Positions 1-47,337 of a DNA stretch of 47,337 nucleotides are shown in pieces; the stretch's first letter is position 1, and each line of letters begins with the position of its first letter. This DNA is from a virus, in IMG/VR virus record IMGVR_UViG_3300017971_000385, positions 1-47,337 of that record; one strand, written 5' to 3'. Both the position numbers and the translations under genes were made by a program. Below the pieces are notes generated by a model. That model saw only the letters and a list, made by a program, of their open reading frames with translations, was not told the DNA's origin and did not search any database.

Positions 1-547
1 GAATATTACCCAGCCTCAACCGGCTATCATGGCATGGGTATTCAGCCACGCAATGGAGCAAGTAGATATAGCGATCTTTCAGCAGGGATAGGGCATGGGC
101 AATCTCGGCCAATGTAGAACCGCCTACACTCAGGACGATGGGCACATCAGGATCGGTCATCTCTACAACGGCCCTGATAAAAGCCCCGTTGCGGGCATTG
201 CACGAGGCGATTTTGTAGAGTGGCAAGTCAAATTGAACCAGAAACTCCAGTGATGGCACATCCTGGGCCGTAGCGAACCAGCCGATCCCAACCTCATCGC
301 ACTTGGCGTCTATGCGCCTGAAATCATCTTCGGAGAACTCGAACATTCTCCGGTACTCTCCCCACGTGTGCCCGAATGGACTGTCATACGGTTGGGCCAG
401 CTTCTCTGGGGTGTAGAAGCTGGCCACGTCCTTACGGTGAAGCTTGACAAAATCGCAACCAATCTCGGCGGCCACTTCTATCATTCTCATGGCCAGATTC
501 AACGATCCGAGATGGTTGACGCAAAGCTCTGCAACGAAGAGGGTCAT
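1..547 (-). CDS. neuB: Sialic acid synthase (NeuB family), N-terminal part
   Basis: Partial gene running off the left edge; about 182 residues are visible. NeuB-type synthases condense phosphoenolpyruvate with an N-acetylhexosamine to give a nonulosonic acid. The opening ELCVNHLGSLNLAMRMIE matches the family's EIG.NHNG.L..A..M start, and KLHRKD, YTPEKLA, EFSEDDFRRID and YKIASCNARN follow in family order on the TIM barrel. The ATG at 547 overlaps the stop of the upstream methyltransferase as ATGA, and AAAGGA lies 7 bases before it. The C-terminal half, including any antifreeze-like (SAF) domain, is outside the window. Its neighbours are a methyltransferase, with an epimerase and a nucleotide-sugar dehydrogenase further upstream, which fits a sugar-precursor cluster. 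The exact product (sialic, legionaminic or pseudaminic acid) cannot be told. Confidence 0.85.
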   Translation of the reverse strand, partial: MTLFVAELCVNHLGSLNLAMRMIEVAAEIGCDFVKLHRKDVASFYTPEKLAQPYDSPFGHTWGEYRRMFEFSEDDFRRIDAKCDEVGIGWFATAQDVPSLEFLVQFDLPLYKIASCNARNGAFIRAVVEMTDPDVPIVLSVGGSTLAEIAHALSLLKDRYIYLLHCVAEYPCHDSRLRLGNI

Positions 548-1254
548 GGGCTTGTCCTTTTGCGCCTTACGATGGCCATGCCAAAGTCGCCCGGTCTGTC
601 CTGGAAAAACGGCGTCACCTCAAACACATTCGGGTTAACCGCATCCAGCACAGTACAGGGGCCTGGGTGAATGTTAGTATCATGGAAGACAGCTATCCCA
701 TGGGGTGCAAGAAACTCAGTATACTGCCAGTCGTTGAGGACCTGGGATACCGAATGGTCACCGTCAATGTGGAGCAGGTCAATGCCCGGCGTTTGGCCAA
801 CACCAAGCTCAATCAGCTTATCAATAATTGCTACTTTGCTTCTGGAGTCTATACCAAGCAGGTAGTGAACATGGAAAGATGAGAGCGGTACTACCTTCTT
901 GTCTGGATCAATATCCACACCAAGGTATATCACACTAGCTGCCTTTAGCTGTGCAAGGATACAAGTTGAGGTATTCTCAAATGGCCTCGTTGGTGAAGTC
1001 TTGGCAACCCCGATTTCCAAAATGCAGCCTGTTGCCCCATCCAGATCAAGCCCAAGCTCATAGAGCAGGCCGTGAAGCAACTGCCGGTTGGCGATAGAGT
1101 AATACTGGTCTGGCGTTGTCTTGTCTGTGACCAGGGAATGGAATGGCTCAATGAAGTCGGCGCGGTCGCTGTACTCTGGCTCGATGCTGGGCCGATACAG
1201 CAGGCCGGGGATGTCAGTCGGGTAGTGGGTTACGGGGTAATGTCTATTGAGCAT
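544..1254 (-). CDS. Class I SAM-dependent methyltransferase, sugar-type
   Basis: A 236-residue protein with a Rossmann methyltransferase pattern. GCILEIGVAK near residue 77 is motif I, YLGVDID the acidic end of strand 2, and DLLHIDGDHSVSQVLNDW followed by VFHDTN resembles the Methyltransf_24/cephalosporin hydroxylase-like group, whose members often modify sugars. It lies between an unknown gene and neuB, overlapping the first by 25 bases and the second by 4 (ATGA). The substrate is not visible in the sequence; O-methylation of a glycan is the simplest inference from the context. Confidence 0.7.
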   Translation of the reverse strand: MLNRHYPVTHYPTDIPGLLYRPSIEPEYSDRADFIEPFHSLVTDKTTPDQYYSIANRQLLHGLLYELGLDLDGATGCILEIGVAKTSPTRPFENTSTCILAQLKAASVIYLGVDIDPDKKVVPLSSFHVHYLLGIDSRSKVAIIDKLIELGVGQTPGIDLLHIDGDHSVSQVLNDWQYTEFLAPHGIAVFHDTNIHPGPCTVLDAVNPNVFEVTPFFQDRPGDFGMAIVRRKRTSP

Positions 1255-1565
1255 TCAGCATTTCCCCTTTCGTCTTTTTGCAATCTGATATTCTGGGCTT
1301 CGTTCTTGAGTGCCATGCACAAAAGCACATAATGCGGATCGTTCTCGGTGTCAGGTACTTGTGAATACCATTCAACCGCATTGTCTAATATGGCTGCACA
1401 TGCCTCCCGCTCTATTACTATGCCCGCCAGCCACCCTGCGTACCAGGCATTGAACAAATCTAGCCAATCGTTTTCATCAAGCTGCTGGCCAATCTTGCCA
1501 TAGCGATCCGTAAACGCCTTGACGATGCGGTGGGGAACTTGCTTGATCTCGATTTCATCTGGCAT
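1230..1565 (-). CDS. Hypothetical protein, 111 aa
   Basis: Acidic, helix-rich soluble protein with no family I recognise. The ATG at 1565 is preceded by AGGAG at a 7-base spacing, a good ribosome site, and the 3' end overlaps the methyltransferase gene by 25 bases, so it belongs to the same leftward unit. The Trp-rich segment DWLDLFNAWYAGWLAGIVIE is amphipathic rather than a clear membrane span. No catalytic motif is visible. Confidence 0.6.
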   Translation of the reverse strand: MPDEIEIKQVPHRIVKAFTDRYGKIGQQLDENDWLDLFNAWYAGWLAGIVIEREACAAILDNAVEWYSQVPDTENDPHYVLLCMALKNEAQNIRLQKDERGNAECSIDITP

Positions 1566-1575
1566 CGCATTACTC

Positions 1576-1665
1576 CTAAATCCTGACTATGCACGAACCG
1601 ATCACAGGAATGAGTGCAAACAGTATGATGGTAGCCCAGAACATCAGGCGGTCATTCTGCCTCAT
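1576..1665 (-). CDS. Putative 29-aa single-span membrane peptide
   Basis: A short frame of 29 residues: a polar start (MRQNDR), then one hydrophobic stretch LMFWATIILFALIPVIG, then SCIVRI. The ATG lies inside the end of the upstream gene, with GAGG four bases before it, and the stop falls just before the AGGAG of the next gene, so it fills what would otherwise be an 85-base gap in a tightly packed operon. Length and lack of homology keep this tentative. Confidence 0.4.
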   Translation of the reverse strand: MRQNDRLMFWATIILFALIPVIGSCIVRI

Positions 1666-2050
1666 CTGGCCTCACCCCTACCGTCTTTTCGATGAGCATC
1701 TCCCTGGAGATCATCTCCTGGATCTGCGTGCCCATCGGAATGCCGGTCTCGGCCCGGCGATGGCGCAGCCAGGCGATCTGGTTAGGCGGCAACTTCAATG
1801 AAAACGCCTTGAACTTCTCCCCAGGTGGTAGGGGAGGGCGTCCGCGTGGTGTGTACTGTGGTTTGGGTTCCGTCATTTTTTGTCCTTTCTTGTGTGATTG
1901 CCAATGCTTGTCTGCATTGGCCCAACATGACCATATCTTTCCGCCGCAAATTGGGCAGATATGACGACGGCCTGCAAATTGGTCTGTTAGATCGTATGGC
2001 ATGAATTTGATATAATCTCGTTGTCCAAATGTATATTGTTGTTTTGACAT
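1652..2050 (-). CDS. Small zinc-finger protein with ribbon-helix-helix-like tail
   Basis: 132 residues. Residues 32-53 contain CPICGG followed by H-x3-H (DKHWQSH), a C2H2-like metal site. Residues 80-115 (FSLKLPPNQIAWLRHRRAE then GTQIQEMI) resemble a ribbon-helix-helix DNA-binding unit. The ATG at 2050 has no good ribosome site, whereas an internal ATG at 1876 (MTEPKPQ) has AAAGGA seven bases upstream, so a 74-residue form lacking the zinc finger may be the main or a second product. A regulatory role is inferred from the fold only. Confidence 0.5.
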   Translation of the reverse strand: MSKQQYTFGQRDYIKFMPYDLTDQFAGRRHICPICGGKIWSCWANADKHWQSHKKGQKMTEPKPQYTPRGRPPLPPGEKFKAFSLKLPPNQIAWLRHRRAETGIPMGTQIQEMISREMLIEKTVGVRPDEAE

Positions 2051-2080
2051 TTCAAGTAGAATTCAACCAAGGGCTACTTT

Positions 2081-2239
2081 TCAAGGTGCAGGATGCCAGT
2101 TCTCATCCACTGTCGCCAGACCTTTTAGCTGGTGCAACCTGCATGTTGGCGCGAGCCAGTCTTTCACCTGGCCTGTGGCGGTTTTCTTTTCCACTGGTAC
2201 AAGTTCCCAGTTTCTAGCCGCGACCAAGGTCAGTCCCAT
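2081..2239 (-). CDS. Putative small protein, 52 aa
   Basis: An open frame of 52 residues starting MGLTLVAARNWELVPVEKKT and ending DENWHPAP. Composition looks protein-like (mixed charge, two Trp, one Cys), but no family is recognised and the ribosome site is weak. It lies downstream of the consensus promoter at 2525-2553 in the same direction. It may instead be part of a long leader RNA. Confidence 0.35.
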   Translation of the reverse strand: MGLTLVAARNWELVPVEKKTATGQVKDWLAPTCRLHQLKGLATVDENWHPAP

Positions 2240-2524
2240 TCATACCCAAGACTAGTCGGTATGTTTTAGGCGAACGTTCGATGGTCCGTACATTTAAGAC
2301 TGCCGCCCTCGCCGTCCAGGTTATTCACCTGGCTCCACACGCCGCCACAACCTGCCGCGCCTGGTTTTACGTCGAGTGTCCTCGACAAGCGTGTCATAAG
2401 CGCCACGCCGCCGCGCCATTCGCCAATGAGTAAGATGCCCGCATATCACCGACCCTATTGTCAGAACGGCCTGTCCAGATGCCTCTCTCTGGCCTTCCCA
2501 TCTCCTTACCGTCGTGACATTTTC
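2240..2524 (-). other. Leader region below the consensus promoter; no convincing gene
   Basis: About 285 bases transcribed from the promoter at 2525-2553. It contains AAGGAG at 2505-2510 without a well-spaced start codon, a short frame beginning MGRPERG of about 35 residues, and two strong hairpins: GTCGAG/CTCGAC with a 4-base loop at 2372-2387, and CCAGGT/ACCTGG with a 5-base loop at 2316-2332. A structured small RNA or long 5' leader is possible. Nothing here is a confident gene. Confidence 0.3.
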
Positions 2525-2571
2525 ATTATACACCATAAATCCCGTTGTGTCAAGCGTTTTCAACGGGATTT
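2525..2571 (-). promoter_or_regulatory. Consensus sigma70 promoter with 11-bp inverted-repeat operator
   Basis: On the minus strand, -35 TTGACA (2553-2548), a 17-base spacer and -10 TATAAT (2530-2525) are a perfect sigma70 consensus. AAATCCCGTTG (2537-2547) and CAACGGGATTT (2561-2571) form an exact 11-bp inverted repeat with the -35 box in the 13 bases between the arms. This is the layout of a dimeric repressor site blocking RNA polymerase. It would drive the leftward genes from 2239 down to neuB. Confidence 0.8.
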
Positions 2572-2766
2572 TACCGATAAAACAAAATTGTAACCGTTTG
2601 GGTAATGATAATTCCACTACATAGATATACACCAACCATGCCCAACATTCGCCAGAACTCTCTCCATAAATTGCTTTCTATCCGCTAGAATACAGACCAA
2701 TCCGCCAGCAGAAGTCAGTACAAGCCGCCATTCCTATAGGGGCTTATCTTACAATGTTGCAATCTC
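2572..2766. other. Intergenic stretch without a recognised gene
   Basis: AT-rich sequence upstream of the consensus promoter and downstream of the epimerase stop. It contains GTAATGATAATT at 2602-2613, a 12-base match to one half of the dispersed palindrome described elsewhere in this window. No convincing terminator was seen after the epimerase gene. Confidence 0.3.
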
Positions 2767-3744
2767 TCACGATAGGAATAGTGGCAAATTCCTCACTACC
2801 TGCCGCTCTACCCACTGATAGGTTTTGGCCATTCCATCTTCCAGCGAGACCTGCGGTTCGTAGCCCAGTACCTGCCGCATGATGGTCAGATCGGCATTGC
2901 GCGATCTAACTCCTTGCGGCCCACCTACGTGAACTTTCTCTATCCCTATCCCCGCCGCGCTGGCCGCGATGTCGTACATCTCATCTACAGAGACCAGCCG
3001 ATCTGTGCCGATGTTGAGCGGTTCGCGGTAGTCGCTCTCCATCAGCCCAAGCACCATCTCCAGGCAGTCGTCGATATAGCAGAACGAGCGGGTAGCCAGG
3101 CCATCGCCCCAGATCTCTATTTGATGTGAATGTGTCAGCTTTGCCACGGCCACCTTGCGACAGGCTGCCGCCGGGAGCTTTTCGCGCCCGCCAGTCCAGT
3201 CTCCTTCCGGGCCATAGACGTTGTGGAAGCGGGCGATTCTGGCTTCTGTCCCGTGCTCCTGGGCCAGATACAGAAATACATCTTCCCCAAACAGCTTCTC
3301 GGAACCATAGGCCGTATCGGGTCGACCGCGCCAGGCATCGCACTCCTTGAGCGGGTTGACCCGTTCGACCATTTGCAGGCATTCGGGATAGACGCACGCG
3401 CTACTGCTGAAGAAGACCTTGTCCAGCCCGTGCATACAGGCGGCACGGGCGGTATTGAGGTTGATACGGGCGTTATTGCGCAGGATGTCGCAATGGTTGG
3501 ACGAGATGAATCCCGCGCCGCCCATATCAGCGGCGAGGGCAAACACGGTGTCCGTGTTACCGAGTGCCTCCCATGCCGACCGCTCGTGACGCAAGTCCAG
3601 GATCAAAAACTCATCTGCTGCCGTCTCCGACCATTCTGGCCTTTTCAGATCCACGCCACGCACCCAGTACCCATCTCGCTTCAGCCGCCGCGTGAGATGG
3701 CTGCCGATGAACCCACCTGCACCGGTGACCGCGATTCGTTCCAT
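2767..3744 (-). CDS. GDP-mannose 3,5-epimerase-like NAD-dependent sugar epimerase
   Basis: 325 residues of the extended short-chain dehydrogenase family. The NAD site is VTGAGGFIGSHL at the N-terminus. AADMGGAGFISSNH, SSSACVYPE, YGSEKLFGE, RFHNVYGP, GGREKLPAAACRK and ATRSFCYIDDC closely follow plant GDP-mannose 3,5-epimerase, including its catalytic Cys (in SSAC.YPE) and Lys (in GREK.PAA) and the Y-x3-K pair. That enzyme converts GDP-D-mannose to GDP-L-galactose and GDP-L-gulose. The start (MERIAVTG) overlaps the upstream dehydrogenase stop by one base (TGATG); the longer open frame upstream is a shadow of that gene. Substrate is inferred from motif likeness. Confidence 0.85.
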   Translation of the reverse strand: MERIAVTGAGGFIGSHLTRRLKRDGYWVRGVDLKRPEWSETAADEFLILDLRHERSAWEALGNTDTVFALAADMGGAGFISSNHCDILRNNARINLNTARAACMHGLDKVFFSSSACVYPECLQMVERVNPLKECDAWRGRPDTAYGSEKLFGEDVFLYLAQEHGTEARIARFHNVYGPEGDWTGGREKLPAAACRKVAVAKLTHSHQIEIWGDGLATRSFCYIDDCLEMVLGLMESDYREPLNIGTDRLVSVDEMYDIAASAAGIGIEKVHVGGPQGVRSRNADLTIMRQVLGYEPQVSLEDGMAKTYQWVERQVVRNLPLFLS

Positions 3745-4991
3745 CAGCCTACCCCTATCTTGATGAGCTGTATTCCCTTCGGTACATGTTCCACGATATT
3801 CCAGCAGTCGATCACGATCTGGTTCTGGAATGGCAAGATACCAAATTCCGGATAGGGCAGCATGATGACGACGACGTGTGCCCCGTCTATGGCAGTCTCT
3901 GCCGACCGGCCCTCTATCATCGGATCGTGAGCGACGACGGTGAAAGATTCCTCCACCAGCCGCTCTATCAATGCCATGGATGGTGAGTCCTCGGTGATGT
4001 GTGTGCCTGCTTTGTAGGCCAGGCCCAGGATGGCCACACAATCTCCCCGCTTGGCTACTTTCTTGACTTCTTGGACGATGCGCTCTATGCCATATTCATT
4101 GAGCTGATGAATCGCATCTGGCAGGGCGGCAGGCATCCATAGATTCCTGGCATAGGCCGATAGCGCCCGGTTGTCCCGTGGAAAGCATGGCCCGCCAAAC
4201 GGGGGACCGGGCCGCAAGTACTTGGAACTGATGCGTGAATCCAGACCGAGAAAGTTCATTACGTCATGAGAATTAGTATGTGGCACACTACGGCATAGCC
4301 AGCCAATGAAATTGGCGAAGCCGATCTTCGTGGTCAAAAAGCAGTTGAGTGCCAGCTTGGCTATCTCTGCCGTGGCGGCGTTCATGGTGGCGATGGGTGG
4401 ATCGTTCTCGCAGACTCGCCGGTAGATGTCTGCCAGCGTCGCCGCCGCCAGTGGGTCCTCGCTGCCGATGAGCACGGCATCCGGCCTGAGTAGCCCATTG
4501 ATGACGTTGCCCAGGGCGATGAACTCCGGGCTATAGCACAACCCGAAGTCACGCCCACATACTGCCCCGCAACTTTCCAATGCATCCTTGATAGGCCCCA
4601 TCGTCGATCCCGGCATGACCGTCGAGGTGATGACGATCAGATGATAGGTATCTGACCACGACATGCCTTCTGCAATATCGTGGCAGGCGGCGATCACATA
4701 GTCATTGCTGAATCGCCCGTCGGGACCCGACGGCGTGGGGACGATGACGAACGTCGCCTGGGTAGAAGCCACTGCCTCGGCGGTGTCTGTCGTCGCCGCC
4801 AAATCTACCCTGGCCTTTCCGATAAGTTCTTGCAGCCCCGGTTCCCGCACTGGAGCCAGGCCGTCGTTGAGGGCATCAACGTTCGCGCTGGCTTTGTCCG
4901 CGCCGATGACCTTGAATCCACGAGACGCCAAGACGGCAGCCAGTGGCGAGCCAAGCTTGCCCAGGCCGATGACGGATATGGTGTCGATCAT
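3744..4991 (-). CDS. UDP-glucose/GDP-mannose 6-dehydrogenase family
   Basis: 415 residues. The N-terminal NAD fold begins ISVIGLGKLGSPLAAVLA and binds the dinucleotide. FVIVPTPSGPDGRFSNDYV, YSPEFIALGN and ALNCFLTTKIGFANFIG are family signatures. GGPCFPRD carries the catalytic Cys that forms the thiohemiacetal in the four-electron oxidation of C6 to a uronic acid, and ILGLAYKAGTHITEDSP begins the C-terminal domain. The start at 4991 was chosen because AGGAG lies 7 bases before it; further upstream the frame has no family likeness. UDP-glucose and GDP-mannose substrates cannot be separated by eye. Cotranscribed with the epimerase. Confidence 0.85.
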   Translation of the reverse strand: MIDTISVIGLGKLGSPLAAVLASRGFKVIGADKASANVDALNDGLAPVREPGLQELIGKARVDLAATTDTAEAVASTQATFVIVPTPSGPDGRFSNDYVIAACHDIAEGMSWSDTYHLIVITSTVMPGSTMGPIKDALESCGAVCGRDFGLCYSPEFIALGNVINGLLRPDAVLIGSEDPLAAATLADIYRRVCENDPPIATMNAATAEIAKLALNCFLTTKIGFANFIGWLCRSVPHTNSHDVMNFLGLDSRISSKYLRPGPPFGGPCFPRDNRALSAYARNLWMPAALPDAIHQLNEYGIERIVQEVKKVAKRGDCVAILGLAYKAGTHITEDSPSMALIERLVEESFTVVAHDPMIEGRSAETAIDGAHVVVIMLPYPEFGILPFQNQIVIDCWNIVEHVPKGIQLIKIGVG

Positions 4992-5013
4992 AGTCGCTCT
5001 CCTTTTTAGTTGT

Positions 5014-5355
5014 CTAGTAGCACGGCTTAAGAAGCGCCGCCGCCACGCCCTTGAAGAAAGTGCCCAGCACTGCACCCACTGCCGCCAACAGCCAGTCGGG
5101 GAGCACCGCGCCCGTTCCCGCCATGTAAAGCGCGGATCCGACGATGGCCGCTGCAAGGACGTATTTAGTCACATCCTGCCAGTTCACTTCTTGAGCGCGA
5201 AAGACCATCATGGAGTTGGGGAAATACATCCCCAGAATTGCACCGACCCCGATCACGAGCCAATTCGGCGTCACGATTCCCGTGACAGCCATGTAGAGAG
5301 ATGCGCAGACGATCACCACTGCCAATACGTGTTTGCCGATGTCTTGCCAAGTCAT
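5014..5355 (-). CDS. Internally duplicated small membrane protein, holin candidate
   Basis: 113 residues built of two copies of a ~50-residue unit: TWQDIGKHVLAVVIV...SLYMAVTGIVTPNWL and NWQDVTKYVLAAAIV...ALYMAGTGAVLPDWL. Each copy predicts two membrane spans, giving four in all. Its place after the fibre gene and a coiled-coil membrane protein is where siphophages often keep lysis genes, so a holin is possible, but no known holin family is recognised. AGGAGG precedes the ATG by 8 bases, and the gene overlaps its upstream neighbour by 4 bases. Confidence 0.6.
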   Translation of the reverse strand: MTWQDIGKHVLAVVIVCASLYMAVTGIVTPNWLVIGVGAILGMYFPNSMMVFRAQEVNWQDVTKYVLAAAIVGSALYMAGTGAVLPDWLLAAVGAVLGTFFKGVAAALLKPCY

Positions 5356-5924
5356 TTTGTTGCCTCCTGTTGTTGTGGAACTGGTTGCCTGATCGATGCG
5401 ATCAGGTCATCAAAAGTCACGCCCTGCCTATCGTGCAGGTAGAGCCCCATGATCATGCCAATGCCAGCCATTCTCTCGCTGGCGGTATTGAGTATGGCCG
5501 CCATCCTATCCATCTGGTCGGCCTGCCGCAAGCTGCTTTCCTCTTGCCAGGCCGCCGTCTTGTCCATCACTTCCACGGCATCTCTGACAGCAGTCACGGC
5601 GACGGTGACAAATCGCTCGATGTGGCTGTCCCGTTCGCGCATGGCTGTGAGATGGTGCTCTTGCTGGAGCAGAAGCCGGTCCACAAAGCCATTGGCCTTT
5701 TCCCCGTCGCCAAGGATCCGCTCCCACGCCCGCCGTTCTAATTCTGCTTGTGTCTTCGCCTTTTCGCCTTCCAGGTCGGCCTCGGTCTCTGCCCGTTTCG
5801 TCCTTGTCTCTAGCCAGCGTCGAACAGCATCCTTGATGCTGTCCTTGAACAAACTTACTAGCACCAGGATGATAGTGGCCACACTCAGGCCGTGCTGTCC
5901 GATGAATGCCCCAATCTCATCCAC
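5352..5924 (-). CDS. Membrane-anchored coiled-coil protein, lysis-region candidate
   Basis: 190 residues: an N-terminal span (LSVATIILVLVSLFKDSI), then a long charged helix (RWLETRTKRAETEADLEGEKAKTQ...) and further helices to about residue 160. This layout, one anchor plus coiled coil, is seen in some phage holin and spanin-like proteins; that is an inference from shape only. GTG start at 5924 with AGAGGA upstream. The stop overlaps the next gene's ATG. Confidence 0.55.
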   Translation of the reverse strand: MDEIGAFIGQHGLSVATIILVLVSLFKDSIKDAVRRWLETRTKRAETEADLEGEKAKTQAELERRAWERILGDGEKANGFVDRLLLQQEHHLTAMRERDSHIERFVTVAVTAVRDAVEVMDKTAAWQEESSLRQADQMDRMAAILNTASERMAGIGMIMGLYLHDRQGVTFDDLIASIRQPVPQQQEATK

Positions 5925-6111
5925 CGCCAGGTTCCTCTTTGTCAGAATCCTTTTCCATCTCGCGCCCCATCTCTTCCCCGACTGCCCGCCGCTGGAATGC
6001 CTGAAACGCCTGGAGGCAAAGCTGGGCCGCTAATGCGGGTGGGATGTCGCCGCCGGTGATGAGGTTGACACTGCCATCTTCTTGTAAGACAACCGTCAGG
6101 GTTCTTGGCAT
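5917..6111 (-). CDS. Hypothetical protein, 64 aa
   Basis: A small protein with a beta-hairpin-like start (RTLTVVLQEDGSVNLITG), an Ala/Leu-rich helix (PALAAQLCLQAFQAFQ) and an acidic, Gly-rich end. AGGAG eight bases before the ATG overlaps the stop region of the fibre gene, showing coupling. No family is recognised. Confidence 0.6.
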   Translation of the reverse strand: MPRTLTVVLQEDGSVNLITGGDIPPALAAQLCLQAFQAFQRRAVGEEMGREMEKDSDKEEPGGG

Positions 6112-6112
6112 T

Positions 6113-9100
6113 TCAATGCTCCTTTAGCATCCTCACTTCTTTTTCAAGTTCCAATATACAGCCATGCAAGAATCCAACGTACTCGTTCAGGCTGTAGCCT
6201 ACGACGTTGCCGGTAGCATCACGGCTTACCGCGCCCGGCAATTCACGCTCCAGGATCGGATCGTCGGCAACCAGCCCGACGTGACGACGCTGCCACCTCG
6301 GCAGCCCCCGTCGCTGTTCCCGCAACCTGTCCCGCTCTGCCGCTATCCATAGCTTGATGTCCCTTCTACGAAGTTTTTTCTCGGTCAGAAGATCCTCTTC
6401 GTCGCCCGCGTCGATCCGCTCCATCGCGGTACGGGCATCTATGAACGGCTCTGTGCCGGTGAGGACTATACCAAAATTGCGCTCTGCCGCCCGGATCAGC
6501 TCTTCTGTAGAGACGAACGGAACGCGGCGATAGTCGTACAGCGGAATGGCCCTCAGCTTGCGCAAAAAGTCACCCGTCGAGACAGGTCGTATGTCCCCCT
6601 TCCACTTTGCCAGGCTGTGGTTATCATAGCCATCGGCAATCATGTTGCCGGAGCCTTGATTCACGTCGAGGATCTGGCCCGGTGCAGACGTACCAATGCC
6701 AACGTTACCTCCCGACAGGGCAATGATGCGCGGGGCCAGTGAGCCAGCACTTGCCGTGTAGAAAGATATTTTCCCGCTGTTGTCCGCCCCATCGCGCTGG
6801 GTGGCGATGACACAGATCGTGTTTTCGACACCGGCGACATCTTCAATAACGTAGTTGGTATTTGCGCCAAAGCCGTCTACCATGTTATAGGCCGTCGTGA
6901 CGTGGAGCTTGAACGCGGCTGATGCCGATCCGGTCGCGCCAACATACCGCTCGCACTCGACAGGAATTCCCGTATCGTAGACGTGGAGTTTGGTCGTCGG
7001 CGCATTGAGACCCATACCGACCTTCCCGTCAGAACCACGGATGAATAAGGCGTTTGGCTGCCCAATCCCCTCGACACGAAAGTCGATGTCTGCCCCGTCC
7101 TGGTTAATGGCGACCTCTCGCTGTGCATCCGTGCTGATGACGGTTAGATAGTCGTTGGCATCGCCGGCGTCTACGATGTGGAGAGCGTCGGCCAGGTTGT
7201 CCGGCACCCTGATGGTATTTTCACCCGTGGCGCTGGTGAATCGCAGATCCGCCCCGCCAACCGTGTACAGGTCTCCAGCGCCATCGTAATACCAGCCCTT
7301 GAGCGCCCCTGAATTGTTGATCGTGCCGTTGACCAGCGTCGGCCCAAAGAGATAGACCGTATCGGTGGCCGCAACCTGGATGTCGTAGGTTTCACCATCG
7401 TAGCGCCCGCCCTCAACTATCAGCGTACAACCATCGCCATCGGTGAGAATGGCATACCCATTGCCACCGTTCACCGTGGCTATGCCGTCACAATTCGTCA
7501 GCCGGTTGATATTTGCGCCGCTGATGCGATATGCACCGGCGTGTGCCGATCCGCCAGCGTTGGTGTTGTCCGCCAGGGCAATTACATCTCTGATTTCTGT
7601 CAGACTGCCATTGAGCCTGACGGCGTAGATGGCCGCCGCATTGGACTGCGAGTTGTTCACCCGAAGAGCAGACAGAAAGCAACTTGCATTGAGGGTCAAC
7701 GTGATAGTCTGAGTCGTCGTCTGGAGAGTTGTCAGATCCCGGCTCAGGCCACTCAACGTCCCGAAGGCCAGCAGCGTCTGGTTGTCACAGGTATGCGTCT
7801 CTGGCGAGGCAAGAATCTGCTCGCTTGCGCCCAGGGCGGCAATAGCTGCCGCAATGGTGCTATAGCCAGCGCCCGCCGCCGCCGTGTCCACAGAAAGCCC
7901 AGCGGTGATAAATGGCCAGCCATATTGCGGGTGGTCGTCGTCTGCCAGCCCGGCCAGGTAACCGTGGTCTGCCGGTCGCCAGTAGTTTGTACCAGAAGCG
8001 GAGTATACCAGTACATTGCCTTCCGCTGGTGTGACATCGCTTAGAATCGGATCGCCATAAATCCCAACTACGAGCGGATCGGGATAAGTCCCGGTCAAGT
8101 CGCCGCCCGCCGCCCCGACCGGCGGGTATCCTGATGGCAATGGCATGGGCTGCCAGATAGAGCCCGTGAAGATGAGGGCCTCTCCTTCCGACGGGGCGGC
8201 GTTGCTCAAAGAATAGCCAAAGAGCCCGGCGACATTGGGATCGGGGTATGAACCGGTCAGGTCACCGCCCGCTGGCCCGGTCGGTAGCATACCTCCAGGA
8301 TCGAGTGGCTGCCACATGGAACCGGTGTAAATGAGATGGTCACCCTCACTCGGCACGGCGGGAGATATGGGCTGGCCCTGGATGGCCCTGACGGTCGGGT
8401 TGGGATAAGTGCCGGTGAGGTCTCCGCCGGCGGGGCCGCTCGGTCTCGCCGTCGGGCTGGCCCATAACTGGCGGGCGTCCCAGATGTCGCGCTCTGAGAT
8501 ACTGCCCTGGCCGCCGTAAATGCGCACGTAAGCAGAGGGGAACCATGTGCCTGTGGGCAGGGCAGGGCGGGCAAGCTCTATGGCATCCGAGTACACATCT
8601 ATCGAACCGGTCACTACACCACAGACGTTGCTTTCCATGTCCAGGTAGGTGAGCATCAGCCGGGCCGTGCCCGTGACGGGGGTCGCCGCCGACAGGTCGA
8701 GTCCGGGCAGGCCACACCACGAGATGGGCGATCCATCCCACAAATAGTCATAAGGCGCAACGAAGACAGACTGTGATCCGGAACCGAGTGGATAGGTGCG
8801 CAGGGGGGCGATCTGGCGGCGGTAGATGTTGAATGAGTCCGTGCCGACAAAGCCGTCGCGCCAGACGTGTGTCTCTCCGTGCCGGGCAACACCGGCATAG
8901 CCCGCACCCCAGCCGACGGCGGCGTAAGTCTCCCAGTCCACGCCCACGATCTGGGTCATGCCCGGCTGCCAGGGCAGTTCCCCGATAAGTACCGGTGTCC
9001 CATCGCCGCCGGTTACCTCTTTGTTGAAGATCTCTACCACGTCGTCAGACGAGCGGGACGGGCGAACGTAGGAATAGTCGGGGCGGTCGGGGACTTGGAT

Positions 9101-9214
9101 CTTGCCGCGCCCGTTCCCCAACCGCCCCCTGGTGAACCTCGGCATGGGGGCCAGGGCCTGGGTAAGCAGATAGGTTAGTGCTTTTCTCAGATCGTCATAT
9201 TGGCCCATCGTCAC
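6113..9214 (-). CDS. Tail fibre / receptor-binding protein with S74-like C-terminal chaperone
   Basis: 1033 residues. An N-terminal region without recognised motifs is followed, at roughly residues 260-400, by three ~50-residue repeats, each holding G.AGGDLTG.YP.P.V and a short ...SEG..L.YTGS.WQP segment, a pattern of phage and bacterial fibre shafts. A beta-rich middle with parallel-helix character follows. The last ~160 residues (SLAKWKGDIRPVS, LRAIPLYDYRRV, HVGLVADDP, GYSLNEYVGFLHGCILELEK) resemble the intramolecular chaperone (peptidase S74) that folds trimeric fibres and often cuts itself off. Start is GTG at 9214 or ATG at 9208. It presumably binds the host surface. Confidence 0.75.
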   Translation of the reverse strand: MTMGQYDDLRKALTYLLTQALAPMPRFTRGRLGNGRGKIQVPDRPDYSYVRPSRSSDDVVEIFNKEVTGGDGTPVLIGELPWQPGMTQIVGVDWETYAAVGWGAGYAGVARHGETHVWRDGFVGTDSFNIYRRQIAPLRTYPLGSGSQSVFVAPYDYLWDGSPISWCGLPGLDLSAATPVTGTARLMLTYLDMESNVCGVVTGSIDVYSDAIELARPALPTGTWFPSAYVRIYGGQGSISERDIWDARQLWASPTARPSGPAGGDLTGTYPNPTVRAIQGQPISPAVPSEGDHLIYTGSMWQPLDPGGMLPTGPAGGDLTGSYPDPNVAGLFGYSLSNAAPSEGEALIFTGSIWQPMPLPSGYPPVGAAGGDLTGTYPDPLVVGIYGDPILSDVTPAEGNVLVYSASGTNYWRPADHGYLAGLADDDHPQYGWPFITAGLSVDTAAAGAGYSTIAAAIAALGASEQILASPETHTCDNQTLLAFGTLSGLSRDLTTLQTTTQTITLTLNASCFLSALRVNNSQSNAAAIYAVRLNGSLTEIRDVIALADNTNAGGSAHAGAYRISGANINRLTNCDGIATVNGGNGYAILTDGDGCTLIVEGGRYDGETYDIQVAATDTVYLFGPTLVNGTINNSGALKGWYYDGAGDLYTVGGADLRFTSATGENTIRVPDNLADALHIVDAGDANDYLTVISTDAQREVAINQDGADIDFRVEGIGQPNALFIRGSDGKVGMGLNAPTTKLHVYDTGIPVECERYVGATGSASAAFKLHVTTAYNMVDGFGANTNYVIEDVAGVENTICVIATQRDGADNSGKISFYTASAGSLAPRIIALSGGNVGIGTSAPGQILDVNQGSGNMIADGYDNHSLAKWKGDIRPVSTGDFLRKLRAIPLYDYRRVPFVSTEELIRAAERNFGIVLTGTEPFIDARTAMERIDAGDEEDLLTEKKLRRRDIKLWIAAERDRLREQRRGLPRWQRRHVGLVADDPILERELPGAVSRDATGNVVGYSLNEYVGFLHGCILELEKEVRMLKEH

Positions 9215-9238
9215 ATTCTCATCACGTAATGATAATTA
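9215..9238. promoter_or_regulatory. Dispersed palindrome, copy 1
   Basis: Contains TCATCACGTAATGA, one mismatched pair away from a perfect 14-bp palindrome. The surrounding 24 bases are identical to the copy at 22625-22648. It fills the whole gap between the fibre gene and the upstream hub gene. An operator or transcription-blocking site is inferred from symmetry and recurrence. Confidence 0.65.
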
Positions 9239-12200
9239 CACCCAGATGATAGCCGGGTAGCCTGCTGCGCCATCTCCGGCTCTCGGCAAGTCTGCCCCAT
9301 CTGCCGCTATCCATGCTGCTGTATACGGTGTGGGCTGCTGGACTGCCGCATTACCCGCGCCCGCCGCCGGTGCATCTCGGTTGATGGCGAGTATATCCGC
9401 GTCTGTGCCCCAGTGCCTACTCACACCCGCCGGATCGACATCGAACGGCATGTCGTTGAGCTTTGCCCAAGTCACGTGGTCTGTCGTGCGCCACAATTCC
9501 GCCGCGCCGTTCAAGACAGCCAGCACCTCCAATGTAGCGGGCGTCTCCAGCGCCCCTATCCACGAGGTGCTGCCGGTGCCCCACGTCGGTTCATCTATGA
9601 TGTCCATCGCCGCCCCCGAGTCCGTGGAGTAGCCCAACCGGTTGGTGCCGGTGTAGCTGAACCGCCCGAAGGCGTAGACGTTATCGCCAAAGTCCGCCGT
9701 TCCGGGCTGGTGCGGGCAATGGGGCGCAGCCCAGAACGTCCGCGCCGTAACCTGGGCGGGCGTCGCTGCCCCAAGGGATACACTGGCTACGCGGTTCATC
9801 GTCGCCGCATCCCAGGTCTCCAGGAACAAGAAGTTGTCATAATTGGCGGTCAGGTAGAGTTGTGTGCCCGCCTCGGTATCGAGATCCATCCTGATAGGGC
9901 GCACGTCCCCGGTGTGGATGGTCAGCGCCGTGAAGGCCAGTTGAGAGACGACACAATGGTCTGGCGTTCCCCCGGCCCCCTTGTACGTCGTCGGGATGAC
10001 GCGCACGAACTTGTCAGCGACGGCTACCCCACTGGTGACCGTCGTACAGATCACTGAACCCTGGCTGCCGCTCTGGGTATCGACAGCCGTCCACGTCACC
10101 TGGTCGTCGCTGGTCTGGATGCGCAACCGCATATACTCGGTGATCACGCCATCTTTCAGTGGCCGCCGCCCGGTGACGGTCGTGCTGGAGAAGGACAGCT
10201 TGAAGGGATAGCGCAGTGGCATCCACCGTTCGCCACTGATAGTCTGGAACCGGGCTACCCATTGGACAGCGTTAGCACATGGTGAATCGTATATCTCCCA
10301 CACCGGTGGGTCGCTGCCGATGTTAGCGCAGTACTGGGCATCGGCATACCATTCCTGCCGCCCCTGCTCCACGAAGTTGAAGGTATAGTCCTGCCCGGCC
10401 ACGTAGCCGGTCGGGGGTGCGCCAAGAGATGTCCAGTCCCAACTCAACCCGTCCGTCGTCGTCTTGGCCAGCCATCCGCGCCAGGCCGATCCGGTGCTGG
10501 CCCATTCCGCCAGAAGGTAGAAGGTGTCTTTGTTGTGTATGTCCCCGTGGATCTGAAGATAGGTCAAGTCGGTCTTGGTCGGTGCGGTCGCATCGCCCCA
10601 CGTGTTGGGTGGGTCCGACAAATAGATGGTATAGTCCTGCCAGTTGTTGCCCGCATCGCTGCTACGGGCAACGAACCCGCCACCCGCACCCCACAAGATG
10701 GCCTGCGCCGGGTCGTGCCCACCCGTCTTGTCCCTCCACCAGGGATCCCAAATGAGGTCGGAAAAGTCAAGCTGTGTCGCCGCATCCAGGCCGTTGACGT
10801 GTCGCGTCCAGGTCGCGCCCCCGTCCGGCGTGCGGTAGTGGCCCATCGCCCCGTCTGCTGCCACGGCAGGCCCGGCGTTGGGGTCTGCTGGAGGCGTCCA
10901 AGATGGCGACGGGGGCAAGTCCCAGGTGGGCAGTTCTGGATCTGGCGGTGTCGGCGGCATGATGACCGTCGCGCCCGCATGGGTGCCCGTGACAACCGGC
11001 TCGAATTCCACTTCTTGCCTGATGAGGCCCAGGGCATGGTCATATTCCCGGCTGATGCGCCTCGCCAGGAGTGTAGGGCTCCAGGCCAGCGCCCTGTCGT
11101 TGTCTGCCGCCAGGAGGGTGAGCGGGTAGGGGTTTTCCGGTGCGATGGAGAACGCTCCATCGTTCAGGAAGTTGGCCCGAAAGGCCGGATACCGCTGGGT
11201 GTCGCGCCCCAGCATCCGCCCGCATCTGATATTGAGAATGGCCTGAGTATTGAGGATATAGGATCCTGCCCCGCCCTCCTGCCCGTAAGCTTTTGGGGCG
11301 TCGCCGGGTGCCTCCGAAAAAAGGGGGACTACCTCGCCTTCGGAACCGGGATAGTAGATACCAGACAGCTTGATGACGTTGACCGGCCACTCGTAGTCTG
11401 CCCGCTCTTCTATCGTGGCATCGTTCGCCCAGATAGCTTTAGCCAGCGCCTTTTGTGTGGTTTTGGCAGCCCTTTCGGTATCAAGCATCAGTTGGTGATC
11501 GACAATATGGTGAAGTACCCCCTGGTGATCACACACCACGCGCCCGAAGGCATTTTCCATCAGACCGCTGATATTGGCATGGAGGTTGTCGGGTGCAAAG
11601 TCCTGGCGGGCGATCTCGGGGCGATATTCACACGGTAGGATGGGAGCCATGAGCGAGAGGGTAGAGCGCCAATGCCACAGAAATGACAGCGCCCTATCCA
11701 CGTCGAGGTGCGAAGCGGTGACCCACGAGGCCGGGCCGCGCTTGTCGGTGAGTGATACCGGCCAGGTGGTCGTATTGCGCATGACGGCATCTATCGTCGC
11801 CGCCCTGAATGACACGTCGCCATTCATCGGGTCTTGGCGGATGGTATCGCCCAGGAGATGGCCGACGAACAGCACGTTGCTCCTGAACGGCCATCCGGCA
11901 TCCGGCGTGGTCAGGTCGCCACGGCAGGCCAATACGACGAGGGAACCTTCTGGAAAATCATCTATGTCACAGTCGCCATGGACGGTGAAAGAGCATTCCC
12001 CGCCGCCCTGCTCAAAGTCCATGCTATCGTTGAACGCATCGAAGTCAGTGTAGGCTACCGCCGTCGGGTCTGTCGGGTCTATGACGAATGCCCAGGTGTA
12101 GTTTGTGCCCGTCACATTATTGGCGTCGTGGACGCGCAGGTTGACCAGGTATTGTCCGTCGTCTGCCCAGGTGAACGTAGTCGGCGTGCCCGTCGTGCCC

Positions 12201-12787
12201 TGTGCGGCGCTGGTGCCCTCGGCGCTCTCGTTCGCCGTCCACAGGTAAGTCATCGCCGTGCCCGTCGCGCTGGGGGCCAGGAGATAGGAGCGGTCGCCAA
12301 TGAAGTTTAGGGTACAGGTGCCGCCTTCTAGAAAGCCCACGGCAGGGGGGCCTGCCACAGCCACCGGATGCCAGTTGACCGTCTGGTTGTTCCAGGCCAG
12401 GTCATAGTCTTCGTAGAAGACGACCTCGGTGTCGGATGTCTGGACTATTCTGGGATATATCGGCCAGAGACGAAACTCCTCTTTGATCGTCAGAAAAGAG
12501 TCGTCTAAAACATTCGGCGTCACGTCATCATTCTCGGCAACGGTGATCACGCCGGAGGCAGAGCCACTGACGAATGAGTCCTTCAACCGGACGATGCCAT
12601 ATTCCCGACCGCCCGCCGAAGTGCCGAACCAGACGGTTTGCCCGGCCAGTGCGCCCTCGTTGACCGTGGCCTCATCGTAGCCGATGTGCATGTATGAGCC
12701 GGTCGGCCTGCCATTTACCAGAGCGGCCAGCAAGGTGCGGGGCTGATGTATGATTAGATAAAACTGCAATGGTGATAGTTTGGCCAT
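9236..12787 (-). CDS. Large tail hub/tip protein with PKD-like domain and Asp-box repeats
   Basis: 1183 residues, placed between the tail small proteins and the fibre, the usual position of the tail hub or central fibre. Residues ~155-235 form a PKD-like Ig domain (MTYLWTANESAEGTS, WADDGQYLVNLRVHDANN). The middle (~240-600) carries tail-hub-like sequence with many aromatic residues. After a Pro-rich linker (~610-640), the C-terminal half contains Asp-box motifs typical of sialidase-type beta propellers: RTPDGGATWTRH, RSSDAGNNWQDY, KTTTDGLSWDW, STDSGAAMD and RTTDHVTWAKL. Such propellers often bind or cut glycans. Whether catalytic sialidase residues exist cannot be judged by eye. Confidence 0.65.
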   Translation of the reverse strand: MAKLSPLQFYLIIHQPRTLLAALVNGRPTGSYMHIGYDEATVNEGALAGQTVWFGTSAGGREYGIVRLKDSFVSGSASGVITVAENDDVTPNVLDDSFLTIKEEFRLWPIYPRIVQTSDTEVVFYEDYDLAWNNQTVNWHPVAVAGPPAVGFLEGGTCTLNFIGDRSYLLAPSATGTAMTYLWTANESAEGTSAAQGTTGTPTTFTWADDGQYLVNLRVHDANNVTGTNYTWAFVIDPTDPTAVAYTDFDAFNDSMDFEQGGGECSFTVHGDCDIDDFPEGSLVVLACRGDLTTPDAGWPFRSNVLFVGHLLGDTIRQDPMNGDVSFRAATIDAVMRNTTTWPVSLTDKRGPASWVTASHLDVDRALSFLWHWRSTLSLMAPILPCEYRPEIARQDFAPDNLHANISGLMENAFGRVVCDHQGVLHHIVDHQLMLDTERAAKTTQKALAKAIWANDATIEERADYEWPVNVIKLSGIYYPGSEGEVVPLFSEAPGDAPKAYGQEGGAGSYILNTQAILNIRCGRMLGRDTQRYPAFRANFLNDGAFSIAPENPYPLTLLAADNDRALAWSPTLLARRISREYDHALGLIRQEVEFEPVVTGTHAGATVIMPPTPPDPELPTWDLPPSPSWTPPADPNAGPAVAADGAMGHYRTPDGGATWTRHVNGLDAATQLDFSDLIWDPWWRDKTGGHDPAQAILWGAGGGFVARSSDAGNNWQDYTIYLSDPPNTWGDATAPTKTDLTYLQIHGDIHNKDTFYLLAEWASTGSAWRGWLAKTTTDGLSWDWTSLGAPPTGYVAGQDYTFNFVEQGRQEWYADAQYCANIGSDPPVWEIYDSPCANAVQWVARFQTISGERWMPLRYPFKLSFSSTTVTGRRPLKDGVITEYMRLRIQTSDDQVTWTAVDTQSGSQGSVICTTVTSGVAVADKFVRVIPTTYKGAGGTPDHCVVSQLAFTALTIHTGDVRPIRMDLDTEAGTQLYLTANYDNFLFLETWDAATMNRVASVSLGAATPAQVTARTFWAAPHCPHQPGTADFGDNVYAFGRFSYTGTNRLGYSTDSGAAMDIIDEPTWGTGSTSWIGALETPATLEVLAVLNGAAELWRTTDHVTWAKLNDMPFDVDPAGVSRHWGTDADILAINRDAPAAGAGNAAVQQPTPYTAAWIAADGADLPRAGDGAAGYPAIIWV

Positions 12788-12796
12788 GGGCTAGCT

Positions 12797-13165
12797 CTAT
12801 GGTGTCCCTGTCGCACTCAAAGATATTCTATCGAGGACAACCCGTGTCCCCTCGACCCAGGAATTGGCATCCACATCGTTGTACTCTGTCTCGAGGGAAA
12901 CAAAGGCGATTCCGGTAAATCCAACCAGCTCGCCACTTCGCGGATGGGGCAAGATAGCCGTGTGAAGCCCCCCGGCGGTAAAGCGGTCGAAGAAGAAATC
13001 AAAATCTCCCGTAGCTTCCAGTACCCCGAAGTCCATTTCCAGCGTCCAGAAGTCTGAGAAAATCGGCTCTCCCTCTCCGCTCCTGCCAGCCTCTTGCCTC
13101 CGCCAGCGTTTGGCCAGGGGATCGAGCGGAAATTGCAGATTGTCCATCTCAAAGGTTCCACTCAT
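12797..13165 (-). CDS. Small tail protein downstream of the tape measure
   Basis: 122 residues, beta-rich, ending in VVLDRISLSATG. Genes of this size between tape measure and hub usually encode the distal tail or a minor tail protein; that role is inferred from position. DNLQFPLDPL at the start and the aromatic cluster DFDFFFDRFTAGG are notable. The gene is separated by 4 bases from the tape measure stop. Confidence 0.6.
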   Translation of the reverse strand: MSGTFEMDNLQFPLDPLAKRWRRQEAGRSGEGEPIFSDFWTLEMDFGVLEATGDFDFFFDRFTAGGLHTAILPHPRSGELVGFTGIAFVSLETEYNDVDANSWVEGTRVVLDRISLSATGTP

Positions 13166-13169
13166 CCTA

Positions 13170-15650
13170 TCATCTCCGCTTCAGCCCCCCGCTCTCTCTC
13201 AGTGCTTGCAACAATACCGCCGCGATCTGATCTCTATCCCCGCTGCGAATCCCCGGCGGTGCAGACCCCGACAACTTGAGATTCAGATTCAGCGTCGTCT
13301 CTTCTTCCCGCCTGGAGGTCATCGCGCCCAGCTTCGACAGGGGGGTAAACGTCGCCAGCTCCGGCACCTCACCGAACTGAGCGATAGTCGGCTGCCGGGC
13401 GATGACAGCCCCGCCGTGCTGAAACTCGCCGCCGTACTTTGGAGTAGTAGATCTCCTGGTCGGCTCATAGACCTCTGGCTCGAAGGCGACACGGACGATC
13501 ATCTTCTGCCGCCGTCTGGCGGCAAAGCTCTCCATGAGCTGGTCGATGTCACCCCCCACGCCGAAGGTCTTGTTGAGCACCTCCAGGATGCGCTGGGCAC
13601 CCTCGGCATTCAGGGCTTCCTCATCCGATAGCTCTTTGGCGATCTGGGCCAGTCGGTCGGATAGTGCCCGCTGCAACTCTGCGCGCCGCCGGGCATAGGC
13701 CGCATTCTCCGAGGCGATCTGCTGGGCTTCCGACTGTTGCAGCTCTATCAGTTGTTCCCGGTGCGCCTTCTGCTGATCGGCCAGTTGCTTGGCGAGACTT
13801 GAGCGGATCTCCTGTTGTCGCCGTCGTTCGTCATCGGCCAGTTCCCGCAGCCGTATGGCCTGGTCTTCCTGTTCCCGCTGGCGGCGCGTCTGGAAGTCCT
13901 CTGTCCGCTCCTGTTTTTCCCTGGTAAATTTGCGGCGCAGGTCTACGACGGCTCGTGCATCCCGGTTCTTGACAGCATCCGCCAGTTCATCCAGGTACTG
14001 GAACTGCAAGCGGCGCATATCGCGATTGAAGTCCTCTTGCTCCCGTTTCTGGTCGGTACGAAAGCCCTCCTCGATGTCCTTCCGCTTGCGGGCCGTCTCC
14101 TCGGCCAGATCCGCCAGGTCTTCTTCGGCCTTGTCGATCATGTCCTGGCGGCGACTTTCATAGTCCTTGATGATCTGCAACCGTCGCTCTGCCGTCTTTT
14201 CGGAGATGGCTACCAGCCGCTCGCCGTGCTCTACATCCAGTTCCTCCAGCTCGCGGTCCATCTTTTCCGTGGCATCGATCATATCCGTCGCCAGCGCATC
14301 TATGATGTCACGCTCGGCGTCTGATACTTCTTCCAGAGTATCAGCCTGATCCTGCAAGGCTTGGGTGCGTTTGTCAATGGATGATATGGCGTCCTCTTCC
14401 GCCTTGGCATGCTCGGCAACCCGCTTATCATGTTCTGCTAGAATATCGCCCAGCCGCGCCAACACATCCACGTCATTGGTCGTTGCCGCCGTGAATCTGG
14501 CCATGGTCGGGATGGCCAGCTCCAGGGCGGCATTGATCTTGTCTATGGCCCACTTGAGGGCATCAAGCGGCTTGATCGTCCCCTCGCTACCTAAGAGGAT
14601 CAACATCTCTAGCAGGGTGCGGGCATTCTCTGCCGCATCCCACAACTGCTGAGTGATCTCAAGTAGCTTCTGTGTATCCAGCCCCTCCAGTTGCTCGAAG
14701 AGGCCGGTCGTCAGAAAATCGGCCACGTTGGCCGCCACCTCGCCAAATGCCTTGGCGATGGCCTCTATCTCTGGCCGCTTCTCTTCCAGAATCTCAAGGA
14801 GTTTCCCAGCACTCTCCCGCAGTTCTTCAAAGAGGGGGCCGCCCCCGATGCGCATCAGGTTGGTGGCGAAGTCCTGGAGGTTGCTGATGATACCGGCCAG
14901 AGTTCCAGATAGGCGATCCATGTTCCCGGCCCATCGTTCGCCGACTAGCTCATTGAACTTCTCCCACAGTTCTGCCCCGCTGGCTCCTTCTGCTTGCATC
15001 TTCTCAAGCTCTGCCCGCGCCTTGCCCGTCATCGCGCCCATGACTTGGAGGCGCGAAGCAGCAATACCAAACGGCCTGCCGGACTGCATGGCATCGTACA
15101 TCCGACCCACCCACAAGGCGACTTCATTGAACTCCCGCCCGACACCGGCGGCGATGTCGCCGACCATCGTCAGGTTCTTGCCCGTCGCCAAGGTAGTCCC
15201 GCCGAAGACCTGCAATACCCGGCTGGCCTCTACGATCTCGGGTAACTCGAATGGCGTCTTGACGGCGAACTGAGTCAGCTCTTCGATGCGCTGGAGAGCA
15301 TCTTGCTCTGAGCCGAGAAGGGTCGTGAACTGAGTGGCATAGCTTTCAAACTGGATATTGGCAGCGATGGCCTGCTTGGTAATTTGCTTGAATGCCTCAA
15401 CCCCGGCCTTCCCGATGTTGATAATGGTTCTGACGACAGCCTTGGCCGCGTTTTCTACATAACGCAATATGGTGCTGAATTTTATCGCCGACTTTGCCGC
15501 TTTATTGAGGCCCTTGCTGCCCTTGTCCGCCATGTCTGTGAGTTGCTTTTCAACACGCTCGACACCATCTGCGGTCTGCTTCAGCATTTCATAAACGTCC
15601 GCCTCTACGCGAACATATACGGTTTCGATAGGATCACCGGCTTGCGCCAT
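13170..15650 (-). CDS. Tail tape measure protein
   Basis: 826 residues; the family sets tail length. The N-terminal third has the usual helical pattern with GKAGVEAFKQITKQAIAAN and ESYATQFTTLLGSEQDALQRI...FAVKTPFELPEIVEASRVL, a well-known tape measure signature. Residues ~420-690 are an almost unbroken coiled coil rich in Glu, Arg, Lys and Gln. With about 0.15 nm per residue, a tail near 120 nm would be expected, a family rule of thumb rather than a measurement. It follows two tail-chaperone-like genes, as expected, and overlaps the first by 17 bases. Confidence 0.9.
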   Translation of the reverse strand: MAQAGDPIETVYVRVEADVYEMLKQTADGVERVEKQLTDMADKGSKGLNKAAKSAIKFSTILRYVENAAKAVVRTIINIGKAGVEAFKQITKQAIAANIQFESYATQFTTLLGSEQDALQRIEELTQFAVKTPFELPEIVEASRVLQVFGGTTLATGKNLTMVGDIAAGVGREFNEVALWVGRMYDAMQSGRPFGIAASRLQVMGAMTGKARAELEKMQAEGASGAELWEKFNELVGERWAGNMDRLSGTLAGIISNLQDFATNLMRIGGGPLFEELRESAGKLLEILEEKRPEIEAIAKAFGEVAANVADFLTTGLFEQLEGLDTQKLLEITQQLWDAAENARTLLEMLILLGSEGTIKPLDALKWAIDKINAALELAIPTMARFTAATTNDVDVLARLGDILAEHDKRVAEHAKAEEDAISSIDKRTQALQDQADTLEEVSDAERDIIDALATDMIDATEKMDRELEELDVEHGERLVAISEKTAERRLQIIKDYESRRQDMIDKAEEDLADLAEETARKRKDIEEGFRTDQKREQEDFNRDMRRLQFQYLDELADAVKNRDARAVVDLRRKFTREKQERTEDFQTRRQREQEDQAIRLRELADDERRRQQEIRSSLAKQLADQQKAHREQLIELQQSEAQQIASENAAYARRRAELQRALSDRLAQIAKELSDEEALNAEGAQRILEVLNKTFGVGGDIDQLMESFAARRRQKMIVRVAFEPEVYEPTRRSTTPKYGGEFQHGGAVIARQPTIAQFGEVPELATFTPLSKLGAMTSRREEETTLNLNLKLSGSAPPGIRSGDRDQIAAVLLQALRESGGLKRR

Positions 15651-16104
15651 CGTTCCCCTTTGGCATTGTTAGCCCAAGCGCCCGTAAAGATGCAAAGAGC
15701 GACTTGAAATCATTGGCCTCATCACAGGCGGACAAAGCCTGTACTATCTCCTCTGGCAATGCATTTCTGGCGACCCATTCCGGATCCTTGCCGATGAGAA
15801 TGGACACAGCCTTGGCCACATCCCCTGGGGCGCGCTCCATCTCCCCAGCCATGACCGTGACGACGGCCCTCAAGAACCCACGCCGCTGTGGGCCGTCTTT
15901 TTCTTGCAATGCTTCTGCTAGCATGGGCAAGTGCCTGTCCAGCGCCCCGACATAGGGCGCAATGAGCAGTAGAAACCGCAAGGCATTCTCAAGCCCCATG
16001 GGGCGGACGGCGATGCACTCACCACCGATGGTCACGGATAGCAAGTCAGCCTTGTTGTGTTTTCGCCTGATGCGCTTCTTCATGGCGTCAAATGGATTAC
16101 GCAT
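15634..16104 (-). CDS. Tail assembly chaperone candidate, second gene
   Basis: 156 residues, predicted helical, starting with basic MRNPFDAMKKRIRRKHNKAD. Position directly before the tape measure is that of the gpGT/tail chaperone pair. Unlike lambda G/T, it begins with its own ATG, overlapping the preceding gene by 8 bases, with GGGAGG upstream, so no frameshift is needed. Function is inferred from synteny. Confidence 0.6.
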   Translation of the reverse strand: MRNPFDAMKKRIRRKHNKADLLSVTIGGECIAVRPMGLENALRFLLLIAPYVGALDRHLPMLAEALQEKDGPQRRGFLRAVVTVMAGEMERAPGDVAKAVSILIGKDPEWVARNALPEEIVQALSACDEANDFKSLFASLRALGLTMPKGNDGASR

Positions 16105-16774
16105 CGCCGCCCTCCCTATGAGGCTTGAGTTTCGACAGATCTATGATGTGATCGGCCATCGGTAGATACGCCCGATTGATCCTGAACGTCTTCCGCTCTT
16201 TTCGCCCAGACATCCACGCCGGGCGCGGTAATGGCCTGAAGCTCATCGTTTTCGTCGCCTTGTCATAATGATATGCCATCTCGGATAGCACACGTTGCCT
16301 ATCTTCCTCATCGTATTCAGAAACCAGGATCTCTTGCAGGTAGCACATGAGCTCTTCCGGCCACAGGTCGAAGATCTCTTCCCGCGTCCAGCCGTACCGC
16401 GAAGCCAGCCGGTGAACCCACAGCGCATAGCCGCGCCCTGGGTAGTCATAGGCCAGTGCTCTCGATTTGTCAAACGTCGCCTCCATGAATGCCAGTGAGA
16501 ATAGTGGCGTGTTAAGCTCCATCAGCGCAATGAAAGCGGCGATCACCTCAGCGCCGGTCGCATCGAGGTGATCGCCACAAGCCAACCGGATATATTGCCC
16601 GATGTATGTGGTTGCCGCGCCCGCATCGCCCTCATCGAGTGCATCCAGCGCCCGTTCTGCCTCGTTCGCCAGAAACAGGTGGAGACCCAGCCGCGCCCGC
16701 TCGACGGTGAGCGGGATGCCCGCCAGGATAACAGTTGCAGACCGGGACGCGATAGCATCAAGGAAGCCTTTCAC
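16097..16774 (-). CDS. Tail assembly chaperone candidate, first gene
   Basis: 225 residues, mostly alpha helical (LHLFLANEAERALDALDEGDAGAATT, WTREEIFDLWPEELMCYLQEIL). It lies between the major tail protein and a second chaperone-like gene, the usual site of tail assembly chaperones that coat the tape measure before tail tube assembly. Longer than lambda gpG (140 residues). No slippery sequence was seen at the 3' overlap. Confidence 0.6.
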   Translation of the reverse strand: MKGFLDAIASRSATVILAGIPLTVERARLGLHLFLANEAERALDALDEGDAGAATTYIGQYIRLACGDHLDATGAEVIAAFIALMELNTPLFSLAFMEATFDKSRALAYDYPGRGYALWVHRLASRYGWTREEIFDLWPEELMCYLQEILVSEYDEEDRQRVLSEMAYHYDKATKTMSFRPLPRPAWMSGRKERKTFRINRAYLPMADHIIDLSKLKPHREGGDA

Positions 16775-16788
16775 GGCGCGCCTCCCGG

Positions 16789-17418
16789 CTATGCTACATC
16801 AGCGTCCCCGCGCACGACGGTTGCAAAGAGCTGAGACGCCGGCATGTCGGTATCGGCAAAGCCGCGCAAGGTGACACCGAGGGTCGCCGGTTCGCCAAAT
16901 CCGTTGAAGGCGATCTCCCATGCGTCTACGAACTGGGCACGATGCATGGTGACACACACATAGTCCCCGTTGTCCTCGTCGTAGACGCTGGCAAAGTAGA
17001 CATGCCAGTACTGCTGGTTGTCCGGCTGACCAATGCCCATCTTCTCAGATGTACCGACGGTGGTCGTCACCGCTCCGCCGCGCAGGATGTGCGTCAGTGT
17101 CGCCAGGGGTAGAAGCGTCTTGAGTGTGAATGTCAGGTCGAGGTAAGACAGCTTCTGGATGGATGACTTGTCGCCCACAGTATCACATCGGATGTTGCTC
17201 ATCTCGATGTTGCCGGCGAACCGCACGTCCTCGTAGCAGTCCAGTGAATAGATTGCGTAGGTGGCTGAACCCGTCAGACCCCAATAGAAATCGTCACCAT
17301 CGGGGTTGTTCAGCAGGTCGGCTCTCGCGTCCTGGAACCACACACTCGGCGCGGTATCGATGTAGATGTCCGCCTGGTCTGTGGCAGTTCCTAATGGTGT
17401 ACCTGTTACCAAAGCCAT
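16789..17418 (-). CDS. Major tail (tube) protein
   Basis: 209 residues from the ATG at 17418, chosen because GAGGAGGT lies 6-7 bases upstream; the longer frame upstream lacks such a site. It starts ALVTGTPLGTATDQADIYIDTAPSVWFQD and is beta-rich with a Gly/Phe/Ala-rich end. Between tail terminator-like genes and the tail chaperones, this is where siphophages encode the tube protein. Confidence 0.7.
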   Translation of the reverse strand: MALVTGTPLGTATDQADIYIDTAPSVWFQDARADLLNNPDGDDFYWGLTGSATYAIYSLDCYEDVRFAGNIEMSNIRCDTVGDKSSIQKLSYLDLTFTLKTLLPLATLTHILRGGAVTTTVGTSEKMGIGQPDNQQYWHVYFASVYDEDNGDYVCVTMHRAQFVDAWEIAFNGFGEPATLGVTLRGFADTDMPASQLFATVVRGDADVA

Positions 17419-17420
17419 GA

Positions 17421-17738
17421 TTAGACCTCCTCGAAGTAATGCCTCGCCGGTTGGTTGCCCTGTCCATGGCAGCCCCGGCACCCGGTTGGCTTGCCGGTCA
17501 TCTGGAGCAATGCCGCATAGTCATCGGGCTCGACGGAAATGATCTCCTGTGGCCCGGCGACGTACCGCGCACCGGTCGGCGTCAGGCTCCCTCGTATGAC
17601 CAGCTTCGTGTGATAGATACATCTCAAAGTCGGCTTGGGCGGCTCCAGAGTGGCCCTGAGCCAGTCGGCGGTCGTGTCGATGCCGCCCCACTCTGCCCGC
17701 CAGCCTTCCCGTTCCAATTCCTGTCGTTCGTCTGTCAT
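17421..17738 (-). CDS. Small tail-region protein with CxxC motif, 105 aa
   Basis: Start taken at ATG 17738, which overlaps the upstream stop (TGATG); the frame open further upstream is a shadow. The sequence has two separated half-sites, CIYH and GCRGCHGQG, that could bind metal. It lies between the tail terminator and major tail genes. No family is recognised. Its TAA stop adjoins the ribosome site of the major tail gene. Confidence 0.55.
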   Translation of the reverse strand: MTDERQELEREGWRAEWGGIDTTADWLRATLEPPKPTLRCIYHTKLVIRGSLTPTGARYVAGPQEIISVEPDDYAALLQMTGKPTGCRGCHGQGNQPARHYFEEV

Positions 17739-18172
17739 CACGATGTCTCGTATAAATTGGCGCGGTAGATATTTGCCGCGCTCCATACCCGCTCGGCCAT
17801 CCGCGTGGCGTGAGCCATGCCGTCGCACTTGATAGACATGGTGGCGAATCCGGTCCCGTTCAGGCGCTTGCCGATCAGCGCATCGTTGACCAGGGCTGCC
17901 AGTTGGTCGGCCTGGCGGCTACTATCGCTCTCGCTGTAGCTGTAGACGGTGAAAGTGAACTCGCCGCTGGTCAGGTAACAGGTGCCCATGCCCGCGTCCG
18001 GTAGCTGGTCGCCGACCGAGGCCCGAACGGCGGGATAGGTGAATGCCGTGCCCTGCCATTGCGTTTCCCTGATCTCATCGCCCGCACTCAGGGCCGTTAG
18101 CCAGTTGACCAGCGCCGTATCGGCCTTTAGCCCGGCGACGATCGCCGCTTGAATCAGGTCGTTGCCTATCAT
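17738..18172 (-). CDS. Tail terminator-like protein (DUF3168-type)
   Basis: 144 residues from ATG 18172, which overlaps the preceding stop as ATGA. It begins IGNDLIQAAIVAGLKADTALVNWL, then FTYPAVRASVGDQ and VYSYSESDSSRQADQLAALVNDAL, a pattern like tail terminator proteins (DUF3168 and related), which cap the tail and join it to the head. The gene directly follows an HK97 gp10-like gene, as in many siphophages. Confidence 0.65.
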   Translation of the reverse strand: MIGNDLIQAAIVAGLKADTALVNWLTALSAGDEIRETQWQGTAFTYPAVRASVGDQLPDAGMGTCYLTSGEFTFTVYSYSESDSSRQADQLAALVNDALIGKRLNGTGFATMSIKCDGMAHATRMAERVWSAANIYRANLYETS

Positions 18173-18648
18173 GGCTGCCTCAGTGCCCCCGCCACGCTCT
18201 TTAGGATGAGCTTGCGGATGTCGCTCACGCTCTCGTTCAGGGCAGGGCGAAGATAGGGCTGCGCCTTTACCGGCGGGCGGGTAACGTGGGTGAACACATA
18301 CTTGCCCGTCTTGCTGGGTGTAAGGCCCGCCGGTGCATTCGGCCAATTGAAAGCCAGCGCCTGTTTGGTCTTGGGATAGATGACCAGTTCGTTAGGGTCT
18401 CCAAACTCCTGAATCCTGGCGTATTCTACGTTAGTCCCCACGTCAATGGCCATGGCTGTACGGCCCTGCTTGTATGGCTTGCCCTCGTGGATTGATCTTT
18501 TCAGCCGCCCGGTGTCCCTGGGTGCTTTCCTCGTGGCCCGCTGTGCCACCAGCTTGCCAGACAGGATAAGCCCGATCCTCATCCCGTTATCGGCCTTGGC
18601 TGCCAGTCGTCTCAATTTGCCTGCCGTCTTTGTCGTGGTTTTTGCCAT
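18169..18648 (-). CDS. HK97 gp10-like tail completion protein
   Basis: 159 residues. APRDTGRLKRSIHEG, VGTNVEYARIQEFGD and KAQPYLRPALNESV are hallmarks of the HK97-gp10_like family at the head-tail joint. A terminator-like hairpin and one of the dispersed palindromes lie just upstream (18652-18706), so this gene may start a separately controlled tail unit. The 3' end overlaps the tail terminator gene by 4 bases. Confidence 0.8.
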   Translation of the reverse strand: MAKTTTKTAGKLRRLAAKADNGMRIGLILSGKLVAQRATRKAPRDTGRLKRSIHEGKPYKQGRTAMAIDVGTNVEYARIQEFGDPNELVIYPKTKQALAFNWPNAPAGLTPSKTGKYVFTHVTRPPVKAQPYLRPALNESVSDIRKLILKSVAGALRQP

Positions 18649-18651
18649 TTT

Positions 18652-18666
18652 TCATCACGTAATGAT
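18652..18666. promoter_or_regulatory. Dispersed palindrome, copy 2
   Basis: TCATCACGTAATGA followed by TAAAT, with the same 14-bp near-palindrome as at 9215 and 22625. It sits 3 bases before the tail completion start codon and right after a leftward terminator. Inferred operator. Confidence 0.6.
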
Positions 18667-18672
18667 AAATAG

Positions 18673-18706
18673 AAAACGCCCCGAGCTGTTACGCTCAGGG
18701 CGTTTG
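18673..18706 (-). terminator. Leftward intrinsic terminator before the tail genes
   Basis: AAACGCCC (674-681) pairs with GGGCGTTT (698-705) and GAGC with GCTC, separated by one C/A mismatch that becomes a U-G pair in the leftward RNA; the loop is 6 bases. The leftward transcript continues TTTTCTATTT. This would stop head-gene transcripts before the tail genes unless antitermination occurs. Confidence 0.75.
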
Positions 18707-18743
18707 TGGGAATGGGGCGCTCTATGGCGCTATATTTAGGACT

Positions 18744-18938
18744 TTATGTGTCTTCTTTGTCCGGTGCCTTGTAACCAGGATGCCTTTCCGGCTCCTGATG
18801 CTGGCCCACGTAGGCCAGTCCAAAGGCGGACAGGTCAATGTATTTAATTATACCACGATTCACTATTTCAATCAAGCAGCGCCGTGGGTCAATTTTGCAC
18901 CACAGGCGCGTCTTGTCTCTGATCTCTATCCAGTTCAT
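18744..18938 (-). CDS. Hypothetical protein, 64 aa
   Basis: Small protein starting MNWIEIRDKTRLWCKIDPRR and ending in a charged tail (PERHPGYKAPDKEDT). ATGA overlap with the preceding head-closure gene and AGGAG upstream make it a credible gene. The middle (CLIEIVNRGIIKYIDL) looks like a short beta unit. No family is recognised. Confidence 0.6.
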   Translation of the reverse strand: MNWIEIRDKTRLWCKIDPRRCLIEIVNRGIIKYIDLSAFGLAYVGQHQEPERHPGYKAPDKEDT

Positions 18939-19312
18939 TGCTGGCTCCTACTCCTGACGATGCGGCTCACAGTGTACTGCTTTGGCCCGTACTTTGCCCG
19001 TCTGCTTGATGGCTGTACGCCCAACACGCGAAACCGGTCGTTGTAAAACTCGTGGGTCAAAGGCCATACGACTTGAATCTCATCCCGTTCGTAGACCGTC
19101 AGGTTGCGCCCCTGTAGCAGCAAATCGCCAATTTTGTCCACTTCCATCCCTTGTTCTAGAAGCATCTGAGATGGGCGGCGCAAGGTCAACCGGGCATAAA
19201 TATCCTGATAAGCCACCGTGCCGGTGATCATGGCCCCACCAACCACGTCGTCTGTGTCCTCGGTCATACGCCAGATATTGACCCTGATGTTTAGCCCGGC
19301 GGTCATTTGCAT
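18935..19312 (-). CDS. Head closure / head-tail joining protein candidate
   Basis: 125 residues with the beta-barrel-like pattern of head closure proteins: VAYQDIYARLTLRRPSQ, GRNLTVYERDEIQVVWP and FYNDRFRVLGV. Position between the connector-like genes and the gp10-like gene agrees. It overlaps the glycosidase gene by 10 bases. Start may be at MTAGL two codons in. Confidence 0.55.
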   Translation of the reverse strand: MQMTAGLNIRVNIWRMTEDTDDVVGGAMITGTVAYQDIYARLTLRRPSQMLLEQGMEVDKIGDLLLQGRNLTVYERDEIQVVWPLTHEFYNDRFRVLGVQPSSRRAKYGPKQYTVSRIVRSRSQQ

Positions 19313-20415
19313 CGCCCCTTGAGTTTGGCCCGTACCAGTTTACAATCATTTTCTGGAAGCGTGAGCAGCATATCATATCGCCCAAACTGGCAGACACAAT
19401 TCTGTCCCACAAAGGCCACGAAGTTCAGGTTGAGCGGCATATCCAGGGTGGGCAACCATATCCAATCATCTGTAGGGCCTTTGGGCTTTTCCGGCCCCGG
19501 TTCTTCCGGTTCTGGCTCGGGTTCCGGCTCGGGTTTTGGTGTCGGCTCTTCCACGATCGGATCGGACAAGGCAGGGCGTTCCACCGCCCCGACTGCCCCG
19601 ACGACGGCCTTCATGCCCCCGCCCTCTTTGCGCCAACAAAAGTCTTTCCATTCCCGCTGTGGTGCTGATAGGATGAATGCGCTGGCCGATCCCAGATAAG
19701 AATACTTGAACAGCTCCCGATAGTAGGCTACATATTCGCTTGCAATAACTTCTTCACTGACCGGATAACCTGACTGGCAATTTGAGTTGCCAAACTCGGT
19801 GATCTCTATCATCTTGCCAGGATACTTGCCGTGGTAGTGTAAGAAGCGCAGGCCCCAGAAGTCGGACAGGTGGTTGCCCTCTGAGCCGGTCGGGTTCTGC
19901 CAGTAGCAGTGGCAGCTCAGCCAGTCGGCCCTCTCTATGGCCGGGCGGCAGATGTCCAGCCATTCCAAATCTCGGTGTGGGATGGCCAGCCCTGGAAAGC
20001 CGAATGATGCCCAGGGAAAGGCGGCTTTCAGGCAGTCATAGACCTCTAAAAACCAGTCGTTGAACGCCCTGGCATGATCGTCCGTCTGCCCCCATCCTTC
20101 GATGCCATCAGGATGGTTTGGCTCGTTGTGGACTTCGAACTTGGTGACTATGGCTTCAAAATTGGATACTTGTAGAGATACATGCTCTACAAAACGGGCA
20201 GGCGATATTGCATCGCCTGTTGGCATAGATGCATAGAGCCTTACCAGTAGCTCTATGCCTTTGAACGATTCAACCAGGCGGTGAGCGACAATGGGATCGG
20301 TAAAGCCCATCAGCTTGACAGCTTCCAGCCTCGCCGTTCCAACCGCCTGGTAGTCTGCCTCTTGCCAGGTGGACGCATTGCGCCCATTCACGCCTATTCT
20401 GCATGTTCTAGCCAC
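19303..20415 (-). CDS. Glycoside hydrolase, TIM-barrel type (clan A-like)
   Basis: 370 residues from GTG 20415, chosen because GGAGG lies 6 bases before it. A barrel of ~280 residues has FEVHNEPNHPDG, with the putative acid/base Glu at about residue 98, and MIEITEFGNSN, with the putative nucleophile Glu at about 207, the strand 4 and strand 7 positions of clan A retaining glycosidases. A (PE)-repeat linker at ~287-315 leads to a ~55-residue end. No signal peptide is visible. It lies among head-completion genes, so it may be a virion-bound glycan-cutting enzyme or a lysin; the substrate is unknown. Confidence 0.7.
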   Translation of the reverse strand: MARTCRIGVNGRNASTWQEADYQAVGTARLEAVKLMGFTDPIVAHRLVESFKGIELLVRLYASMPTGDAISPARFVEHVSLQVSNFEAIVTKFEVHNEPNHPDGIEGWGQTDDHARAFNDWFLEVYDCLKAAFPWASFGFPGLAIPHRDLEWLDICRPAIERADWLSCHCYWQNPTGSEGNHLSDFWGLRFLHYHGKYPGKMIEITEFGNSNCQSGYPVSEEVIASEYVAYYRELFKYSYLGSASAFILSAPQREWKDFCWRKEGGGMKAVVGAVGAVERPALSDPIVEEPTPKPEPEPEPEPEEPGPEKPKGPTDDWIWLPTLDMPLNLNFVAFVGQNCVCQFGRYDMLLTLPENDCKLVRAKLKGRCK

Positions 20416-20650
20416 TGTTTCCCTCCAGCGCGGCAAGGAACTTATCTGCTTGTTCCCTATCACTTTCTTTTTCCAGGTCTGGCAACATAGAATATTCTGT
20501 ATTCATCTGACGGCTCCACCGTTTCACAGCACATGCCGGTATGGTCATAGTCCCATCTTTATTTTGACTACACTTGCCGAACAAGTATTTCATCCAACCA
20601 GACCATTGGCTATGTGCAAGTTCTGCTAGTCGTTCTCTTTGACGATCCAT
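20408..20650 (-). CDS. Conserved small phage protein of unknown function, 80 aa
   Basis: The sequence AHSQWSGWMKYLFGKCS, DGTMTIPACAVKRWSRQMNT and EKESDREQADKFLAAL matches a small protein I recognise from many unrelated phages and prophages, where its function is unknown. It overlaps the glycosidase start by 8 bases. Spacing and composition are ordinary. Confidence 0.75.
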   Translation of the reverse strand: MDRQRERLAELAHSQWSGWMKYLFGKCSQNKDGTMTIPACAVKRWSRQMNTEYSMLPDLEKESDREQADKFLAALEGNSG

Positions 20651-21370
20651 CTACCACCCCAGTTTCATCGCGCCCATCGCCTTGAACTCTCTGAGCATAT
20701 TGGCCCCATAGTTGGCCCGCGCTGAACTGCCCATTGCTGTATGTCTAAGCTTTGTTCGTGTCTCCGAGTAGCCCCCAGCCCCGAAGGACTGTACACCGGG
20801 ATCACCAGGACCCCCTTCCGCACCAGATGGATCAATCATCTGTTCTAGTGCCAAGTCTGCCCATGTCGTTAGCCCCTGAAGCAACCTCGGATCGCTGGCT
20901 GCCTCAGCAGGCAACCCAGCCCGATAGACCACCCGGAACTGATATGGCACGCCATAGCCCCATGGTGATGCGCTACAGGAACAGCATGATGCACAGGCCG
21001 CCCGGACGGTATTGCCCACCTGTCGTACATCCAGGATCCCGTTGTCTGCATCTGCCAGCCATGCGCAGCCCTCTATCTCGATAGCTGTATCGGCACATCC
21101 ACAACCCGCCTCGTGGATAGCTGCCACACTGGCGATGCTGGATATGAAGCCGTGGTCAAGCTTGACCATCTGAGACATGGGCGGCCATTGATAGGTTCCC
21201 GTGACGGTGGTAGGCGCAACGAATGTCCCGATCTCTTCGACGGCCTTGCCTTCGGCGATGCAATATGCTGCCGTGCGCTGGGCAGCCGTAGACGTGCCGG
21301 TCTGGCCGCCGTAGGCCGTGAATATCGCATCCGTGAGAATGCTTGGCGATGAAAGAACGTAGAGTGCCAT
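20651..21370 (-). CDS. Head-tail connector-like protein, Cys-rich
   Basis: 239 residues. The position, after the capsid and before head closure, is that of the gp6-like adaptor. It has a helical N-terminus and a Cys-rich centre (EAGCGCADTAIEIEGCAW, CASCCSCS), unusual for a capsid-region protein and possibly a metal or disulfide site. ALEQMIDPSG and RANYGANMLREFKAM near the end are helical. Family not certain. Confidence 0.5.
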   Translation of the reverse strand: MALYVLSSPSILTDAIFTAYGGQTGTSTAAQRTAAYCIAEGKAVEEIGTFVAPTTVTGTYQWPPMSQMVKLDHGFISSIASVAAIHEAGCGCADTAIEIEGCAWLADADNGILDVRQVGNTVRAACASCCSCSASPWGYGVPYQFRVVYRAGLPAEAASDPRLLQGLTTWADLALEQMIDPSGAEGGPGDPGVQSFGAGGYSETRTKLRHTAMGSSARANYGANMLREFKAMGAMKLGW

Positions 21371-21382
21371 AGCGCACCCCCT

Positions 21383-21718
21383 CTATGTGCCCCAGATGTA
21401 GTTGATCACTGCGCCACCCGCCGCCTGAATGACGCGGATGCGGGTCGTATCGCTACAGGCGATGATCGCCGGTGGTTCCGTCGTGAGCAGTAGAAAACCA
21501 ACCGTCGCCGTCGGAACAGTGCCGTCCAGTGTATAGCGCACGTTCTGGGTATCGCATTGGATCATCAACTTGTCTGCCCCATCAGGCCGCGCCGCACTCA
21601 GGTCTACCGCCGTTCCCAGGGCCGCATTCCGCGTGTGACTGCCCACCGGGTCGAACGGCGCAACCTGAATCTGTTGTCCGTGTGCCATCAGGTCTTTCGG
21701 TCTGTATGGTTCACTCAT
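21383..21718 (-). CDS. Small beta-sandwich virion protein candidate, 111 aa
   Basis: The N-terminus (MSEPYRPKDLMAHGQQ) leads into a beta-rich region, DKLMIQCDTQNVRYTLDGTVPTATVGFLLLTTEP and TRIRVIQAAGGAVINYIWG. The latter resembles short phage proteins of the head or fibre region that present a single beta sandwich, perhaps capsid decoration. Function is not proven. Confidence 0.5.
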   Translation of the reverse strand: MSEPYRPKDLMAHGQQIQVAPFDPVGSHTRNAALGTAVDLSAARPDGADKLMIQCDTQNVRYTLDGTVPTATVGFLLLTTEPPAIIACSDTTRIRVIQAAGGAVINYIWGT

Positions 21719-21730
21719 CGTATTGCCTCC

Positions 21731-22615
21731 TTAGCAGAACCTCCACATATCCCAGGCCAGCAAGTGCCCGCACCTGGCCCGAAAAATCATCTCGTTCCGT
21801 TTCAGTGCAAAGCCCTGTCCCGTCGCCCGGATCGAGCCGCCAACGTGGTGGGTGGCGACGGCCTTGGGCTGATAGACCACCTGGTACTCGTTGCCCCTGG
21901 CGGCGATGCAAAATTCAACGTCCTCGTAAGTGCCCCTTCCATACACCAGGTTGAAGCCGCCCTTGGTCGGATCCCCGATCTGTTTGTAGCGAGCTGCAAC
22001 CTTGTTCCACACCTCCCGGCGGGTCATGATACACCCGCCCGTCACGGCCTGGACAACCCGCCGCTCGTTGACCTTCGGGTGGTCTGCATTCCAGCCGATG
22101 TTGGCATGAACCACGTTGCCCTGGATGTCCACGCACAGCCCGGCGTGTTGGATCGTTCCCGCCGACTGGATGGGAATATCCGGGCCATCCGGGAACAAGA
22201 GCTTGGGGCCGACCACGCCGACTTTTGGGTCATCGAACTCGGCCAACATGGCCTGGATACAGCCCGGTTTTAGCACGATGTCTGTAGACAAAAACAGGAT
22301 GAATTCCGACCGCCCTTGCATCGCCCCCCGATTGGCCGTCCCTGGAAAGCCCTGGTTTTGCGCATTCTTGAGGATGGTGTATTCTCGCGGCAAGGTCTCG
22401 TAGTAGGCCAGCATCTCATCCAGGTTTGGGCTCTGGTCATCTACCAGAATGACGGATAGTGGCACGTCGCCCCGTGTCTCACCCAGCGATGTCAGGCATT
22501 GCTTGAGCAAGTCCAGCCGGCCATAGACCGGGATCACCACGTCAAGCAATGCAGTGGGCCACGTCACATTCCTGTTATGCGCCCGTTGGTTTTTGCCCTT
22601 GCGCCGTTTGGTCAT
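21731..22615 (-). CDS. Glycosyltransferase family 2
   Basis: 294 residues with a basic start (MTKRRKGKNQRAHNR). LLDVVIPVYGRLDLLKQCL is the nucleotide-sugar-binding start of the GT-A fold, VDDQSPN carries the first acidic pair, and ILFLSTDIVLKPG contains an STD in place of the usual DxD. GCIMTRREVW and GTYEDVEFCIAARGN with the catalytic ED are typical. It resembles rhamnosyltransferase-like GT2 enzymes. A dispersed palindrome lies 10 bases upstream. Presumed to add a sugar to a virion or cell glycan. Confidence 0.85.
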   Translation of the reverse strand: MTKRRKGKNQRAHNRNVTWPTALLDVVIPVYGRLDLLKQCLTSLGETRGDVPLSVILVDDQSPNLDEMLAYYETLPREYTILKNAQNQGFPGTANRGAMQGRSEFILFLSTDIVLKPGCIQAMLAEFDDPKVGVVGPKLLFPDGPDIPIQSAGTIQHAGLCVDIQGNVVHANIGWNADHPKVNERRVVQAVTGGCIMTRREVWNKVAARYKQIGDPTKGGFNLVYGRGTYEDVEFCIAARGNEYQVVYQPKAVATHHVGGSIRATGQGFALKRNEMIFRARCGHLLAWDMWRFC

Positions 22616-22624
22616 GCCTGCTCG

Positions 22625-22648
22625 ATTCTCATCACGTAATGATAATTA
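22625..22648. promoter_or_regulatory. Dispersed palindrome, copy 3
   Basis: 24 bases identical to 9215-9238, centred on TCATCACGTAATGA. It occupies the 40-base gap between a glycosyltransferase and a zinc-ribbon gene. Inferred operator or transcription-blocking site. Confidence 0.65.
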
Positions 22649-22655
22649 GGCCGCT

Positions 22656-22838
22656 TTAGGCCCGCGTCATGGCCGCGCCGCACTTTGAACATGCCATCTG
22701 ATAACACGGCTGGCCAACTTTGTGCTTTGCTTTGTGCCCACAACTCGGACAGACACAATAACCGCCCGGCCCCGCCGCTTTCGGCCCTCCACCAAGACCA
22801 CGCCCGCCACCGCGCCCCACACCGCCTCCACGTCTCAT
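22656..22838 (-). CDS. Gly-rich zinc-ribbon mini-protein, 60 aa
   Basis: The first half is Gly/Arg repeats (RRGGGVGRGGGRGLGGG). The second half is a zinc ribbon, YCVCPSCGHKAKH then PCYQMACSKCGAAMTR, with two C-x2-C knuckles. This pattern resembles small bacterial Gly-rich proteins of DUF5320 type with a CP.CG...PC....CP.CG..M end. AGGAGG precedes the ATG. The role in a phage is unknown; RNA or protein binding is possible. Confidence 0.7.
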   Translation of the reverse strand: MRRGGGVGRGGGRGLGGGPKAAGPGGYCVCPSCGHKAKHKVGQPCYQMACSKCGAAMTRA

Positions 22839-22881
22839 TTGATTTGCCTCCTATTTCATGTATGAAAAGGGACCGTTGCCG

Positions 22882-24021
22882 TCACTTTTCGGTTGCGCGA
22901 CCGATAGCCACTTCCAGCACATCAGCCGCCTTGTCCCACGTCCGCGCCTGGGTATATGCCTGTGCTTTGTCAAGCATCGCTTCCCGCTCTACCGATGGCA
23001 TGGCCGCCAGATGCTCCATGGCCTCGATGCCACTGTCCAGCCCGGCCAGATAGCGAAGCGAGTTGCCCCACGGATCGACCATCACATAGTCTGGCTCGAT
23101 GAGTATCCCGCGCCCATCCCGGAGGTGTTCAGCAATGGCACAGCAATTCGTCCCGATGACTGGCAACCTGGTCGCCATAGCCTCCAGCACTGGCATGGCC
23201 AATCCCTCTGCTTTGCTGGTGAGCAGGAATGCATCAGCCGCCACGAACAGAGACCAAAGAGACTTGAACGGAATGCCGCGATTATACATCATCATCCGCT
23301 CGGCCACGTTCCAGCGCATGGCGTAGTCCTGAAGCTTCCAGCCCACCGGCGAGGTGGGCCTGGTCACCAGATGCCATTGCGTGTCCCGTTTGCTGTCCTG
23401 ACGGGTGATGTCCAGCGAGAAGTGGGCGAATATCTCCATGGCCCGGCTCAGGTTCTTGCGTTCCTGGTTGTCGGCCACTGTCAAGACGACGAAAGTATCA
23501 TCTGGCATCCCCAGCGCCAAGCGTACAGCCGCCCGTTCATCTGGGCTGGCAGGTCGCCACGCCTCACAGTCCACACCGATGGGGATGAACGTAGACGGCA
23601 CACCACAGGCGGCCATCTCCTCGACACCGAATTGGCTCATACAAAGCCGCTCATTCATGCGCATCAGTTGGACGGCCCACGACATACATAGCGGCGGCCC
23701 CTCCAGCGGGAACAGGCCGATATATGGCACGTCGCCGGGCACATTGAGCTTTTCCATCAGGGCCTCTTGCAATGGAATGTCGAGGGCCACCACGACGGTA
23801 TCTATTGTGATAGACTGTCTGAGCAAAGTGACCATTTGCGGTATCTGAAACAACTTGGCAGGCACGATGCGAAACGGATGTTCATGCTCCTGCCCGTTGT
23901 AGCCCAGGCCCAGAGCGATGACATCATGGCCCCGCTTGGTGAGCTGTGAGCAGAGTGCTACTGCTATATTGGCGTACCCGGAGCCGCGCAGATCAAAATC
24001 GGAAACGTATATAATGGACAT
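22882..24021 (-). CDS. Glycosyltransferase family 4 (GT-B fold)
   Basis: 379 residues. IIYVSDFDLRGSGYANIAVAL is the N-terminal Rossmann domain with acceptor loop, FIPIGVDCEAWRP starts the linker, LTVADNQERKNL starts the second domain, and ADAFLLTSKAEGLAMPVLEAMA with VIGTNCCAIAEHL is the E-x7-E donor-binding region of group 1 transferases. It is intact and of normal length. Confidence 0.85.
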   Translation of the reverse strand: MSIIYVSDFDLRGSGYANIAVALCSQLTKRGHDVIALGLGYNGQEHEHPFRIVPAKLFQIPQMVTLLRQSITIDTVVVALDIPLQEALMEKLNVPGDVPYIGLFPLEGPPLCMSWAVQLMRMNERLCMSQFGVEEMAACGVPSTFIPIGVDCEAWRPASPDERAAVRLALGMPDDTFVVLTVADNQERKNLSRAMEIFAHFSLDITRQDSKRDTQWHLVTRPTSPVGWKLQDYAMRWNVAERMMMYNRGIPFKSLWSLFVAADAFLLTSKAEGLAMPVLEAMATRLPVIGTNCCAIAEHLRDGRGILIEPDYVMVDPWGNSLRYLAGLDSGIEAMEHLAAMPSVEREAMLDKAQAYTQARTWDKAADVLEVAIGRATEK

Positions 24022-24027
24022 GCGCCC

Positions 24028-24666
24028 TCACTTGGTCACCATCGGTAGGTAGATTTCTGCATAGCCCTCCACTGTCCGCACCAGCCAATATCGCTCCTCA
24101 TCCTGATAGGTAGCCTGTCCTTCTGGCGGCACGTACACCCCGATCACCTCTTCTATCGGGTTGCCATCCACGTTCACGCACCCAGCATCGCGCAGATCCC
24201 ACCACGGGCGTACCCATACCGTCACGGTCTTCGGTTCCGGATCGAGATCGGCCATGAAAGTGAACGGCCCGGCAAACAGCCCGGTTCCGATCTCCATCGG
24301 CGTGGATTCTCCAATCTCTATCCGGCCGCCATAGACGATAAATCCTTCGCCGTCCTTCAGCCGCCAGTCAAGATACATCGTTACCGGCTCCATAGATACA
24401 CAATAAGCCTCAACATAACCTTGTGGCACGGATGGGTCATCCCACCAGATTTCAACACTGGCATATTCCCGCATCAGTTCACCAGAAGGCGGTTTCTCAA
24501 CCGGAACCGTGACGATGGGCGATTCCGGCGGCGGAATGGGGGACTGGTGCCAGCAGCCTGGGATAGCAGTTATGGTCAGAGTAACACCAGATGCCGCTGC
24601 CATAGAAATCACAACAAGAATAATGATGCCAATTGCAACCAATTTGTTCTGTGTCATCTCTTTCAT
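24028..24666 (-). CDS. Membrane-anchored or exported protein, 212 aa
   Basis: After MKEMTQNK comes a hydrophobic segment (LVAIGIIILVVISMAAASGVTLTI), then a Pro-rich spacer and a beta-rich soluble domain with YASVEIWWDD, VTMYLDWRLKDGEG, FTFMADLDPEPKTVTVWVRPWWD and a YAEIYLPMV end. The segment could be an uncleaved signal anchor. The gene lies between two GT4 genes, with which it has ATGA-type overlap on one side. Function unknown; an envelope-located partner of the sugar genes is possible. Confidence 0.55.
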   Translation of the reverse strand: MKEMTQNKLVAIGIIILVVISMAAASGVTLTITAIPGCWHQSPIPPPESPIVTVPVEKPPSGELMREYASVEIWWDDPSVPQGYVEAYCVSMEPVTMYLDWRLKDGEGFIVYGGRIEIGESTPMEIGTGLFAGPFTFMADLDPEPKTVTVWVRPWWDLRDAGCVNVDGNPIEEVIGVYVPPEGQATYQDEERYWLVRTVEGYAEIYLPMVTK

Positions 24667-25721
24667 GCCATCTCCTTTTCTTGTGGAAACTCCCCGGTCT
24701 CAATAAGTTGCTCCCACTGCCCACAGATTCTATTCCAATCGAAACGCGCCCGCGCCCGTTCCTGCATTTTTGCCCGTTCGCTATCGGGCAATTCCATCAT
24801 TTTGACGACAAGCTGTGCAAATCGTCGCTGCCATTCCGGATCTGTAGCATTGCCTGTCAGCTCAGCCCCGATTTCATTTGTCGTCCGTAGCGCCCCTGTA
24901 TCACGTGTTACCGGCGCGGCCCCGGCGACCTGGCATGCAGCAGCGCTGATACAGAATAACTCCTCATAGGTGCAAGAGTAGCTATGTACCTGGGCCATCA
25001 TTTGTTGTTCAACCATCTTTGTCCTGGGTATGGCCCCGAGGAACAATATGCCCGGCACATGCAACCATGCCATTCTGTGGTGGTGGTTGCCCGGCGACTT
25101 TGAGCCCCACAGCCGATAGTCCCCGGTGATGACCAGGCTTGCATCAGGTCTCAGGTGACGAATCTTGGGCCAGATGCCATAGAGCACCTCCAGCCCCCGC
25201 TCGGCGATGCTACAGAAGATACACCTGCCTGGGACGCGCTCAATCGGCTCGGTATAGTCGGCCAGTCTAACCCCCAGATCGATGTGCCCGATTTTGCCAT
25301 CAGGCACACCATAACTATCCTTGTAGTAGACGGTGTGGTAGGGCGAGATACAGACCACGCGGTCCACGAACGGCACGATGTCACGGGCAAAGTTTCCTAC
25401 GGTGAACTGGTCGGTACTCCAATGGAGCTTGATACCGGCCTTAGTACTCTTGATGTGTTTATTGGGCGATCTAAAGATTACGAACACATCCCTGTTTTCC
25501 CGTGGCGTGAAGCTTTGCCGCTGATGGTATTCCACACCGCCATGGTTGCCCACGGTCACCGGGTCGTTGTAGATCCGGATTCTGTGGCCCTGCGCTGCCA
25601 TCGTCTCTGCCCAGGACATTAGCGCCAGCTCTGCCCCACCCACGCCGCGCCCGTAAATGTCGCTGGGTATGACGCCGATGGGCGAGCCGTCGTTACAGAA
25701 AAGGTCAATGGTCAGTGGCAT
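24663..25721 (-). CDS. Glycosyltransferase, group 1-like (GT4)
   Basis: 352 residues from ATG 25721 (MPLTIDLFCNDGSP). GRGVGGAELALMSWAETMAAQGH is the N-terminal glycine loop of GT4, VDRVVCISPYH and LVITGDYRLWG follow, and HSYSCTYEELFCISAAACQVAG corresponds to the donor-binding E-x7-E region. The gene overlaps the upstream small gene by 17 bases. Ordinary length for the family. Confidence 0.8.
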   Translation of the reverse strand: MPLTIDLFCNDGSPIGVIPSDIYGRGVGGAELALMSWAETMAAQGHRIRIYNDPVTVGNHGGVEYHQRQSFTPRENRDVFVIFRSPNKHIKSTKAGIKLHWSTDQFTVGNFARDIVPFVDRVVCISPYHTVYYKDSYGVPDGKIGHIDLGVRLADYTEPIERVPGRCIFCSIAERGLEVLYGIWPKIRHLRPDASLVITGDYRLWGSKSPGNHHHRMAWLHVPGILFLGAIPRTKMVEQQMMAQVHSYSCTYEELFCISAAACQVAGAAPVTRDTGALRTTNEIGAELTGNATDPEWQRRFAQLVVKMMELPDSERAKMQERARARFDWNRICGQWEQLIETGEFPQEKEMA

Positions 25722-25947
25722 TGCTATCAACTTTCATCAGTTCTAGTTTAACGCCATCCGTCAATATCGCCACAAACAAAGGCTCGTTTCCTTTTAGCCA
25801 GTCGTGGAGCATTGTGTAGACCGTCTCGTATAAATGCAATGCTGCATCTCTTGGTGTATCTGGCGGGCATGACAGCGCGACTATGTACCGCTTGGATAGT
25901 TCAATCTCGTAGACTTTGGGATCTTCCGCTTGAATTTGTACGCTCAT
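25705..25947 (-). CDS. Hypothetical protein, 80 aa
   Basis: Small alpha/beta protein (YEIELSKRYIVALSCPPD, HLYETVYTMLHDWLKG, LFVAILTDGVKLELMKV). No family recognised. It overlaps the GT4 start and is in the same packed operon. Confidence 0.6.
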   Translation of the reverse strand: MSVQIQAEDPKVYEIELSKRYIVALSCPPDTPRDAALHLYETVYTMLHDWLKGNEPLFVAILTDGVKLELMKVDSNATDH

Positions 25948-25957
25948 GGCGTTCTCC

Positions 25958-26299
25958 TTATCCTTCTATCGTCTGTCCTGCCACATTTGGAAAGTCTTTG
26001 ACGTCTACATAACTTGTCATGTGCTTGCCTGTCTGTGCATGGGTGAGGCAGACAAACATTCTGGCTTGTGGATCTTCTGGCATGATGACTACAGCAGGGC
26101 TGCCGCAGGTACAGAGGTAGGCCGATGACTCTCGCTCATTCGTTGCATAGATGAAATGGTCATCATAGGGGGCGCACGGCACAAGGCTCCTCCACTCGAT
26201 GACGAAAAGTTTGTCCCGACGGGTGATAACAGTGCCCGTGAGCGTTCTAGCCGTTTTCGGTGAGCCGTAGTGGCGAATGACTGCCGGTGCTTTAGCCAT
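25958..26299 (-). CDS. Hypothetical protein, 113 aa
   Basis: Start taken at ATG 26299, overlapping the stop of the small membrane gene as TGATG. It contains beta-rich TGTVITRRDKLFVIEWRSL and a cluster YLCTCGSPA...FVCLTHAQ, possibly a metal site with C-x-C and C-x2-H. No family recognised. Confidence 0.55.
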   Translation of the reverse strand: MAKAPAVIRHYGSPKTARTLTGTVITRRDKLFVIEWRSLVPCAPYDDHFIYATNERESSAYLCTCGSPAVVIMPEDPQARMFVCLTHAQTGKHMTSYVDVKDFPNVAGQTIEG

Positions 26300-26472
26300 C
26301 ACAAATACTTTTCCATGGCGTCTTTGATCTCTTGCTCGGATCGGCCTCGCCTTTTCAGTTCCCGTATAAAACTGGCCTTTCGGCTTCTATGGAAAACATA
26401 GATTGCCGCCACTGGCGAGACAATCAGTGTAAGCACGGCGCGAATAATAGTTATCGTTTCCGGTGTCATCAT
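26299..26472 (-). CDS. Small membrane protein, 57 aa, paralogue of its neighbour
   Basis: One N-terminal span (ITIIRAVLTLIVSPVAAIYVF) then a basic helix HRSRKASFIRELKRRGRSEQ and DAMEKYL. It is similar to the 70-residue protein encoded just upstream (IYVFH.. with FI..L...G.SE followed by A.E..L), so the two arose by tandem duplication. ATGA overlap and GGAGG upstream support the gene. Confidence 0.6.
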   Translation of the reverse strand: MMTPETITIIRAVLTLIVSPVAAIYVFHRSRKASFIRELKRRGRSEQEIKDAMEKYL

Positions 26473-26681
26473 ACATCCTCCAGTAACCTATCCATTCTTA
26501 TATCATACCTTACTATTACAGATACAAGGTGATCTTCTATGGCCCTTAGAACCTTTTCTTCTGAAAAGCCGTATGCTGTTAGCTTCTGTATGAAATCGTT
26601 TTTATGCCTTGTGTGAAATATGTAGACCATATTGGTCACAGTCATTATCAAGCAGGCTATGGTAACTACTATTGTCAACAT
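26469..26681 (-). CDS. Small membrane protein, 70 aa
   Basis: N-terminal span TIVVTIACLIMTVTNMVYIF, then HTRHKNDFIQKLTAYGFSEE and a charged helical end (RAIEDHLVSVIVRYD). Tandem paralogue of the 57-residue gene that follows. It lies downstream of a glycosyltransferase with only 1 base between stop and next start region. Function unknown. Confidence 0.6.
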   Translation of the reverse strand: MLTIVVTIACLIMTVTNMVYIFHTRHKNDFIQKLTAYGFSEEKVLRAIEDHLVSVIVRYDIRMDRLLEDV

Positions 26682-26682
26682 C

Positions 26683-27585
26683 TTAAATCTCCCTCAATAT
26701 CTGCTCTATCCGCGCATCCCATGTGTGGGGCTTGACGGCCTTCATGCCCTGCCCCGCTATCTGTGCCGCCTCTGCCGGGTGGTCTCGATAGTAGACCACT
26801 TTCTCGACGGCTTCTTCCATCGTCTCAAACGTCACCAGGTCTCGCCCATCCAGGAAAAACCGTCCCAGATCCGGCACCTGATTGACTACCGCCAAGCGCC
26901 CCATTCCCAGAAGCTCAAAGCACCTGGCATTCAAGTCAAGCAGGCTCGACCAGTTCAGCCCGATGGGGGCCTGGTTGTACAGCACTCTGGCCTCATCGTA
27001 GACCGGGCCGATGCTGAAATGGACGGTGACGCCCCGCGCCCTGAGCTGGCGCACCCACTCTATACGCTGGCGGTAGTGAAGTCCCAACAGGCAGGCGTCA
27101 AACTCTCGTGGCTGGTCTTCCGGTGCGTGCCACATCGGATCGTAAGCGTAGGGCAGGTACTCATCCCCCGGCTTGGCATAGGTAGCCTGCATACAATAGA
27201 ATGTATCGGCCATGGCCCGTTGTTTATCGTAGTTCAAGACGTGTGGGTCTGTCGCCACGATGACGTTCTTGCCGTGTTGCGGCCTACCAATGAGATGAAA
27301 CCCGGCGTCCACTTGCAGCCACAGGTCGGGGATAAAGCCACGCGATTTGAGTTTCGCTTCAACAAAGGTGACGGGCAACGTGCGAAATGTATGCGCGTTG
27401 GGCAGCGCCATATTGGGTCTGCCAGCGTATTTCTGTGGCAGGTTCATCCCGCCATCCCACGGTATCCAGCAACCGGTATATGGGCCAACAGTGAACAGTT
27501 CCACGTCCTTGCGGCGTCTAAGGGCCGCCTCATAATACCTCAATATGGCAAAGGGATAGTAGATGCCGGCCAGACAAACCTTCAT
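26683..27585 (-). CDS. Glycosyltransferase-like protein (spore-maturation CgeB-type)
   Basis: 300 residues from ATG 27585. It has a GT-B-like layout: KVCLAGIYYPFAIL, DLWLQVDAGFHL, VIVATDPHVLNYDKQR, and then a C-terminal part FDACLLGLHYRQRIEWVRQL, APIGLNWSSLLDLNARCFELLGMGRL, FETMEEAVEKVVYYRDHP, which resembles the CgeB/glycosyl transferase 1_2 group. The earlier frame upstream is noncoding. ATGA overlap with the preceding gene. Confidence 0.75.
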   Translation of the reverse strand: MKVCLAGIYYPFAILRYYEAALRRRKDVELFTVGPYTGCWIPWDGGMNLPQKYAGRPNMALPNAHTFRTLPVTFVEAKLKSRGFIPDLWLQVDAGFHLIGRPQHGKNVIVATDPHVLNYDKQRAMADTFYCMQATYAKPGDEYLPYAYDPMWHAPEDQPREFDACLLGLHYRQRIEWVRQLRARGVTVHFSIGPVYDEARVLYNQAPIGLNWSSLLDLNARCFELLGMGRLAVVNQVPDLGRFFLDGRDLVTFETMEEAVEKVVYYRDHPAEAAQIAGQGMKAVKPHTWDARIEQILREI

Positions 27586-28270
27586 TCCAATGCATCCTTG
27601 GGCAACTTGACCCGTGGGCCATGTGCCTCTAGCGGGTGGATCTGCGGGTAGCCCCACGCAGCATATCTCGCCATTTTCATCTGTACGGCCTCCTCATCAG
27701 GCAAAAATAGTGTAGCAGGCAATATGGCGGTGGAAGGTGTTTTCGCGGCCCCTTCATGCCGACCATCTTGGTGTCGAAGCATGTGTGCTTGCCACTCGGT
27801 TCCTCAGACCTGATGTCAAGTTCTGCCGGTCTCCATGCCCATAGTGACGGGTACTGGCTCAGGTTGACAAAGACTTCATCTTGTCCCCACAGATACAACC
27901 GGTGGGCATAGATCATCGGCTCTGTGACGCCTGCCATGATGGCCCGCGCTTCTCTATGCAATCGCGGGTTGGGCCAGCAGTCTGCCCCATCAAGACAAAT
28001 CCAGTCCGCTTTCTCTTCTTTGGCCCAGTCTATGATAAAGTTCAGGTGTTGCGGTTCAGGGTTCATGAATCCCGTCGGATCGCCCGGCATCTCTACCCTG
28101 AGCGGAAATGACCTGACTTGCACATTATCAAATCGCTGGGCCAGTTCCACCGTCCTGTCTGTGCTTCCCCCATCTGCCACGAGGATAGCATCTGCAAAGC
28201 TGTAGCCCTGGCAGAAGCTCTCTATGTTGCGCTCCTCGTTTAGTGTCTTGGTGACGACGATGATTTTCAT
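27582..28270 (-). pseudogene. Glycosyltransferase (GT2-like) split by an apparent frameshift
   Basis: The main frame from ATG 28270 encodes MKIIVVTKTLNEERNIESFC, VADGGSTDRT, FIIDWAKEEKADWICLDGADCW and PPPYCLLHYF, the same family as the gene at 30072-31061. After LLHYF the frame runs to a stop at 27677, but the -1 frame continues PDEEAVQMKMARYAAWGYP...LPKDALE to a TGA at 27582 that overlaps the next ATG as ATGA. The shift falls in a run of five T residues (minus strand) near 27708. It is either a missing T (sequencing or mutation) or recoding. If intact, the protein would be ~229 residues. Confidence 0.7.
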
Positions 28271-28479
28271 GCCGTCCGTGCCATTTCCCGCCGTTCTTGG
28301 AATGTTGCTTGCCCGAAGTGACGGCGAGGGTTGCCACACATTGGACAAGAACAGCGGCAGGGCGTATCAATGACCATATTTGCTTCTCGCGGACTCGCAC
28401 ACCCTCCCCAATAGCGTATGCGTTTTCTTTTCAACCTATTTCTGTGATGTCGCCGAACAGACCGCTTTGTGCTCTTCAT
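28267..28479 (-). CDS. Small basic zinc-knuckle protein, 70 aa
   Basis: Starts MKSTKRSVRRHHRNRLKRKR, then a short loop and CSCPMCGNPRRHFGQ followed by ERREMA. This RRHH...R.K.K...CSC.MCGNPRRHFGE pattern is a small family seen in many bacteria and phages; its role is unknown, perhaps RNA binding. ATGA overlap with the upstream methyltransferase-like gene fixes the start. Confidence 0.75.
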   Translation of the reverse strand: MKSTKRSVRRHHRNRLKRKRIRYWGGCASPREANMVIDTPCRCSCPMCGNPRRHFGQATFQERREMARTA

Positions 28480-29096
28480 GCCGCCTGCCAAAATGCCTTG
28501 AAATCCCCATCGCCCAGAAGTTGCAGATCAACAAAATCCTTCACAAACAAAAAATCGCATATGTCCTGCCACCTGGCCTCAATGATATGTGTACCAAGAT
28601 AACCGGCCCAGTCTTTTCCAGATGCACCAAGGGGTGATTGCAAGCCAATAAAACTAATGCTTCTTGGCAGCCTTCTAATCAAGAGTACCAGCTCCCACCA
28701 TCTGATGTGCTCGATGAAATGTGAGGCGATAAGCACATTGGCTGATGGTAACTCAATATTCCAGACAAAATCATCTGGTATAATCGGCTTATACCTAGGT
28801 AATGCACAAATGGATTTTTGTACTGCGGCCTCGCATATTTCATAGTTGTACCACTTTATAATGCTTTGCCTACCAAGCATTCCGCAAGCCAGTTCGCCTT
28901 TCCAGCCACCGATCTCTAGCACGGTTATCGGACCAACGGCCTCAATTACATAATCCAAGAATCTGCCAAAAGCATCGGCATTGTATGCTTGCTGGAGGGG
29001 ATGGTCAACCTCTACCAGGTTGTAGAAGTCTTTCATCTCCTTGTAGGTCATCGTATCGTATCGTTCCCGCCAGGCATCAAAGTCAGTGACATTCAT
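28476..29096 (-). CDS. SAM-dependent methyltransferase-like protein
   Basis: 206 residues. TVLEIGGWKGELACGML near residue 58 is methyltransferase motif I, and NVLIASHFIEHIRWWELVLL is the post-motif II region. The fold is shorter than most at its C-terminus. It lies inside the glycan gene block, so methylation of a sugar is a likely guess, not shown. Confidence 0.65.
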   Translation of the reverse strand: MNVTDFDAWRERYDTMTYKEMKDFYNLVEVDHPLQQAYNADAFGRFLDYVIEAVGPITVLEIGGWKGELACGMLGRQSIIKWYNYEICEAAVQKSICALPRYKPIIPDDFVWNIELPSANVLIASHFIEHIRWWELVLLIRRLPRSISFIGLQSPLGASGKDWAGYLGTHIIEARWQDICDFLFVKDFVDLQLLGDGDFKAFWQAA

Positions 29097-29488
29097 AATG
29101 CGTCTTCTACGTTATCCACCGGCAAGCCCTGTGCCTGCCTGATGCGCTTTATCCGCACTGAATACTGTTGTGGCGGTCGTGGCGGTGGGGGCCATTGCAT
29201 TTCCGGTTTCTTTTGATACTGCACTGTGGCCATCCGTTCCAGCGACTGGATGACCCTCTCCTGTTCTATTCTGGCAGGCTCATATTCTCCAGCACTGACG
29301 GCATTCATCAGGTAGGCCGCCTCGCTGGTCAGGAGCCATGCGTTGATCGTGCCCACGTAGGGGTGCGTCCTCAAGAACTCATCCGGCGAGGCTGCTGCCA
29401 TGCTCCCGACGGTGACGCCCTCGCTTTCCAGCCTTTCGGCCAGTCCGGGGTCCATCCATTGGATGTCTGTCAGTTTCAAGTCTATCAT
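29093..29488 (-). CDS. HhH-like small protein, 131 aa
   Basis: LTDIQWMDPGLAERLESEGVTVGS and SPDEFLRTHPYVGTINAWLL look like a helix-hairpin-helix pair; a Pro-rich stretch (PPPPRPPQQ) precedes a basic end (VRIKRIRQAQGLPVDN). No enzyme motif is visible. It overlaps both neighbours by 4 bases, so it is co-translated with the two methyltransferase genes. Confidence 0.55.
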   Translation of the reverse strand: MIDLKLTDIQWMDPGLAERLESEGVTVGSMAAASPDEFLRTHPYVGTINAWLLTSEAAYLMNAVSAGEYEPARIEQERVIQSLERMATVQYQKKPEMQWPPPPRPPQQYSVRIKRIRQAQGLPVDNVEDAL

Positions 29489-30075
29489 GCCGGCGATCCT
29501 TTTTTGCGATCCTGCTTCTCTAATAGCCAGCGATACTCGATGTCACACGACATATCCTGCCACATGACGTGCCATCCCGCCCGCTTGAACAGTACCCGCC
29601 ATTGCTCTGGCAGGAGTGTGTAATAGTGCTGCCCCCGCCCGTAGCCATGCACTTCTATGGACGGCACAATGACGATGGCCCATTGCTCTGCGACCCTGTG
29701 CCATTCCATCAGTGTGAGGAGTGGCATGGGCGAGTGTTCCAGAACGTGGCGGCACCAAAGGAGCTTGAACTCATCCGGGCCGAAAGGCAAAAAGGTCATA
29801 TCGGCCAGATAGACGTGGTGCCCGGCGTGGCTGGCCAGCATGGCGTCCTGGCCCAGCGTCACACCGACTACGTGTTCACAATATTTCCTCAACACTGGGA
29901 TGGCCTGCCCCTGGGCGCATCCCACATCGAGGATGCTGCCCAGTCCGTGAAGCTTGGGAAGCCAGCTCTTTGCCAGTTGAACGATGAGCCCCTGGGTAGC
30001 ATCGTCTGGCGGCTGGGCGTACACATCGCTGGTCAGCTCATTCAGGTATCGCTCCAGGTGTCTGTAGTCTCTCAC
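29485..30075 (-). CDS. Class I SAM methyltransferase
   Basis: 196 residues from GTG 30075, which overlaps the upstream stop as GTGA. ILDVGCAQGQAIPVL is motif I, VYLADMTFLPFGPDEFKLLWCRHVLEHSP is the acidic motif through the conserved HVLEHS, and LLTLMEWHRVAEQWAIVIVP follows. It resembles Methyltransf_11-type enzymes of sugar or polyketide pathways. The longer upstream frame is a shadow of the glycosyltransferase. Confidence 0.75.
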   Translation of the reverse strand: MRDYRHLERYLNELTSDVYAQPPDDATQGLIVQLAKSWLPKLHGLGSILDVGCAQGQAIPVLRKYCEHVVGVTLGQDAMLASHAGHHVYLADMTFLPFGPDEFKLLWCRHVLEHSPMPLLTLMEWHRVAEQWAIVIVPSIEVHGYGRGQHYYTLLPEQWRVLFKRAGWHVMWQDMSCDIEYRWLLEKQDRKKGSPA

Positions 30076-31061
30076 TTCTCCACCTCTACCGTGCTCAAAA
30101 ACCACGCCAGAAACACCGGGTCTGGCGCAAATAGTTCCAGCATCTCGTAGAACTCTCGTTTCAGTTCTTCCCACTGGATGGAACCGGGGCCGATGGGTCT
30201 GCCATCCTTGACGACTATCACCGGCGAGCCGCACGTCTCGCACTGGCCCGCATTCCACAGTAGCGCCCGGGACCTTGAGCGGCAGACCTCACACTTGACG
30301 ATGTGCGTCTTGACTTTCTTCAGCCTGACATCTGGCGGCTCGACCTGGGCGTCTCCAGCCCCGTACAGGTCTACCTCTGCCCATATGGGTAATGGTTCTG
30401 GTGGCCAGTATTCACTTTCCTCTATCGGCGGGTGTGTATCCCCCCGCGCTTTGTACCTATCCATCTTGCGTTGCCACGTTTCCCTATTCGGTGCAAAGTG
30501 ATGCATCAGGCAGTAGGGCGCGTTCAGGTCGATCCGCCTCTTATCGTATCTGCCCGGTATACCCACGATGCCCATTCGCCCCGGCCTCAGTGATTCATCC
30601 CCCCGTATCTGTGGCATCTGGTCTGGCCGCCATGCCCACAGGCTACGCCCTGCTATGCTCATCCGGGGCAGGTATTCGTACTGCCCCCAGACATAAAGGC
30701 GATAGGCACAGATGACCGGGGACATGGCGCGTTCCAGGATGTCGCGCATGTCGTTCCTGAGCCAGTGTATGGGCCAGCAGTCACAATCATCGTAGACTAT
30801 CCAGTCTGCCCTGTCGTCTATGGCCCAGTCTATCAGGTAGTTCAACTGTTGCGGCTGGTTGTTGAAGATTGTCCCCCGAAAATCTAGCCGGGTGTCAAAC
30901 GGCCGCACCGCTACATTGTCAAACATCCTAGCGATCCTGATGGTGCGATCATGGCTGCCACCGTCAGCTATCAGAATGGCATCGGCCTGAGCATAGCTTC
31001 GACAAAAGCGGATGATATTCCGCTCTTCGTTCAGTGTACGCAGAATGACGGCTATCTTCAT
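30072..31061 (-). CDS. Glycosyltransferase (GT2-like) with C-terminal zinc ribbon
   Basis: 329 residues from ATG 31061. KIAVILRTLNEERNIIRFC, ADGGSHDRTIRIA, YLIDWAIDDRADWIVYDDCDCW and NAPYCLMHHFAPNRETWQRKMDRYK mark a GT2-like family shared with the frameshifted gene at 27582-28270. At the C-terminus a CEVCRSRSR...CETCGSP zinc ribbon is added, then an acidic helical tail, absent from its paralogue. Role presumed in glycan transfer. Confidence 0.75.
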   Translation of the reverse strand: MKIAVILRTLNEERNIIRFCRSYAQADAILIADGGSHDRTIRIARMFDNVAVRPFDTRLDFRGTIFNNQPQQLNYLIDWAIDDRADWIVYDDCDCWPIHWLRNDMRDILERAMSPVICAYRLYVWGQYEYLPRMSIAGRSLWAWRPDQMPQIRGDESLRPGRMGIVGIPGRYDKRRIDLNAPYCLMHHFAPNRETWQRKMDRYKARGDTHPPIEESEYWPPEPLPIWAEVDLYGAGDAQVEPPDVRLKKVKTHIVKCEVCRSRSRALLWNAGQCETCGSPVIVVKDGRPIGPGSIQWEELKREFYEMLELFAPDPVFLAWFLSTVEVEK

Positions 31062-31876
31062 GCCACAACTCGAAAAGCAAATCCATAAGCCCACGAGGCG
31101 ATGACCACTAGCGCCCACAGCCGCCTATCGTCTGTTTTTTTGATGAAACAACATACGAGGGGCAATAGACTAACGTGCCAGAAGTAGGGCGCAATCATCA
31201 GCGTGGCGAAACACAAAGCCGTATCGCTATCGAAGCCCCGTCGCCACTGCCACCACAATACAACCGCCGCTACCGGCAGGCCCCAGGGAAACGGCGACAG
31301 GTTGTGCCGCATCCCGGTCACATCCAGCGACTGCAAGAACCACGGCCCCCATATAATAATAGAGATGAGGCTAATTGCCAACAGTATAGCTATAGATCTC
31401 TTGTTGATCCGCTTTATCCCCGCCAGCAAGACGCCCTGTGGCTTGGCTGCCATAAAAACTAGCGCCAATTCTGGGGGAGCCATCAGAGCAAGCAAGGCGA
31501 TGGCATCCACTTGCCCAAAGATGATGACGGCAAGAAGCGGCATGGTAGCACAGGCCCACAGGAACCGCTCTGTATCACCCATGAACTTATAGACGATGGC
31601 CAGCGTTGCCAGAATCAGGACCCCCTCGCCCAACCAGGGGGGCAGGATGGCGATGGGCCACAGAAAGACAAACAACCATGGCGGGCTATAGTTTTCCGGG
31701 TCGGCATAGGGATTCACCAAGTTCAGTGCCCCAGGACGAAAGTGGTCATTCCAATCGGGACCAATGCCGGATACAGCAGACAGGCCCACAGCCGCCACAA
31801 ACAGAAGAATGGCGACCAGTACTAGTTCTGCTATGCATTTACCACTTATCGTTTTTTGTGTCGCCGCTGTCTTCAT
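31058..31876 (-). CDS. Polytopic membrane protein, GT87-like
   Basis: 272 residues with about eight or nine predicted spans. An N-terminal span is followed by a loop DWNDHFRPG...VNPYADPENYSPPW and repeated hydrophobic segments; PLLAVIIFGQVDAIALLALM and FMAAKPQGVLL resemble GT87-type polyprenyl-phosphate mannosyltransferases. It overlaps the adjacent glycosyltransferase gene by 4 bases. It would act in the cytoplasmic membrane. Family assignment is by resemblance only. Confidence 0.6.
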   Translation of the reverse strand: MKTAATQKTISGKCIAELVLVAILLFVAAVGLSAVSGIGPDWNDHFRPGALNLVNPYADPENYSPPWLFVFLWPIAILPPWLGEGVLILATLAIVYKFMGDTERFLWACATMPLLAVIIFGQVDAIALLALMAPPELALVFMAAKPQGVLLAGIKRINKRSIAILLAISLISIIIWGPWFLQSLDVTGMRHNLSPFPWGLPVAAVVLWWQWRRGFDSDTALCFATLMIAPYFWHVSLLPLVCCFIKKTDDRRLWALVVIASWAYGFAFRVVA

Positions 31877-32159
31877 CGCGCTTTATCCTAAATCTTGCCT
31901 TGCCAGAGAATTTGCCCTTGATAGTTCTATTTTTCTGTTGACCTCGCGCTGCGAATCCAAACTTCGTCCCCTCTAGAAAGTCTTTCGATCTCTGTTCGAT
32001 CTGTGCCTCTAGCATTCTGATTTCACGTCCATACTTTTGCATGTATTTGCTATATGCTTCAGTACGGCCCTGCCGGCGCGCTGATTCTCCTGTCAATTTA
32101 TCGCGGATATCTACAGCGGTATCCCATATCCGCCTAATTAGACTTCTGCCATCATTCAC
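31839..32159 (-). CDS. Hypothetical basic protein, 106 aa
   Basis: Highly charged, helical (RIWDTAVDIRDKLTGESARRQGR, YMQKYGREIRMLEAQIEQRSKD), with a basic Gly-rich end. It overlaps the GT2 gene before it by 8 bases and the membrane protein after it by 38. No family recognised. Nucleic-acid or membrane-surface binding is possible from its charge. Confidence 0.5.
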   Translation of the reverse strand: MNDGRSLIRRIWDTAVDIRDKLTGESARRQGRTEAYSKYMQKYGREIRMLEAQIEQRSKDFLEGTKFGFAARGQQKNRTIKGKFSGKARFRIKRDEDSGDTKNDKW

Positions 32160-32838
32160 CTAGTCCCCACTTCTCCATAAATTTTTGCCTATTCCGCCTT
32201 GTCATGGCCTCACGCCCCCCGACTATCTGCCCCGCACTTTGGCCGAACAGATGATGCACTGGCAAAGACATGCTCACCAATTGAACCCCCTGTTGAGTGG
32301 CCGCATAGCTCAGATCGATGTCCTCATAGTCTGACGGGTGATACCGCTCATCCCATCCGCCAAGGACATCCCAGGTTGAACGGTTGACCGCAATCAGATG
32401 CCCGGCCACGTAGGGGATAAGTACCGAATCACCATCTTTCTTGAACATGTTCCAGCCGGTATTGTGCGTCAGCAGCTCGGCCCCAACCAGGGCAATAGAC
32501 CCTACAAGTCGTTTCTCGACGGGCGTCACGTAGTCCCCATTTATCATTACGTCATTAGAAATGAAGATGAGGATATTGCCCTTTGCAGCATCAGTCCCCT
32601 GGTTGTTGGCTGCCCCGAAGCCTTTGTTTTCCTCGTTGCGGATGGCGGTCAAGTTGCTCCCGAAAACATCTTTCCACTGGCTGAGTATCATCGGTGTGGG
32701 GTCCGTAGACCCATTATCGATTATGATAATCTCGATGTCCTTGCGCCGGGCATACAGTCGCCAGTGTGAGGCAAGGAACTTCATGGTCAGGTCGGCCCGG
32801 TTCCAGACAGGGCAGATGATGGAAGCTGTTTTCACCAT
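32152..32838 (-). CDS. Glycosyltransferase family 2
   Basis: 228 residues. ASIICPVWNRADLTMKFL, IIIIDNGSTDPTP, RNEENKGFGAANNQG, ILIFISNDVMI and YEDIDLSYAATQQG are the classic GT2 motifs, with the acidic ED before the acceptor loop. Length is typical for a bare GT-A domain without transmembrane anchor. Confidence 0.85.
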   Translation of the reverse strand: MVKTASIICPVWNRADLTMKFLASHWRLYARRKDIEIIIIDNGSTDPTPMILSQWKDVFGSNLTAIRNEENKGFGAANNQGTDAAKGNILIFISNDVMINGDYVTPVEKRLVGSIALVGAELLTHNTGWNMFKKDGDSVLIPYVAGHLIAVNRSTWDVLGGWDERYHPSDYEDIDLSYAATQQGVQLVSMSLPVHHLFGQSAGQIVGGREAMTRRNRQKFMEKWGLGE

Positions 32839-34031
32839 TTCTTCAAGAACTCCTTGATGACGCCAAACATGTAGGCCGTCGCCTCCTCACTCATCCCGCC
32901 CCAGGCGGGCAGGAACAAGGCCCGCTCCATGCACCGGTCGGCCTGGGTCAGTTCGCCTACGATGACATGGGGTATCTTATCATAGGCGGGCTGTTTGAGC
33001 AAGTTCCCACAGAACAGTGGGCGAATCTCGATCTTGTGTTCCAAGAGATGGCGGGCTAATGCCTCGCGGTCGAATGGAGCATCTTCCCGCACCAAGATAG
33101 GATAGCCAAACCACGACGGCTCTGCTTTGGGATGTTCGCGGGGCAAGACAAACCAGTCTACATAGTCCATGAACAGGTCGTCCGTTTCTGTGAACTGTGC
33201 GGCCCGCCTGAGGTTGCCTTCTACAACCCGCTCGAATTGTGCCAGCAGAAAGGCCGCCTGTATCTCGGTCATCTGCATGTCGAAGCCGATTTCTCGATAG
33301 GTATACCGGTGGCAAAAGTCAGTGTAAGGATCGCCGGTCGGCGTGAAGTCGCGTCCCCAGAAGGCCATGCTGTGGACTATCTCGTGCAGGTCGCCATCGT
33401 CCATCAAGAGCGCCCCGCCCACCCCCGCCGCCGTGACGTGGTGACTACCGTAGAAACTGAAAGCCGCCGCATCCCCGAATGTGCCGACGAATTTATCATC
33501 ATACACACCCAGGAATGTATCGCAGCAGTCCTCTATGAGCGGCCTGCCATCCAGCGCATCCACGAGGGCGTCCATGTCTGGACTGTTGCCCAGGAGGTGT
33601 GGCACGATAGCGCCGGCGATGAGCGGATGCCCTCGGACAGCCTGCCGTACCATTTCCGCATCGATATTATATGTGCCCTCTTCCACATCCACGAACACCG
33701 GCACCATGCGGCTTTGCAGGATAGGGTTGCACGAGGTGGGAAAGGTACAAGCCGGATGCAAGATAAGATCGCCGGGCTTCCATTTGCCCAGCCGCTGGAA
33801 GCCCAAGGTGGCCAGCAAAAGAGCGGAACTGCCAGAATTAACCAGTTGCGCGTGTCTCCGCCCGTAGACGCGACACAAGAACCGCTCTGCTGCTTTGGCG
33901 AACTTGCCCGGCCCAAACCAGTCATCCTCGAAGACAGCCTTGACTGCCTCAAATTCTACCTTATCCCACACGATGCGGTTGATGGTCACCGGATCACCGG
34001 GCTCCCATTCCTTCCACTGCAAGTCAGTCAT
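32832..34031 (-). CDS. ColD/RfbH-like sugar 3-dehydratase (DegT aminotransferase fold)
   Basis: 399 residues. The sequence follows E1/RfbH: VNSGSSALLLATLGF, CTFPTSCNPILQSRMVPVFVD, LIEDCCDTFLGVYDDK, GTFGDAAAFSFYGSHHVTAAGVGGALL, WFGYPI and LFCGNLLKQPAY. The position of the PLP-binding Lys of DegT aminotransferases is His here (about residue 197, in SHH), the mark of PMP-dependent 3-dehydratases such as ColD and CDP-4-keto-6-deoxyglucose-3-dehydrase. The Cys cluster of the iron-sulfur E1 type is missing, which favours a ColD-like enzyme. It would make a 3-deoxysugar or its precursor. Next to an RmlD-like reductase. Confidence 0.85.
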   Translation of the reverse strand: MTDLQWKEWEPGDPVTINRIVWDKVEFEAVKAVFEDDWFGPGKFAKAAERFLCRVYGRRHAQLVNSGSSALLLATLGFQRLGKWKPGDLILHPACTFPTSCNPILQSRMVPVFVDVEEGTYNIDAEMVRQAVRGHPLIAGAIVPHLLGNSPDMDALVDALDGRPLIEDCCDTFLGVYDDKFVGTFGDAAAFSFYGSHHVTAAGVGGALLMDDGDLHEIVHSMAFWGRDFTPTGDPYTDFCHRYTYREIGFDMQMTEIQAAFLLAQFERVVEGNLRRAAQFTETDDLFMDYVDWFVLPREHPKAEPSWFGYPILVREDAPFDREALARHLLEHKIEIRPLFCGNLLKQPAYDKIPHVIVGELTQADRCMERALFLPAWGGMSEEATAYMFGVIKEFLKKW

Positions 34032-34837
34032 GGTTGTTCCTTTCTGCGAAGTTCTACCAGCGATTCAAGAACGGCATAGGGGTCTCTAACTGGAAAGCCC
34101 AAACTAAGAGCCAAGTTGACGGCTAATCCTGCTTTCGGTGGGCGCGGGGCTTTGCCGATTGCGTTTCCCCGCTTTACGAACTGAATCGAAACACCAGCCG
34201 CCCTGGCGATCTGCTGCCCGAGGTGATACCGTGAGATGACCCGATTGCCCGCCAGGTTGAGAGTGCCGCAGATGCCCTTGTCTACAGCCGCCAGGATGTC
34301 TTCTGCCAGATGGGGGGTATAGGTCGGTGAGCCGTAGAGCGAATCGGGCAGATGGACGAATTCACCGACCAGAAGCCTATCGGTTACATGCCCCACAAAA
34401 TCGTCCCCATCCGGCCCAAAGAGAACCGTCGTCCTGACGATCAGATCGTCGTCATTGCCGCGACGTTTCAGCACCAGCTCGCCCCCGAGTTTGCTCCAGC
34501 CATAAATACCCAGCGGGTTGGGGGCAGAGAATTCCAGGTATGGCCCGAATTTGCCATCGAAAATGTAGTCTGTGCTGATGTAGACGATCTTGCCGGGGAA
34601 AGCCTTGTACAGATGAGCGATCCCGCCGGTATTGACCAGGGCCGCTTTTGCGGGTTGATCTTCACAGGCATCGACGCCCGTGAAGGCGGCGCAATGGATG
34701 ACGACCTCTGGCTGTATCGCCTTGATGGCGGCATTCAAGGCGTGGAAATTCGTCACATCGGCCTCGATGGGTGCGCATCCCAGTTTGACCAGTTCCCGGC
34801 CCAGCCGGCCCCTGTGGCCCGTCACCCCGACTTTCAT
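34028..34837 (-). CDS. rmlD: dTDP-4-dehydrorhamnose reductase-like protein
   Basis: 269 residues from ATG 34837. VGVTGHRGRLGRELVKLG binds NAD(P), VVIHCAAFTGVDACE and YISTDYIFDG are RmlD signatures, and IYGWSKLGGE carries the Tyr-x3-Lys catalytic pair. RmlD completes dTDP-L-rhamnose; related enzymes reduce other 4-keto sugars. No RmlA, B or C is visible, so it depends on host precursors or acts on the product of the adjacent 3-dehydratase. Confidence 0.8.
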   Translation of the reverse strand: MKVGVTGHRGRLGRELVKLGCAPIEADVTNFHALNAAIKAIQPEVVIHCAAFTGVDACEDQPAKAALVNTGGIAHLYKAFPGKIVYISTDYIFDGKFGPYLEFSAPNPLGIYGWSKLGGELVLKRRGNDDDLIVRTTVLFGPDGDDFVGHVTDRLLVGEFVHLPDSLYGSPTYTPHLAEDILAAVDKGICGTLNLAGNRVISRYHLGQQIARAAGVSIQFVKRGNAIGKAPRPPKAGLAVNLALSLGFPVRDPYAVLESLVELRRKEQP

Positions 34838-35085
34838 CGTGGCCCCGTTCGCCGTGGGTCTCCCCACAGCCAGTGATTGACCTCGGCTTGACTGGCAAAG
34901 AAGAAGAGGCGCTTGTTGCCACAGCCACGACAGTTACTGCGACGGCGAACAAGCGCCTCGGCGAGAGCGGGCGGAACCCAGGCGATGGAAAGGTGATATT
35001 TCACGACGAAAGCATGGCCACTTTCCACGCGTGGGGTAGGATTGCGATATTTGATTGCCACTTCTCCGCTCTCGTTGGTGATCAT
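34834..35085 (-). CDS. Small protein with C-x2-C, 83 aa
   Basis: Start MITNESGEVAIKYRNPTPRV. The sequence includes NCRGCGNKRLFFFASQAEVNHW, a single zinc-knuckle-like C-x2-C followed by His. It is the first gene after the capsid gene and overlaps rmlD by 4 bases. No family recognised. Confidence 0.55.
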   Translation of the reverse strand: MITNESGEVAIKYRNPTPRVESGHAFVVKYHLSIAWVPPALAEALVRRRSNCRGCGNKRLFFFASQAEVNHWLWGDPRRTGPR

Positions 35086-35105
35086 GCGTCCAACCTCTGG
35101 CGCTC

Positions 35106-35121
35106 TGGCGCATCAGCGCCA
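35106..35121 (-). other. Hairpin between the capsid gene and the next gene
   Basis: TGGCGC/GCGCCA with a 4-base loop in the 60-base gap after the capsid stop. There is no T-run, so it is not an intrinsic terminator. It may protect the capsid mRNA 3' end or lower downstream expression. Confidence 0.45.
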
Positions 35122-35145
35122 CTAGTGGTCTATCTGTCTGTCAAC

Positions 35146-36357
35146 TCACCCGATGACCGGGCAGGTGGTCGTGATCTGGCCGGTGAACAGAGCCGTGTAC
35201 CGGCTGTGAGCGCACCGGTGCTTGGCGATGAGGGCCGTCTTGGCCCACACCTCGAACTGGATGGCCGTACAGCCCGGCGTCAGGTCCCTCAGTGATAACG
35301 GGATCTGAGTGCGCTTATACACCAGCGGGTCACCGTTGTGGGTCATGCGTAGACCAAACAAGTCGGACTGGAAGGTAGTCGAGCCCGATGCGGCCCGCGT
35401 GAAGTTTGCATCGGCCACGACGGCCAAGCGACCCACCCCGGTGTTGACGAACCCGGCGAAGTTGAAGCCGGGGGTGATGCGGTTGCCGGTCGAGAAGTTG
35501 ACGATCTGGCTGCCCTGATAGCCAAGCTGGAAGTAAGCACTCAGCAACTCTTGGATAGCTTGTGGATGGCCCCAGATGTGCGTCGGCTTGGCGCAGGTCT
35601 CGGCCAGGAACCGGTCGTAGCTGATAGCCGAGATGCTGCCCGATGCGCTGCTGGTATTGACGGTACTACCGTTGGCCTCGGTGATGAGCAGTTCGATCCC
35701 ATCAAACTCCAGCGTGTTGGTCGTCGCATCGCCAAGGACCAGCAGTCGGTCCCAGCCGTTGAGTACCAGCGTCATGCCGAGACGGACTTCTTTCTCCTTG
35801 ACGCTGGCCACGTTCTCCATGACGAACGAGCCCATGTCCGTGCCACCCGGAACGCCCTGGCCCCAGGGAATGCCACCGATCAGGCGGTTGATGCCGTTCC
35901 AGTTGGCAGAGGCAACCGCCGTGCTGTGCATGATGTCGGAGATGGACAGGGACTTCTTGGCCCCGATGTTCTTGAGGGTAACCGTGGTGTTGTCACCGTC
36001 GTGGGCATATTCTTCCGGGCACTCACCATCTCCAAAGGCGATGTAGGTAGAGCCAGAACTGAACGCCAGTTCGTTCAGCTCGCGGTACGTTTCGGCCTGG
36101 AGGCTGGTGAAAAGCTCTGGGATGGCCTGATAGGCCGTCAGCTCTTCACACATGGCGATCACTTCCGTCGGGTCGAGCGGCGTTGGGTACTGAGCGGAAA
36201 AGTCGCCGGGGGTGGAATACTGTGGGTCCATCACCGGGTCGTTGGCGCGCTGAACCATGCCCGCCTGGAAGGACTTGCCCTGTTGGGGGCTGCCCAGGTC
36301 GAGTACTTGTTCTCCTGGCGAGATGCCAGGGCTGATGAAGGGTGCATGAATAGTCAT
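35146..36357 (-). CDS. Major capsid protein (HK97-like fold)
   Basis: 403 residues. It lies directly after the protease/scaffold gene, as expected. The central MENVASVKEKEVRLGMTLVLNG and YDRFLAETCAKPTHIWGHPQAIQELL are capsid-like, and the domain GRLAVVADANFTRAASGSTTFQ...PLVYKRTQIPLSLRDLTPG is typical of the C-terminal part of HK97-type shells. AGGAG lies 8 bases before the ATG, inside a 5' hairpin. No separate delta-domain is seen, since scaffold is fused to the protease. Confidence 0.75.
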   Translation of the reverse strand: MTIHAPFISPGISPGEQVLDLGSPQQGKSFQAGMVQRANDPVMDPQYSTPGDFSAQYPTPLDPTEVIAMCEELTAYQAIPELFTSLQAETYRELNELAFSSGSTYIAFGDGECPEEYAHDGDNTTVTLKNIGAKKSLSISDIMHSTAVASANWNGINRLIGGIPWGQGVPGGTDMGSFVMENVASVKEKEVRLGMTLVLNGWDRLLVLGDATTNTLEFDGIELLITEANGSTVNTSSASGSISAISYDRFLAETCAKPTHIWGHPQAIQELLSAYFQLGYQGSQIVNFSTGNRITPGFNFAGFVNTGVGRLAVVADANFTRAASGSTTFQSDLFGLRMTHNGDPLVYKRTQIPLSLRDLTPGCTAIQFEVWAKTALIAKHRCAHSRYTALFTGQITTTCPVIG

Positions 36358-36395
36358 GATAATCGCTCCTTGTCGAGCATTACCACGCGATTATC
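36358..36395 (-). promoter_or_regulatory. 5' hairpin holding the capsid ribosome site in its loop
   Basis: In the leftward mRNA, GATAATCGC and GCGATTATC form an exact 9-bp stem with a 20-base loop. The loop ends in AAGGA of the ribosome site, and the 3' arm touches the ATG. This could stabilise the capsid mRNA or control its translation. Confidence 0.6.
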
Positions 36396-36481
36396 TACCA
36401 CGCCTGCTTGACAGCTATGGGCCGCACTCGACAGCCCTCGCCACACCGGCTTGACGGCGATCCGTCGGTGGCTGAATCTTG

Positions 36482-38500
36482 TCAACTTGAAAGTCCCACG
36501 CTCCGCCTGATCATCTGAGTCAGTGGGGACTTGGCTACCGGCGCGGGATACTGCGGCGCTGGTGCGGTGACGCTCTTCTGCTGTGGCACGGCGGCGGGCG
36601 CGGCGACTGGCTGCTGCTTGACCAGCAATAGTTCCAACTTCTCTGCCAAAGGGCTGATCTTGGCATCGATGGCCGCGTCCAACATGGCCTTCAACTCTTC
36701 CACCTGGTTGGGTGGGCGCGCAGCGTCGATCTCGTTCTTCACGGCTGCCGCCAGCGTCTCCAGCGCCCCTTGCGCCTCGGTGATCATCTGCTCCCGTGTG
36801 CCGCCGCCTTGCAGAAGCGCCTGTACGTCAGTCCAGAAGGCATGACCAGGTGACGCTGGGGCGGCATTCTGTGGGGTCCCCTCGGCAGGAATCTGCCCCT
36901 CGACCGGGGTGACCGGCTTTGTATCTTCAGTCATAATAGTTGCTCCTTTGACAAGGGCAGGCTGGATGAGGTAGGCATCAGAGACATTGGCCTTGAGGGC
37001 AGCCACGCGGTCACCAAAGTCGGCAACAGCTTGACGGACAGCCCCCAATACATCAAAGTCCTCCTCATCATTGTTTAAGATATTGTCTATGACAGCCCGC
37101 AGCATTGACCAGTTATCCTGTACTTCCCATTCCAGTTCCTGAGCCTTCATAAAGGCATCGGCATCAACCAGGGACGTGGCCCCCCCGAATGGTTTCCATT
37201 CAGGGACGCCAACCGCATAGTCTTGCCCAAACATTTCCACCATGGCTTTCTCGGTCGGCAAGGGCATCTCTTCTTTCTTGTAGATGCCTTTTAGCTTGGA
37301 GATGGCCTTGCTTTTGTCTGGCCCCTCGTACTTCTGGCCCCGGTATCCACCATGGAGTGCCGCCCATGCCGCCCCCATCAGGCGGTGATCTGGCTTGCCG
37401 TTGCGGGCATATTGGAGATGCCAGGTGGATGGCTTGTCGGGATCCTCAACTGCCAAGAAATCGCCAGCAGGGAACTTCTTGCCCGCTACCGTTTTCATCT
37501 TTGCCCGTTCAACAGCCGCCTCGTCGGGCTGTGAGCCGCCGTCACCGACGGCCGCGCTAGCAGTATCATCCCCATCGGCTTTGACGATCAAGGCATCGCC
37601 AATGTCTGCCTCAGTTGCCGACTTGCCGACAAGCTCCTCTTTGGCCCGCTTTTCCAGTTCATCGGCCAGCTCTGGATCAATGATGCTGGCGGCGTCATCG
37701 TGTCGCGTTACTTTCGCCATAGATTTTTCCTCCAGTCCCAGCGAGGTGCGGGGATTCATCGGCACACGAGTCGAGGCAAAGTGGTCGAGTTGGCCTTTTA
37801 GGAATGCGCGGGATGCACCGTCAGCACACATCGGGCAGATGGCCGCCAAATCGGGCCGCGTAAACTTGAAATCGCCATGTGCGTGCTGGATGTCCCACCA
37901 GGCCGCCGAGATGCGGATCGGGGCATCCGGTGTCTGGCCCCGCTTGATGAGATCCATCTCTGCCCGGACCGCCTCGAATAGCGCCCGCCCCACCGGCGTG
38001 GGGTTGAACTGGCCGCCGACCTTGAACCGATTGCCATCCATATACATCTTGTCGGTCGTGCCGGCCTCACCGAAGCCGTCCAACGATGGGTAGTGCGACA
38101 GGCCAAGGAATGGCTGGCGCGGCGGCGGCAAAAAGTCCACCGACTGGCCCGTCTCGATGCGCTCTATCCAGTCGTGGAACAGGGCCAGCGTAGTCCGGTC
38201 ATTGGCCAGGTCTTGAGATGTGTCCGAGGCCACGCCCTGCCAGCGCATCGTCCCATCGGCCTGCAAACTGGCCTTGGTGATGATCAGCTCCACCTCGACA
38301 TGGGCAGCCTTAGCCACCCACTTGTCACCGACCTTTTTGTAGTCTCGCTTGACAGCAGACCAGGCGATCTTGGATGCGCATTCATCCCGGTCGGTGCGTT
38401 CTTTGCAGGTGCCATCGTAAGCCGAATTGAACGCAGCAACATAGATTTCCTTGCCGTGTGCGGGCAGTGGCTTCGGTGCATCCTGGGTTGTGATGGGCAT
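36482..38500 (-). CDS. ChaB - prohead protease (XkdF-like) - scaffold fusion
   Basis: 672 residues, large for this role. Residues ~10-65 are a ChaB domain (LPAHGKEIYVAAFNSAYDG, KIAWSAVKRDYKKVGDKWV). Residues ~68-270 have the layout of XkdF/S78-type proheads proteases (VEVELIITKASLQADGTMRWQGVASD, SVDFLPPPRQPFLGLSHYP, PIRISAAWWD). A second ~80-residue ChaB-linked segment (FPAGDFLAVEDPDKPSTWHL, LMGAAWAALHGGYRG) follows, then acidic and Ala/Pro-rich helices (~530-672) typical of scaffold. Such a fusion would guide capsid assembly and then cut itself out. Serine protease residues could not be fixed by eye. Confidence 0.75.
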   Translation of the reverse strand: MPITTQDAPKPLPAHGKEIYVAAFNSAYDGTCKERTDRDECASKIAWSAVKRDYKKVGDKWVAKAAHVEVELIITKASLQADGTMRWQGVASDTSQDLANDRTTLALFHDWIERIETGQSVDFLPPPRQPFLGLSHYPSLDGFGEAGTTDKMYMDGNRFKVGGQFNPTPVGRALFEAVRAEMDLIKRGQTPDAPIRISAAWWDIQHAHGDFKFTRPDLAAICPMCADGASRAFLKGQLDHFASTRVPMNPRTSLGLEEKSMAKVTRHDDAASIIDPELADELEKRAKEELVGKSATEADIGDALIVKADGDDTASAAVGDGGSQPDEAAVERAKMKTVAGKKFPAGDFLAVEDPDKPSTWHLQYARNGKPDHRLMGAAWAALHGGYRGQKYEGPDKSKAISKLKGIYKKEEMPLPTEKAMVEMFGQDYAVGVPEWKPFGGATSLVDADAFMKAQELEWEVQDNWSMLRAVIDNILNNDEEDFDVLGAVRQAVADFGDRVAALKANVSDAYLIQPALVKGATIMTEDTKPVTPVEGQIPAEGTPQNAAPASPGHAFWTDVQALLQGGGTREQMITEAQGALETLAAAVKNEIDAARPPNQVEELKAMLDAAIDAKISPLAEKLELLLVKQQPVAAPAAVPQQKSVTAPAPQYPAPVAKSPLTQMIRRSVGLSS

Positions 38501-38523
38501 GATGACCCCCGGTCAGGTCGCCG

Positions 38524-38748
38524 CTAGGTCTTCCTCACAAAGACAAACATGATGGAAACGATGTTTTGTTCCATGCCGATGAAGTGAGTGTTCATCAGTT
38601 CCCATTTGTCTTGTGGGTAATTCTCGCACAACCCAGATAGTACCTCGTAGACCATCGGGGCACCGGGAATCGGCGCATCGGCAATGCGGCGCGTTACGAC
38701 CTTGATCCACGGTTCTGACTGTGCGGGCTGTTTCTTTGTCTCTGCCAT
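38524..38748 (-). CDS. Hypothetical protein, 74 aa
   Basis: Small protein (EPWIKVVTRRIADAPIPGAP, YEVLSGLCENYPQDKWE, MEQNIVSIMFVFVRK). AGGAGG lies about 11 bases before the ATG. Probably a small virion or assembly factor upstream of the protease gene; no family recognised. Confidence 0.55.
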   Translation of the reverse strand: MAETKKQPAQSEPWIKVVTRRIADAPIPGAPMVYEVLSGLCENYPQDKWELMNTHFIGMEQNIVSIMFVFVRKT

Positions 38749-38801
38749 TGCGGTCTTGTCCTCCTGTGGCTTTTAGCCATCATTATGGTTGCAACAAAAA
38801 A

Positions 38802-38827
38802 GGCGCAGACTAGTATCAGTCTGCGCC
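38802..38827 (-). terminator. Leftward intrinsic terminator
   Basis: GGCGCAGACT and AGTCTGCGCC form a 10-bp stem with a 6-base loop. In the leftward RNA the stem is followed by TTTTTTGTT. It ends transcription of the small gene at 38878-39072 and separates it from the capsid block. Confidence 0.9.
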
Positions 38828-38877
38828 GTGTTATCCGGTTGCCCGGTTCCTGTTCGCGTTCCCCGTTTGTGGCGGGG

Positions 38878-39072
38878 CTATTCGGTTTCTGGCGGGTTGA
38901 CCTGTTCCACCTTGCCAGGCCCTATGATGGTAATCGTATCGACGATCCCATCGTGTGGCACATCTATTATAGCAAAGTATCTGCCTTTTGTCAAGCACCT
39001 CAAACGGCGGATGATATTCATGGCCCAGGCCGGCCACTGCTCTGTTGGTGTGCTTGGCGTCAATGAGGACAT
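38878..39072 (-). CDS. Small protein divergent from the rightward promoter, 64 aa
   Basis: Starts MSSLTPSTPTEQW, then WAMNIIRRLRCLTKGRYFAIIDV and TITIIGPGKVEQVN. AGGA lies 8 bases before the ATG. A weak minus-strand promoter (AAGACA, 17 bases, TAAAAT) overlaps the flank of the rightward promoter module, and a strong terminator follows the stop, so this is a one-gene unit. No family recognised. Confidence 0.5.
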   Translation of the reverse strand: MSSLTPSTPTEQWPAWAMNIIRRLRCLTKGRYFAIIDVPHDGIVDTITIIGPGKVEQVNPPETE

Positions 39073-39118
39073 ATTGAGTCCTGATTAAAACGGCTCAAAA
39101 TGGGCTATTTTAGGGCTA

Positions 39119-39173
39119 AAAACACGATTTGTCTTGACTTTTGCAGGGTTATGGTGTATTCTGGATATAGAAA
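39119..39173 (+). promoter_or_regulatory. Rightward promoter module, copy A
   Basis: -35 TTGACT (39134-39139), 17-base spacer, -10 TATTCT (39157-39162). The 55-bp block differs at one base from copy B at 45435-45489, the difference falling inside the -10 box. Upstream flanks of the two copies also share GAGGACA and weaker similarity over ~50 bp. It drives the small genes at 39198-39969. Confidence 0.85.
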
Positions 39174-39197
39174 ATAAGACTGCACAGGAGATGCAAG

Positions 39198-39440
39198 ATG
39201 AGCGAAAAACTTGAACAGGCAGCAGAGCAAATCAACGAGATTCTTGAAAAGGCAACAAATGGCTGGTACTTTGTTTCTCCTGGCAAACGAGCACTGACTT
39301 GGTTCAAGTGCTATGAAGCACATCGGTTGGTAACAGGCGAGCGGGCTGGCTATAGCATCAGTAGAACAGAGGCCCGCTGGATACTGGCCGCCCATAACAT
39401 TGACCTTGATGCAATGCTGGCCAGTGTTGGGCTGAAATAG
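39198..39440 (+). CDS. Hypothetical protein of rightward small-gene operon, 80 aa
   Basis: Helical small protein (EKLEQAAEQINEILEKAT, YSISRTEARWILAAHNIDLDAMLA) with one Trp-rich turn (NGWYFVSPGKRALTWF). AGGAG 7 bases before the ATG. First gene after promoter copy A. No family recognised; position and size fit an early accessory protein. Confidence 0.65.
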   Translation: MSEKLEQAAEQINEILEKATNGWYFVSPGKRALTWFKCYEAHRLVTGERAGYSISRTEARWILAAHNIDLDAMLASVGLK

Positions 39441-39465
39441 CCCAGCGAAAGAAAGGAACCGAACA

Positions 39466-39672
39466 ATGACCACAATCTCAAGCTACACCCATGACCCCGA
39501 CTGCCCTGTCTTGTTGGGCAACGAAGAAGCAAAAGCGGCTTTCCGCTACGAGTCCATCACCCTGGGACAAGGCGGCTGTCCGTTCTGCTCGATGTCCGTT
39601 GAGACGGAAACCGAGCTTGAGGACATCATGGCCCTTCTAGAGCGGGCCGTTCCTGCCAGCGCCCAGGACTAG
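39466..39672 (+). CDS. Small zinc-binding-like protein, 68 aa
   Basis: Contains CPFCSM in GGCPFCSMSVETE, following an N-terminal segment with DPDCP, and an acidic helix (ETELEDIMALLERA). AAAGGAA precedes the ATG. It lies in the same rightward unit as its neighbours. Family not recognised. Confidence 0.65.
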   Translation: MTTISSYTHDPDCPVLLGNEEAKAAFRYESITLGQGGCPFCSMSVETETELEDIMALLERAVPASAQD

Positions 39673-39674
39673 CA

Positions 39675-39697
39675 ATTCTCATTACGCAATGAAGATT
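39675..39697. promoter_or_regulatory. Dispersed palindrome, copy 4
   Basis: TCATTACGCAATGA, again one mismatched pair short of a perfect palindrome but with the mismatch at a different position from the other copies, so the shared ideal is TCATTACGTAATGA. It lies between two rightward genes, in the same plus-strand orientation as the other copies. Confidence 0.55.
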
Positions 39698-39711
39698 GGA
39701 GATTGACGACG

Positions 39712-39969
39712 ATGGCAATCAGCCTCGATAGCTTGCAGATTGTAATGCCACAAAGCCAGCAATATACTGACTGGTACTTGGCATCACATCGAGTTTGTTT
39801 ATTCCACATTGTAAATGTGGAGACTGGAAAAACATATTGTGGCCGAGACCCAGACGGTTGGGATTGGCCCATGCGAGATATGGCAAACCTCCACGGCAGG
39901 ATTGAGGTTGAGCCGAACCCAGACAGTTTTTGTCTAGTTTGTGCAAGGCACTTTTCCACAGATCAATAA
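39712..39969 (+). CDS. Small Cys/His protein, 85 aa
   Basis: Start MAISLDSLQIVMPQ, taken at ATG 39712; a TTG at 39703 is possible. HRVCLFHIVNVETGKTYCGRD and DSFCLVCARHFSTD form a likely four-ligand zinc site with C, C, C-x2-C and neighbouring His. Rightward operon of promoter copy A. No family recognised. Confidence 0.6.
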   Translation: MAISLDSLQIVMPQSQQYTDWYLASHRVCLFHIVNVETGKTYCGRDPDGWDWPMRDMANLHGRIEVEPNPDSFCLVCARHFSTDQ

Positions 39970-39982
39970 GGAGGTGATGCAC

Positions 39983-40027
39983 ATGCGCTTTTTCAGCAGC
40001 GGCGTTGTCAGTACATATAATATGTAG
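39983..40027 (+). CDS. Mini-ORF with perfect ribosome site, 14 aa
   Basis: AAGGAGGTGATGCACATG is an extended ribosome site followed by a 14-codon frame (MRFFSSGVVSTYNM). An almost identical ribosome site recurs at 40060. Translation is likely; function, if any, may be regulatory. Confidence 0.4.
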   Translation: MRFFSSGVVSTYNM

Positions 40028-40073
40028 CTCCCGGCGTCCTGCTCGCCAATCATTCAACAAGGAGGTGAGGCAC

Positions 40074-40139
40074 ATGCAAGGCCCCGTCCCACGAGGGGCC
40101 TTTGTCTATTTCTTGCGCTTCTGGCCGCTATGCCTGTAG
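40074..40139 (+). CDS. Mini-ORF overlapping the terminator, 21 aa
   Basis: AAGGAGGTGAGGCACATG, a near copy of the site at 39969, starts a 21-codon frame (MQGPVPRGAFVYFLRFWPLC) that runs through the terminator hairpin. Ribosomes on this frame would meet the terminator, so it may control read-through. Confidence 0.35.
   Translation: MQGPVPRGAFVYFLRFWPLCL
40078..40102 (+). terminator. Terminator between convergent gene sets
   Basis: AAGGCCCC and GGGGCCTT pair over 8 bp with a 9-base loop, followed on the plus strand by TGTCTATTTCTT. It ends the rightward small-gene operon and may also act on leftward transcripts from the portal region. Confidence 0.7.
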
Positions 40140-40168
40140 CGCGGTCCGTACTGCTTGCGTTTCGCCAT
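40106..40168 (-). CDS. Basic 20-aa peptide overlapping the 119-aa gene
   Basis: AAAGGAG with an 8-base spacing precedes ATG for MAKRKQYGPRYRHSGQKRKK. It lies in a different frame inside and after the 3' end of the next gene up. The strong ribosome site and extreme basic charge suggest a real nucleic-acid-binding peptide. Confidence 0.45.
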   Translation of the reverse strand: MAKRKQYGPRYRHSGQKRKK

Positions 40169-40487
40169 GCCGCTTGCTCCTTTCTAGAGGCAACCATAGT
40201 CCATCTTCATAAACACACTCTGGCTTTATCTTATCACGGCCCAAGAGCACTCGAAGAAAACCAAGGCGAATTACACGCACAAAAACACTTTGGCCAATGC
40301 GATGGTATCCCACCTCATAACCATGGGAACCAACAGACCAATGCTGACGCCATCTAAGACGAATAGGCCACAATTGATAAATTTTTCTGGCCTTCCAGCT
40401 ATTTCCACAACAAGCACAAAAATAGTTCCCGCTTCCATCACTTGCCACTCTCACACCATATTCCTTTCTAGTTATTCCCCTGTCCAC
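40128..40487 (-). CDS. Hypothetical basic protein, 119 aa
   Basis: GTG start at 40487, overlapping the portal stop by 16 bases. FCACCGNSWKARK is a possible zinc knuckle; the rest is Arg-rich (LWPIRLRWRQHWSVGSHG, VFVRVIRLGFLRVLLGRDK). No HNH or other enzyme signature could be confirmed. It lies at the end of the leftward packaging unit. Confidence 0.45.
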   Translation of the reverse strand: MDRGITRKEYGVRVASDGSGNYFCACCGNSWKARKIYQLWPIRLRWRQHWSVGSHGYEVGYHRIGQSVFVRVIRLGFLRVLLGRDKIKPECVYEDGLWLPLERSKRHGETQAVRTALQA

Positions 40488-42877
40488 ACTTCCAAGTCCC
40501 CCGCCTTGCTCATCAGTTCTTCCTCGTTGAACTCAATATGGCAGTGACATACCGATGGATGCGCCGGCGGCCCCGGTATCGAACTGGGGCCAAATACGCT
40601 TTCATACATATAGTCCATCGCCACGAAGTCCAGATCGATATTAGATTGGCAGACTGGGCAGGGACATTCTTTGCCTGCCGTCGCCCCGGTGTGGATCCAT
40701 CGCTTCTTGGTAAGGCCCATCTTGTCCCACTGACCCACACGTCCCCGTGTCTCTGCCGCTGCCACCTCGGTATTGACGATGGACTTTGTGCGGTATTCGC
40801 TCATATGCGAAAGCTCGTTTTTAGACTGCCCTATGACACCTTCAGCATAGCCCCCCTCTTTGAGTATCGCGCTGACTTCTTCCCCGTCGCGGATCATTTC
40901 AGCAATCTTGGGGCTGGCAAGCCCTTCTTCGACACCGCTGGTGATGATCCGCTTGAGGTAGTACTTCGTGCCATCGTTGACCCGTGTCACTAGTCTGGCA
41001 GCATAGCTTTCCAGTTGCGCCAGCGTCCTGGGGTTGGTCAGTGTGAAATTGAGCCCGATGATATTCGGGCTGCTGACCAGGCCCTCGGTGTACAGCGCCC
41101 GCCAGGCCATCTCGGCGGCCACACTGGCCCCCTGGGCATAAGCTTGTGTCAGCACCCATAAGATGGCCGCCTCTGTTCCGGCCGGCAGTTTCCACCAGTC
41201 TTCCTCATCAAGCAGGCGCTCTAGTTCATCTAGCGTTTCCTGGTCTGCTTTCCTGACCGGTGATTCCAGGCCGTCGAATGCGCTTTCCTCCCCAAACCAC
41301 ATGGCGAGTCTCTGGCCCAGCCAGATGGGGATCTCGCCCTCTTCCGTCAAGGCGATGAAAGCCTTCTCCGCCGTAGGGAACAGACCCCGCGTGGCCGCTT
41401 TGACTAGCCTGAGTAACTGAGCGTCGCCAGCACCATTGACGATCTGGCGAAAGGCCCCGCTGACTACCGATTCCATCTGGCCGAATATCTCCGAGTATGG
41501 CGGGACTGCTGATACCCGTTCATCGCCTGCCTCTAGTGGCTTCTTGTCGCCATCTTCAGTTTCGGCCCTGCCGGTCAGTTCTCCACGACCTCCCTCCGAT
41601 GCCTCTTTCTTTTCATCATCCTCTAGCTCTTCCGGCTTCTTGGCAAATACAGCGGGAACCGGTTCCGGTTCCGGCGGCTCTTCCACCTCAACGGTAATGA
41701 GGCCGTCTTTCGTCAACTGCTCGATGGCATCTTGGGTCTGGAGAATGCCCGGCTCGACCAGATTGCGCATGGTCACTGCGCCGAGGCTGAAAGCCCGATA
41801 GCGCAGTATCAATGCCTCCTCATCGGCCTCTACCCACACAAACTCCAGGTAGGGCGGCAGCACCCGACGGTTGAAGAAGTTACGTACTTTCTCCTTGACC
41901 AGCCCATAACCTGACCGGCGGGCCTTGCGCTCTCCCCGAATCTCCCCGGCCAGCGTCTTTGCCCCGCCAGGCTCCATACCGATGTCCGAGAGTGTGAGAC
42001 CATAGGAAGCGGCCAAGATGCGGGCATACTTCGTGGTCGTTTCGGCAAACATCAGATCCGTGGGTGGGCGGCCAAACGAGATATAGTTGGCTGCCTTCTC
42101 GTGTTCATAGAGGATGCCGATCTTCTGGGGATCTATGCCCTGCAAGAGCGAGGTGTACGTCTTGATCCATTCGGACGCGGCCTGCTTCTCCATATCCATC
42201 AGGTCGAGGATGCCAGCCTCGGGTGTGTCGAGAAGCAGGTTGGCATAGTAGGTATCGCCGCGCAGTAGTAGTATCAGCGCCAGATATGCCTTTTCTGGGG
42301 GGGCCATGCCATAGCCAGACCTGGCCAGCTCCGGCCTAGAATTCATGATGATCCGGCCCATCTCATCGGGGCTGAAAAAGATCGTCTGGCCCAATTCGCC
42401 CCTCACCCGCTGGGCCATGGGCCATTCTTTGTCATGGGTGGGATAGAGGGTTGCGCCATCTACGTGGACGATGCGATAGACGTGCCCCTTGTCCCATGGC
42501 GCGAGACCTGGAGGGCCTGTTCCCGCCGACCACCTGATGGTCTCCACGTTCCCGCCGATGGGCAAATCGAGGGTGTCCTGGAGGGTCTCTTCCATCTTGG
42601 TGTCGAAGTCCTGCAAGTCGTCGTTTAGCACCCTCTCGGTGTAGTATTCGATGTCCGGCAGGTATTCATCCTGGGCGTTGGTGTCTTTAGCCCGAATCTG
42701 CCAGGGGGTAGCCAGCACATTGGCGATGATATTGTCGCGGCAGACGATGGCCACCGGCTGATTGCGCACGGCCAACCGCCACCGCTCTGCTTGCATCCAC
42801 TGGGGGGACTGCCATTGGGGGAGAATACGCGGCAGGTATGCCGGTACTTCGATAGACTTCTGTTTTGGTTCTGCCAT
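40472..42877 (-). CDS. Portal protein fused to a Mu F-like head morphogenesis domain
   Basis: 801 residues. The N-terminal ~430 residues have the portal layout (AVRNQPVAIVCRDNIIANVLA, NVETIRWSAG, QKIGILYEHEKAANYISFG, TTTKYARILAASYGLTLSDIG). The charged linker ~430-490 is followed by a C-terminal Mu F/SPP1 gp7-like domain, ending in KRWIHTGATAGKECPCPVC and HPSVCHCHIEF with the conserved Cys/His set. In many phages these are two genes. The portal forms the DNA channel; the Mu F part is a minor head protein. It overlaps the next gene by 16 bases. Confidence 0.85.
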   Translation of the reverse strand: MAEPKQKSIEVPAYLPRILPQWQSPQWMQAERWRLAVRNQPVAIVCRDNIIANVLATPWQIRAKDTNAQDEYLPDIEYYTERVLNDDLQDFDTKMEETLQDTLDLPIGGNVETIRWSAGTGPPGLAPWDKGHVYRIVHVDGATLYPTHDKEWPMAQRVRGELGQTIFFSPDEMGRIIMNSRPELARSGYGMAPPEKAYLALILLLRGDTYYANLLLDTPEAGILDLMDMEKQAASEWIKTYTSLLQGIDPQKIGILYEHEKAANYISFGRPPTDLMFAETTTKYARILAASYGLTLSDIGMEPGGAKTLAGEIRGERKARRSGYGLVKEKVRNFFNRRVLPPYLEFVWVEADEEALILRYRAFSLGAVTMRNLVEPGILQTQDAIEQLTKDGLITVEVEEPPEPEPVPAVFAKKPEELEDDEKKEASEGGRGELTGRAETEDGDKKPLEAGDERVSAVPPYSEIFGQMESVVSGAFRQIVNGAGDAQLLRLVKAATRGLFPTAEKAFIALTEEGEIPIWLGQRLAMWFGEESAFDGLESPVRKADQETLDELERLLDEEDWWKLPAGTEAAILWVLTQAYAQGASVAAEMAWRALYTEGLVSSPNIIGLNFTLTNPRTLAQLESYAARLVTRVNDGTKYYLKRIITSGVEEGLASPKIAEMIRDGEEVSAILKEGGYAEGVIGQSKNELSHMSEYRTKSIVNTEVAAAETRGRVGQWDKMGLTKKRWIHTGATAGKECPCPVCQSNIDLDFVAMDYMYESVFGPSSIPGPPAHPSVCHCHIEFNEEELMSKAGDLEVWTGE

Positions 42878-42889
42878 GTCAGTCCTCCG

Positions 42890-43171
42890 CTAAGGCGAAT
42901 TAACCTTTGTCATCACGCTATCAACGGCAATGGCCCCCGCTGATAGCGCCAGCATCCGCACCATCCATCCGCGCCAACCACCTGCTAGGAATGCGACGAA
43001 AGCAGCAGCCCATATACTAGCGCACCAGAAGCAGTCCAGCGGGCCACCGAGGTGACCACTCACGACACGGGCGACATGGAAGATTCCACCAGGCCCCTCT
43101 TCGTAGACAAGAAGGGCGGTCAGTCGCCAGGTTGCTAGGATAATGAACTTTCTAGTACCTGATAAACTCAA
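42890..43171 (-). CDS. DUF1360-like membrane protein
   Basis: FIILATWRLTALLVYEEGPG, CFWCASIWAAAFVAFLAGG and MLALSAGAIAVDSVMTK match DUF1360, a small phage family with two or three membrane spans and a W-C motif. Start is uncertain: a TTG at 43171 keeps the family length, and the frame is open to a TTG at 43201. It overlaps the terminase by about 20 bases. Confidence 0.7.
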   Translation of the reverse strand: MSLSGTRKFIILATWRLTALLVYEEGPGGIFHVARVVSGHLGGPLDCFWCASIWAAAFVAFLAGGWRGWMVRMLALSAGAIAVDSVMTKVNSP

Positions 43172-44714
43172 TCTCAACCCACTTCTTCTTCTCTGGCGCA
43201 AATGTCAAGGCCAGCGCGTCCATCTCATCAGGACTGTAGCCGAGCATCTCCCGCAAGGTAGCCTTATCGGTGACCTTGATCTTGCCCCGCCGGTCATAGG
43301 CATAGGATGGCTTTGTCAGGCTCTCCAGTAGGCGCTCATCTGGCGGGAGCATTGCCCCCTTGTCAGCACGCAACCATTCTCGGACGGCCCATAGCAGTTG
43401 ATCCCGCAACTGAGAGAATTGGCCCAAGTCCTCCTCGGCCTCTTCCGTCGCACTCTCGCCTACTTTGATGCTGACTGCCTTGATGTCGTCCGGCCCCATG
43501 CGCTCCATGCGAGGGGCGACACCGGCCCCGATGCCCGTTGCATCTACATTCGTTACCAGGGCATTGCTTTCTCGGTGGATACCCGCCGCTTTGATGGCCG
43601 TTGCATCAGGATCAATTCCAGACCATTTCTTAAGTGGTGGCACCCACCCGCCATACCGATGACACAAAGCATTCCTGTCCTTGCCGAATTCGGCCACGTC
43701 GAGACCGTTGATTGGTCTGACCCCACTTGGCGGAAATTCCCCGAATTGAGCGATATAGGCATCGTACCGGGATCGCGCATCCATGACCCACGTTTCACTG
43801 ATAAGCTGTGTCTCTGCCTGAGGCGGATAAAGGCCCAGTACCATGTACCAGAATCCGGCCCCGGTAACTTTGCGATGGCCCGCCAGCAATGGTGGTGACG
43901 TGGAACCATCCGGCATCTCTGCTGTCGTTCCGACAAGGAAGTCTGGCACTTTGAAACACTCGTTATCCGGCTTCTCATCTCCCGCTAACGGCCTCGTCCA
44001 TAGGTTGATCCGCCTGACGGTTGCGTCTCGGCTGACTGCCCCAGGGATGAGATTTTCGCCGGTGATGACATTCGGGTGACTGAAAGCAGAAAGTGAGACG
44101 ATGTTGGCCAATCTGTCTCTCTGCATGACATACACCGGCCCGGCCTTGCGTCTCGGGTTGTGCATGATGAGTAGCCTGGCGTGGCCGCCAGACATGCAGC
44201 CCTCTATTCCTTTGTAAATCTCCGGCGGTACGGCATCGCCCTCATCCACGATGAATAGTAAGTGCGGGGCGTGTTTGCCGCTGAACTTCGCTTCCCGCTC
44301 TTCCGGCGACCCACTGAGCGGGATAGTAACGCCGGTGATAAAGTGTTTGGCTTCCACGCCCCTGGGCATAGGCGGGGCAATGTTCATCGTCGTGAGCACA
44401 TCGCCGGCAAAGAGGGCCGGCTTGTGCCTGACGATGGCCCCGATCTCTCCCCACAGCAAGCGGCGCAGGTTGCCGATGGGTGGCGCGGCGGTCGTGTAGA
44501 CCTGACTGTCTGGAAAGGCTTTGTAGAACCAGGCTGCTACCCTGGCTGCACCGTGTGTCTTGCCCACGTCCGTCGCGCTCTGGGCAACTGTGACCGGATT
44601 GTCCCTAACGCTAGTCAGGACCCCTTTGATCTCATCTGTGAGACTGTCGCCCAGGATGTTCTCAGCAAAGCCGACCGGATCGTCCTGGTAGTCTGTCGGG
44701 TCCTCAATCGGCAT
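43152..44714 (-). CDS. Terminase large subunit
   Basis: About 520 residues from ATG 44714; a TTG at 44816 would add 34 residues. The packaging ATPase has Walker A in AQSATDVGKTHGAA and Walker B in HLLFIVDEGDAV. The C-terminal nuclease has the RNase H-like acidic positions in GLDVAEFGKDRNALCHRYGG, TNVDATGIGAGV and DEMDALALTF. It cuts concatemers and drives DNA into proheads through the portal. It overlaps the small subunit by 11 bases. Confidence 0.9.
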   Translation of the reverse strand: MPIEDPTDYQDDPVGFAENILGDSLTDEIKGVLTSVRDNPVTVAQSATDVGKTHGAARVAAWFYKAFPDSQVYTTAAPPIGNLRRLLWGEIGAIVRHKPALFAGDVLTTMNIAPPMPRGVEAKHFITGVTIPLSGSPEEREAKFSGKHAPHLLFIVDEGDAVPPEIYKGIEGCMSGGHARLLIMHNPRRKAGPVYVMQRDRLANIVSLSAFSHPNVITGENLIPGAVSRDATVRRINLWTRPLAGDEKPDNECFKVPDFLVGTTAEMPDGSTSPPLLAGHRKVTGAGFWYMVLGLYPPQAETQLISETWVMDARSRYDAYIAQFGEFPPSGVRPINGLDVAEFGKDRNALCHRYGGWVPPLKKWSGIDPDATAIKAAGIHRESNALVTNVDATGIGAGVAPRMERMGPDDIKAVSIKVGESATEEAEEDLGQFSQLRDQLLWAVREWLRADKGAMLPPDERLLESLTKPSYAYDRRGKIKVTDKATLREMLGYSPDEMDALALTFAPEKKKWVEIEFIRY

Positions 44715-45264
44715 CGTTATCAGGCGTTTGCGCCGCTCTATCTCCGCTTTCGCCCGAAGCTGTAATGAGTACGTCAATAAGGTCTTCCCCTGCTGCAAGC
44801 CGGGTGAGCTGGTCAACGGATAGGATTGAAAGATCGATGTTCAGCACCCGGTTGGCATCGCCAATCAGCCGGTGGTGCTTCGCCAGTAATGCCAAAGCAG
44901 ATTGAGCATCATGCAACTCAATCTGCGATTCTTGCCCCTTGCGGTGGATGATTTTCTTGATAAGGTGGCCCCGTTCTCGCACTCGGTCCCAATTGATTGC
45001 CCCTGTCTCTGTAATGAACTGCGAGATGTCATTCCTGGCTATATCCCCGATGCGCTGAAGTACTTCCTCCCTGGTCATGGCCGACGCCTCAAAGTGTTTT
45101 CGGATCTCGGTTGCAATGGCAGGTTTTCTAAGGTTTTCAGAACCGACGGAACGCAAAGTGTTGCGGTTGCCTCGGTAGCCCGCTCTTGCTGCCGCCTCTG
45201 TTGCATTGAGACACTCTAGATATGCATCCACAAATGCGCGTTGTTTATGTCTCAACTTTGCCAT
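44704..45264 (-). CDS. Terminase small subunit
   Basis: 186 residues. LRHKQRAFVDAYLECLNATEAAARAGYRGN, SVGSENLRKPAIATEI and HDAQSALALLAKHHRLIG are the signature of the Terminase_2 small subunit, which binds the packaging start site and stimulates the large subunit. First gene of the leftward late operon, 75 bases below its promoter, with a terminator-like hairpin between. Confidence 0.9.
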   Translation of the reverse strand: MAKLRHKQRAFVDAYLECLNATEAAARAGYRGNRNTLRSVGSENLRKPAIATEIRKHFEASAMTREEVLQRIGDIARNDISQFITETGAINWDRVRERGHLIKKIIHRKGQESQIELHDAQSALALLAKHHRLIGDANRVLNIDLSILSVDQLTRLAAGEDLIDVLITASGESGDRAAQTPDNDAD

Positions 45265-45283
45265 GCCGCCTCACAAAAACCAC

Positions 45284-45319
45284 AGCGCCCGCGCACCCGG
45301 CCCCAGGCACGCGGGCGCT
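45284..45319 (-). terminator. Leader terminator/attenuator before the terminase genes
   Basis: AGCGCCCGCG (45284-45293) and CGCGGGCGCT (45310-45319) form an exact 10-bp GC-rich stem. In the leftward RNA it is followed by GTGGTTTTTGTG. It lies between the late promoter and the first gene, so full expression would need antitermination or read-through. Confidence 0.7.
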
Positions 45320-45344
45320 AGAAAGGGGGGAGAGAAGCACTTGT

Positions 45345-45373
45345 ATTTTAGCACATTTTGTGCTATACGTCAA
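45345..45373 (-). promoter_or_regulatory. Late promoter with operator in its spacer
   Basis: Minus-strand -35 TTGACG (45373-45368), 17-base spacer, -10 TAAAAT (45350-45345). TAGCACA-TTT-TGTGCTA (45349-45365) is an exact inverted repeat filling the spacer and touching the -10 box, the layout of a repressor or activator site. It drives the terminase and downstream genes. Confidence 0.8.
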
Positions 45374-45434
45374 TTGAAACGAGGACACATTCAGTCTTGA
45401 TTTTATCGTCAAGAAATAGGGCAATTTCACCGCT

Positions 45435-45489
45435 AAAACACGATTTGTCTTGACTTTTGCAGGGTTATGGTGTATACTGGATATAGAAA
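45435..45489 (+). promoter_or_regulatory. Rightward promoter module, copy B
   Basis: -35 TTGACT (45450-45455), 17-base spacer, -10 TATACT (45473-45478). It is the near-identical copy of 39119-39173 and drives 45527-46046. It is divergent from the late promoter, with ~60 bp between them, so the two may be controlled together. Confidence 0.85.
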
Positions 45490-45526
45490 GTGAGCAAGGG
45501 AGACAAAAATAGAAAGGAGAAGTGAT

Positions 45527-45763
45527 ATGATGAAACTTGCGAATGGACAATACTTTGGCCTTGAAAGACACGAACTGGGCACCAAGCTGGTTGTTGACCC
45601 CAAGACGGGGCAGCGACTCACGGTGACCAAGGTCGAGCGGGGTGAGGCGCTCGACGAGTTCTGCACTGTCTGCATCGGCTGGGTTCACACTGTAGCGAAG
45701 CAACCAGAACATTGTACGATGCACGATGCGAATTTCAGTTCTGTAGCGGAACAGATGCGCTAG
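45527..45763 (+). CDS. Small CxxC protein, 78 aa
   Basis: MMKLANGQYFGLERHELGTK, then KTGQRLTVTKVERGEALDEFCTVC and EHCTMHDANF, a likely zinc site (C-x2-C, then HC and H). AAAGGAG lies upstream of the ATG. First gene under promoter copy B. Family not recognised. Confidence 0.65.
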   Translation: MMKLANGQYFGLERHELGTKLVVDPKTGQRLTVTKVERGEALDEFCTVCIGWVHTVAKQPEHCTMHDANFSSVAEQMR

Positions 45764-45785
45764 TGCGGCATAGCCGCAGGAGGGA

Positions 45786-46046
45786 ATGAAGATGAGGATA
45801 GTTGTCATAACCACGAATTTGCCGCGTGCGATGCGAGAGCGCACAGCGGTTCCAGCGGCCCTACAGGCTGCGCAAGGGTGTCAGCGTTGCAAAGTAACGA
45901 AGACGATTGGCCAGTCCCGCTCCGGCTATGTTATGGCCGGAGTCCACAAGGGCAAGCACGCGGTGGACACGCCGCACTACTATGACGTTACCCCATGCGC
46001 TGAACATGAGGCGGCCATCGCGGCAGTTGCTGACCACACATACTAG
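45786..46046 (+). CDS. Small CxxC protein, 86 aa
   Basis: KMRIVVITTNLPRAMRERTA leads to GCQRCKVTKTIGQ, and the end has CAEHEAAIAAV. AGGAGG is upstream of the ATG. The TAG stop is only two bases before a CRISPR-like repeat. Family not recognised. Confidence 0.6.
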   Translation: MKMRIVVITTNLPRAMRERTAVPAALQAAQGCQRCKVTKTIGQSRSGYVMAGVHKGKHAVDTPHYYDVTPCAEHEAAIAAVADHTY

Positions 46047-46048
46047 AA

Positions 46049-46136
46049 GTTTCAATCCCCTATCAAGCGGGGCAATCTTTGTGACTAGTTGCAGGTGCTG
46101 TCGTTCTTGGCCTGGTCCTGCTTGTTTCAATCCCCT
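46049..46136 (-). CRISPR. Mini-CRISPR-like element: full repeat, 38-nt spacer, partial repeat
   Basis: A 37-nt unit (46049-46085) begins GTTTCAATCCCCT, holds CCCC-8-GGGG able to form a hairpin, and read on the minus strand ends in ATTGAAAC, the classic crRNA 5' handle of type I/III systems. After a 38-nt spacer (46086-46123) the first 13 bases, GTTTCAATCCCCT, recur (46124-46136) and then the sequence diverges. The 75-base period is normal for CRISPR. No cas gene is present. The sense strand is probably minus. A single array remnant or a phage-borne mini-array are both possible. Confidence 0.6.
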
Positions 46137-46226
46137 GGTGCTCATGGAGGGTGCGACGGGCGCGCCCTCAAGCGAATAATGTACGTGATGGACCTCGGGG
46201 ACGTCCTGGGGGATGAGGCGTAACGC
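46137..46226. other. Gap between CRISPR-like element and the next gene
   Basis: About 90 bases without a convincing gene. Two very short frames are present (one starting MYVMDLGDVLGDEA). No promoter or terminator was recognised. Confidence 0.2.
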
Positions 46227-46472
46227 GTGGAAGTGGGAGCCAAAGAACGGTTGGCCGAAGAGTCTGCGATGAAAAAAATAGAGGACAAGCGCAAGAAAGG
46301 CATCGTCGTCAGCGTCTACCTGGGGCATGATGACAGCTCCCGCGCCCAACGCCTGCTCGACGACATCGAGCGGTATGCGGCGGCGCACCGCATCACCCAC
46401 GCCGACAAGCCCGCCCTAGGCAAGGCGATCCGGGCAATCCTCGAACAGTTCTTCGCCACCGATGCCCAGTGA
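46227..46472 (+). CDS. Hypothetical charged protein, 81 aa
   Basis: GTG start at 46227; a later ATG (MKKIEDKRKKG) is an alternative. GIVVSVYLGHDDSSRAQRLL then DIERYAAAHRITHADKPALGKAIRAILEQFFA suggest a beta strand followed by helices, as in CopG/ribbon-helix-helix regulators, though this is only a shape guess. Outside the phage-like part of the window. Confidence 0.5.
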   Translation: MEVGAKERLAEESAMKKIEDKRKKGIVVSVYLGHDDSSRAQRLLDDIERYAAAHRITHADKPALGKAIRAILEQFFATDAQ

Positions 46473-46556
46473 CTTCAAGCAGGTCTGACCGTGACCTGCC
46501 AGGAGTGCGGCGGGGAGGTGGCACCAGATGTGCCATGAAAGCGACGGGAGGGTATA

Positions 46557-46970
46557 ATGATAGTATCATCAGCTCTTCTCAGGTTTGAAAATTTGGAACA
46601 GGCGCGCCAATCGCTTGGGCTGGGAGTGAAGGGTTATTCCCAGCCATCAAAGGTGCGCCGGCTTGAGGGCGATTTCAGAACGCAAAAGATGCCGGCGCTC
46701 CTATCTCCCTGGGAAGCGGCGCCATCAAAGGTGCGCGCCGCAGAATGCGCGTACCGGGACTGGTGCGCGCTAAGGGACATTGCCGCATGGAATCGTGTTC
46801 ACGAGATCCATGACGGCGGGGTGCGGACCAAGGGTGGATGGAGCGTTACTTTGGGGCGTAGGATCCGCTCCGGAAAAATCCCGCCCATCCGGCGGGTGAT
46901 TTGTGAATGTTGGAATCTCATGATAGGAGAAGATGGGCACGTTTATGTGCCTATTTATTCTGAATTGTGA
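46557..46970 (+). CDS. Hypothetical protein, 137 aa
   Basis: GGAGG lies 5 bases before the ATG. The middle repeats PSKVR twice (QPSKVRRLE, APSKVRAAE), encoded by an exact 16-base repeat. The C-terminus (RTKGGWSVTLGRRIRSGKIPP, VICECWNLMIGEDG) is a possible small DNA-binding or enzyme domain. No family recognised. A strong hairpin follows the stop. Confidence 0.5.
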   Translation: MIVSSALLRFENLEQARQSLGLGVKGYSQPSKVRRLEGDFRTQKMPALLSPWEAAPSKVRAAECAYRDWCALRDIAAWNRVHEIHDGGVRTKGGWSVTLGRRIRSGKIPPIRRVICECWNLMIGEDGHVYVPIYSEL

Positions 46971-46978
46971 AGGTCAAA

Positions 46979-47006
46979 GCCCCCGCCACATCACCCCGGC
47001 GGGGGC
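46979..47006 (+). terminator. GC-rich hairpin after the 137-aa gene
   Basis: GCCCCCGCC and GGCGGGGGC form an exact 9-bp stem with a 10-base loop just after the stop. The following AAAATTGTAC has only a weak T run, so it may be a poor intrinsic terminator. Confidence 0.5.
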
Positions 47007-47127
47007 AAAATTGTACTTATCTGAGCCCCTAGCCCGACTGGGAAATCAAAAGTGGAGTAGTCTGAGCGAACCCAGTAAGCTCAGAGGGGGTCAGATGGGT
47101 AGCAATCTCAAGATGAAGGAGGGAAAA

Positions 47128-47187
47128 ATGTCAATCGACAGGGCGGGCGGTGACTACTCAGGCTGTAGCCGCCTGACACAATGCTAA
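47128..47187 (+). CDS. Putative 19-aa peptide upstream of the transposase
   Basis: AAGGAGGG lies 5 bases before ATG of MSIDRAGGDYSGCSRLTQC. Tentative; it may be translated as a leader in the IS66-like region or be noise. Confidence 0.2.
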   Translation: MSIDRAGGDYSGCSRLTQC

Positions 47188-47244
47188 TACATCTCTAACG
47201 AAAATCAAACAGAAAACTAATGAATTTGTGGTAAACTATCCACT

Positions 47245-47337
47245 ATGACGTCATCACCTGAGTTTGATGACAACCAGCTTGGAGAGCTGGATAAAGAAAC
47301 CCTCATATCGATCATTCTGGCGTTGCGCCAGACTGCA
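47245..47337 (+). CDS. IS66-like transposase, N-terminal fragment
   Basis: 31 residues reach the window edge: MTSSPEFDDNQLGELDKETL followed by ISIILALRQTA. The LDKETLISIILALR stretch matches the N-terminus of IS66-family TnpC transposases (L.KE.LI.LIL.L). The catalytic core and the inverted repeats are outside the window. TAAACT a few bases before the ATG region may be a -10 box. It marks mobile DNA at the right end. Confidence 0.6.
   Translation, partial: MTSSPEFDDNQLGELDKETLISIILALRQTA

Follow-up and report, generated by a model that had tools for sequence, protein, structure and literature searches.

The stretch of DNA analysed here, referred to throughout as the window, is an entire IMG/VR virus record (IMGVR_UViG_3300017971_000385; 47,337 bases, without a terminal repeat). 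The record is a contig only, and the phage genome may be incomplete. Genes for terminase, portal, head, tail and tape measure proteins occupy its minus strand, which also carries a surface-polysaccharide cassette encoding nucleotide-sugar epimerases, a UDP-glucose dehydrogenase, an aminotransferase, several glycosyltransferases and a GtrB-like protein. Towards the right-hand end, beyond the terminase genes, lies a plus-strand cluster of small uncharacterised genes, and it is within this cluster that a short repeat-spacer element is found (Table 1). A PADLOC search of the 53 proteins encoded in the window returned no match to cas or defence-system proteins. The carrier is a phage contig, as the sequence-only reading had taken it to be.

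Table 1. Coordinates of the repeat-spacer element and of other features of the window.
Feature	Position	Strand	Remarks
Surface-polysaccharide cassette (example)	2767-4041	-	
Divergent promoter-like pair	45345-45480		between terminase genes and plus-strand small-gene cluster
Sigma-70-like promoter, TTGACT-17-TATACT	45450-45478	+	consensus match only; ahead of plus-strand cluster
Small ORF, 78 aa	45527-45763	+	first gene of plus-strand cluster
Small ORF, 86 aa	45786-46046	+	stop two bases before repeat; no known family
Full CRISPR-type repeat, 37 nt	46049-46085	-	Rfam RF01323, fold, class shared with bacterial arrays
Spacer, 38 nt	46086-46123	-	between both repeat copies; length fits class arrays
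Truncated second repeat, 13 nt	46124-46136	-	100% identical to first 13 nt of full repeat
Small ORF, 81 aa	46227-46472	+	weak DUF2274 similarity, under Pfam cut-off
Flanking ORF	46557-46970		no relatives found
16-nt perfect direct repeat, GCCATCAAAGGTGCGC	46643-46658 and 46721-46736		78 nt apart (26 codons), in flanking ORF

The organization described in the sequence-only reading, a 37-nt repeat, a 38-nt spacer and a 13-nt partial repeat with a 75-base period (37+38) that begins two bases after the stop of a small gene, is borne out by direct reading of the sequence, the TAG of the 86-aa ORF being followed by AA only. The full repeat has the plus-strand letters GTTTCAATCCCCTATCAAGCGGGGCAATCTTTGTGAC and reads GTCACAAAGATTGCCCCGCTTGATAGGGGATTGAAAC in the crRNA sense, where it is predicted to fold into a CCCC/GGGG hairpin adjoining an 8-nt ATTGAAAC handle; both hairpin and handle are perfectly retained. 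The partial repeat (GTTTCAATCCCCT on the plus strand, AGGGGATTGAAAC in the crRNA sense) comprises the handle and the 3' arm of the hairpin, and is located upstream of the spacer. The motif GTTTCAAT occurs twice in the window, both times within the element. Beyond its 13 conserved nucleotides this second, handle-side repeat has diverged from the first (17/36 identical), with loss of the 5' arm of the hairpin. Pairing for its GGGG is available in 21% of random flanks, and a hidden full-length second repeat with a hairpin of its own was rejected as an interpretation, as refolding with the flank performed no better than chance, unlike the case of a second phage contig (L009) described below.

When the whole 47-kb window was searched against all Rfam models, the sole match was to CRISPR-DR10 (RF01323), which aligns with the full repeat on the minus strand over its full length (model positions 1-37 of 37), at 29.5 bits and with E = 0.0098 for the 47 kb searched. 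This score falls below the RF01323 gathering cut-off of 39 bits; repeats from undisputed multi-spacer bacterial arrays obtain 29.8-30.5 bits (L011) and 27.7-28.8 bits (L022) with the same model. Because the match runs from end to end, and because true arrays score alike, the 37-nt boundaries and the assignment of the ATTGAAAC-ending minus strand as the handle-bearing one, both of which had been proposed from the letters alone, are supported.

The 13-nt direct pair is unremarkable when taken by itself, since such pairs at this spacing recur in real phage DNA: Markov-1 windows contain 0.07 pair-positions per window, but such pairs are more frequent in real phage DNA, 85 kb of related viral loci containing 30 overlapping 13-mer pair-positions. 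The window itself contains another closely spaced pair, the 16-nt repeat listed in Table 1, which lies in frame within its ORF and specifies the peptide PSKVR twice, and is thus a coding duplication rather than CRISPR. The frequency of such pairs is one reason to consider, judging from the assembled contig, that the element might be a chance resemblance, or a chimeric assembly join at 46047-46137; another is that no related phage was found to cover the junction (DNA similarity to the best phage relative, L002, stops at the packaging genes, with none toward the element). What makes this explanation unlikely is the coincidence of the RF01323 match with the exact repeat boundaries, the true-array period, and the presence of small same-strand ORFs on both sides. 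The element stands above chance in that it provides the only Rfam match in the window, in the equal scores reached by true arrays, and in the position of the second copy, exactly one 37+38 period further on, as in arrays of this repeat class. Judged by these sequence features, the window repeat is a genuine CRISPR-type repeat.

Bacterial relatives of the repeat were identified with a stem-based pattern in a genome collection of 84,980 species. Arrays of this class were found in one metagenome-assembled genome (MAG) each of Bacillota (L011, L019), Planctomycetaceae (L016, L017), Terriglobia (L018), Chloroflexota (L020) and Nitrospinota (L022), and in ADurb.Bin157 (L012, L013, L021). Their repeats are 37 nt in length, nearly all with periods of 72-79 nt, and are identical to the window repeat at 24-29 of 37 positions (29/37 for the best relative). 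A search for relatives of the repeat, which had been suggested as a check, thus succeeded at the level of the class but returned no array with the exact repeat, which was present in none of the genomes of the 84,980-species collection and none of the viral contigs searched. No near-identical repeat was found in the genomes, 400 Chloroflexota genomes contained none with three or fewer mismatches, and a literature search for the letters of the repeat found no paper.

Several of the bacterial arrays are accompanied by CRISPR-associated genes: next to the L011 array are matches to the type III-D proteins Cas7, Cas5 and Csm3, the L022 array adjoins Cas6, and the L021 array adjoins a match to the CRISPR-associated primase-polymerase model. 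By sequence comparison, the CRISPR-DR10-like repeat class to which the window repeat is assigned is therefore one found beside type III genes. The window repeat resembles CRISPR-DR10 and the L011 and L022 arrays in its 37-nt length, CCCC/GGGG hairpin, ATTGAAAC end and bit score (28/37 positions identical to L011, 25/37 to L022). In contrast to these arrays, however, the window element has neither a multi-spacer array nor adjoining cas genes, and nothing like the type III-D genes beside L011 is found in the window.

Cas-less viral mini-arrays, to which the sequence-only reading had appealed, are an established class, those of phages lacking the host leader (PMC6858448, PMC7099407, PMC11656645); phage and archaeal-virus mini-arrays are described by Medvedeva et al. 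2019 (PMC6858448) and by Faure et al. 2019 (as cited in PMC7099407 and PMC11656645). Such elements carry one or two spacers flanked by CRISPR repeats in a carrier without cas genes, the repeat being that of a host array and the spacer directed at a related virus. The window element shares with them a single spacer between CRISPR repeats, an intergenic position, the lack of a host-type leader, and the absence of cas genes (among the 53 proteins searched with PADLOC, in a contig that may be incomplete), and differs in that its handle-side repeat is only partial, being truncated to 13 nt; in the collections searched, it also yielded neither a host array bearing this repeat nor a convincing spacer target. 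The element is most probably a CRISPR-derived phage mini-array, a kind of element that is already known and to which the window adds a further case.

The same stem-based pattern, applied to viral contigs, gave a single match, in a phage contig encoding terminase and portal/minor head proteins (L009; IMGVR_UViG_3300028835_000281). In this mini-array, a repeat of the class, 37 nt long and scoring 27.7 bits with RF01323, is combined with a 37-nt spacer and a second element (6612-6651) whose likeness to the repeat is confined to the 8-nt ATTGAAAC handle and which forms a 6-bp hairpin of its own (z = -3.3); L009 thus presents a mini-array with two different repeats, the second hairpin being distinct and strong. 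The window and L009 elements are alike in repeat class, in possessing one spacer and a handle-sharing second element, and in lying between two same-strand genes with the crRNA strand antisense to both. They differ in the hairpin of the second L009 element, in their unrelated spacers, and in the location of the L009 element within the head-gene module.

Scanning more broadly for pairs of GTTTCAAT repeats gave 78 viral stretches; 28 two-repeat cases, the window included, were tabulated, about 11 of which are chance pairs sharing 9 nt. In the viral two-repeat elements of L026, L080, L062 and L084, it is mainly the handle-hairpin half that is alike, the rest being different. L026 (~3211-3310) and L080 (~11575-11680; reverse-complement coordinates) share a two-repeat element in which similarity extends, unlike in the case of ordinary spacers, to the 'spacer' and to the sequence flanking the second repeat, and which is possibly a fixed RNA element.

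Recombination with host arrays has been suggested as the way in which phage mini-arrays acquire their spacers (PMC6858448, PMC7099407), and the window element might accordingly be a dead relic, a repeat-spacer fragment taken up in this way and now decaying without function. The reduction of the second repeat to 13 nt points in this direction, as do the failure to find a leader or promoter for the element and the lack of a convincing spacer target. In the full repeat, however, hairpin and handle are perfect and the score equals that of repeats from live arrays, and a second phage, L009, carries an element of the same class in a similar layout; we regard a dead relic as unlikely, but as a close rival of the main account. 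The worn end of a host array, named as an alternative in the sequence-only reading, may likewise apply.

The spacer search covered phage and plasmid records and viral contigs, and produced no convincing match. With the element as BLAST query, phage and plasmid records returned chance-level matches only, and a wobble-degenerate scan of viral contigs with the spacer gave no match. The central 20-mer of the spacer has one match, extending to 22 exact nt, in the Mu-type portal gene of contig L101, where 26/38 positions are identical overall; an exact 20-mer match is expected about 0.1-0.2 times (estimated from the approximate size of the collection). This gene was rejected as a protospacer on account of the short exact match, the low overall identity and the chance expectation, and is also at odds with the portal family, as the spacer would give Q and N at positions occupied by M in nearly all aligned portal proteins and by a small residue in most of them, respectively. 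On these sequence comparisons, the match is probably due to chance. A reading of the spacer as a membrane-protein ORF (VAGAVVLGLVLLVSIP...) was likewise set aside: the frame is open, but no usual start codon follows the repeat, and the wobble-degenerate scan gave no support. No second copy of the spacer is present in the window, which therefore shows no self-targeting.

A consensus scan detected no sigma-70-like promoter upstream of the element for the minus (crRNA) strand. The nearest upstream promoter-like site on the plus strand is that at 45450-45478, which drives the strand opposite the crRNA; judging from its position and orientation, read-through from this site would transcribe the element in the orientation opposite to that of the crRNA. 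The earlier proposal that the element uses host Cas proteins against rival phages thus found no backing in an exact host repeat, a convincing protospacer or a crRNA-strand promoter.

Phages have been demonstrated to mimic CRISPR repeats, as in the Racr RNA anti-CRISPRs and solitary repeat units described by Camara-Wilpert et al. 2023 (PMC10651486), where those tested in detail concern type I systems (I-F, I-C). The window element resembles these in having one intact host-type repeat with hairpin and handle in a phage genome, and its intergenic position within a cluster of small uncharacterised genes would also suit a Racr-like RNA, in which a transcript of the intact repeat serves as a decoy that occupies host Cas6 and effector subunits and the spacer is incidental. 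By definition, however, the 100 bp flanking a solitary repeat unit must be free of partial repeats (PMC10651486), and the identical 13-nt copy one period (75 nt) away would exclude the window element from that definition, which we applied by hand. The element also differs from Racr in possessing a spacer and in having no promoter directly upstream; with no promoter for the repeat strand, and neither an acr nor an aca gene recognisable in the vicinity, the decoy reading appears improbable.

Two further readings are very unlikely. The element might belong to a group of minimal crRNA genes of phages in which selection retains only the handle, with or without a hairpin, 5' of a single spacer; or, transcribed like the flanking genes from the plus-strand promoter, it might produce an antisense RNA able to pair with the repeat portions of host crRNAs. 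The antisense placement is common to the window and L009.

Our overall account, the case for and against which we judge evenly balanced, is of a cas-less, single-spacer phage mini-array derived from a bacterial array with 37-nt CRISPR-DR10-like repeats, and encoding at most one crRNA. Were the minus strand transcribed, host Cas6 would be expected to cut the intact downstream repeat, giving a product that consists of the ATTGAAAC handle, the 38-nt spacer and the hairpin, which would be loaded into a host effector as a single crRNA of the phage's choosing, most likely directed at a competing element. That the element works as a crRNA in this manner is a tentative proposal, and on balance a doubtful one. 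With the handle-side repeat cut short, it is uncertain whether the 5' end would be trimmed, and the element may therefore be weak or already decaying; given this truncation, the absent promoter and the lack of a convincing target, a decoy or a decaying relic are real alternatives.

If inactive, the element would document that a phage and a host array have recombined. If active, it would be a minimal RNA gene by which a phage exploits or blocks a type III system, and the layout, similar in the window and L009, would then offer a concrete minimal design to test.
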